NCBI GenBank assembly: GCA_022564935.1
Contig: JADFKM010000012.1
Span: 1 to 37,510, forward strand
Length of the DNA: 37,510 nt
Reading direction: 5' to 3'
Source of the DNA: Candidatus Dadabacteria bacterium
GTDB taxonomy: Bacteria; Desulfobacterota_D; UBA1144; Nemesobacterales; JADFKM01
Below, piece by piece: positions 1 to 37,510 of the stretch (its first letter is position 1; every line of letters begins with the position of its first letter). Position numbers and translations under genes: made by a program. The notes beneath the pieces are model-generated. The model ran no database searches and had not been told where the DNA came from. It was given only the letters and a program-made list of their open reading frames with translations.

Positions 1-33
1 GTTAAACCAGATTTTGTAAGGTTTGACCGCCAT
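1..33 (-). CDS. 5' end of a divergent gene running off the left edge (possibly a branched-chain aminotransferase)
   Basis: An ATG on the minus strand at 31-33 opens a frame reading MAVKPYKIWFN up to the window edge. A good ribosome binding site, AGGAGA, lies 7 bases upstream (41-46), and a promoter lies behind it. The opening residues resemble the start of class IV branched-chain amino acid aminotransferases (IlvE), which often begin with a K-IW-x-(D/N)-G stretch. Eleven codons are too few to establish the family. That a gene starts here is fairly sure; its identity is a guess. Confidence 0.5.
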   Translation of the reverse strand, partial: MAVKPYKIWFN

Positions 34-78
34 TAAAATTTCTCCTGAATACTCGAGGGCGTCAAAATAGCCCATAGA

Positions 79-107
79 ATTTTGCTTATTTTACAGTGGG
101 TTGTCAA
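79..107 (-). promoter_or_regulatory. Promoter for the divergent left-edge gene
   Basis: On the minus strand a perfect TTGACA (102-107) is followed after 17 bases by CAAAAT (79-84), a 4/6 match to the -10 consensus. It points at the partial gene starting at position 33. It lies back to back with the promoter of the phaR-like gene. Confidence 0.5.
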
Positions 108-128
108 GTATTAATTAGGAAAAGTGCC

Positions 129-158
129 TTGACTAAGAGTGTACTAACCACATACTAT
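129..158 (+). promoter_or_regulatory. Promoter of the phaR-like gene
   Basis: TTGACT (129-134) and TACTAT (153-158) are separated by 18 bases. They lie about 30 bases upstream of the TTG start at 188 and its AAGGAG ribosome binding site (176-181). Confidence 0.5.
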
Positions 159-187
159 ATACATATGGGAAAATTAAGGAGAATATA

Positions 188-799
188 TTGCCTAAACAGA
201 TTGTTATAAAAAAGTACAGTAACAGAAGATTGTACGACACAGAACACAAAAAATATATTACTTTGGATGAGATATCCAACCTAATTCGCGACGGTAATGA
301 GATAAAGGTTATCGATTCCCAAACAGGCGATGACATTACCAAAATCATCTTGATTCAGGTGATTTGGGAAAGCGAGAAAAATAAGCAGGACATGCTGCCG
401 TCCTCATTCCTTCATATGCTCATAAAATACGGAAACAAGATTGCGAAGGAGTTTTTTGAAAACTATTTCTTTATGATGCTCCGACCCTACATGAGTTTCC
501 AGGAAAAGATGGGGGGAAATATAAAATCCTGGCCGGAAACCGGATGGTTCCCTCCCGGTTTCAACGTTCCTAATTTCCCCGGAATGCCCGATATGGAAGC
601 ACCTACGAACTCTCCGTTAAAAGAAGAGGCAAAAAACAGCTTCAATGAAACCACCGGGGAGCCTGAACCACCTAAAGAAAATGATTCGCCGCCTTTTTCA
701 GCCGTAGAAATGGATGTGCTCCGAGAGAAGATAAAGGAGCTCGAAGAAAAGTTTGAAGAGTTGAATAAACCCGAAAAAACAAGATCAAAAAAACTGTAA
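188..799 (+). CDS. phaR: PhaR-type polyhydroxyalkanoate synthesis regulator
   Basis: A 203-residue protein. Residues 3-65 match the N-terminal DNA-binding domain of PHA/PHB accumulation regulators, with the hallmark KKYSNRRLYDT and a following YITLDEI. The next 50 residues resemble the second PHB-accumulation helix region. The tail (about 115-203) is low-complexity, rich in Pro, Glu and Lys, and ends in a short predicted coiled coil. In the known family PhaR binds polymer granules and represses phasin and PHA genes; no PHA synthase lies in this window, so its target here is open. The TTG start is supported by AAGGAG six bases upstream and by the conserved MPKQIVIKKYSNRRLYD opening. An upstream ATG at 165 is out of frame. 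Confidence 0.88.
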   Translation: MPKQIVIKKYSNRRLYDTEHKKYITLDEISNLIRDGNEIKVIDSQTGDDITKIILIQVIWESEKNKQDMLPSSFLHMLIKYGNKIAKEFFENYFFMMLRPYMSFQEKMGGNIKSWPETGWFPPGFNVPNFPGMPDMEAPTNSPLKEEAKNSFNETTGEPEPPKENDSPPFSAVEMDVLREKIKELEEKFEELNKPEKTRSKKL

Positions 800-900
800 C
801 CCGCCTTCTATTTGCCTTCTACACCCGCCCTCTAAGCCAGCCTAACCCACATCGAAAACGTTTTAGGTAGAGCAAACCAACTTCTATGGGCCATACACGC

Positions 901-1545
901 TCATATGTTTAACTCGAAGGCATCAATAGAGTTGCCTGTTAAAAGAGTCCCCCTTACCTCGACTTCCTGGCTGATCAATAAATCCTGGCAATTCAGGTCA
1001 TCATCGTCCCTGCGTATAATCGTGGATGAATTAATCTGGACAATAACGTCAGTCTCATTTCTGGTTACGATTATAGTACCAACATTGATATCACAGTTAT
1101 TTTCAGTTATATCGCCAACATAAGTTATAGTTATCTCATCTTGAAACACCACTATGCCGTTTGTAAGGGACAAATTGCCCAGATCAACTTCGGCGTCGGG
1201 AAAAACGGTAATGCTTGTGATGGCAATCTGTTCCTGATTTACATCAACAAATTCCAGAACCAGAGAAATGCCGCTGAACCCCCCTTCAATCTTAAAAAAC
1301 CCGTTCACGTCAGTCGTATCGGAGAAACTGATGCCGGAATTCTCATCGGTGATCTGAACCCTTATTCCGTCGAGGTCTCTCTCAGGTGTTGTATCGGTAA
1401 TGAACCCCTGAATGACGGCCGCTAGGGAGCCGCCATTTTCTCTATCAGAGCTGAAATCTATATCACATCCGAGAATCAGCATTATTGCAGATAAAATTAA
1501 GATGCAAACCGCATTAAATGCTCTCACGGAGCCAATATCATTCAT
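901..1545 (-). CDS. Lipoprotein with a carboxypeptidase-regulatory-like beta domain
   Basis: A 214-residue protein. Residues 10-27 form a hydrophobic signal segment ending in ILGC, a plausible lipobox with the lipidated Cys near residue 27. Asp follows the Cys, which in enterobacteria means retention in the inner membrane; that rule may not apply here. Residues about 42-125 (AVIQGFITDTTPERDLDGIRV onward, with DVNGFFKIEG) look like a carboxypeptidase-regulatory or CnaB-type beta-sandwich, in which a D-x-x-G-x-F/Y turn is usual. The C-terminal third is beta-rich and unrecognised. GGAGG lies about 10 bases upstream of the ATG. It stands alone. No enzymatic role can be assigned. Confidence 0.75.
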   Translation of the reverse strand: MNDIGSVRAFNAVCILILSAIMLILGCDIDFSSDRENGGSLAAVIQGFITDTTPERDLDGIRVQITDENSGISFSDTTDVNGFFKIEGGFSGISLVLEFVDVNQEQIAITSITVFPDAEVDLGNLSLTNGIVVFQDEITITYVGDITENNCDINVGTIIVTRNETDVIVQINSSTIIRRDDDDLNCQDLLISQEVEVRGTLLTGNSIDAFELNI

Positions 1546-1681
1546 CTAACGGTTTCCTCCAAATTTGAAGTAACAAATATTTATAGGCATTAATTATATC
1601 CTTTGTGAGCTATTTTTTCACTATACTATGTATTGTGCGTTATTCTACCGACTTTAGAGATTTATTTCTCGGAGAGCGCTT

Positions 1682-2935
1682 GTGAGTTCGTTAAAAAAAG
1701 TCCTGTTCATAAATCACTCTATTCGTGACGGCGGCCCCGGAAGGAGTATGTTTTACATAATGAAATACCTGGACAGAACAAAGATCGCACCTTACGTTCT
1801 TGTCCCCAAACACGACATCTTCAGCGAGCAAATGGAAAGCCTTGGACTTCGCGGGAACGTTATTGTAGACCCCCGTTTTCCAGAAAACATCATGAGAGGG
1901 GTCTTCAGTGATAACAACGCCTCGGGCGCTGACCGAAGATTCAGGACTTCGGGCCTTAAAAAGGGCGTTTCCATTTTTTTGAACGTCCTCGGACTTCTGT
2001 CCTTGATACTTACCTCGCCGTTTCTCCTCAGAGGCAGGAGAGTAGACGTCATATACTGCAACGGCACACTGGCCAAAATCACCGGCGCCTTGATAGGGCT
2101 CCTGAACCGGCGCCCCGTAATCTGGCATGTGCGCAATATACAGCAAACGGCGGCAATGAAGCTCACGATGCGGGCCCTCAGCAGGTTACGCGTTGTCCGG
2201 CGGATTATATGCGTCTCGGAAGCGGCGGCAATGCAGTTTAGCTTCGTAAGGGACAAAGTCAGGGTAATCAACAACGGAGTCGATACAGAGGAATTTAGCC
2301 CCGGCGCCATAAAGGGGGAGCTAAGAGATCGGTATAAATTCACAAAGAACACTATCGTTGTGGGCAGTGTGGGGAGGATCGTTCCCAGAAAGGGCTACGA
2401 GTTCCTAATTTCAGCCGCGTTAGAGGTGAAAAAACAACTGACCGAGAGCGAGCAAAAGAGAGTGAAATTTGTGATAGTGGGCGATACACCGCATTTTTTC
2501 CGCCTCAATCACCTGGACTATTTAAAAGAGCTAGTTAAGAAATACGGTCTCGACGACGTGGTTATTTTTACCGGATACAAGAGCGATGTCAGGCCTTATT
2601 TAAAGGACTTCGATATTTTTGTAATCCCCTCGAACTACCCCGACCCTTTTCCAAGGGTCGTCATCGAAGCGATGGCATTTAGTCTTCCTGTAATAGGGTT
2701 TAAGCAGGGTGGGATAACCGAAGCTGTGGAAGGCGGAATAACAGGTTTCCTTCTCAATTCCGAGGGCTCAGAAAAGATGGGAGAATCAATTATGGAGCTC
2801 ATCGGAAACCCCAAGCGCAGGAAGGCCATGGGTAAGGCGGGAAGGCTCAGGGTGGAGGCGCGCTTTCAGGCGAGCATTATCACCACTAAAATTCAGGATG
2901 AAATCCTGGATGTGCTTGGGGACCGCTCTGCGTAG
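1682..2935 (+). CDS. GT4-family glycosyltransferase
   Basis: A 417-residue GT-B fold enzyme. The N-terminal domain opens with KKVLFINHSIRDGGPGRSM, the usual glycine-rich acceptor-side loop. A linker NGVDTEEFSPG is followed by VVGSVGRIVPRKGYE, the start of the nucleotide-sugar-binding Rossmann domain. Further on are FVIVGDTP and the C-terminal signature FPRVVIEAMA...GGITEAVEGG, which carries the E-x7-E-type motif. Members transfer a sugar from an NDP-sugar or phospho-donor during synthesis of surface polysaccharide or glycolipid; the substrate cannot be read here. The start is GTG with a GGAGAG-like site upstream. It is monocistronic, with no other polysaccharide genes nearby. Confidence 0.9.
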   Translation: MSSLKKVLFINHSIRDGGPGRSMFYIMKYLDRTKIAPYVLVPKHDIFSEQMESLGLRGNVIVDPRFPENIMRGVFSDNNASGADRRFRTSGLKKGVSIFLNVLGLLSLILTSPFLLRGRRVDVIYCNGTLAKITGALIGLLNRRPVIWHVRNIQQTAAMKLTMRALSRLRVVRRIICVSEAAAMQFSFVRDKVRVINNGVDTEEFSPGAIKGELRDRYKFTKNTIVVGSVGRIVPRKGYEFLISAALEVKKQLTESEQKRVKFVIVGDTPHFFRLNHLDYLKELVKKYGLDDVVIFTGYKSDVRPYLKDFDIFVIPSNYPDPFPRVVIEAMAFSLPVIGFKQGGITEAVEGGITGFLLNSEGSEKMGESIMELIGNPKRRKAMGKAGRLRVEARFQASIITTKIQDEILDVLGDRSA

Positions 2936-2989
2936 AAAAAACATCCCAGGACACAGTAAAAAGGCAGGCTCTGACGGCATGCCCCGGAA

Positions 2990-3235
2990 TTACTCTCCTC
3001 CGTAAAGCTTCCTTCTAAACTCCAGATATTTCTCGTCCATCCCTAAAGAGCTGCATATCTCATGCTCCGGCCCGGTGTACTCACCCTCATCGAGATGCGT
3101 GCTGGTTGCTCCACCGTCGTAGGCGCAGAGAGTCAACATCCTGTCGCTTTCATAACCCCTGTCTTCGAGCAGATAGTCCTTAAGGTGTATCTGCTTAAAA
3201 CAGTGGCTGCCCTTTACAATATGCCTGCTGTCCAT
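2990..3235 (-). CDS. Small conserved-looking protein of unknown function, downstream of der
   Basis: An 81-residue, acidic, soluble protein rich in Tyr, Glu and Gly, with two Cys in the N-terminal half and one in ICSSLGM. It has no signal peptide or membrane segment. GGGAG sits just upstream of the ATG, and the start lies only 30 bases after the der stop, so it is probably the last gene of the der transcript. I do not recognise a family. The plus-strand frame over the same bases has no comparable ribosome binding site. Confidence 0.6.
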   Translation of the reverse strand: MDSRHIVKGSHCFKQIHLKDYLLEDRGYESDRMLTLCAYDGGATSTHLDEGEYTGPEHEICSSLGMDEKYLEFRRKLYGGE

Positions 3236-3265
3236 ATGCTCCCATTTCCCTGCAGGAAATAAGTC

Positions 3266-4621
3266 CTACTCCTTCCTTTTTGTCCTGAAAATCAGCTTCA
3301 TCGGCGTTCCCTCGAAATCAAACTCATCTCTAAGACGATTTTCAATAAAGCGCTTGTAGCCCTCGCCTATGCCTTTTGACGTGTTGGTGAAGATAACAAA
3401 GGTCGGGGGTCTGGCTCTGGGCTGTGTTACGTAGTAAAACTTCACCTCCTTCCCCCTGTAGAGCGGCGGTGGGTTTGTGCCTACAATGCCCTCCAGGAAG
3501 TTGTTGAGTGTTTTAGTGGGAAGTCTTCGCGAATAACTCGAATAGAGCCGGTCTACAACTTCAAAGAGCTTGTTCACCCTTTTCCCCGTAAGGGAGGATA
3601 CAGAAATTACAGGACAGTAGTCTATCGCTTTTAGATTGTCGCGGGTTATTTCCTCAATCCCGGTGGTCTGAGCAACATCTCTCGGCACGAGGTCCCACTT
3701 ATTGAGGACAATTGCCGAAGCCTTGCCCTTCTTCTCAATAAGATCGGCGAGGCGGGCGTCCTGATGGGTGGGGCCTTCCGGGGCATCAATAATAAGAAGC
3801 ACAACATCAGAGCGCTCCACAGCCCTTATAGCCCTGAGCACGCTGTGTTTCTCCACCGAGAAGTTGATTTTAGATCTCCTTCTTATTCCGGCAGTGTCCA
3901 CAAGCAGGTATTTCTTGCCGTCTTTCTCTATCAGGGAATCTATGGAATCCCTGGTCGTCCCTGGCTCCGGACTGGTAAGCAGCCTCTCCTCACCAAGGAT
4001 CTTGTTAATCAGTGTTGATTTGCCAACATTCGGCTTCCCGATAACGGCCACTCTCACCGCGTCATCATCGCTCTTTTCCCCAAGGGCAGGAGCGCCCGGC
4101 ATGCTCTGCACTACGGCGTCGAGCATTTCGTACATATTGCGTCCCTCAATGGCGGATACATTGTGAAAACTGTCCACGCCGAGGGAGTGAAACTCATACT
4201 CTCTCGTTTCGTGGTTTTCGTGATCGACCTTATTAAGCAAGTAAAGAACGGGTTTGGAGCACTTCCGTAAAACGTCATGAACTTCCCTGTCCTGAGGCAT
4301 TACCCCCGTGGTCGAGTCCATGACAAAAAGTATTACATCGGCCTCCTCGATGGCGATTTGGACATGTGACTTGATGATAGATAGGTAGGAATCGTCGGTG
4401 CCCGGGTCGAATCCCCCGGTATCCACGAGGGAGAACTCGACGCCCTCCCACTCTGTGTCAGCATAGTTCCTATCCCTGGTCACACCCGGAATGTCCTCGA
4501 CGATGGCCTTCCTCCACCCGACTATCTTGTTAAAGAGGGTGGATTTGCCCACGTTCGGTCTTCCGACAATGGCGACAATGGGCTTATGTTTACCCCTCTC
4601 AAGCCGCTGTGAAGTATTCAT
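3266..4621 (-). CDS. der: Ribosome biogenesis GTPase Der (EngA)
   Basis: A 451-residue protein with the diagnostic tandem GTPase layout. Domain 1 has the P-loop GRPNVGKS near residues 20-27, switch GVTRD, DTGG and NKVD. Domain 2 has GKPNVGKS, PGTTRDS, DTAG and NKWD. A C-terminal KH-like domain (about 360-451) ends in the basic stretch MKLIFRTKRKE. Der acts in maturation of the large ribosomal subunit. The first ten residues extend beyond the usual family start, but there is no better start. An extended -10 promoter lies about 80 bases upstream, and a small unknown gene follows 30 bases downstream. Confidence 0.97.
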   Translation of the reverse strand: MNTSQRLERGKHKPIVAIVGRPNVGKSTLFNKIVGWRKAIVEDIPGVTRDRNYADTEWEGVEFSLVDTGGFDPGTDDSYLSIIKSHVQIAIEEADVILFVMDSTTGVMPQDREVHDVLRKCSKPVLYLLNKVDHENHETREYEFHSLGVDSFHNVSAIEGRNMYEMLDAVVQSMPGAPALGEKSDDDAVRVAVIGKPNVGKSTLINKILGEERLLTSPEPGTTRDSIDSLIEKDGKKYLLVDTAGIRRRSKINFSVEKHSVLRAIRAVERSDVVLLIIDAPEGPTHQDARLADLIEKKGKASAIVLNKWDLVPRDVAQTTGIEEITRDNLKAIDYCPVISVSSLTGKRVNKLFEVVDRLYSSYSRRLPTKTLNNFLEGIVGTNPPPLYRGKEVKFYYVTQPRARPPTFVIFTNTSKGIGEGYKRFIENRLRDEFDFEGTPMKLIFRTKRKE

Positions 4622-4697
4622 CGGTCTATAATTGTTATAATTGCTGTGCTTGTTATGTTAGGGATCTTAAACAGGCAAAGTTCAATAAAACAAAAAT

Positions 4698-4706
4698 ATT
4701 ATAGCA
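4698..4706 (-). promoter_or_regulatory. Extended -10 promoter for der
   Basis: On the minus strand TGC precedes a perfect TATAAT (4698-4703), giving the TGn extended -10 form. No good -35 box lies at 17 bases, which is usual for extended -10 promoters. It lies in the 121-base gap between the Fe-S protein gene and der. Confidence 0.5.
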
Positions 4707-4742
4707 CAGTCGTTCAAATTCAAAACTGCCGCTTGACGAAGG

Positions 4743-5489
4743 TCATTTCCCCAAACCGGTATACCTTCTGTAGCTTTGGAGAGCAAATCCCTGGTGATGG
4801 GTAAGCTGCTGCTCGCCGTATTGATGCTCCGCCCCGTATGGGCACGCCCGCCTAGAGGCGCAGCTTGAGCCGCAATCTTCGCTGTTGTGACGGTAGTCCA
4901 AGCACGCACGGTAATCCCATCCCTCATGCGAGATCGTTTTGGCGGGGCACGCATCAATGCAGGGCTTCGAACATGAGGGGCAGGGGTCGAAATCATCCAG
5001 GGGGGCGTCATACACATCTAATTCAGTGTCAGTGAGTATCGCCCCCCTTAACGATATCCAGGGGCCGTAAACCGGGTTTATCAGCACACCGAGCAGGCTC
5101 GGAACCCCGACGCCGCCCAATGCGCCAAGCTTTACGAAGTCAAGGGCCATGTACGAGGGGCCGAAAGGAAAAACCGTCTCGAACTCTACGCCGCTGCTGT
5201 AGAGAAGCTCGCCTACCTTCTTGAACTGAAGAACGGTATAGTCATCTATTATGTCCTCGGTCGAACCGTAGAATTCCGGGTTGTCTTTTATAAAATCATT
5301 TAAAACAGCCCAGAACCCCTTGCCCGCAAACCCAGCAAGTAACACAGTCCGGGCGTTTTTTGTGATGCGTCCCGTTCTTCTTTCAGGCGGCACCTCGGCG
5401 TCATACCGGGAGGCATTTATCCTTCGTATGATGTTAAACCCGGCCCTTCCTAAGATAAGCTCCACCGAGCTGGAGATTTCTGCCGCCAT
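4743..5489 (-). CDS. Ferredoxin-domain Fe-S protein (QueG-like C-terminal half)
   Basis: A 248-residue protein. The C-terminal half has two 4Fe-4S cysteine clusters: CPSCSKPCIDACP (about 168-180) and a second set in CLDYRHNSEDCGSSCASRRACPYG. This is the arrangement seen in epoxyqueuosine reductase (QueG) and reductive dehalogenase-like ferredoxin modules. QueG is usually 300-380 residues with a cobalamin-binding catalytic domain. Here the N-terminal 150 residues are short, although AILTDTELDVYDAP resembles the QueG segment just before the clusters. It is best called a QueG-related electron-transfer protein of unknown substrate. It has no operon partner apart from der downstream, which has its own promoter. 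Confidence 0.7.
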   Translation of the reverse strand: MAAEISSSVELILGRAGFNIIRRINASRYDAEVPPERRTGRITKNARTVLLAGFAGKGFWAVLNDFIKDNPEFYGSTEDIIDDYTVLQFKKVGELLYSSGVEFETVFPFGPSYMALDFVKLGALGGVGVPSLLGVLINPVYGPWISLRGAILTDTELDVYDAPLDDFDPCPSCSKPCIDACPAKTISHEGWDYRACLDYRHNSEDCGSSCASRRACPYGAEHQYGEQQLTHHQGFALQSYRRYTGLGK

Positions 5490-5591
5490 TTGTATATACT
5501 ACAGAAACCGGCGCCTTTTATCATCTGGGCTTAGCGCAATTAATAAACGCATAAAACAACATAACTGAAACCCCTAGCTTAACGGAAACAG

Positions 5592-6029
5592 ATGATAGTA
5601 AACCTACTGGATGACAATGCATACTTCGACAGAGCTGAGCGCAGTGGTTTTGAAAACAACGTCAAAACCATACTCCGGGAATTAAAGCTCTCGGATACAA
5701 CAGAGCTGTGCGTGACTTTCATTGACGATAAATATATGCGCAAGCTAAACAAACAGTACCGCGGGCTGAATAAAACCACCGATGTCCTTTCCTTTCCACA
5801 GTCCGGACCGGACCCCGATGTATTGGGGGACATAGCAATTTCAGTGGACACCGCCGGGAGAAACGCCCGGAGATACGGGGTTACGCTCACCGAGGAAATA
5901 TTGACGCTTATAGTGCACGGCACGCTGCATCTTCTGGGGTACGACCACGAAAAAAAGTCCAAAAGAGAGCTGATGAGGGGCAAGGAGAAAGAGCTGATGT
6001 CTACGCTCGAACCGAAGTCTGCTCGTTGA
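5592..6029 (+). CDS. ybeY: Endoribonuclease YbeY (rRNA maturation factor)
   Basis: A 145-residue protein with the family zinc motif H-GTLH-LLGYDH near residues 109-119, preceded by the conserved TTDVLSFP and LGDIAIS. YbeY is a single-strand-specific metal-dependent endoribonuclease that takes part in 16S rRNA 3'-end processing and ribosome quality control. Full length for the family. Its last 29 bases overlap the 3' end of scpB on the opposite strand, so the two genes converge with no terminator between them. Confidence 0.95.
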   Translation: MIVNLLDDNAYFDRAERSGFENNVKTILRELKLSDTTELCVTFIDDKYMRKLNKQYRGLNKTTDVLSFPQSGPDPDVLGDIAISVDTAGRNARRYGVTLTEEILTLIVHGTLHLLGYDHEKKSKRELMRGKEKELMSTLEPKSAR

Positions 6030-6564
6030 GAGTGCTGTCAATCCCGTCAATCTCTTTTAACGTGGGCAGGTCATCGAGGCTCTTGAGACTGAACGTTTCA
6101 AGGAATTTATCCGTTATGGCGTAGAGAAAGGGCCTTCCGAGAACTTCTTTCCGCCCCTTTATTTCAATCAGCTCCTTGTCAAGGAGAATCCCCACGACCC
6201 CTGAGGAGTCAACGCCCCTTATGCGGTCGATCTCAACCCTGGTTATGGGGTGTCTGTATGCGATTATTGCCAGGACTTCGAGTGCGGCGCGACTGAGCTT
6301 GTAGGGCTTTAACTGCTTGTATTTGAGAATAACGTCGCTGTATTCATTGCGGGTTCTGAGCTGGTAGCCGCCTGCCACCTCATGCAGCATGAATCCCCGC
6401 TCGAGCTCCCTCCACTCCACGACAAGCTCAGCCAGGCATTGTCGGATCTCTGATTTTTTGCTGTCCGGAAACAACTTGTAAAATGTCTCTACCGGTACCG
6501 GTTTCTCAGAGATGAATAGAACGCACTCAATGGATTTTTTAATATTTATTATTTCCATATTCAA
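6001..6564 (-). CDS. scpB: Segregation and condensation protein ScpB
   Basis: A 187-residue protein with the two winged-helix domains of the ScpB/kleisin-associated family. Typical motifs are IKKSIECVLFISEKPV at the start, YQLRTR, then SRAALEVLAIIAYRHPITRVEIDRIRGVDSSG and GRPFLYAITDKFLETF. ScpB dimers bind the kleisin ScpA and stabilise the Smc condensin complex. The start overlaps the scpA stop by four bases, implying translational coupling. No smc gene is in the window. Confidence 0.95.
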   Translation of the reverse strand: MNMEIINIKKSIECVLFISEKPVPVETFYKLFPDSKKSEIRQCLAELVVEWRELERGFMLHEVAGGYQLRTRNEYSDVILKYKQLKPYKLSRAALEVLAIIAYRHPITRVEIDRIRGVDSSGVVGILLDKELIEIKGRKEVLGRPFLYAITDKFLETFSLKSLDDLPTLKEIDGIDSTLNEQTSVRA

Positions 6565-7301
6565 ACCGCGCCGTTATATGATAACTCAATTTCAGAGAAC
6601 GGGCTGTCTTGAACTACGCTTATGACCGTCTTTTTCACCAGCTCGAGTATTGCCAAGAAAGTGACGATTATAGTTAACCTCGTGGAGCCGGGGCTGAACA
6701 AGTCCTTGAAAATCACTCTCTTTCCCCTCTGAAGCCGTCGGGTGATTTCATCAATCTTCTCTTCCAGTGTCACGAGCTCAAGCTCAAACTGGATACCGCT
6801 ATGTTGATGCAGTTTCGCTCTTTGCAGCACCTCGCGCATAGCGCCGATCAACAACCAGACGTCCCCCTTGGCCACCTGTTTATTTATGCCGTTCATAAGA
6901 GAGGGGTCTTCCCAGTCCCTTACGAATACGTCTCTTCCAACCATTTCCCTATTACTCAAATCGGTAGAGGCATCTTTAAAGCGCTGGTACTCGAGCAGCA
7001 TTCTAACAAGCTCCTCCCTCGGGTCTTCGACCTCCTGCGTTTTATCCTCCAATATCTCCTGTGGTACCAGCATCCTGGATTTAATCAGCCCCAGCTCCGA
7101 GGCGATAACCAAATACTCTCCAACTACTTCCAGGTTAAGCACACGCATCATATCGAGGTAATCGCAGTACTGCTCTGTAATAAGCGCAATCGGGATGTCG
7201 TATATATCTACCTCGTTTTTCTTAATAAGGTGAAGCAGCAGATCGAGCGGGCCTTCGAAAGCCTCGATCTTTACAAGACACGGGTTAGTGTGTGAGTCCA
7301 A
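6561..7301 (-). CDS. scpA: Segregation and condensation protein ScpA (kleisin)
   Basis: The conserved kleisin start is CLVKIEAFEGPLDLLLHLI, followed by EVDIYDIPIALITEQYCDYL and the C-terminal winged helix ending in SFSEIELSYNGAV-like residues. ScpA bridges Smc heads and binds ScpB. I chose the TTG at 7299-7301, which overlaps the trpS end by 17 bases and has AGGAGG (7314-7319) upstream at a rather long 12-base spacing. The frame stays open to 7367, but the extra residues (PRELSAPQRSRGKPCRR) lie inside trpS and look like a shadow. The order trpS-scpA-scpB is common in bacteria. Confidence 0.93.
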   Translation of the reverse strand: MDSHTNPCLVKIEAFEGPLDLLLHLIKKNEVDIYDIPIALITEQYCDYLDMMRVLNLEVVGEYLVIASELGLIKSRMLVPQEILEDKTQEVEDPREELVRMLLEYQRFKDASTDLSNREMVGRDVFVRDWEDPSLMNGINKQVAKGDVWLLIGAMREVLQRAKLHQHSGIQFELELVTLEEKIDEITRRLQRGKRVIFKDLFSPGSTRLTIIVTFLAILELVKKTVISVVQDSPFSEIELSYNGAV

Positions 7302-8271
7302 GTTTAGACCTAACCTCCTGCATGGTTTCCCCCGCGACCTCTGCGGCGCGCTTAGTTCCCTCGGCAATTACGTCCTCAAGATAGTCCTTGCTCCGTATGA
7401 GCTCCTCCCTCTTTTCCCTTATAGGCGCAAGGGCCTCAAGCAGCTTCGGCAGCAGGAGCTTCTTGCAGTCGACGCAGCCGATTCCGGCCCTGCGGCACTC
7501 TGTATTGACCATTTCGATATCCCCGGGGGCGCTGTAGAGCTTGTGAAGGTAATAAATGCCGCAAATATCGGGATTCCCCGGGTCGGTTCGCCTGAGGCGC
7601 TGCGGGTCGGTATACATGGGCATAATCTTCTTCGTAATCTCTTCGGGCGTGTCGCTCAGAAAAATGGCGTTTTCATAGCTCTTGCTCATCTTCCTTCCGT
7701 CGGTGCCCAGAATCTTGGGCGCCTTAGTGAGCATGGGCTGCGGCTCGGGGAAGGTCTCGCCGTAAAAGTTGTTGAATCGTCTCACGATCTTTCTTGTGAG
7801 CTCGATATGCGGCACCTGGTCTTCGCCGACCGGCACGTAGTCGGCCTTGTACATGATGATGTCGGCCGTCTGGAGCAGGGGATAGCCCAGAAAGCCGTAT
7901 GTAGAGAGGTCCCTGTTCTTGAGCGCCTCCCTCATCTCTTTGTAGGAGGGAACGCGCTCAAGCCAGCTCAGCGGAGTTATCATTGCGAGAAGCAGCGTTA
8001 GCTCGGAATGCTCCTTGACCCTCGACTGCTGGAATATGACGGACTTCTCCGGGTCGATCCCGCACGCTATCCAGTCTGCGACCATCTCATAAATCGACTC
8101 TTTTATTTGTGAGGGGTCGGCATAATTCGTTGTAAGGGCGTGCCAATCCGCTATGAAGTAAAAACACTCATGCCGTGTTTGAAGCTCTTTCCAGCTGCTC
8201 AAGGCGCCCTCAAGGTGCCCGATATGCAGCCTCCCCGTCGGACGCATGCCGCTTAAAACCCTCGAGCTCAA
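7285..8271 (-). CDS. trpS: Tryptophanyl-tRNA synthetase
   Basis: A class I aminoacyl-tRNA synthetase charging tRNA-Trp. RVLSGMRPTGRLHIGHLEGAL carries the HIGH motif, GRKMSKSYENAI the KMSKS motif, and YPLLQTADIIMYKAD and GEDQVPHIELTR are typical TrpS segments. I place the start at TTG 8269-8271, giving 328 residues, the normal size, with GGGAGG 11 bases upstream. A frame open to 8343 adds residues that lie inside the upstream protease gene. The gene is packed between the S2P protease gene and scpA. Confidence 0.95.
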   Translation of the reverse strand: MSSRVLSGMRPTGRLHIGHLEGALSSWKELQTRHECFYFIADWHALTTNYADPSQIKESIYEMVADWIACGIDPEKSVIFQQSRVKEHSELTLLLAMITPLSWLERVPSYKEMREALKNRDLSTYGFLGYPLLQTADIIMYKADYVPVGEDQVPHIELTRKIVRRFNNFYGETFPEPQPMLTKAPKILGTDGRKMSKSYENAIFLSDTPEEITKKIMPMYTDPQRLRRTDPGNPDICGIYYLHKLYSAPGDIEMVNTECRRAGIGCVDCKKLLLPKLLEALAPIREKREELIRSKDYLEDVIAEGTKRAAEVAGETMQEVRSKLGLTH

Positions 8272-8291
8272 TGAAGTAGAGACCTCCCGAA

Positions 8292-8927
8292 CTAAAAATT
8301 CAACCCGGAGAACAGCCTTACTAAAATCGATATGGGATACCAAATCAATGTATGGAACACCCGACCCCCGAAAATAAAGATTGCGAACAAAATCATGACC
8401 CCGTACGGCTCTATTTTGGCGTATGTGTTCGCCTGCTCCCGAGGCAGAATCCCGTATAGGATCCTCGAGCCGTCAAGGGGCGGTAGGGGGATCATGTTGA
8501 ACACGGCAAGTGCTAGATTAAGATAGACCGTTATCATCAATAATTTGAAAACCATTTCAATGATAGGTGAATTAATATCTAAATGCATAGGAATGAGCAC
8601 CCTGATAACCAGGCCCGCCGCAAGAGCCATAACTACATTGGACGCGGGGCCCGCAAAGGCTATAAACATCATGTCTTTCTTTGGGTCTTTTAAGTTTAGG
8701 GGGTTAACGGGCACGGGCTTAGCCCAGCCGAATCCGGCGATAAAAAAAAGAATGGTGCCGAAAATGTCGAGGTGAGCTATAGGGTTGAGCGTTAGGCGTC
8801 CCTGAAGCCTGGCCGTGTCGTCTCCAAGTCTATACGCCGCCCAGGCGTGGCAAAACTCATGCACTGTTAGCGCGAGTAGAATCACAGGGGCCATTAGTAT
8901 TATCGTTTCTACGTCTAATCTGAGCAT
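8292..8927 (-). CDS. Site-2-protease-type intramembrane metalloprotease (M50, YwhC-like)
   Basis: A 211-residue, strongly hydrophobic protein with about five membrane segments. HEFCH at residues 23-27 is the HExxH zinc site inside the first helix, and PLPPLDGSRIL near residue 155 supplies the third ligand Asp (the NPDG-like motif). Between them is GRLTLNPIAHLD, typical of the short M50B subfamily without PDZ domains. Such proteases cleave membrane substrates; none is known for this subfamily. It sits between xerD and trpS, an arrangement frequent in several phyla. The gap to xerD is only 16 bases. Confidence 0.92.
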   Translation of the reverse strand: MLRLDVETIILMAPVILLALTVHEFCHAWAAYRLGDDTARLQGRLTLNPIAHLDIFGTILFFIAGFGWAKPVPVNPLNLKDPKKDMMFIAFAGPASNVVMALAAGLVIRVLIPMHLDINSPIIEMVFKLLMITVYLNLALAVFNMIPLPPLDGSRILYGILPREQANTYAKIEPYGVMILFAIFIFGGRVFHTLIWYPISILVRLFSGLNF

Positions 8928-8943
8928 TTATATGAGTTCCATC

Positions 8944-9831
8944 TCAAGGTCTGGGATGGTGACGTCTGTGGATCTCTTTCAACCTTTCCTTATCTATATG
9001 GGTATAGATTTGCGTGGTGGATATGTCGGAGTGTCCGAGCATAAGCTGTATCGTCCTCAGGTCGGCGCCCCTCTCGAGGAGATGGGTGGCAAAGGAGTGC
9101 CGAAGGGTATGGGGGGTTACGGCTTTGCCTATTCCGGCCTTTAGGGCGTAGTTCTTTATCAGCTTCCAGAACCCCTGCCGTGTCATCTTCTTCCTGCGCC
9201 CCGTTACGAACAGGTAATCGCAGTGCCCGCCCTTAAGCAACGACTGCCTGGAGCCCGCCAAATAATCACCGATGCTGGACTGCGCCTTCCCACCAAGCGG
9301 GACGATGCGCTCCTTGGAGCCTTTGCCCTCCACAATCACAAACCCCATCTCTAAATTAACGCTGTTGAGCTTGAGCCCAACCAGCTCCGATACCCTTATT
9401 CCGGTGGCATAGAGTACCTCGAACATTGCCCTGTCTCTAGTGCCTTCACGGACGGTCGGCTCAGGAGCCTCGAGGAGCTTCTCGATCTCTTCAACGGATA
9501 AAACCCGGGGCAACGCCTGCTTTGATTTCGGGTTTTTGATAAGAAAGGTCGGGTCTTTTTCCACCACCTTTTCGATTATCAAGAATTTGAAGAACTGTTT
9601 TACAGAAGAAAGGCTCCGTGAAATTGTAGACGGTTTCAGTCCGTCCGCGCTCAAACGATATAGGAATTCGAGAACGTGTGAATATTGTACCTGCTCAATG
9701 TTTTCAATGCCCTGTTTTCGGACGAAGTTCAAGAACTTGGAAATGTCTCTCTCATACGACTCCGAAGTGTTTTTTGAACGTCCCTTAATTACCGAAAGGT
9801 GGGTGATAAACGAATCGAGATGGAGCTTCAT
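8944..9831 (-). CDS. xerD: Tyrosine recombinase XerD/XerC
   Basis: A 295-residue tyrosine recombinase with an N-terminal SAM-like core-binding domain (about 3-90). The complete catalytic set is visible: Arg146 (GIRVSEL), Lys170 (GKGSKER), His241 and Arg244 (HTLRHSFATH), His267 (GHSDISTTQ) and the nucleophile Tyr276 (IYTHI). XerC/XerD resolve chromosome dimers at dif. A dif-like site and an element apparently inserted at it lie later in this window, so this enzyme, with an XerC partner encoded elsewhere, is the probable recombinase for that element. The length and ERLKEIHRRHHPRP ending fit XerD slightly better than XerC. Confidence 0.93.
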   Translation of the reverse strand: MKLHLDSFITHLSVIKGRSKNTSESYERDISKFLNFVRKQGIENIEQVQYSHVLEFLYRLSADGLKPSTISRSLSSVKQFFKFLIIEKVVEKDPTFLIKNPKSKQALPRVLSVEEIEKLLEAPEPTVREGTRDRAMFEVLYATGIRVSELVGLKLNSVNLEMGFVIVEGKGSKERIVPLGGKAQSSIGDYLAGSRQSLLKGGHCDYLFVTGRRKKMTRQGFWKLIKNYALKAGIGKAVTPHTLRHSFATHLLERGADLRTIQLMLGHSDISTTQIYTHIDKERLKEIHRRHHPRP

Positions 9832-10001
9832 TTTTCAAACTAAAAACAGGGGAACCGTAACGAACGCTACTGTTCAAAATAGCAGATTTAGAGACTATAG
9901 TCAAATCGCAGTCGCAATTCAGCCCTATCGATGAAACTATTGAGACGCAGACATGAATAGCTGTGGTGAGGTGAGCCCAACACGAATTTTCACATCGACC
10001 C

Positions 10002-11258
10002 CTAGGTGCCGATTTCCCAGGATTCCAGGTACTGTTTCTGCTCCTCTGTGAGCTCGTCAAAAGTCACTCCAAGAGCGGAGAGTTTGATTCTGGACACGGA
10101 TTTATCGATATCCTCGGGCACGTCATGAACGCTGTTTTCAAGACTGCCGCTGTTTTTAACTATGTATTCGGAGCAGAGCGCCTGGTTTGCAAAGCTCATA
10201 TCCATTACGCTTGAGGGATGTCCCTCGGCAGCGGCAAGGTTCACCAGCCTGCCTTCGGCAAGAACGTTTATTCTGTTGCCGCTGGGAAGCGTGAACTCTT
10301 CGACGAATTCCCTGACGCGCCTCCTCTGCTCAGCGATTTCTTCCAAGCCCTCAAGGTCGAGCTCGACGTTGAAGTGGCCGGAGTTACAAACCATGGCGCC
10401 GTCGCGCATCTTCTCGAAATGCTCCTTCCTGATCACATGAATGTTGCCCGTTACCGTGCAGAAAATATGGCCGAGCTCTGCCGCCTCGGATATGGACATC
10501 ACCCTGTAGCCGTCCATCAGGGCCTCAAGGGCTTTTAGAGGGTCTACCTCGGTAACAATCACGTTGGCCCCGAGCGCCCGGGCCCTCATCGACAAACCCT
10601 TACCGCACCAGCCGTAACCCACGACCACAAAATTGGTGCCTGCGATGAGCCTGTTCGTGGCCCTGATTATTCCATCCATCGTGCTCTGTCCGGTGCCGTA
10701 GCGGTTGTCGAATAAATGCTTTGTGTCGGCGTCGTTCACGGATATGATAGGGTAGCGAAGCACCCCGTTTGCAGCCATGCTCCGCAGCCTGAGGACACCA
10801 GTGGTCGTTTCTTCGGTTCCTCCCACCACGCCGTCGATAACATCTGTTCTTTCCTTGTGGAGCCTCGAGACGAGGTCTGCGCCGTCGTCCATCGTGATTT
10901 GGGGCTTGGCGTCCAGAGCCTGGTCTATATGTTTGTAATACCTGTCGGTATCTTCCCCATTTATTGCAAACACCGAAATTTCGTGGTCTTTCACGAGATG
11001 TGCCGTCACGTCGTCCTGTGTGCTCAAGGGGTTTGATGCGCACAGCACCACTTCGGCTCCGCCCGCTTTAAGGGTCATCGCAAGATTTGCCGTCTCCGTA
11101 GTGACGTGGAGACATGCGGCGATCTTTGTTCCACGCAGGGGCTTATTTCGTTCGAAGCCCTCTTTGATGCTTCGGAGCACGGGCATTTCCTGGCTCGCCC
11201 ACTGCGTTCTCAGCCTTCCTTCTTCAGCCAGTCCGATATCCTTGATGTCGTAATCCAT
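10002..11258 (-). CDS. ahcY: S-adenosylhomocysteine hydrolase
   Basis: A 418-residue NAD-dependent enzyme that splits SAH into adenosine and homocysteine. [32 protein letters not shown] and [12 protein letters not shown] are substrate-binding signatures; the Rossmann loop is [23 protein letters not shown] is near the C-terminus. It is the shorter form lacking the roughly 40-residue insertion of eukaryotic and many proteobacterial enzymes, as in Thermotoga and archaea. GGAGG lies upstream of the ATG. It lies 108 bases behind metK on the same strand, so SAM synthesis and SAH removal are encoded together. I searched that gap for an SAH riboswitch and saw none. Confidence 0.97.
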
Positions 11259-11366
11259 TTAATACCTCCAGTTGGTGAACAATGTGTTTACGGATTTTTT
11301 ATCAGATTCGGGGCTCTAAAGATGGGATAGTGACTTACTAACTCGTGAGTTAACCTAGTTGTGCTT

Positions 11367-12527
11367 CTAACCTACGGCTTTTTGCAATTGTTCAACCCTA
11401 TCGGTTTTCTCCCACGTAAAACTCTCCTCAGTCCTCCCGAAATGGCCCAGGGCAGCAGTAGGTTTATATATCGGTCTAAGAAGGTCGAGTGTTTTGATCA
11501 CCCCCGCCGGATTTAGATCGAACACCTCCCTTATGCCCCTCGATATCTCATCCTCAGATATTTCTCCCGTACCGAAGGTATCGACCATTATCGACACAGG
11601 CTCGGCTACTCCGATGGCATAGGCAAGCTGTACCTCGCATTTCTGGGAAAGACCGGTGGCAACTACGTTTTTAGCTATGTAGCGCGCCATGTACGCGGCG
11701 CTCCTGTCAACCTTTGAGGGGTCTTTTCCTGAAAACGCCCCTCCGCCGTGCCTAGCCCAACCCCCGTAGGTGTCTATAATGATCTTTCTACCCGTAAGTC
11801 CCGTATCGCCGTTAGGGCCGCCTATGACGAACCTTCCGGTTGGATTAATATATATCTTTGTTTTATTCGAGAGCAGCTCCTGTGGTATAGCGGGCTTGAT
11901 AACCTCTTCCATGATCCCTTCGTAAACGTGTTTGGTATCGACATCAGGAGCGTGCTGAGAAGCGACCACAATGGCGTCTACGGCTACCGGCACGTCGTTT
12001 TCGTATTTAACCGTAACCTGAGTTTTTCCATCCGGCCTTAAAAAGTGCAGGGTGCCGTCCTTTCTCGTCTCGGTAAGTAGTTTAGCAAGATTGTGTGCAA
12101 ACATAATGGGTGTAGGCATAAGCTGAGGCGTTTCATCTATGGCAAAGCCGAACATTAGGCCCTGGTCTCCGGCTCCTTGAGCCTTGTCACCGGCCGAATC
12201 AACCCCCATCGCTATATCGGGTGACTGCTTATGAATAGACACAAGCACCCCACAGCTGTGAGCGTTAAACCCGATGGTGTTATCCGTGTACCCAATCTCC
12301 TCAACGACGTTCCTCACCAACTCAGATATATCCACCTTAGCGGTAGAAGTGATCTCACCTGCTACCACGACCAGTCCGGTAGTCAGGAGTGGCTCGCAAG
12401 CGACCCTCGAGGCGGGTTCCTGAGCTAACATGGCATCAAGCACGGCCTCGGAAATCTGGTCGGCCATTTTATCGGGATGACCCTCGGTTACCGATTCGGA
12501 TGTAAAAATAAAATCGCCTTGAGCCAT
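11367..12527 (-). CDS. metK: S-adenosylmethionine synthetase
   Basis: Makes SAM from ATP and methionine. The conserved opening [20 protein letters not shown] starts at ATG 12525-12527, with GGAG nine bases upstream, giving 386 residues. A frame open to 12581 adds residues that are not part of the family. [17 protein letters not shown] and the P-loop-like [19 protein letters not shown] are the two MetK signatures. It heads the minus-strand block metK-ahcY-xerD and has a strong promoter about 40 bases upstream. Confidence 0.97.
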
Positions 12528-12567
12528 TAAATTCGTCTCCTTGAATAACTGGTGTAAAATCCAAAAC

Positions 12568-12595
12568 AATATATACTTCATTGTCTCGATGTCAA
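12568..12595 (-). promoter_or_regulatory. metK promoter
   Basis: On the minus strand TTGACA (12590-12595) and TATATT (12568-12573) are separated by 16 bases: a perfect -35 and a 5/6 -10. The predicted start leaves a leader of only about 35 bases before the metK ATG, too short for a SAM riboswitch. Confidence 0.65.
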
Positions 12596-12646
12596 ATTCA
12601 CTGCACTCCTACAACCTTACACTAACTGCTATAAAACAAGTAAACT

Positions 12647-14008
12647 ATGAAATCAAAAGGGACCTCTTCCAGACTCCTGGCTCACAGAGCTCTTAACAGC
12701 ATTGTCATTAACGGCGAGCACCCCGATACTGCGCTACAAACAGCATATCAAAATATCCCTAAAGACTCGCCTAAAGACAGGGTGCTAATAACCGAGTTCG
12801 TTCTCGGAGTTATCCGCTGGCTCGCCAAACTCGACTACATTATCGATCGGTTCGTTAAGAAGAAAACAAAAAAACAAGAGGTGCAGAACCTGCTCAGGCT
12901 CGGGACCTATCAGCTTATTCTCTTAAGCGGCATCAAGGATCACGCGGCCATTAACGAGACCGTGGAAGTCGGTAATAAGGTGTACGGCAATGAGATCGCG
13001 GGATTTATCAACGCCACTCTCAGGGAGATGCTTCGCTCCAAAAACCGCATCCGATACCCCAAACTGACGGACGACCCCTTAAACCACATCGCTATTGAGC
13101 GTTCATTCCCGCCGTGGCTAGTGGACAAATGGATACAATCATATGGAGTCGATTACACACTAGATTTGACAGGGGCTCTCAACAAAATCCCTCCACTGAC
13201 CATGAGGGTAAACACCCAAAAAACCTCGAGAGACGAGCTAATTGAGAGTTTAAAAGCTGAAAAAATCGACTCTGAGCCGACAAAGTACTCTCCCGTAGGG
13301 ATAAGGCTGCTCACCAGGCACGACCCCTCTCGAATACCTGATTTTAAGAAAGGTCTGTTCACCGTGCAGGACGAGGCAGCCCAGCTTTGCACATATATTT
13401 TGGGGCCTGAGCCGGGAGAAAGGGTTTGGGACGTGTGCAGCGCGCCCGGCGGAAAGACCACTCATATTGCGCAGCTCATGAACAATACCGGTGAGGTCAT
13501 AGCTACAGACTCAAGCGCCAAGAGGTTGTCCATGGTAGAAGAGCACGCCGGGAGGCTCTCTCAAAACATTATAAAAACCGTTAAGCTTGACGCCGCTGAG
13601 CATACTTCCACCGACGTACTAAATGGAGAATTCGACAAAGTTCTTGTTGACGCGCCGTGCACAGGGCTTGGAACAATCAGACGAAACCCCGATGCGAAAT
13701 GGAAGAAAACCCCTGAGGACCCGTCAAAAATGTCTGCCCTCCAATACCGGATTCTCGAAAACGCTTCAAAATCTCTTAGAAGTGGAGGTGTAATAGTTTA
13801 TGCAGTTTGCACCCTTACTCGAGAAGAGAACGAAAACGTATGCTTTGAGTTCCTTCAAAACCACGACGAGTTTGAACTAGACCCGAGCTATACGTCTTCC
13901 AGTGCCTTTTTAGATGAGTTCATCGATGAAGGGGGGTTTTTCATTTTCGATCCCGTTAGGCATAATACTGACGGATTTTTCGTTGCAAAATTTATACGGA
14001 CGAGATGA
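12647..14008 (+). CDS. rsmB: 16S rRNA m5C967 methyltransferase RsmB
   Basis: A 453-residue protein. The N-terminal NusB-like RNA-binding domain (about 5-135) is followed by a Rossmann methyltransferase domain. The SAM motif is CSAPGGKT (264-271). The two cysteines of the m5C methyltransferase mechanism are Cys338 in DAPCTGLGTIRRNPDAKWK and Cys388 in AVCTLTREENE; the latter is normally the nucleophile. The gene is divergent from metK and overlaps rpe by four bases, so the two are translationally coupled. Confidence 0.94.
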   Translation: MKSKGTSSRLLAHRALNSIVINGEHPDTALQTAYQNIPKDSPKDRVLITEFVLGVIRWLAKLDYIIDRFVKKKTKKQEVQNLLRLGTYQLILLSGIKDHAAINETVEVGNKVYGNEIAGFINATLREMLRSKNRIRYPKLTDDPLNHIAIERSFPPWLVDKWIQSYGVDYTLDLTGALNKIPPLTMRVNTQKTSRDELIESLKAEKIDSEPTKYSPVGIRLLTRHDPSRIPDFKKGLFTVQDEAAQLCTYILGPEPGERVWDVCSAPGGKTTHIAQLMNNTGEVIATDSSAKRLSMVEEHAGRLSQNIIKTVKLDAAEHTSTDVLNGEFDKVLVDAPCTGLGTIRRNPDAKWKKTPEDPSKMSALQYRILENASKSLRSGGVIVYAVCTLTREENENVCFEFLQNHDEFELDPSYTSSSAFLDEFIDEGGFFIFDPVRHNTDGFFVAKFIRTR

Positions 14009-14706
14009 ACAGAAGAATGAAAAAATTTATAGTTCCGTCGATACTCTCAGCAGATTTCACAAAATTGGGTGAGGAGGTCAAGGCCGTTCAAAGCGCTGGG
14101 GCCGACTGGATTCACGTGGACGTCATGGATGGGCATTTCGTTCCTAACATAACAATAGGAGTACCGGTGGTAAAGTCCTTACAGTCGATATCACCTCCTC
14201 CTATAGACATACATCTGATGATTAACAACCCTGAGGGGTTTGTGGAGACCTTTATTGACAGCGGCGGAAGTTACGTCAAATCCCTCACTGTCCAGGTGGA
14301 AAGCTGCAACCTCATTTACAACACCATCAAGCTGATCCAATCCAAGGGAGTCATGGCCGGCGTGGCGATAAACCCCGGAACCCCTCTATCTTCGGTAACG
14401 GAGCTATTACCGTATATGGATATGGTGACCATTATGACTGTAGAACCAGGGTTTGCCGAGCAGAAATTTATCCCCTCCATGATCTCCAAAATCAAGCAGA
14501 TGAGAGACATCATAGACAGCTCGGAGTTCAGTCCTCTAATCGAAGTGGATGGGGGGATAAAACTTGAGAACATCGGCGAAGCTGCCGAGGCCGGCGCAGA
14601 CGTTTTCGTCTCCGGCTCGGGCATATTCAAATCCGGTGATTACAAAGGCTCGATCGATAAAATGAGGGCGATATTGGAAAATGCCGCTCATGCTGCGACA
14701 GGATAA
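14005..14706 (+). CDS. rpe: Ribulose-phosphate 3-epimerase
   Basis: A 233-residue TIM-barrel enzyme interconverting ribulose 5-phosphate and xylulose 5-phosphate. Signatures are VPSILSADFTKLGEEV, the metal-binding HVDVMDGHFVPNITIG, IHLMI, MTVEPGFAEQKF and VDGGI. The ATG at 14005 overlaps the rsmB stop; a second in-frame ATG at 14017 would give the same core. The rsmB-rpe pair is a common bacterial arrangement. Confidence 0.95.
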   Translation: MNRRMKKFIVPSILSADFTKLGEEVKAVQSAGADWIHVDVMDGHFVPNITIGVPVVKSLQSISPPPIDIHLMINNPEGFVETFIDSGGSYVKSLTVQVESCNLIYNTIKLIQSKGVMAGVAINPGTPLSSVTELLPYMDMVTIMTVEPGFAEQKFIPSMISKIKQMRDIIDSSEFSPLIEVDGGIKLENIGEAAEAGADVFVSGSGIFKSGDYKGSIDKMRAILENAAHAATG

Positions 14707-14875
14707 TTGTGGCTGGCCGTAGGCATCATAATTCCGTAGCCCTTAACAAGGATACATAACTTGGCTAAACTAGGGTGTTAGCTGTGGGTGTTAGATATTG
14801 TTTTGCAGGCGATAATGAGCTTCTTGTACCCTAAACCCCTTTCATGCTCTAGCATTCAACACTTACGTCTTTAAA

Positions 14876-15523
14876 ATGCTCGACGATAGCTCTTATACGC
14901 GGGAAATTGAAAAACATTTCCTCTCGAAAACCGGAAGCGGCATCATGCTGTCTTCCAGGGACTACGACCTAATTCACAAATGGAAGCAGATGGGCGTCCC
15001 GAAGGAAGTCCTGTACAAGGGCATCAACAGGGCAATCGAGGAATTTTTCAAGAAAAGGAACGGCCAGTACCCAAGAAGCATATACTACTGCTCCCAAACC
15101 GTCGAAGAGGAGATCAGGCGCTATTTCCGATCCGCCAAGCAAACTGTATCCGACACTGAAACCGGCTCAAACACCGTTTACGAAGAGGTTCTTGAAAGGC
15201 TCGCTAAAATGATATCGACTGAGAAGAACAAAAAAATAAGGCGGCATTACAAGAAAACAAGGGAAAAGGTGTTCGCGCTATCCGGACTCGACGAGATCGA
15301 CCTGTACAAGAAACTGGAATCCATCCAGGAACAGTTTTTCGACGAACTCTTCGGCACACTTGCTCCTTCGGAAAAGGAATCTATACTGAAAGAAGCTGAG
15401 GGTATGATATATAAGGGCGGGCGTTATATGACAGACGACAGGTATCGGGAAAGTCTTGCATCTCTTCGAAACCAAATCATTAGAGAAAGATTCAATATTA
15501 GGAAAATCCTCTGGGATTTTTAA
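14876..15523 (+). CDS. DnaD-like protein, probable partner of the adjacent helicase loader
   Basis: A 215-residue, charged, largely helical protein. LSSRDYDLIHKWKQMGVPKEVLYKGINRAIEEFF (residues 25-58) follows the pattern of the DnaD/DnaB replication-initiation helical domain, in which a conserved Trp sits in a helix before an amphipathic segment. The rest is coiled-coil-like and Lys/Glu-rich. There is no catalytic motif. It ends 17 bases before a DnaC-like ATPase gene, the same pairing of primosome protein and loader known from Gram-positive bacteria. No Shine-Dalgarno sequence is visible before the ATG. The assignment rests on this weak motif and the context. Confidence 0.55.
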   Translation: MLDDSSYTREIEKHFLSKTGSGIMLSSRDYDLIHKWKQMGVPKEVLYKGINRAIEEFFKKRNGQYPRSIYYCSQTVEEEIRRYFRSAKQTVSDTETGSNTVYEEVLERLAKMISTEKNKKIRRHYKKTREKVFALSGLDEIDLYKKLESIQEQFFDELFGTLAPSEKESILKEAEGMIYKGGRYMTDDRYRESLASLRNQIIRERFNIRKILWDF

Positions 15524-15540
15524 TTTAGGACTATAAATCT

Positions 15541-16365
15541 ATGGCAGTAGATACTAGAGCTAAAACTCAGCGTTGTACAAAGTGCTATAAAAGGGGATGG
15601 TTTACATCTAGCAGTAAAAACCAATCATCTGCTGAACTTTGTGATTGTGTGCAAAACTGCATAAGCTGCAACGGAATAGGCTATGACAGAGTTAAGAATG
15701 AATCAGGGTACGATTTTTTAATACCTTGTCCTAGTTGCGGAGACATCCGAAGAAAAGTAAAGCGTTACAACCTTGCCGGAATTCCAGCCAAGTTTAAAGA
15801 TGTGCTTGAAGTGGGCTCATTTCATCCTCGGGGCAGAGGCAGTATAGAAAAATCCCAACAACGCGCTCTCGCATACGTTGGGGAATTTGTAAAAAATTAC
15901 CCAAACAAGCGGGGATTTATGTTGATGGGAGGGGCTGGTGTGGGAAAAACCCACCTAGCGATAGGAGCAATATCTGAAATGACCCTGATAGGAGGAGTAA
16001 GGTGTATTTTCAAAGACTTTTTTTACCTCCTGTCCGAATTAAAAGACGCATACTCTCATGGGCATTCGGAAAACGAGGTTATTGAGCCGCTCATTGAAAC
16101 GGAAGTGCTTGTAATAGACGAGCTCGCAAAGGGAAAGAGCAGCGATTGGGAACTTAACATCCTCGACCAGCTCATATCGAAGAGGTACAACGCATCGAAG
16201 ATCACTATTGCAACCACCAATTACCTATCGGCCGACTGCGGGGATAGAGCAAGGGGTGAAGTGCTCGATGATAGGGTAGGGGAGAGGATTGCTTCTCGCC
16301 TTCACGAGATGTGTGAGTTCCTCCTTCTCGAAGGTGAGGATTTTAGACAATCCAAGAACAAATAA
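15541..16365 (+). CDS. DnaC/DnaI-like AAA+ helicase loader with an N-terminal zinc cluster
   Basis: A 274-residue protein. The N-terminal 80 residues hold many cysteines (CTKC, CDC, CISC, CPSC), implying one or two zinc ribbons as in DnaI-type loaders. The AAA+ domain has Walker A GGAGVGKTH (about 124-132), Walker B VLVIDELAKG, sensor-1 IATTNY and an arginine-finger region GERIASRLHEM. Such proteins load the replicative helicase DnaB. The gene follows the DnaD-like gene by 17 bases. A transposon-type IstB ATPase is the main alternative, but no transposase gene or inverted repeats are adjacent. Confidence 0.82.
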   Translation: MAVDTRAKTQRCTKCYKRGWFTSSSKNQSSAELCDCVQNCISCNGIGYDRVKNESGYDFLIPCPSCGDIRRKVKRYNLAGIPAKFKDVLEVGSFHPRGRGSIEKSQQRALAYVGEFVKNYPNKRGFMLMGGAGVGKTHLAIGAISEMTLIGGVRCIFKDFFYLLSELKDAYSHGHSENEVIEPLIETEVLVIDELAKGKSSDWELNILDQLISKRYNASKITIATTNYLSADCGDRARGEVLDDRVGERIASRLHEMCEFLLLEGEDFRQSKNK

Positions 16366-16376
16366 ACTGGCTACAA

Positions 16377-16430
16377 GGGGGGGTATATGGGGGGGGTACG
16401 AGGGTATATGGGGGTATACGGGGATATGAG
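16377..16430. repeat. G-run repeat tract between convergent genes
   Basis: Runs of 3 to 8 G alternate with TATAT, TACGA, TATAC and ATATG spacers six times over 54 bases. This is a degenerate tandem repeat that could form a G-quadruplex on the plus strand. It fills nearly the whole gap between the DnaC-like gene and the convergent deacetylase gene. No terminator hairpin is visible. Confidence 0.7.
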
Positions 16431-16438
16431 GTGAGCGC

Positions 16439-17473
16439 CTAAAACTTCCAGTAATCCGACAGCGTCTTCTCCACCCGCCCGATAATCCCATCGGCTTTCG
16501 TTTCTGCGTCAAGGTCGCCGTAATCGGTGGTGTTCAGCTCCAGAAGCTCCTCAAACACGGATTTGGTGCTCAACCATAGCCCATCGAGGTCGTATCCTCC
16601 CTCTAAGACGTAGACGATGCGCCCATCGCAGTATTGCTGCGCCTTTTCTTTCAGGAACCGTGTCTGCTGAGCAAATCCCGAGGGTGTTACGTTCATACCC
16701 CCGAGCGGGTCGTTTTCATAGGTATCAAACCCCACGGACACCAGGATCATCTCCGGCTCATACTGCTCTATAACAGGGGTAAGGATCTCGTTGAAAATCT
16801 TCATGTATTCCGCATCCCCCATAATCGGGGTGAGAGGAACGTTTATCGTGTATCCCGCGCCCCGGTCGAAACCCACATCGGTAAAGGCGCCCGTTCCGGG
16901 ATAATACGGATGCTGATGTGTTGAAAAGTACAGTATATCCCGCCTGTTATTGAACATGTGCTCGGTGCCGTTCCCGTGATGAAGGTCCCAATCGACTATG
17001 AGTATGCGGTCGAGATCGTGGTTTTTGACGGCATGAGCTGCGCCGACAGCGACGTTGTTGAAAAGACAAAATCCCATGGCGCGGTCCGTCTCGGCGTGGT
17101 GTCCCGGAGGTCTAACTAGGGGGAACCCGATATCGATGTCCCCAGCCATCACGGCGTCTACGGCGGTGACCATACCCCCCGCCGCCCGCAGCGCCGCATC
17201 GAATGAGATCGGACAAGTGGAGGTATCGGAATCGAGAAACACCCTAGGTTTGCCTTTCGTAGCTTTCATCCTGCGGTAGTGGATAGGTTGGTGAACCAGG
17301 GTTATCTCTTTTTCCGTTGCGTCCCTGGGCTCGATCCTGACCAATTTATCGAGCAGGTCGTTTTCCTTGAGGGCATCGATCATGACAAGCAGCCTTTCGG
17401 GACACTCCGGGTGGCCCGGCCCGTTATTATGGTCGACATAAAGCTTATCCAGGACAATGCCTACTTTCTTCAC
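16439..17473 (-). CDS. Class II histone-deacetylase-family (acetoin utilization/acetylpolyamine type) deacetylase
   Basis: A 344-residue protein of the arginase/deacetylase fold. The catalytic pair is His125-His126 in RPPGHHAE. Zinc ligands are Asp163 and His165 in DWDLHHGNGT and Asp250 in SVGFD, followed by NDPLGG. All catalytic residues are present, so it should be an active zinc amidohydrolase. Bacterial members remove acetyl groups from polyamines, from acetylated proteins such as acetyl-CoA synthetase, or from other amides; the substrate cannot be told. It follows folC by 48 bases on the same strand. Confidence 0.92.
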   Translation of the reverse strand: MKKVGIVLDKLYVDHNNGPGHPECPERLLVMIDALKENDLLDKLVRIEPRDATEKEITLVHQPIHYRRMKATKGKPRVFLDSDTSTCPISFDAALRAAGGMVTAVDAVMAGDIDIGFPLVRPPGHHAETDRAMGFCLFNNVAVGAAHAVKNHDLDRILIVDWDLHHGNGTEHMFNNRRDILYFSTHQHPYYPGTGAFTDVGFDRGAGYTINVPLTPIMGDAEYMKIFNEILTPVIEQYEPEMILVSVGFDTYENDPLGGMNVTPSGFAQQTRFLKEKAQQYCDGRIVYVLEGGYDLDGLWLSTKSVFEELLELNTTDYGDLDAETKADGIIGRVEKTLSDYWKF

Positions 17474-17521
17474 CGTAAAATCCCCCGCAAAATATTAGCA
17501 CAGCCCATTATACCGCGCAAT

Positions 17522-18781
17522 TTAGACAGGATTCTTCTCTATTAGTTGCTTTATTTCTCCAATTAGGTAAAGAGAGCCCGTTATGCACAAGGGTTTGCCG
17601 TATGACAGGGCGGTACGCAAGGCCTCGCCAGGCTCGCTTATCGTCTCGTAATTTTGAACATACTCCGCGGCAACGGAGCCCAGCTCTGATGCGCTTGCGC
17701 GGGCTTCATGGCTCAACTCGGTAAAAATTATCCTTTCGGCCACGGCGGTGAGCCGCTCTATGAAAGCTCCGTGCTCTTTGTTGGCATTCATGGCGATCAT
17801 GAAAACAAACTTTTTATTACCATATATAGACCGGAGCGATTCCACCAGCGCGCGAGCCCCAGCGGTATTATGTGCGCCGTCAAGAATGATAAAAGCTTTA
17901 TTTGAAAGTACTTCAAACCGGCCCTCGAGCTCCACCGACTTAAGGCCGTTCTTGACGTTTTGCTCACTTATACCCAGTCCAACCGACTTCGACAAAGTTT
18001 CGAAGGACGCCATTGCTACAGCAGCGTTCTCGAGCTGGTGTGTGCCCATCAATCCGAACTCCAGGTTTGAAATGCTCCACTCAGCCCCGTTATAACTAAA
18101 ATCGTCTGTGGTATTGCCTGTAACGGAGAAATCCCGTCCATCAAATACAGCAGGTGAGCCTAGACTCTCAGCCTTTTCTCTTATCACATCCGCGGCCTCC
18201 CCCTGAGCGCCGGTTACAACGGGCACACCCTCCTTTATTATCCCCGCTTTCTCTCCGGCAATTTCCCTTATCGAGTTTCCCAAAAAACTCATGTGATCGA
18301 AAGATACGTTCGTAATCACAGAAAGCGCGGGCTTTACCACATTGGTTGCGTCCCATCTGCCGCCCATGCCAACCTCAAGTACGGCCCATTGGACGCCCTC
18401 CCTCGCAAAATACAAAAATGCCGCTGCAGTCAAAGCTTCAAAATAGCTCGGGCCGATGCCATGCCGTATTGAATTCTCTCTTATCTCCAGAAGCAGCGTG
18501 TTTAACACGCCGTCACTTATCTCGGCGCCGTTTATTCTTATCCTCTCCGTGAGCCTTACGAGGTGAGGAGATGTGTAAAGCGCCGTCTTATAACCGGCAT
18601 TTACAAGCACCGAGCTTATAGCCGTCCCCACTGAGCCCTTTCCGTTAGTCCCCCCGACAATTATCGAATTAAAATCATTTTGAGGACTCCCGAGATGAGA
18701 TAAAAGAGACTGTATTCTCTCTAGTCCCGGCCACACATCAAACTGGCCGAGAGAGTTTAGATACATTATTCCTTCATACAT
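17522..18781 (-). CDS. folC: Folylpolyglutamate/dihydrofolate synthase
   Basis: A 419-residue Mur-ligase-family enzyme adding glutamate to folates. YLNSLGQFDVWPGLERI at the start, the P-loop VGGTNGKGSVGTAIS, TSPHLVRLTERIRINGAEIS, VLEVGMGGRWDATNV and ILDGAHNTAGARAL are family signatures. The ATG at 18779-18781 is five codons before a second ATG that has GAAGG close upstream; either could be the start. A promoter and the divergent fur gene lie upstream. Together with folP it covers two folate steps encoded in the window. Confidence 0.94.
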   Translation of the reverse strand: MYEGIMYLNSLGQFDVWPGLERIQSLLSHLGSPQNDFNSIIVGGTNGKGSVGTAISSVLVNAGYKTALYTSPHLVRLTERIRINGAEISDGVLNTLLLEIRENSIRHGIGPSYFEALTAAAFLYFAREGVQWAVLEVGMGGRWDATNVVKPALSVITNVSFDHMSFLGNSIREIAGEKAGIIKEGVPVVTGAQGEAADVIREKAESLGSPAVFDGRDFSVTGNTTDDFSYNGAEWSISNLEFGLMGTHQLENAAVAMASFETLSKSVGLGISEQNVKNGLKSVELEGRFEVLSNKAFIILDGAHNTAGARALVESLRSIYGNKKFVFMIAMNANKEHGAFIERLTAVAERIIFTELSHEARASASELGSVAAEYVQNYETISEPGEALRTALSYGKPLCITGSLYLIGEIKQLIEKNPV

Positions 18782-18831
18782 GATTTATTGATTTAAATAT
18801 TAATGGCGATTGTTGAGTAGCTACTACAAGA

Positions 18832-18859
18832 AATATAAAACTCAAAAACGAGAAGACAA
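18832..18859 (-). promoter_or_regulatory. folC promoter
   Basis: On the minus strand TTGTCT (18854-18859) and TATATT (18832-18837) are 16 bases apart, about 50 bases upstream of the folC start. Confidence 0.45.
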
Positions 18860-18902
18860 GGTTGGAATATTATTGCAAATCATTTCCATTTGGTAATATA
18901 TC

Positions 18903-18931
18903 TTGATTTTCTCTCCATTTTATGGTAAATT
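18903..18931 (+). promoter_or_regulatory. fur promoter
   Basis: TTGATT (18903-18908) and TAAATT (18926-18931) are 17 bases apart. The Fur box begins at the last base of the -10 element, so repressor binding would block RNA polymerase. Confidence 0.5.
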
Positions 18932-18945
18932 GATAATGAATATCA
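18931..18945 (+). promoter_or_regulatory. Fur box (ferric uptake regulator operator)
   Basis: TGATAATGAATATCA is a 7-1-7 inverted repeat matching 14 of 15 positions of the classical TGATAATnATTATCA consensus, the central base being unspecified. The symmetry continues outward by two bases on each side. It lies between the -10 element and the AAGGTGAG ribosome binding site of the fur gene, pointing to autorepression. Confidence 0.85.
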
Positions 18946-18961
18946 ATTAAGGTGAGCATTT

Positions 18962-19441
18962 ATGAACACTCTTAAGAAAAAGCGGTCCAAAAACGAGAGA
19001 AAAAGGGTTCTCGACTCTTACCTTGCAAAGAAGCAGCTGAAATCCACAAAGCAGCGCGACACAATTTTTGACGTGTTCTTTAATCATACCGACGACCATA
19101 TCTCCGTGGAAGAGCTGTACGAAATAGTAAAGAAGAGGAACCCCAAGATCGGCTTCGCCACCGTTTACAGGACATTGAAGCTGTTTAAAGAATGCGGCCT
19201 GGCGTTCGAGAGAAATTTCGGCGACGGCAGAACACGCTACGAGCCCGTGACATTCGACGGCGAGCGACACGACCACATAATCTGTATCGACTGCGGCAAA
19301 ATAATCTGCTTTAACAACCCTGAGGTCCAGGTGCTCCTCCAGAGCCTTGCAAAGTCAAACAAATTCGAGCTTTCCAACTATAAGCTCGAGCTATACGGCA
19401 ACTGCGACTCGTCCTGCGAATCACAAGACCATTCATCCTAA
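18962..19441 (+). CDS. fur: Fur-family ferric uptake regulator
   Basis: A 159-residue metal-dependent repressor. The winged-helix domain (about 25-95) has TKQRDTIFDVFF, the recognition region GFATVYRTLKLF and the wing GDGRTRYEP. The dimerization domain carries HDHIICIDCGKIICF with His103, His105, Cys108 and Cys111. A second cysteine pair is Cys148 and Cys152, giving the two CxxC-type pairs of the structural zinc site. A Fur box overlaps its own promoter, which favours true Fur over PerR or Zur. The N-terminus is longer and more basic than in E. coli Fur (about 16 extra residues). Confidence 0.93.
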   Translation: MNTLKKKRSKNERKRVLDSYLAKKQLKSTKQRDTIFDVFFNHTDDHISVEELYEIVKKRNPKIGFATVYRTLKLFKECGLAFERNFGDGRTRYEPVTFDGERHDHIICIDCGKIICFNNPEVQVLLQSLAKSNKFELSNYKLELYGNCDSSCESQDHSS

Positions 19442-19504
19442 CGCACAGGAGCTATTATACTCTCGCTTAACCCCCGGCAATAGTTTAGCAGGGGAGGGGT
19501 GTAA

Positions 19505-19924
19505 GTGAAAAAAAACAAGAAGCCCTTAATTTTCCGCACTTTCATAAACAGCTACCATTACCTCTATCAAGATGCAGAGTATTTTCGCAATCTAGCCCAT
19601 AGGAAAGAGTATAAAGATCAATTTGATCAAGTACAATTTAGCAGAACTGCAATACTACTCTACGTTTTAAGCTTGGAAGCGCTTATAAACAAATCAAAGG
19701 AAAAAGAGCTGGTCTTTCGCAACACCAAAATTCCCAAAGACCCGTATTCTATTCTTCCCGAGCATTTAGACACGGCAATAAAGGTCGTTGACGACATTAT
19801 CGAAAAGCTGGACAACCTGCTGGATGGAAAGATTTCAAAAGGTGGCATGCTTAGTAAAGATACGTTTGAACTAATTTATCCACCCGGTGCCAAGTTTTCG
19901 GATATTCCACCGGATGACACATAG
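19505..19924 (+). CDS. Unknown protein, predicted helical
   Basis: A 139-residue protein, GTG start, with a GGGAGGGG-type ribosome binding site just upstream. FSRTAILLYVLSLEALINKSKEKEL (residues 46-70) resembles the first helices of small helical domains found in HEPN-like and abortive-infection proteins, but no R-x4-6-H active site is visible. It ends in a Pro/Asp-rich tail. It lies between fur and the convergent acpS. I do not recognise a family. Confidence 0.6.
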   Translation: MKKNKKPLIFRTFINSYHYLYQDAEYFRNLAHRKEYKDQFDQVQFSRTAILLYVLSLEALINKSKEKELVFRNTKIPKDPYSILPEHLDTAIKVVDDIIEKLDNLLDGKISKGGMLSKDTFELIYPPGAKFSDIPPDDT

Positions 19925-19961
19925 TGTGAAATAATCAAAATGCCCGGCAGGGTAGGGCGCC

Positions 19962-20339
19962 CTACCTCTCCAACACCACAACTGCTACTGCATACTCCCC
20001 GTCGTGGGAAATTGAAGCGTGGATGGAGGTGACGGACATCTCCTGCGCGATTTGCCAAGCCTTTCCGTAAAGGTTTATGTAGGGCTTTCCCAACTCGTCC
20101 CTCAACACCTCCACCTGCGACAGGCGCAACCCGCCCCTGAAGCCCGTGCCTACGGCCTTCGAGAACGCCTCCTTAACTGCAAAGTTCGATGCGAAGAATA
20201 GCCCGCTGCCCTTGATCGCCTCCGAATGAGTGATCTCGCTCTGGGTAAAATATTTGCTTTGAAACCTCTTCCCCCATTCGCCGAGGATCCTTTCCACTCT
20301 GCTTATGTTTACGAGGTCAATTCCGATGCCGGCTATCAT
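19962..20339 (-). CDS. acpS: Holo-[acyl-carrier-protein] synthase
   Basis: A 125-residue phosphopantetheinyl transferase that converts apo-ACP to holo-ACP. MIAGIGIDLVNISRVERI contains the metal-binding Asp, and FFASNFAVKEAFSKAVGTGF the conserved W/F-A-x-KEA motif. Full length for the AcpS class. It follows pdxJ by four bases and is the last gene of the folP-acpS cluster. Confidence 0.96.
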   Translation of the reverse strand: MIAGIGIDLVNISRVERILGEWGKRFQSKYFTQSEITHSEAIKGSGLFFASNFAVKEAFSKAVGTGFRGGLRLSQVEVLRDELGKPYINLYGKAWQIAQEMSVTSIHASISHDGEYAVAVVVLER

Positions 20340-20343
20340 AACT

Positions 20344-21057
20344 CTATTTTGAAAGCTCTATCATTTCCCTGACCGCCCTTTCCATGCCCACCATGACACT
20401 TCTCGAGATGATGCTGTGGCCGATGTTGAGCTCCTCTATGCCCTCTATATCCGCCACTGCCGACACGTTCTTATAGTTCAGCCCGTGCCCCGCAGACACG
20501 TGTAAACCCAGCTCAAGGGCGGCGTGAACAGACTCTTCGAGGGAGGCGAGCTCACCTTCCCTCTCTCCTGCGGACTTTGCTTCCGCGTACCTGCCGGTGT
20601 GTAACTCAATCATATCCGCACCCGTTTCTTTGGAGCATTCAATTTGCTCGATCTCGGAGTTAATAAATAGGCTGACGAATATGCCGCCGTTCCCGAGACT
20701 TTTAATTACATCGCCGATCAACTCTTTGTTTGACAGCACGTCGAGTCCGCCTTCGGTGGTGACCTCTCCCCTCTTCTCAGGCACCAGGGTTACTACGTCG
20801 GGCTTCGTTTCAAGCGCAATCCTGACCATCTCTTCGGTTGGGGCCATCTCCATGTTGAGTTTTGTTGCCACCACCTGTTTAAGCAAACTCAAGTCCCTGT
20901 CCTGTATGTGTCTCCTGTCCTCCCGTAGGTGCACGACTATCCCGTCCGCACCCGCAATCTCCGCAAGACACGCCGTAAACACCGGGTCGGGCTCACCTCC
21001 CCCTCGGGCCTGCCTGAGGGTAGCCACATGGTCGATGTTTACGTTCAATTTCGGCAT
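20344..21057 (-). CDS. pdxJ: Pyridoxine 5'-phosphate synthase
   Basis: A 237-residue TIM-barrel enzyme joining 1-deoxyxylulose 5-phosphate and 3-amino-1-hydroxyacetone phosphate in the DXP-dependent route to vitamin B6. [51 protein letters not shown] and [12 protein letters not shown] are all family signatures. It lies between glmM (five-base gap) and acpS (four-base gap). The pdxJ-acpS pair is widespread. Confidence 0.97.
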
Positions 21058-21062
21058 ACATT

Positions 21063-22439
21063 CTACTCTCCTATTTCGCTTACAATTAATCCCGCTATCC
21101 CATCGGATATCTCATCTATCGTTTGCTCGCTCTCTGCCTCGATCATGAGTCTCGCGACCGGCTCCGTGCCCGAATATCTGAGATTTATTCTCCCTTTCCC
21201 GCCCATCTTCTTCTCCGAAGATAGGATGAGGGCCTCAAGGCCCGGGATCGTGTCAAACGGTATTTTGTCTCTGACCTTAATGTTCGTAAGTCTTTGAGGG
21301 TAGAGGTCGAGTATCTCAGCCAATTCTTTCAGGGTTTTACCACGGCGCTTCATAGTTGCAAGAACCTGTAGAGCTGCTAGGGTGCCGTCTCCTGTAGTGG
21401 TATGCTCTAGGAAAACAATGTGCCCCGACTTTTCTCCGCCCAGACTGTACCCCCCCCTACGCATTTCCTCTACGACGTACCTGTCACCCACGGTTGTTCT
21501 GAGAAGCTTGATTCCCCTTTCGCTTAACAACCGCTCAAGGGCCATATTGCTCATCACGGTAGCGACTAAGGTATTGTGTTTCAGCCTTCCGGCCTGAAAA
21601 AGCTCCTCGGCGCATATTGCCAATATCTTATCCCCGTCCACATAATCCCCCCGCTCATCACAGAACACAACCCTGTCGGCGTCCCCGTCGAGGGCTATGC
21701 CGATATGTGCGCCGCGGCTGCGCACGTTCTCCTTCAGCAAGCCGAGTTCGAGGGAGCCGCAGTTTTTATTTATGTTACAGCCGTCGGGGTCGACGCCGAT
21801 CCCGATTACCTCCGCTCCAAGCTCCCTGAACACAGTGGGAGAGACCTTGTAGGCGGCGCCGTTTGCGCAGTCCAGGACTATTGTTAAACCCTCCAGGCTC
21901 AATTCTGCCGGGAAGGTGTTTTTAGCAAAAACTACATATCTGCCCTGCGCGTCGTCGATTCTGCCGGCCTTTCCGATATCCGAGACTGGGGTATGCATAT
22001 CGTCAATATCACCGGACAGCACAAGCTCCTCTATCTCAAGCTCCCGGGAATCGGGCAGTTTGAATCCACGGCTGTCGAAGAACTTTATTCCGTTGTCCTC
22101 GTATGGGTTGTGAGAAGCGGAGATAACCACTCCCGCATCGGCCCTCATATTGGTGGTTATGAAGGCGATAGCCGGAGTGGGAAGGGGACCGACAAGTAAA
22201 ACGTCCGCACCCTCAGAGGCTATTCCAGCCGTTATTGCCTGCTCGAACATATATCCGGAGAGCCTGGTGTCCTTTCCGACAACTATTTTGGGCCTCTTGC
22301 CGCTGCAGGAGCGCTTGAGAATATAAGCCAGCGCCTTGCCGAGCCTAAGACTCATCTCGGGTGTCATGGGATATTTATTAGCTATTCCTCTGATACCGTC
22401 CGTGCCGAAGAGACGTTTGGGGGTTGTGTGGGTTCCCAT
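21063..22439 (-). CDS. glmM: Phosphoglucosamine mutase
   Basis: A 458-residue alpha-D-phosphohexomutase making glucosamine 1-phosphate for peptidoglycan and [16 protein letters not shown] opens the protein; [18 protein letters not shown] holds the phosphoserine; LDGDADR binds Mg; [11 protein letters not shown] and [14 protein letters not shown] bind the sugar and phosphate. It follows ybbR by eight bases. The cdaA-ybbR-glmM order is deeply conserved, and GlmM is known to bind and inhibit CdaA in Firmicutes. Confidence 0.97.
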
Positions 22440-22447
22440 AGCAATTC

Positions 22448-23377
22448 TTAATTAAACCTGATCCTGATATTTGCGGGTGCTTTCTTCTTCAGGGTGATAC
22501 TGTCTTCAAATGGATAACTGACAATTAACTCAAAGGTATGAATTTTCCCCTTGTTTTTATTAACTACATCCTTCCCATCAACATAAACCCTTATGTTGTC
22601 GCTGTTAAGCTCTTTAATTGCGCTATAAGGCCCTTCAAAGACCAAATTGGATTTAACTCCGGTTTTCAGCTCAATCTCAAGCTCATCGAAGTTGATGAAC
22701 TCTATATCCATGTTCTTAAACTCTTTTACCGATATCCTCTCCTGAATATCAACCGTAACGTGGGCCGTCTCTACATCCACAATCTCCACGTAAGGCGGCG
22801 ACTTCAAGGGAACTTCGATTGTGAACTTTGATTTTGCGCCAACGGTAGAGACCAAGTCGGTAGTAACGTTCTTGAGACTGTACAGTATCTTGTTCGGCCC
22901 TTTAACCTTAACCCTATTTGGCTTGACCACCGGGTCTCCCACAATCTCGTAGCCGCTTGCGGGAAGGCCGATCAAGGGCTTAAGCTCAACTTCCTTTTCA
23001 ACCAGCCGATCGACGTCGAGCTTGATCTCCGCGGGAGTTATACTCACGACCTGTATCCCCCTCGGGTATTTAATTTGGTTTGCATGAACCTCAAACCTAG
23101 ACACACCGGGGCCTACCGCAGACAGGTCGAGTGAAAATACAAAATCTCCCGGAGAAAGCGTCAGGATGCGGCTCCTAGGCCCCTGAGCCTTGAGCCGTAT
23201 AGTCTCAGGGGGCTTGCCCATAATCACGAGCTCTGGGGAGAGATCGGAGTAATTAACTTCAACATCGAGCGGTTTTTCTATGTTCTCGTTAATATTAGCT
23301 ATAAACCACAGCATAATGGCAAGAACAATCGAGATGATTATTTTACCGAAGTTTTTAAAAAAGAGGTTTTGAAGCAC
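22448..23377 (-). CDS. YbbR-domain membrane protein (CdaA regulator type)
   Basis: A 309-residue protein with one N-terminal membrane helix (about 10-28, GKIIISIVLAIMLWFIANI), then beta-rich YbbR repeats, in which motifs such as IRLKAQGPRSRILTL and VKVKGPNKILYSLKNV mark successive units. It appears to have three repeats. CdaR, the Firmicutes counterpart, binds and regulates the diadenylate cyclase CdaA. The start is GTG with only a weak AGG upstream. The gene lies between cdaA and glmM. Confidence 0.88.
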   Translation of the reverse strand: MLQNLFFKNFGKIIISIVLAIMLWFIANINENIEKPLDVEVNYSDLSPELVIMGKPPETIRLKAQGPRSRILTLSPGDFVFSLDLSAVGPGVSRFEVHANQIKYPRGIQVVSITPAEIKLDVDRLVEKEVELKPLIGLPASGYEIVGDPVVKPNRVKVKGPNKILYSLKNVTTDLVSTVGAKSKFTIEVPLKSPPYVEIVDVETAHVTVDIQERISVKEFKNMDIEFINFDELEIELKTGVKSNLVFEGPYSAIKELNSDNIRVYVDGKDVVNKNKGKIHTFELIVSYPFEDSITLKKKAPANIRIRFN

Positions 23378-23422
23378 CTAAGTGATATCCCCGAAGATAT
23401 AGAACTTTGACTGACCGTATGT

Positions 23423-24262
23423 TTAAGTAAGAGGCTTTTCTTCCCTTTGCTTCTTGATATCAAAGAGACGGGTTAGAAGGTTATAATCGTGGCTTTGACC
23501 TCTTTTTAGCTTTAGCAGCTCCATAAGGCGGCTCTCCAGAGTAGTAGCATCAAAGCCCCTTAACAGATTCCCTTGATAGGCCAGTGATATGGTCCCGGTC
23601 TCCTCGGAAACCACAACAACTATTGCGTCCGTTTCGTTGGAGAGACCGAGCGCGGCGCGATGCCTTGTTCCAAGCTCTCTCTCCAAATCGAGGTCGGTAG
23701 CCAGAGGGAAAAAAGAGCCGGTTGAAAGGACCTTGTTCCTTCCGATTATCATGCCCCCGTCATGCATAGGTGAAGAGGGGTTGAAAACGCTTATTATCAG
23801 CTCCCTTGATACCCACGCATCTATCCGCATGCCGATTTCAATAAAAGGGACAAGACTCAGGTCCTTTTCAATTGCAATGAGGGCGCCTATCTTTTTGTTA
23901 GCCATAAAACTGGTGGCTTTTACGATCTCTTCAATCACGGACTCTTCCGATTTTCTGCCTACTGCTGAGAGGAAGAAGGGATTTCTACCCACCATGGCAA
24001 GGGCCCGTCGTATATCGTTCTGAAAGAGTATTACGGCAACGATAATTATTGAGCCTAAGAAAATATTAAGAATCCAATTTAACGTATACAACTCGCCATA
24101 ACTTGAAATAACAAAAATAACAAAAATAAAAGCCAAACCCACCAGCATGTGAACTGCCCGGGTTTTTTCAATGATTCTCAGCAGGTAATATATACCGAGA
24201 GCAACTAGGATAATATCCAATGTGTCCCATATATATCTAAAATTATCAAATGCTTCTAACAT
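23423..24262 (-). CDS. cdaA: Diadenylate cyclase CdaA (DisA_N domain)
   Basis: A 279-residue protein. Three N-terminal membrane helices (about 13-87) are followed by the DAC domain, which joins two ATP into c-di-AMP. The catalytic motifs are D168-G-G (MHDGGMIIG) and R200-H-R (LGTRHRAALGLS). The usual first motif is DGA; here it is DGG, a mild change. The ending carries a charged tail. Upstream is folP (48-base gap) and downstream ybbR-glmM, so c-di-AMP synthesis is linked to amino-sugar synthesis here as in many bacteria. Confidence 0.93.
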   Translation of the reverse strand: MLEAFDNFRYIWDTLDIILVALGIYYLLRIIEKTRAVHMLVGLAFIFVIFVISSYGELYTLNWILNIFLGSIIIVAVILFQNDIRRALAMVGRNPFFLSAVGRKSEESVIEEIVKATSFMANKKIGALIAIEKDLSLVPFIEIGMRIDAWVSRELIISVFNPSSPMHDGGMIIGRNKVLSTGSFFPLATDLDLERELGTRHRAALGLSNETDAIVVVVSEETGTISLAYQGNLLRGFDATTLESRLMELLKLKRGQSHDYNLLTRLFDIKKQREEKPLT

Positions 24263-24310
24263 CTAACGGCTCAATGTTAATATACTACTTTAATAATTAT
24301 ACCACTTTCT

Positions 24311-25177
24311 TTAACAAGCGGCGAGTATTGAATCAATCATTTTCGCCACCCTAGTCATAAATAGTACATCATGAGCCCTTATAATTGAAGCACCGTTGCG
24401 GATAGCAAGAGCAACTGTGGCGGCGGTGCCCTCCAGCCTTTCTTCGACCCCCAGATCGAGCACTTTCCCGATAAACGATTTCCTCGATGTTCCTAGAAGA
24501 ATCGGCATACCGAGCGAGATAAATCGGTCCAGGTTTTTTATAAGGACTAAATTCTGCTCAACAGTTTTTCCGAACCCGATTCCAGGGTCTATAACTATGC
24601 CTTTTGGGTTAATACCGCTTTGCAGGGCACGCTCGACGCAGTCCCTAAGCGAATGAGCCACATCATCCACAACTGAGCGGTAATCGGTCTTTTTCTGCAT
24701 ATCAGCGGGCTTCGATGAACTGTGCATAAGCACAATCCCGGCCTTGTATTTCGCAACTACACAGGCCAGCTCCGGTTCGAATCTTAGACCACTGATATCA
24801 TTGATTATCGATGCGCCTTGGCCGAGAGCTGCTTCGGCAACGGCAGCCTTTGTAGTATCCACGGAAACCGGGACTTCAAAGCGCTTGCAAACTTCAGTAA
24901 CTACGGGCAGCACCCTCCCGAGCTCTTCGGCCTCAGACACCCCGGTCGAGCCCGGCCTTGTAGACTCCCCGCCTATGTCGATGATTCCGGCCCCATCGCT
25001 CACCATAGCTTCCACCCCTCTCAGTGCATCGTCGATGTTGGTGTACCTGCCGCCGTCATAGAATGAATCCGGGGTAACGTTAAGCACGCCCATGATTACC
25101 GTATCCCGGCCCAAGTTAAGGGCCCGGTCCCTGAACTCAAATCGATATGAATCTCTCTGGGCGTTGGCGTTTTTCAT
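24311..25177 (-). CDS. folP: Dihydropteroate synthase
   Basis: A 288-residue TIM-barrel enzyme condensing p-aminobenzoate with the pterin pyrophosphate; the sulfonamide target. IMGVLNVTPDSFYDGGRY and IDIGGESTRPGSTGVS are the two family signatures; INDISGL, the pterin-site Asp, and GTSRKSFIG near the C-terminus complete the set. It is the first gene of the folP-cdaA-ybbR-glmM-pdxJ-acpS cluster. The 242 bases between ftsH and folP hold no gene I can support. Confidence 0.96.
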   Translation of the reverse strand: MKNANAQRDSYRFEFRDRALNLGRDTVIMGVLNVTPDSFYDGGRYTNIDDALRGVEAMVSDGAGIIDIGGESTRPGSTGVSEAEELGRVLPVVTEVCKRFEVPVSVDTTKAAVAEAALGQGASIINDISGLRFEPELACVVAKYKAGIVLMHSSSKPADMQKKTDYRSVVDDVAHSLRDCVERALQSGINPKGIVIDPGIGFGKTVEQNLVLIKNLDRFISLGMPILLGTSRKSFIGKVLDLGVEERLEGTAATVALAIRNGASIIRAHDVLFMTRVAKMIDSILAAC

Positions 25178-25419
25178 CCGGAAAATCCTACATTAGGCTC
25201 TCATACCCGAACACAATCAACACCATATCAACCACCATCAGCGATTAACTACTTGCGGGTATTTTGTTAGAATATAAGACTAGCGCTTCAGTACTCTTGC
25301 ACCCTATAAATTGTGAGTAAGATTGCAAACTCAGATTTCTAAGACTTGTGGAAAAGCCCGAGAACATTTTAAGACGCGATAATCGTAAAAGACATCAACA
25401 TAACTACAGTTAAGCCAAA

Positions 25420-27273
25420 TCAGCTTACAAATCCTTGGCTGACAAAACTTTGCGATTCGGGGAGTTCGGGTCTGCTCTCTCCTACCAGCGCATCGAGCTC
25501 CTTAGCGTCAACCACTTCCTTTTCGAGCAGCAGCTTGGCGAGCTTATGCAAAAGGTCGGTGTTTTCCTCAAGAAGTGATTTAGCCTTATTGTAATTTATG
25601 CTCACAATGTGCTGGACCTCTCTATCTATCTTTATGGCCGTATCTTCGCTGTATTCCTTTTGCTGTACAAAGTCTCTGCCTAAAAACACCGGGTCTTCTT
25701 TCCTTCCGTATGCCACCGGGCCGATGTCTTCGCTCATCCCCCATTCACAAACCATTTTTCTGGCGATCTCCGTTACCCTTTCAAGATCGCTCCCCGCTCC
25801 ACTCGTGCGCTCTTTAAATATTATCTCTTCGGCTGCGCGTCCGCCAAGCAGAACCATGATGGTATTGTTGAGATAAGATCTCGAGAGCGTGTATTTGTCC
25901 TCTATCGGCAGCTGCTGCGTCAGCCCGAGAGCAACGCCGCGGGGAATTATCGTGATTTTGTGTATCGGGTCGCTCTCCGGGGTAAGCTTGGCGCACAGGG
26001 CGTGACCCGCTTCATGATAAGCAGTGGTTTTCCTCTCACTTTCGCTGATTATCAGGCTCTTTCTCTCGACACCCATTACCACCTTATCCTTGGCGTATTC
26101 AAAGTCGTTCATCGAGACCTGATCGAGACCTTGCCTAGCGGCATACAGGGCAGCTTCATTGACAATATTCTCAAGGTCGGCCCCGGAAAAACCCGGTGTA
26201 GAGCGTGCTATTACAGCCAGGTCGACCCCTTCATCCATAGGCGTTTTCTTAGTGTGGACTTTAAGGATTTCCTCCCGACCCCTAACATCGGGCCTTGGAA
26301 CCAGCACCTGTCTGTCAAACCTGCCGGGCCTGAGGAGAGCGGGGTCGAGCACATCCGGCCTGTTGGTGGCAGACATTACTATGATCCCCTCATTCGGTTC
26401 AAAACCGTCCATTTCAACCAATAGCTGATTCAAGGTTTGCTCCCTTTCGTCGTGGCCGCCCCCAAGCCCGGCGCCCCTGTGACGGCCCACGGCGTCTAGC
26501 TCATCCACAAAAATGATACAAGGGGCCTGCTTTTTAGCCTGAACAAAAAGATCCCTCACCCTTGAGGCGCCTACGCCCACGAACATCTCCACAAAATCGC
26601 TTCCACTGATAATATAAAACGGGACCCCAGCTTCTCCGGCAATCGCCTTTGCAAGAAGTGTTTTGCCGGTGCCGGGGGGGCCTACAAGCAGTATACCCTT
26701 GGGAATTCTTCCCCCTAAGCGGGTGAACTTCTTGGGATTTTTCAGGAATTCAACGAACTCCTGCACTTCCTCTTTCGCTTCCTCTATTCCGGCCACATCA
26801 CTAAAGCTGACCTTGTTTTGAGAATCGTTCAGCATACGGGCCCGGCTTTTGCCGAAAGACATGGCCTTTGTGCCCCCGGCCTGTAGCTGCCGCATAAAAA
26901 TCACCATAATGACGACCAGTAAGATTAAAGGAGCCCAGTTGAAAAGTATTTGGATGATGGAATTTTCACTTTTCTTTGAAAAACTGAATACTATGTTCTT
27001 TTCCGAAAGCTTTTTGAGTAGGTCCTCTTCGGCGGGACCGACTGTGACAAACCCCTCAGGGCCTTGCAGAGTTGTGCTTGCGTACATGCCTTTTATCTGC
27101 TCGCCTTTAAACTCAATCTCTTTGACACTTTCCTGCTCTACAATACTGAGGAATTTGCTGTAAGGTATGACATCAAGGCTTTTTCTCGGAGTCTTGACAA
27201 ATTGGTAAAGGGCTAAAACTGTGACAAATATAACCAGCCAAAGCAACAGATTTTTAAACAGTTGATTGCTCAA
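25420..27273 (-). CDS. ftsH: ATP-dependent zinc metalloprotease FtsH
   Basis: A 617-residue membrane AAA+ protease. Two membrane helices (about 6-26 and 108-128) flank a periplasmic domain. The AAA+ module has Walker A GPPGTGKT (198-205), the pore loop FVGVG, Walker [10 protein letters not shown] and the second region of homology ATNRPD...RPGRFDRQ. The zinc site HEAGH is at 420-424. The TTG start has AGAGGAT just upstream. Full length. Elsewhere ftsH and folP are often adjacent; here they share strand but are 242 bases apart. Confidence 0.97.
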
Positions 27274-27385
27274 TATATCCTCTGTAAAAAAAACTACTCA
27301 TAAGAAGATTAGCATACCGGAAATTCCAATGCAATAATATATCCTCACTTCTCAGCATCGAAGTTTATTAACGATTAAAGGGAGT

Positions 27386-28336
27386 TTACTCAACATTGCT
27401 AAACAATCCCGTGCTCAAATACCTCTCTCCGGTATCACAGAAAATCGTAACCACCTGCTTGTCTGAGTCAAGCCTTTCGGCCAGCCTTAATGCCGCCAAG
27501 CACGCCGCCCCGGAAGATATACCTACAAACAGGCCCTCCTTTCTCGCAAGAAGCCTCGTGAACGACTTTGCCTCTTCTCCCGAAACTTTATGCACTTCAT
27601 CATATATTGATGTATCCAATATCTCCGGAACGAAACCGGCTCCTATGCCCTGTATATCATGTACATGGGCCCCTTCACCCGAAAGAACAGCCGATTCAGC
27701 AGGCTCGACGGCCGTGATGTAGATATGTGGAAATCGGCTTTTCAAAACCTCTCCCACCCCCATTATTGTGCCTCCGGTGCCCACGCCGACGACCAATCCG
27801 TGTATCTCTCCGGGAACCTGTGAGAGTATTTCAGGCCCCGTCGTAGCCCTGTGTATTGCCGGGTTTGCAGGGTTGCTGAACTGTTGAGGCATAAATGCCC
27901 CGGGGTTAGCTTGAACCAATTCTTCGGCTTTGCGTACCGCTCCACCCATTTTTTGCTCCGCGGGCGTGAGCACAACCTCAGCTCCGTAAGCCGTAAGAAG
28001 CATCCTTCTTTCAATGCTCATATCGTCCGGCATTGTAAGTATCAACCTGTATCCCTTTACCGCGCACACAAGAGCAAGACCCAGTCCTGTGTTCCCGCTG
28101 GTCGGCTCGACAATTATATTCCTCCCAGGCTTAATCAGTCCTTTTTCTTCGGCACTCAATATCATGCTCAGGCATATTCTATCCTTGACGCTTCCGCCGG
28201 GGTTAAGGTACTCAAGCTTTGCCCACACCGTGGCCACACCCGAGGGTATAACCCTTCTGAGATGTATGACGGGGGTACAACCAATCTGTTCCAGAATGTT
28301 ATCCGAAACCAAGCCGCTCATCTCATGTATTTTCAT
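27386..28336 (-). CDS. cysK: Cysteine synthase (O-acetylserine sulfhydrylase)
   Basis: A 316-residue fold-type II PLP enzyme. NPGGSVKDRI carries the PLP lysine, EPTSGNTGLGLA binds substrate, and GVGTGGTIMGVGEVLK holds the phosphate-binding glycine loop. The last step, making cysteine from O-acetylserine and sulfide, is the likely reaction; cystathionine beta-synthase-type activity cannot be excluded. I chose the ATG at 28334-28336 (MKIHEMSGLVSDNILEQIG); a frame open to 28426 adds a non-family segment. No Shine-Dalgarno sequence is visible before any of the starts. Confidence 0.92.
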   Translation of the reverse strand: MKIHEMSGLVSDNILEQIGCTPVIHLRRVIPSGVATVWAKLEYLNPGGSVKDRICLSMILSAEEKGLIKPGRNIIVEPTSGNTGLGLALVCAVKGYRLILTMPDDMSIERRMLLTAYGAEVVLTPAEQKMGGAVRKAEELVQANPGAFMPQQFSNPANPAIHRATTGPEILSQVPGEIHGLVVGVGTGGTIMGVGEVLKSRFPHIYITAVEPAESAVLSGEGAHVHDIQGIGAGFVPEILDTSIYDEVHKVSGEEAKSFTRLLARKEGLFVGISSGAACLAALRLAERLDSDKQVVTIFCDTGERYLSTGLFSNVE

Positions 28337-28440
28337 AACGTGTTGGTGGAGGCAAACAGAAACGCTTCGTTGAAATACACTTCCACTATTGAGAATAATA
28401 TTAATGCCAATTGTTACACGGAACAACTAGGAAGTGTTTG

Positions 28441-28656
28441 TCATTTATTTTCATTCAATAAAAGCACGAGCACATCCATAAAGCTATCTTTGTCTTTTGC
28501 CAAAAGGGTCCTCAGGACGGGCCGCAAATCTTCCCACAAAAGACCGGACTTTCTAATCTCATTTTTCAGTTTTAGAAGCACAGCCTTTAATTCCTGGTTG
28601 CCAACCGTCCTAATGTAGCCCTCAATTGTATCAATATCTTTATTTTCACTACCCAT
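28441..28656 (-). CDS. Small helical protein of unknown function
   Basis: A 71-residue protein from ATG 28654-28656, charged and helical, beginning MGSENKDIDTIEGYIRTVG and ending FMDVLVLLLNENK. The frame continues upstream to 28767, but that segment overlaps the PBP1A start and looks non-coding. It is upstream of, and on the same strand as, the cysteine synthase gene. I do not recognise the family. Confidence 0.5.
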   Translation of the reverse strand: MGSENKDIDTIEGYIRTVGNQELKAVLLKLKNEIRKSGLLWEDLRPVLRTLLAKDKDSFMDVLVLLLNENK

Positions 28657-28772
28657 AGCATAACTATAACAAACAAAATGTAGTATTATTATTAGGTATA
28701 TATTCGAGGGGTTGATAAACGCCTTGAGATTAGAACAATAACAATGTAAATTTGAGTTCTGAGACATTTTTA

Positions 28773-31424
28773 ATGGGAAAGAAGGTTAAGAAAAAAAGAA
28801 GATTCTTATTAATTAAAGTACTGATAAACTTTGCGGCTATATCTATCCTGCTGGGCGCTTTAGCCCTTTATGTGTCCTACCAGTACTTTTCAAAAGACCT
28901 CCCGGACTTCAGAGTAATCAGAGAGTATCAGCCCGCTTTAGTCACCGAGGTGTACTCATCCGATGGAACCCTAATCGCCGAGTTCTACTCGGAGAGGAGG
29001 AAACTCATCGAATATGAGCATATTCCCGACCATGTACGAAACGCTTTCATAGCGATTGAGGACAAAAGGTTCTTCACACACAAGGGGTTTGACCCAAAAC
29101 GGATTGTGGCTGTCTTTTTGCAAAACCTTAAGGAAGGAGAAATTGTTGGAGGCGCAAGCACAATTACGCAACAGGTGGTTAAAAACCTTATTTTTTCCCC
29201 CGAGAGAAAATACTCCAGGAAGATAAAAGAAGCGATTCTTTCATATAGAATGGAGAAAAACCTTTCTAAAACAGAGATTTTATTCATATACCTGAACCAC
29301 ATTTTCTTTGGTGAAAATTGCTACGGCATCGAGGCTGCAAGCAAAAACTATTTTGGCAAGTCCTCCACAGACCTCAATATTGCAGAGGCGGCCATGCTTG
29401 CCGCCATACCTAAAGCCCCTAGACACTACTCACCCAGATTGAACTTTAAAAGGGCTAAGTCCAGACAGGAGATAATACTCAGAGAAATGCTGCGAGATGG
29501 CTTTATCACAAAAGCGGAGAGGGATAAAGCCAAAAACTACAAGATAAAGTTAGCCCCTAAAAAAAATATCAATGCAGAAGTCGCCCCTTACTTCACCGAA
29601 GCAATCCGGCAGTACCTGGAGAACAAGTTTGGAACAAGGGCTTTTTTGAACGGCGGATTTAAAGTATTTACAACTCTGGATATCGATTTGAGCCTTGCCG
29701 CACAGTGGGCGCTTAGGAGAAGGATTCTGGAGCTCGAAGCCCGTCATGGAAGGGAAATTGTTAAGGATTGGCTTAGCTCAGCTAAGTCCATCAAAGCATT
29801 TTTAAACAGGCAAAAAACGGGCTCCCTCGAAGTAGGTCGCTCTTACGACGGGGTTGTTCTAAAAGTGGAGCCTGCAACAGATAACTCCGGTAACAAAAAA
29901 CAGAAAAATAACCGCAAAACTAAACAATATCTCTACACCGTCACCGTTGGGGTAGGGGACCAAACCGCAAAACTAAAAATTGCCCTCAGCTCCCCGCTCG
30001 GCTCTCCGGTACCCGGTCTTAATAACCACTTGTCTAAAAAATTCGCACCCGCTGACGGTTATAAAGGATGGAGCCTGCAATCGTTCATCCCGAAGCGCGG
30101 AGACGTAATCAGCGTAAATATTCGCTCCAAGAGCGAAGATTTCTTCATAGCCGAGCCGGGTTTCCTCCCTCAAACCCAGGGCGCCGTGATAGCTATGGAC
30201 CTGAGCGGTCATATCATAGCGATGGTCGGCGGGCTGGACTACAAAAAATCACAATTCAACCGCGCCGTGCAGGCAAAAAGACAACCGGGCTCCTCATTCA
30301 AGCCCATTTATTATGCCGCAGCATTAGATAAAGGATATACAGAGACCACTATAGTGTATGACATTCCTGTGGTAATCGACGAGTGGATCCCTAGAAATTA
30401 CGACGATAATTTGTTAGGGGCAATAACGTTGAGAAAAGCTCTAGCAAAATCCAGAAACCTGGCCAGCATAAGAGTAATTATGGATATTGACCCCGAATAC
30501 GCCGTAACATATGCCAAAAAATTTAATTTCACTTCGCTGCTGAATCCATTTCCCTCTCTGGCCCTCGGAGGCTCCGAGGTGACACTGATCGAAATGGTTA
30601 CTGCATACAACGTGTTTGCTACCGGAGGGAATGTGGTCGAACCTAAAATGACCATCCGCATATACGACAGGGACAACAAGCTGATTGAAGACAACGATAT
30701 GGGCGAGCTGATCTCTCAGAAAGAAGCCGAAAAGGCCGAAAGAGAGAGAAAACGCCAGGTTATACTCAACCAGATTGCCACAGAGAAGGGGATCAAGCTA
30801 AAATCCAAAGACGAGATTCTAATTGAAACGGACCTGAGCTTTGCAACATTAAATCTAACCGCTAAGTACATGTCCAAGAAAATGCCCGTGTATTTAACCC
30901 CCGATGAGTATATAGCTCTCCTGAAATCAAACCCAAAACATGAAATGGGCAAGGACCCTGGAACACCGGCAATAAATAGCGAAACCGCCTACATAATGAC
31001 GGACATGCTCAAGGCGGTTGTGAATGAGGGAACGGCCCGTAGGGCACGCATACTTAACTCTTTGGCCCCTATAGTGGGAAAAACCGGAACTACAAACGAT
31101 TTCACCGACGCATGGTTCATTGGTTATAGCCCTAGCATAATATCGGGCGTCTGGATTGGAAGGGACAATCACACCTCCATCGGAAAGAAAGAGCCGGGCA
31201 GCAAGGCTGCGCTGCCGGTTTGGATAGACTTTATGAAAGAAGCTCTAAAACAGTACCAGAAAGGCGATTTCAAAGTGCCCGACGGGATTCAGTTTATCAA
31301 CACTCCGTTTGGATTCATCCCGTATAAAACAGGCTCGATGTTCAATGAAGAGGATATCAAATATCTTGAAAGCCATTACTACTCGCCCTCTGGAAGCGAA
31401 ATAGACTTCTTAATTCGTCGTTAA
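28773..31424 (+). CDS. mrcA: Class A penicillin-binding protein (PBP1A type)
   Basis: A bifunctional peptidoglycan synthase of 883 residues from ATG 28773 (a TTG at 28752 would add seven). A basic cytoplasmic stub and one membrane helix precede the GT51 domain: EDKRFFTHKGFDP and GASTITQQVVKNL. An OB-like insert precedes the transpeptidase domain: PGSSFKP with the acyl-enzyme Ser near residue 506, SRN, and KTGTTNDFTDAWFIGY near 770. Between SRN and KTG lies a Lys/Glu-rich insertion of about 80 residues starting EAEKAERERKRQ. The gene is divergent from the small unknown gene and cysK. Confidence 0.94.
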   Translation: MGKKVKKKRRFLLIKVLINFAAISILLGALALYVSYQYFSKDLPDFRVIREYQPALVTEVYSSDGTLIAEFYSERRKLIEYEHIPDHVRNAFIAIEDKRFFTHKGFDPKRIVAVFLQNLKEGEIVGGASTITQQVVKNLIFSPERKYSRKIKEAILSYRMEKNLSKTEILFIYLNHIFFGENCYGIEAASKNYFGKSSTDLNIAEAAMLAAIPKAPRHYSPRLNFKRAKSRQEIILREMLRDGFITKAERDKAKNYKIKLAPKKNINAEVAPYFTEAIRQYLENKFGTRAFLNGGFKVFTTLDIDLSLAAQWALRRRILELEARHGREIVKDWLSSAKSIKAFLNRQKTGSLEVGRSYDGVVLKVEPATDNSGNKKQKNNRKTKQYLYTVTVGVGDQTAKLKIALSSPLGSPVPGLNNHLSKKFAPADGYKGWSLQSFIPKRGDVISVNIRSKSEDFFIAEPGFLPQTQGAVIAMDLSGHIIAMVGGLDYKKSQFNRAVQAKRQPGSSFKPIYYAAALDKGYTETTIVYDIPVVIDEWIPRNYDDNLLGAITLRKALAKSRNLASIRVIMDIDPEYAVTYAKKFNFTSLLNPFPSLALGGSEVTLIEMVTAYNVFATGGNVVEPKMTIRIYDRDNKLIEDNDMGELISQKEAEKAERERKRQVILNQIATEKGIKLKSKDEILIETDLSFATLNLTAKYMSKKMPVYLTPDEYIALLKSNPKHEMGKDPGTPAINSETAYIMTDMLKAVVNEGTARRARILNSLAPIVGKTGTTNDFTDAWFIGYSPSIISGVWIGRDNHTSIGKKEPGSKAALPVWIDFMKEALKQYQKGDFKVPDGIQFINTPFGFIPYKTGSMFNEEDIKYLESHYYSPSGSEIDFLIRR

Positions 31425-31447
31425 TACATTAAATACGGCTTCTCGAA

Positions 31448-31972
31448 TCACTCGACTATCACATAACCCTTCAGCGCTCCGTATTTTTTGATGCCCACCC
31501 CGCGGACGTTCATAAGCTCTTCAACCGAGCCGAACACAACTGCGGATTCCCTGTACCGAACTATTCTTTCGGCAAGCACAGGCCCGATTCCGGGCAGGGC
31601 GTCAAGCTCCGTGATCGAAGCGCTGTTAATATCGATCGGTATGCCCAGGGCCATCTTCTTAGGAGCGCTCATTGAGCTCACTCGATGAACGCCATCCATC
31701 AAAACAGTAATTTTATCTCCGGCCTTCACATCAATAGAAGCTAGGGAATTTTGTACATTGCCCGCCAAGTTATGGGCAGTAGTGGGATCAACAGTAATAG
31801 GGTAGGTCTTCACACCCTCAAGCTCAATGTATAAATGCTCTCCGGGCTTGTACTCTCCGGGTTTATCATACAGGATATCCAGCCAATTCGTCAGATAGAC
31901 ACCGAGACACATCAGAGCGATGTAAAGAACTGATAAGCCGATATTTTTTTCATATCTGTCGATAGATTTCAT
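31448..31972 (-). CDS. comEA: ComEA-family membrane-anchored DNA-binding protein
   Basis: A 174-residue protein. One N-terminal membrane helix (about 12-30) is followed by a SLBB-like region (residues 45-105, ELEGVKTYPITVD onward) and a C-terminal pair of helix-hairpin-helix motifs: DINSASITELDALPGIGPVLAERIV and FGSVEELMNVRGVGIKKYGAL. ComEA binds incoming DNA in natural transformation, but this domain pair also occurs in proteins of unknown role. No other competence genes lie nearby. Confidence 0.87.
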   Translation of the reverse strand: MKSIDRYEKNIGLSVLYIALMCLGVYLTNWLDILYDKPGEYKPGEHLYIELEGVKTYPITVDPTTAHNLAGNVQNSLASIDVKAGDKITVLMDGVHRVSSMSAPKKMALGIPIDINSASITELDALPGIGPVLAERIVRYRESAVVFGSVEELMNVRGVGIKKYGALKGYVIVE

Positions 31973-31993
31973 TTGAGCAAATGTGAAGATGTA

Positions 31994-32785
31994 TTAAAAA
32001 AGACCCCTTAGCGCCCCCCCGTCTACCTGAATCGTAGTTCCCGTGATATAGCTTGCTCTTTCCGATGAGAGGAACACCACCAGGTCTGCAAGCTCCTTAG
32101 GGCTGCCAAGCCTCCCAACGGGTATGTCGCTCTCCCAAGATTTAATAACGTCTTGCACTTCGGTTTTAGCTCGCTTTGCCCTTTCCTCTGCCAGATGGAT
32201 TATCCTGTTAGTCATAATCCGGCCCGGACACACGTTATTTACTAGAATATTGTAAGGAGCGTATTCATTAGAAAGGGTTTTTGCAAATCCTATTACTCCG
32301 GCCCTCGAAGTGTTGGAAAGTATCAGGCCGTCAATGGGCTGCTTAACGGCAATAGAAGTTATATTCACGATTCTGCCCCATTTCTGCTCTTTCATATAAG
32401 GGAGGACGAGTCTGGTTAGGTTTATGGTGCTTAACAGGTTTAATTTGATGGCATCGTTCCATTGATCCTGGGAAAAATCTTCAAAAACACCGAAGGGCGG
32501 GCCGCCGGAGTTGTTTACCAAAACGTGTACGGCAGAGTATCGCTCAACCGTAAGGTTAATCACTTCATTAATATCATCTTCTTGGGTTACGTCGGCTGCT
32601 ATGGGTAGAACGTCTGTATCAAATTTTTCATTTATCTCCTTTGCTGCGGCCGTTATGTCCTCATGGCTGCGAGAGAAAATGGTGAGCCTTGCGCCTTCTT
32701 CGGCCAGTCCCAGAGCTACGGCTTTGCCGAGTCCCTTACTGGAGGCGGCAACTACAGCAACCTTGTTTTCGAGTCCGAGGTGCAT
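31994..32785 (-). CDS. SDR oxidoreductase lacking the canonical Tyr-Lys pair
   Basis: A 263-residue Rossmann protein with the SDR cofactor motif ASSKGLGKAVALG, NNSGGPP in place of NNAG, and the catalytic-type Ser144 in ITSIAVKQP. At the positions of Tyr and Lys of the YxxxK motif it has Ser157 and Arg161 (LSNTSRAG). The C-terminal GTTIQVDGGALRG is typical of FabG-like members. Annotation pipelines would probably call it a 3-oxoacyl-ACP reductase; the altered active site makes that doubtful. It follows the FmdB-type gene on the same strand. Confidence 0.88.
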   Translation of the reverse strand: MHLGLENKVAVVAASSKGLGKAVALGLAEEGARLTIFSRSHEDITAAAKEINEKFDTDVLPIAADVTQEDDINEVINLTVERYSAVHVLVNNSGGPPFGVFEDFSQDQWNDAIKLNLLSTINLTRLVLPYMKEQKWGRIVNITSIAVKQPIDGLILSNTSRAGVIGFAKTLSNEYAPYNILVNNVCPGRIMTNRIIHLAEERAKRAKTEVQDVIKSWESDIPVGRLGSPKELADLVVFLSSERASYITGTTIQVDGGALRGLF

Positions 32786-32858
32786 TAATCGAACACCAGA
32801 TTTTTACTTTAAAGGACAATTACAATGGATACGAATATATCAGTTGTTACTGTTTAAT

Positions 32859-33158
32859 TTAATTAGAGGATTTATTCATAGCTGCATTGGTATCCTTTAC
32901 TATATCACTATGGGTCTTTTGAGGATCTGGTTTTTCATCTTTTTTCTTCTTGTTTTTATCCATTGGTGTGCTGGGTTTCTTTGCATAATCCGATTTATAC
33001 CAGCCGTTACCCTTAAGATGAAATGATGAAAGCGATATTAGAAGCTTTAAGGTATCTTCATTGCACATATCGCAAGTTTTTAGAGGTTCTTCATTGAAAC
33101 CCTGAAGAGCTTCTACAAAGTTGCCACAATTTTGACATTCATACTCATAAATAGGCAA
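32859..33158 (-). CDS. FmdB-family zinc ribbon protein
   Basis: About 99 residues from the TTG at 33156-33158, which yields the canonical opening MPIYEYECQNCG. The ribbon is CQNC followed by CDMC 21 residues later. A GWYKSDY segment and a Lys/Asp-rich tail (DKNKKKKDEKPDPQ) follow. FmdB-type proteins were first named as putative regulators of amidase and formamidase genes; their biochemical role is unknown. GGAG lies ten bases upstream, and a good promoter lies 45 bases further. A frame open to 33215 gives a longer, unlikely N-terminus. Confidence 0.85.
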   Translation of the reverse strand: MPIYEYECQNCGNFVEALQGFNEEPLKTCDMCNEDTLKLLISLSSFHLKGNGWYKSDYAKKPSTPMDKNKKKKDEKPDPQKTHSDIVKDTNAAMNKSSN

Positions 33159-33203
33159 TGCTCTTTCACTCCATATCACGTATGAGATAAAATAATTTGT
33201 TTT

Positions 33204-33231
33204 AATATAATACATATCTTTCGATATTCAA
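33204..33231 (-). promoter_or_regulatory. Promoter of the FmdB-type gene
   Basis: On the minus strand TTGAAT (33226-33231) and TATATT (33204-33209) are 16 bases apart in AT-rich DNA. Confidence 0.5.
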
Positions 33232-33478
33232 GTAATTATATCAAATGGATAGGTTGAGAGATCGGACAAATGTTAACTGTGGAATTCCCTGAAGCTTGCT
33301 ACAGGGTTACTTTATAGGAGAAAAATTAGCAGTATGTATAAGTGGGGAAAGCAACAGGAGTTCAAAGAGGATTTCACTGTGTATGGCAGATTCACTATCA
33401 CATAGTGTTTCTGGTGAAATACACGAAGCCGTTACTAGACGATTTGTGGTAATGAAGATAATAAAAGGGACTGTATTT
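33232..33478. other. Non-coding stretch left of the dif-like sites
   Basis: I see no supportable gene here. A 64-codon frame at 33296-33490 has no family features, and a 23-codon frame starting ATGTATAAG has a GGAG upstream but resembles nothing. The base composition is intermediate. It may be debris of an earlier insertion. Confidence 0.4.
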
Positions 33479-33485
33479 AATGATT

Positions 33486-33513
33486 ATTAACTCTAATAGA
33501 ACTTATGTAAACT
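33486..33513 (+). other. dif-like XerC/XerD site 1
   Basis: Arm ATTAACTCTAA, centre TAGAAC, arm TTATGTAAACT, in 11-6-11 layout. The last arm is identical to that of the main dif-like site at 33576. The XerC-side arm is a poor match, so function is uncertain. Confidence 0.5.
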
Positions 33514-33529
33514 AAAATTAAAAATGATT

Positions 33530-33557
33530 ATTAACTCTAACGTATCTTATGTAAACT
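33530..33557 (+). other. dif-like XerC/XerD site 2
   Basis: Arm ATTAACTCTAA, centre CGTATC, arm TTATGTAAACT. The centre differs from that of the main site (TGTATC) by one base. It is oriented opposite to the main site 18 bases to its right, so the two make a 16-bp inverted repeat (33542-33557 with 33576-33591). Confidence 0.55.
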
Positions 33558-33575
33558 AAAATTAAAAGCGTTACT

Positions 33576-33603
33576 AGTTTACATAAGATACATTATCGGA
33601 CGT
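33576..33603 (-). other. dif: dif-like site / attL of the inserted element
   Basis: Read on the minus strand: XerC-side arm ACGTCCGATAA, centre TGTATC, XerD-side arm TTATGTAAACT. The XerD arm is identical to that of B. subtilis dif as I recall it, and 9 of 11 to the E. coli arm; the centre is 5 of 6 to E. coli TGTATA. The XerC arm matches the B. subtilis arm at 8 of 11. The XerC arm and centre are repeated at 36160-36176 on the far side of a GC-rich insert, so this copy would be the left junction. Confidence 0.75.
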
Positions 33604-33974
33604 TGCCAGAACAACAGAGGCTTCGCTTCATGAATGGAGAAAGTAATCCCAATATACACCCCCTGCAGGAGCTGTCAAATTATTCCTGCCCTCACTGCTC
33701 CGAAACACTTACAATCGTCTGGAGCTTCAAGAAAAAAGACATTTCAGTTCAAAAGTTCAAGTGTGACGCATGTTTACTCTTCTGGTTTTACGAGAGCCTT
33801 AATACTCCGTTCTGGCACGCGTCTATGCTCTCCCGCCCGTTTCGCGAGGAACATCTTGTTGTGAAATGCTCGTGCGGTGAGCAACAACACTTCGTCCGAT
33901 CTACCTTGGCAATCGACCGAATATCGGCTCGGAAATGTTACATTTGCGAGAGCTGCAAAACGCTACATTCATAA
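33603..33974 (+). CDS. Zinc-ribbon protein, element gene 1
   Basis: A 123-residue frame with four cysteine knuckles: SCPHC and KCDAC make one zinc ribbon (about residues 28-58), and KCSCGEQ with CYICESC a second (about 87-118). There is no enzymatic motif. The TTG start at 33603 lies inside the repeat shared by both element ends; an ATG at 33630 (MNGESNPNIHP) is the alternative. It is the first gene inside the left end. An AGGGTTTTAAAAGCCCT near-palindrome follows the stop and may end transcription. The family is unrecognised. Confidence 0.55.
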   Translation: MPEQQRLRFMNGESNPNIHPLQELSNYSCPHCSETLTIVWSFKKKDISVQKFKCDACLLFWFYESLNTPFWHASMLSRPFREEHLVVKCSCGEQQHFVRSTLAIDRISARKCYICESCKTLHS

Positions 33975-34054
33975 TAAAGGGTTTTAAAAGCCCTCTTAAT
34001 ATAGCCGTAGTATATAAAGCGCTGTACGGGTCAGGGGGGTTTCAAGGGGGGAAA

Positions 34055-34091
34055 GGGTGTTCAAAAACACCCCATTAACAGCATATCCACA
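34055..34091 (+). other. Hairpin plus DnaA-box-like sequence
   Basis: GGGTGTT-CAAA-AACACCC (34055-34072) is a perfect 7-bp stem. Eleven bases on lies ATATCCACA (34083-34091), an 8 of 9 match to the DnaA box TTATCCACA. Together with the preceding G-runs this could be a replication origin of the excised circle. The evidence is motif-level only. Confidence 0.3.
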
Positions 34092-34130
34092 GCTTTTCCC
34101 CAGTTCTATCAACAACCCACACCGCAGCTC

Positions 34131-34627
34131 CTAAAACAAAACAAAGGCGCCACCGTCCGGCACTTTCCTAAATGACGCCTCGTGAGAGGCATACTTCGAG
34201 CCATAATCGTTCCCCAGTGGTTTGCCGGCGGTGCCCAAAATGTACTCCGGCTCCGGCTGCCGGCGCCCTGAGCGCTCGCTCCCCACCGCTCGCTTGTCGC
34301 CGGCCTTTTTATCGGCTCTGCCTCCTCCGCCTGCGCGCTGACGCCCCCACATCTCGTTATCTCTCTCCGATTGTGTGGGGGCTGCTTGCCCGCCGCCGCC
34401 TCGGCGGGGGGCTTCGCTCCTTGACGTCGCTGGCCCCTTGCCGCACTCGGCTCCAGCCCCCACCCTCCCGTCCCATGTTTCTGGTGTACTCATAAATCTC
34501 TTCAATCGGCGGGGTACGAAACGACATCTGAAATCCGCTTCGCTCAGCGTCTGCGCTTCCCCCAACCCCTCAGCTGCCCGTTTCGCATCCCCGCACGATC
34601 GACACTTCCCTCGAGGCGTGATTTTTT
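34131..34627. other. GC-rich stretch without a convincing gene
   Basis: Frames of 107 and 184 codons exist on the two strands, but both are low-complexity (Arg, Pro, Gly, Ala) with no domain pattern. The DNA holds several short palindromes, for example GCCTC-GTGA-GAGGC (34177-34190), a 5-bp stem with a GNRA-type loop. A structured RNA is possible; I cannot assign a class. Confidence 0.4.
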
Positions 34628-34734
34628 GACTCGGGGCGAGGGGCTTTTCAACCAAAGAATATTCGTTTTTCGATTCGGGGCGCAAGGGCTAAACGTCCGT
34701 AAAATATTCGTTTTCGATTCGGGGCGCAAGGGCT
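34628..34734 (+). repeat. Three short direct repeats
   Basis: GATTCGGGGCGCAAGGGCT occurs at 34672-34690 and 34716-34734, each preceded by ATATTCGTTTT. A diverged third copy, GACTCGGGGCGAGGGGCT, is at 34628-34645. The spacing is about 44 bases, like the period of the AT-rich repeat outside the element. Confidence 0.8.
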
Positions 34735-34744
34735 TCACGTCAAG

Positions 34745-34762
34745 CAGGTCGTTGTCGACCTG
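34745..34762 (+). repeat. Perfect hairpin CAGGTCG-TTGT-CGACCTG
   Basis: A 7-bp perfect stem with a 4-base loop lies just after the three direct repeats and about 50 bases before the end of element gene 2. It is followed by a G-rich run, then TTTTTTATT at 34783-34791. It could terminate transcription coming from the left. Confidence 0.45.
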
Positions 34763-34813
34763 GGGTTTGGGGCAGGCACGCTTTTTTATTCCGAAATTAC
34801 GTTATTAAGCGCC

Positions 34814-35287
34814 CTACCCTTCCAGCTCTTCAACGTCATCTTCCTCAAAATACTCATACAAATGTCGATGGAGCGGACCAAACCCGCTGCGGGTCCTACA
34901 TCGAGGACACTGTTTCGGGTCCGAGGTCCGAGCCACCCAGACCACAGAACACCGTTTGCAACTAAACCGAAGCAAAGCCACCACATGAAACCTCCGCCGG
35001 CACATGCGCGGGGTACTTTTAATTCTCGTGCTGAAATTCCACAGAACAGACCGACACGCGGGACAGGCCCTGGGTGTATGCGTACGTGCAACCCAAACGT
35101 GCTTACACCTCTGGCAGATAATATCTGGCGTCGCAATCGGTCGCCGCATTTGTGCATATACTACATATTTTTGGAGCTGGTGATAAGCTCGCGGATCCGG
35201 AGCGGGTTTGATTTGGGTGATCTCCGCTAGTTCGTAAATTTGAGATCTAAAAGTGGGGGGGGGTTGTGCCGGCATCCGGGGGGCCAT
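34814..35287 (-). CDS. Tandem zinc-ribbon protein, element gene 2
   Basis: A 157-residue frame with an internal duplication. Residues about 58-80 read CQRCKHVWVARTHTPRACPAC, and a second copy near 113-134 reads CKRCSVVWVARTSDPKQCPRC. Each unit is a treble-clef or ribbon-like CxxC...CPxC module with an invariant WVART between the pairs. The preserved duplication argues for real coding. The C-terminus is acidic (EYFEEDDVEELEG). The start is unclear: ATG at 35285-35287 or the fifth codon, also ATG. Function is unknown; DNA or RNA binding is plausible. Confidence 0.65.
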   Translation of the reverse strand: MAPRMPAQPPPTFRSQIYELAEITQIKPAPDPRAYHQLQKYVVYAQMRRPIATPDIICQRCKHVWVARTHTPRACPACRSVLWNFSTRIKSTPRMCRRRFHVVALLRFSCKRCSVVWVARTSDPKQCPRCRTRSGFGPLHRHLYEYFEEDDVEELEG

Positions 35288-35339
35288 GGACCTTCGCCAC
35301 CTCTCAGGACCTCAGCCCCCGGACAAAATGCCGAAAAAA

Positions 35340-35598
35340 GAGGGCTGCCGGTTGACTGCCTCATTCCCGAAGACGTTTATTTTTCCGACAGCCCTCACTC
35401 AAGACGCTTAAAAAGACATGGTGCTGACTGCGTGTTTAGGGGCTTGTCCAGAGCGACAGTGTTTTAAGAGCACGCAGTCAGCCCGGATCACCCATCGTGC
35501 AGGCTGCCGTCCAAATGTATGGGATGCCTCCCTACTGAGTCAGAGCGTGATCGATCTTCTCCAAACCCTTGCTTCTTCCGACAGCCTGTTGCACGATG
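35340..35598. repeat. Cluster of three long imperfect hairpins
   Basis: Hairpin 1 pairs GAGGGCTG (35340-35347) with CAGCCCTC (35389-35396), extended by CGG/CCG. Hairpin 2 pairs GCTGACTGCGTG (35423-35434) with CACGCAGTCAGC (35471-35482), 12 bp perfect. Hairpin 3 pairs CATCGTGCA then GGCTG (35493-35506) with CAGCC then TGCACGATG (35582-35598), with a 3-base bulge. The arms of hairpins 1 and 3 share GGCTGCCG and TTCCGACAGCC, so they look like diverged copies. No supportable gene overlaps them. Confidence 0.7.
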
Positions 35599-35707
35599 AT
35601 TTAAATAAGCATATCCGCTTCAAGGGGAATCGTCACAACCTCTGAAAACCCGTCCCTCCGCCGGTCGCTCCGTGACGCTTACCCCTCCCCCGTCAGTTGA
35701 TTGTGCA

Positions 35708-36070
35708 TCATCCCCTTGAGCTCACCGCCACGCCATAACCGACCTCGACAACATTCTTGGTAAACTCCCCACAAATAAAGCATCCCCAAATCTCAACGGT
35801 ATCGACTCGACAAAGATCACCGGCGATCGGCGTGCGTGTTTTTTCCTCGTGGCAAAAGTACAGCGAACCCGATCGACAGGTATCACAATCAGGCGGGTCA
35901 TGTTTAGCATCAGAGCACAAGTGGTGTCCTCTCCGACCGCCCAGGCTTCGTTTTCTCGACCTGCCCAGGGGGGTAACACGTATATACCCCATGCTCAAGG
36001 CGCACATCCAGAACGCAATTATCGTGCCATTTGCAGTGTCTTCGCACTTGCAAGAAGCGTGCCAAGACAC
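35708..36070 (-). CDS. Cysteine-rich zinc-ribbon-like protein, element gene 3
   Basis: A 120-residue frame whose C-terminal half is cysteine-rich: HHLCSDAKHDPPDCDTC, then YFCHEEKTRTPIAGDLC and WGCFICGEF. This is dense enough for two zinc sites. The start is uncertain: GTG at 36068-36070 lies inside a hairpin arm, and internal ATGs exist about 20 codons in. An overlapping minus-strand frame (35910-36092) also holds a CKWHDNC motif, so a frameshift is possible. Unrecognised family. Confidence 0.42.
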   Translation of the reverse strand: MSWHASCKCEDTANGTIIAFWMCALSMGYIRVTPLGRSRKRSLGGRRGHHLCSDAKHDPPDCDTCRSGSLYFCHEEKTRTPIAGDLCRVDTVEIWGCFICGEFTKNVVEVGYGVAVSSRG

Positions 36071-36076
36071 TGCAAA
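36030..36076. repeat. 13-bp perfect inverted repeat with nested palindrome near the right end
   Basis: TTTGCAGTGTCTT (36030-36042) pairs with AAGACACTGCAAA (36064-36076). The 21-base loop holds the 8-bp palindrome CTTGCAAG (36047-36054) and a CGC/GCG pair. CGTGCCA occurs three times around it (36023, 36058, 36080). Confidence 0.8.
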
Positions 36077-36148
36077 AAACGTGCCACCGCAATGCGAAGA
36101 GCTTTAGAAAATTTCCTTGCTTTTGGGGTAGTTACAAGATACTGTTCG

Positions 36149-36176
36149 GGTAGACCCAAGATACATTATCGGACGT
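36149..36176 (-). other. Right junction (attR) of the element, half dif-like site
   Basis: On the minus strand: ACGTCCGATAA, centre TGTATC, then TTGGGTCTACC. The first 17 bases are identical to the left site. The XerD-side arm keeps only 6 of 11 positions. This is what is left when an element with a poor XerD arm integrates into dif. Confidence 0.68.
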
Positions 36177-36225
36177 TGTAAAGAATATTCTACCTAAACG
36201 CGATTATGGTATATTAAATCCCGAC

Positions 36226-36942
36226 GTGAAACTCAAGAGCAAAACGGCCCTCATAACAGGCGGAAGCAAAGGAATCGGCAGGTCGGTTGCAGAGGCCTAT
36301 GTTAAAGATGGCGCCTCTGTAATAATTTGCGCCCGCAGCGAGAGCGCTCTTAATTCCGCAAAGGATGAAATCTCCCGCTTTGGAGAGGTCGATTCAATTC
36401 AATGCGATATAGTTAACAAACAAGACGTAAAGAATCTCACAAACTTTGTTTCACAAAAATGGGGCAAACTGGATATTCTGGTGAACAACGCCAGCATCCT
36501 GGGCGTCAGATCGACAATCATTGACTACCCTGAAGACGTATGGGCAGACGTAATAAACGTGAACCTAAACGGACAATTTTATCTTACAAAAGCACTACTT
36601 CCTTTGTTGCTGAAATCTGAGCAACCCTCGATTATCAACGTCAACTCCGCCGTAGGCTACGTCGGAAAAGCCACATGGGGCGCCTATTCGGCCTCAAAGT
36701 TCGGAATGGAGGCGCTCAATCAAATCCTCGCAGACGAGCTTCAAACTCACAACTTCAGGGTCAACTCGGTCAATCCCGGAGCCACAAGAACAAAGATGCG
36801 CGCCGAGGCATACCCCGATGAAGACCCCCAGACCCTGCCGACACCGGATGACATCTCACCGGTGTTCCTCTATCTTGCTTCAGATGAGTCCCAAGGCGTG
36901 ACAGGCAAGGTTTTCGAGGCGAGAGATTGGATAAGGAAATAG
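36226..36942 (+). CDS. Classical SDR-family oxidoreductase
   Basis: A 238-residue NAD(P)-dependent short-chain dehydrogenase with an intact active site. The cofactor loop is TGGSKGIGRSVAE, the NNAS motif follows, and the catalytic residues are Ser141, Tyr154 and Lys158 (YSASK). The substrate is unknown; the shortened C-terminus (GKVFEARDWIRK instead of a VDGG ending) sets it apart from FabG. GTG start; a TATATT -10-like box at 36210-36215 is so close that the transcript may be nearly leaderless. It is the first host gene to the right of the element. Confidence 0.9.
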   Translation: MKLKSKTALITGGSKGIGRSVAEAYVKDGASVIICARSESALNSAKDEISRFGEVDSIQCDIVNKQDVKNLTNFVSQKWGKLDILVNNASILGVRSTIIDYPEDVWADVINVNLNGQFYLTKALLPLLLKSEQPSIINVNSAVGYVGKATWGAYSASKFGMEALNQILADELQTHNFRVNSVNPGATRTKMRAEAYPDEDPQTLPTPDDISPVFLYLASDESQGVTGKVFEARDWIRK

Positions 36943-37016
36943 TTTATTGTGTAAAGTTGGGGTGTTACGTAGAATAGATCCTTCTTAACTATCACAAAAC
37001 ACCCCCTTTAACCCTA

Positions 37017-37180
37017 TCATTCGACCAGCACCACCCGTCGATTTTTAGCCCTTCCCTCTTCCGTCCTGTTCGAAGCTACGGGTGCTAGATACCCCACTCC
37101 CCAGTGCTCAATGCGCTTGCGCTGAATGCCATAGTCATTAATCAAAGCATTAGCAACGGCTTGCGCGCGACGCTTCGACG
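37017..37180 (-). pseudogene. C-terminal fragment of an OmpA-family peptidoglycan-binding domain
   Basis: The minus-strand frame ending at the TGA 37017-37019 reads SKRRAQAVANALINDYGIQ, RIEHWGVGYLAPVASN and NRTEEGRAKNRRVVLVE. This is the C-terminal half of the OmpA/MotB domain, with the peptidoglycan-binding Arg in NRR and the usual NxTxEGRAKNRR signature. Upstream of SKRRA the family sequence stops and a different gene (argH, another frame) begins. The fragment is about 55 codons. It was probably a complete lipoprotein or porin gene before the junction. Confidence 0.8.
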
Positions 37181-37510
37181 CGGATCCGTCAGTGTCAGCG
37201 CCGCCGGCCCGAAGGATTCAGAAAATCGTTTCAGATCCGCCAGGTGCAGCGCACCCAGCCGCACACTGGACCGCTCCGCAAACGCCACAACCTTGCCGAC
37301 GATCTCATGCGCCTGGCGGAATGCGACCCCCCGCTCCACCAGGTGCTCGGCGAGATCGGCCGCACACAGCGCATCCGACTCAAGAAGCCCCGCCAGCTTC
37401 TCCCGGCGAACGTGCAGACCATCGATCAGCCGCTTCAGCACGGTGAGCGCCTCCTGCGAAGCGTCCACGGTCTCAAACACCACGCGCTTGTCCCACTGCA
37501 GATCTCGATT
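37155..37510 (-). CDS. argH: Argininosuccinate lyase, C-terminal part, cut by the window edge and by an apparent junction
   Basis: The minus-strand frame from the window edge reads NRDLQWDKRVVFETVDAS, then ADLAEHLVERGVAFRQAHEIVGKVV and LTDPRRSVARK. This is the C-terminal region of ArgH, which splits argininosuccinate into arginine and fumarate. The usual tail after SVARK (a GGT/GST-containing segment) is missing; the frame runs into PLLML and stops at 37142 inside the OmpA fragment. G+C is well above that of the neighbouring housekeeping genes, suggesting another genome. Confidence 0.85.

Follow-up and report, generated by a model that had tools for sequence, protein, structure and literature searches.

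Two dif-like sites that lie in direct orientation, one of them complete and the other with a degenerate XerD arm, raise the question of whether the DNA between them entered the chromosome through the recombinases of the host and, if so, what kind of element it represents. The window analysed here is the whole of contig C85 (37,510 bp), which belongs to a 2.0-Mb metagenome-assembled genome of 104 contigs (G000). A sequence-only reading had proposed a small element inserted at dif by the host XerCD recombinase and had suggested a new class. Our analysis makes it very likely that the segment of 2,573 bp is an integrated mobile element exploiting Xer (IMEX) of the TLCphi/GGI attachment type, probably a non-autonomous satellite.

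The dif site and its partial copy

The features that frame the segment, together with the xerD gene of the host, are the following.

8944 to 9831, - strand: host xerD, inside the window (TIGR02225, 381.6 bits, cut-off 329.6)
32859 to 33215, - strand: FmdB-type zinc-ribbon gene (Pfam PF09723), conserved neighbour on the XerD side of dif, at the same position in relatives
33486 to 33513, + strand: inverted dif-like copy outside the element, with perfect XerD arm and degenerate XerC arm, in unit 1 of a 44-bp tandem
33530 to 33557, + strand: inverted dif-like copy outside the element, with perfect XerD arm, degenerate XerC arm and centre CGTATC, in unit 2 of the tandem, 18 bp from dif
33576 to 33603, - strand: intact site assigned as chromosomal dif (XerD arm 33576-33586, centre 33587-33592, XerC arm 33593-33603), with conserved neighbours FmdB and SDR2
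33604 to 36148, no strand: body of the putative inserted element, absent in five relatives, forming a circle of 2,573 bp if excised
36149 to 36176, - strand: second att copy (degenerate XerD arm 36149-36159, centre 36160-36165, host XerC arm 36166-36176), at the position of dif in relatives
36226 to 36942, + strand: short-chain dehydrogenase gene SDR2 (Pfam PF00106), conserved neighbour on the XerC side, adjoining dif in five relatives

An exact 21-bp direct repeat, AAGATACATTATCGGACGTTG, is present at 33585-33605 and 36158-36178 with a spacing of 2,573 bp. The number expected by chance in the window is about 2e-4 for exact 21-bp direct repeats of any sequence and about 2e-8 for a copy of this particular 21-mer. 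Read on the - strand, the 28-mers are ACGTCCGATAATGTATCTTATGTAAACT (33576-33603) and ACGTCCGATAATGTATCTTGGGTCTACC (36149-36176), the intact one with the structure ACGTCCGATAA-TGTATC-TTATGTAAACT and the degenerate one with ACGTCCGATAA-TGTATC-TTGGGTCTACC. As first described, these sites are directly oriented and share all 17 bases of XerC arm plus centre inside the 21-bp repeat; their XerD arms match at 6 of 11 positions, and the complete dif stands on one side. An integron cassette was considered and rejected, since the two sites have the entire XerC arm and the centre in common and not a GTT core.

The pattern ATAAN6TTATGTAAACT matches once in G000 and once per genome in 19 others of the order; 44 control genomes gave one match in total. 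The dif sites of the order align to ACGTCCGATAATGTATMTTATGTAAACT, and an exact 23-mer of the site is also present in nine unrelated genomes. A 19-mer of XerC arm plus centre is single in most species of the order and forms a direct pair only in G000. Across the phylum, AYGTCYGATAANRTATMTT (XerC arm plus centre, at most one mismatch) was found in 29 of 58 genomes, always as a single copy at dif apart from two genomes of the same family that have secondary sites at a distance, and a close pair in direct orientation is confined to G000. Because the pattern is single per genome, the nearby direct pair is restricted to G000 and the 23-mer recurs in unrelated genomes, we assign 33576-33603 as the chromosomal dif of this genome. 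The earlier concern that the true dif might lie elsewhere did not materialise, the single pattern match in G000 being this site. Both recombinases appear to be supplied by the host: xerD lies in the window, and a second protein, on C95, scores best as XerC (324 bits, just below the model cut-off of 335), which makes the latter an XerC-like call.

Further dif-like sites were detected at other loci of the order. In most genomes of one family, a second near-perfect site (MKFGAHVSIAGGIDKAP) is located shortly upstream of the endonuclease IV gene (L053, L054, L056, L118-L125), a conserved locus away from the FmdB-dif-SDR2 neighbourhood; these are perhaps secondary XerD sites. A third conserved dif-like site occurs near a Fur-type gene in three genomes (L117, L127, L128), and in G030 the Fur-linked site is on the dif contig, 173 kb off and in opposite orientation.

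Empty sites and the origin of the segment

In G003, G004, G005, G008, and G009, the XerC side of dif faces SDR2, whose start is at a distance of 35, 63, 49, 102, and 102 bp, respectively. On the XerD side, the FmdB-type gene is followed by the first SDR in all five genomes, in the order of the window, and beyond these by ComEA and PBP1A genes in G003, G004, and G005. In the window, 49 bp separate SDR2 from the degenerate copy, and a further 2,573 bp lie before the intact dif; between dif and SDR2 of the five relatives, the 2.57-kb segment is absent. Considering this spacing in the relatives, we infer that insertion of the segment parted SDR2 from the XerC side of dif, which it had formerly adjoined, and the duplicated XerC arm plus centre sit at the new boundary of the inserted segment. 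The empty site that the sequence-only reading had suggested looking for thus exists in five relatives, and the counter-case that it had named, the same 2.6 kb without dif repeats in relatives, was not found. Its remark that the element differs in composition from both flanks also held, though the difference is modest, with a GC content of 0.535 in the element and 0.479 in window positions 1-33577 (0.32 in the adjacent intergenic strip and 0.49 in SDR2).

DNA might also have been added beside dif by illegitimate recombination or replication slippage that duplicated 21 bp of the site. Some relatives indeed hold ordinary genes between dif and SDR2 with the repeat absent, indicating that the interval accepts DNA by other means; in G034 (10 kb), G040 (6 kb), and others, it contains ordinary chromosomal genes (sbcCD, a TerC-like gene, transporters). 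However, in G000 the duplication falls on the XerC arm and the centre, which are also exactly where the insert ends, the repeats are oriented as expected from Xer recombination, and a second XerC arm is missing from those relatives that have unrelated genes in the interval, which leaves this route hardly probable at all. The inserts of G034, G040, and the other relatives were themselves considered as further IMEX and rejected, as they consist of ordinary genes and a second att is absent.

Joining of a separate molecule into the contig through the shared 21-bp sequence during assembly would likewise produce two sites, and the metagenome assembly is fragmented into 104 contigs, with the last 300 bases of this one looking chimeric. 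Final assembly graphs are normally built on words of more than 21 bases, which exceed the repeat, and a molecule carrying an exact TLC-type attP for the dif of this host would itself be an IMEX. We thus regard such an artefact as very improbable. At window positions 37142-37510, an OmpA-like C-terminus switches abruptly to the C-terminus of argininosuccinate lyase in an overlapping frame, with a GC content of 0.645; the contig end is possibly chimeric.

Insertion at dif with the TLC/GGI type of attachment is, in our view, well supported by the identity of the dif site, the empty sites, and the divergence of the XerD arm, and, judging from the anatomy of the sites, the insertion was almost certainly carried out by host XerC and XerD. 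The conserved FmdB-dif-SDR2 neighbourhood provides a ready place to seek similar elements in this group.

Gene content of the element

Within the element, the following features were recognised.

33630 to 33974, + strand: ORF1, predicted zinc-ribbon protein (phrog_10675, E=1.1e-5)
34000 to 34800, no strand: GC-rich stretch (GC 0.579) with low-complexity palindromes, in which no gene was recognised and no family match was obtained
34814 to 35287, - strand: ORF2, 157 aa, two similar predicted zinc ribbons of the CxxC-x-W-x-R type
35708 to 36070, - strand: ORF3, probable cysteine-rich protein of up to 120 aa with uncertain start, two CxxC motifs and further cysteines
36030 to 36076, no strand: strong hairpin with 18-bp arms (94% complementary) and an 11-nt loop

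ORF1 comprises 114 aa from the ATG at 33630, which is preceded by AGAGG, or 123 aa with a TTG start at 33603. ORF1 and ORF2 contain four CxxC motifs each, a number reached by no ORF in 500 dinucleotide shuffles, so that both clearly appear to code for zinc ribbons, beyond chance. For ORF2, Pfam DUF5817 matched with E=1e-4, below the curated cut-off, and a viral tblastn match (E=3e-5) spanned one ribbon. Single-sequence AlphaFold models gave a pLDDT of 38 for ORF1 and 37 for ORF2. Coding by ORF3 is probable but less certain than that by ORF1 and ORF2, and profile comparison returned no family match for it. An open frame across the attP junction into ORF1 was discarded as a probable antisense artefact, since most of it lies opposite ORF3. 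The zinc-ribbon proteins could act as a regulator, serve as an Xer-activating factor, or be cargo.

The hairpin at 36030-36076 is perhaps a terminator; Rfam gave just sub-threshold chance matches on it. Fold z-scores of -2 to -5 were obtained around 34175-34474, and no gene was recognisable at 35300-35700. Another weak dif-like stretch, CCGAACAGTATCTTGTAACTA, adjoins the degenerate att copy on the element side (36127-36149, - strand); it may be an accessory Xer site or have arisen by chance.

No integrase, recombinase, replication, or virion family was detected in 40 stop-to-stop frames of the element (frames of at least 40 aa), in agreement with the original description of a segment that lacks a recognisable phage or replication gene. 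Nucleotide relatives were absent from phage and plasmid collections, and protein relatives of ORF1 from phages, plasmids, IMG/VR, and the 58 genomes of the phylum. With ORF2, the protein search matched two viral contigs and HNH endonuclease genes, through generic zinc-ribbon similarity only, and the order and plasmids yielded no relative; the search with ORF3 returned none. The element is known from a single copy.

Several of these observations would suit a larger phage or island integrated at dif that is now a dead remnant, its replication and structural genes deleted internally while the att ends were kept: the stretches in which no gene was recognised are large and could represent decay (34000-34800, 35300-35700), no replication gene was recognised, the element is single-copy, and larger viral contigs with the same XerC arm plus centre and a divergent XerD arm exist. 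Yet no fragments of phage genes were detected across the six frames of the element, ORF1 and ORF2 are intact with plausible ribosome-binding sites, and the 21-bp repeats are identical. We therefore consider a remnant a tentative and rather unlikely explanation, although the lack of recognised replication genes is equally compatible with a satellite and a decayed element.

Regarding viral contigs with such sites, IMG/VR contigs of 24-66 kb (L112, L116, also L113 and L115) contain the same XerC arm plus centre next to a divergent XerD arm, for example TTGTGGTAAAA, with terminase, portal, and head genes among nearby ORFs. These contigs are candidate tailed phages with a TLC-type attP.

Attachment class and proposed mechanism

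In TLCphi attP and difGGI, XerC site and centre resemble dif and the XerD site diverges, and double-stranded insertion by both recombinases leaves a complete dif on one side (PMC4246890, PMC5357621). By analogy, the IMEX proposed here would have existed as a circular double-stranded form with one attP, ACGTCCGATAATGTATC-TTGGGTCTACC, which host XerC and XerD would recombine with the chromosomal dif. Insertion would leave the hybrid with the degenerate XerD arm on the SDR2 side and re-create a complete dif on the FmdB side, so that chromosome dimer resolution would be kept. As in the rest of this attachment class, integration would be XerD-first and reversible. The restored dif of the sequence-only reading is supported; 33576-33603 would be an attR-like junction, with the XerC arm from the element and the XerD arm from the host. 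The absence of an integrase and of a recognised replication or virion gene suggests that the element is probably non-autonomous, persisting for the most part in the integrated state and depending on another element for any mobilisation. Its mobility is read from the anatomy of a single copy without relatives.

TLCphi, a satellite phage of Vibrio cholerae and of the TLC class of IMEX, likewise has a single 28-bp attP with a divergent XerD arm, inserts at dif, restores a full dif, and has no integrase of its own. However, TLCphi belongs to a host of a different phylum and possesses an autonomous replication module, whereas no replication family was found in frames of at least 40 aa of our element, and it encodes the XerD activator XafT (PMC9765430), whereas the proteins recognised here are zinc ribbons. 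Insertion of GGI also results in one intact dif and one copy with divergent XerD arm (difGGI), but GGI is a 57-kb island with a type IV secretion system and our element measures 2.57 kb. Legionella LME-1 inserts similarly through a partial dif of 22 bp, after which one side carries an intact dif and the other a modified copy that reduces excision (PMC9765430); in contrast to our element, it is a larger, phage-like element and uses a single-recombinase XerL system.

The sequence-only reading had likened the attP to those of both CTX and TLC phages. The likeness to the TLC type, with its divergent XerD arm, stands, whereas that to the CTX type falls, as elements of the latter type contain a pair of inverted attP copies folding into a hairpin, and here inverted dif-like copies occur only outside the element, in the left flank. 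In size, the element recalls RS1, the very small satellite of CTXphi that uses dif through XerCD, but the folded single-stranded attP of the CTX type and the rst genes of RS1 were not seen in it. The pdif (Xer) modules of Acinetobacter plasmids are also small gene units bounded by Xer sites and devoid of a recombinase; their sites are inversely oriented and on plasmids, whereas those of the element are direct and at the chromosomal dif.

The suggestion of a new class found no support: only one copy has been seen, the lack of replication genes suits a satellite and a decayed element alike, and the attachment class is known (PMC4246890, PMC5357621). Mechanism and attachment class are familiar, what is unfamiliar is the gene content, and the size is unusually small. 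It is improbable that the element represents a distinct minimal, still mobile class of dif-integrating DNA, in which a zinc ribbon would replace an FtsK- or XafT-type activator of XerD and replication would depend on the host only. The favoured reading, a TLC-type satellite, extends dif parasitism of this type to a bacterial lineage with few known genomes, in an element seemingly stripped to an attachment site and a few zinc-ribbon genes. If active, it would set a very low limit on the needs of an Xer-exploiting element, and its two or three ORFs would be the few candidates among which to seek a new Xer-activating factor.

Outside the element, additional dif-like arrangements were observed. 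Of the two inverted copies in the 44-bp tandem (33479-33566), which flanks dif on its XerD side, one forms a 21-bp inverted repeat with dif; both copies are absent from all relatives in the order and could either be sites for XerD only or have been left by earlier events. A Muiribacteriota metagenome-assembled genome, unrelated to ours, shows a resembling array on the XerD side of its dif (L013, ~1430-1780, - strand), composed of inverted TTATCTTATGTAATC-like half-sites with repeats of ~50 and 102 bp. A microvirus-like contig of 5.6 kb (L114) carries two dif-like att sites 5.1 kb apart and belongs to a known kind of dif-integrated microvirus.
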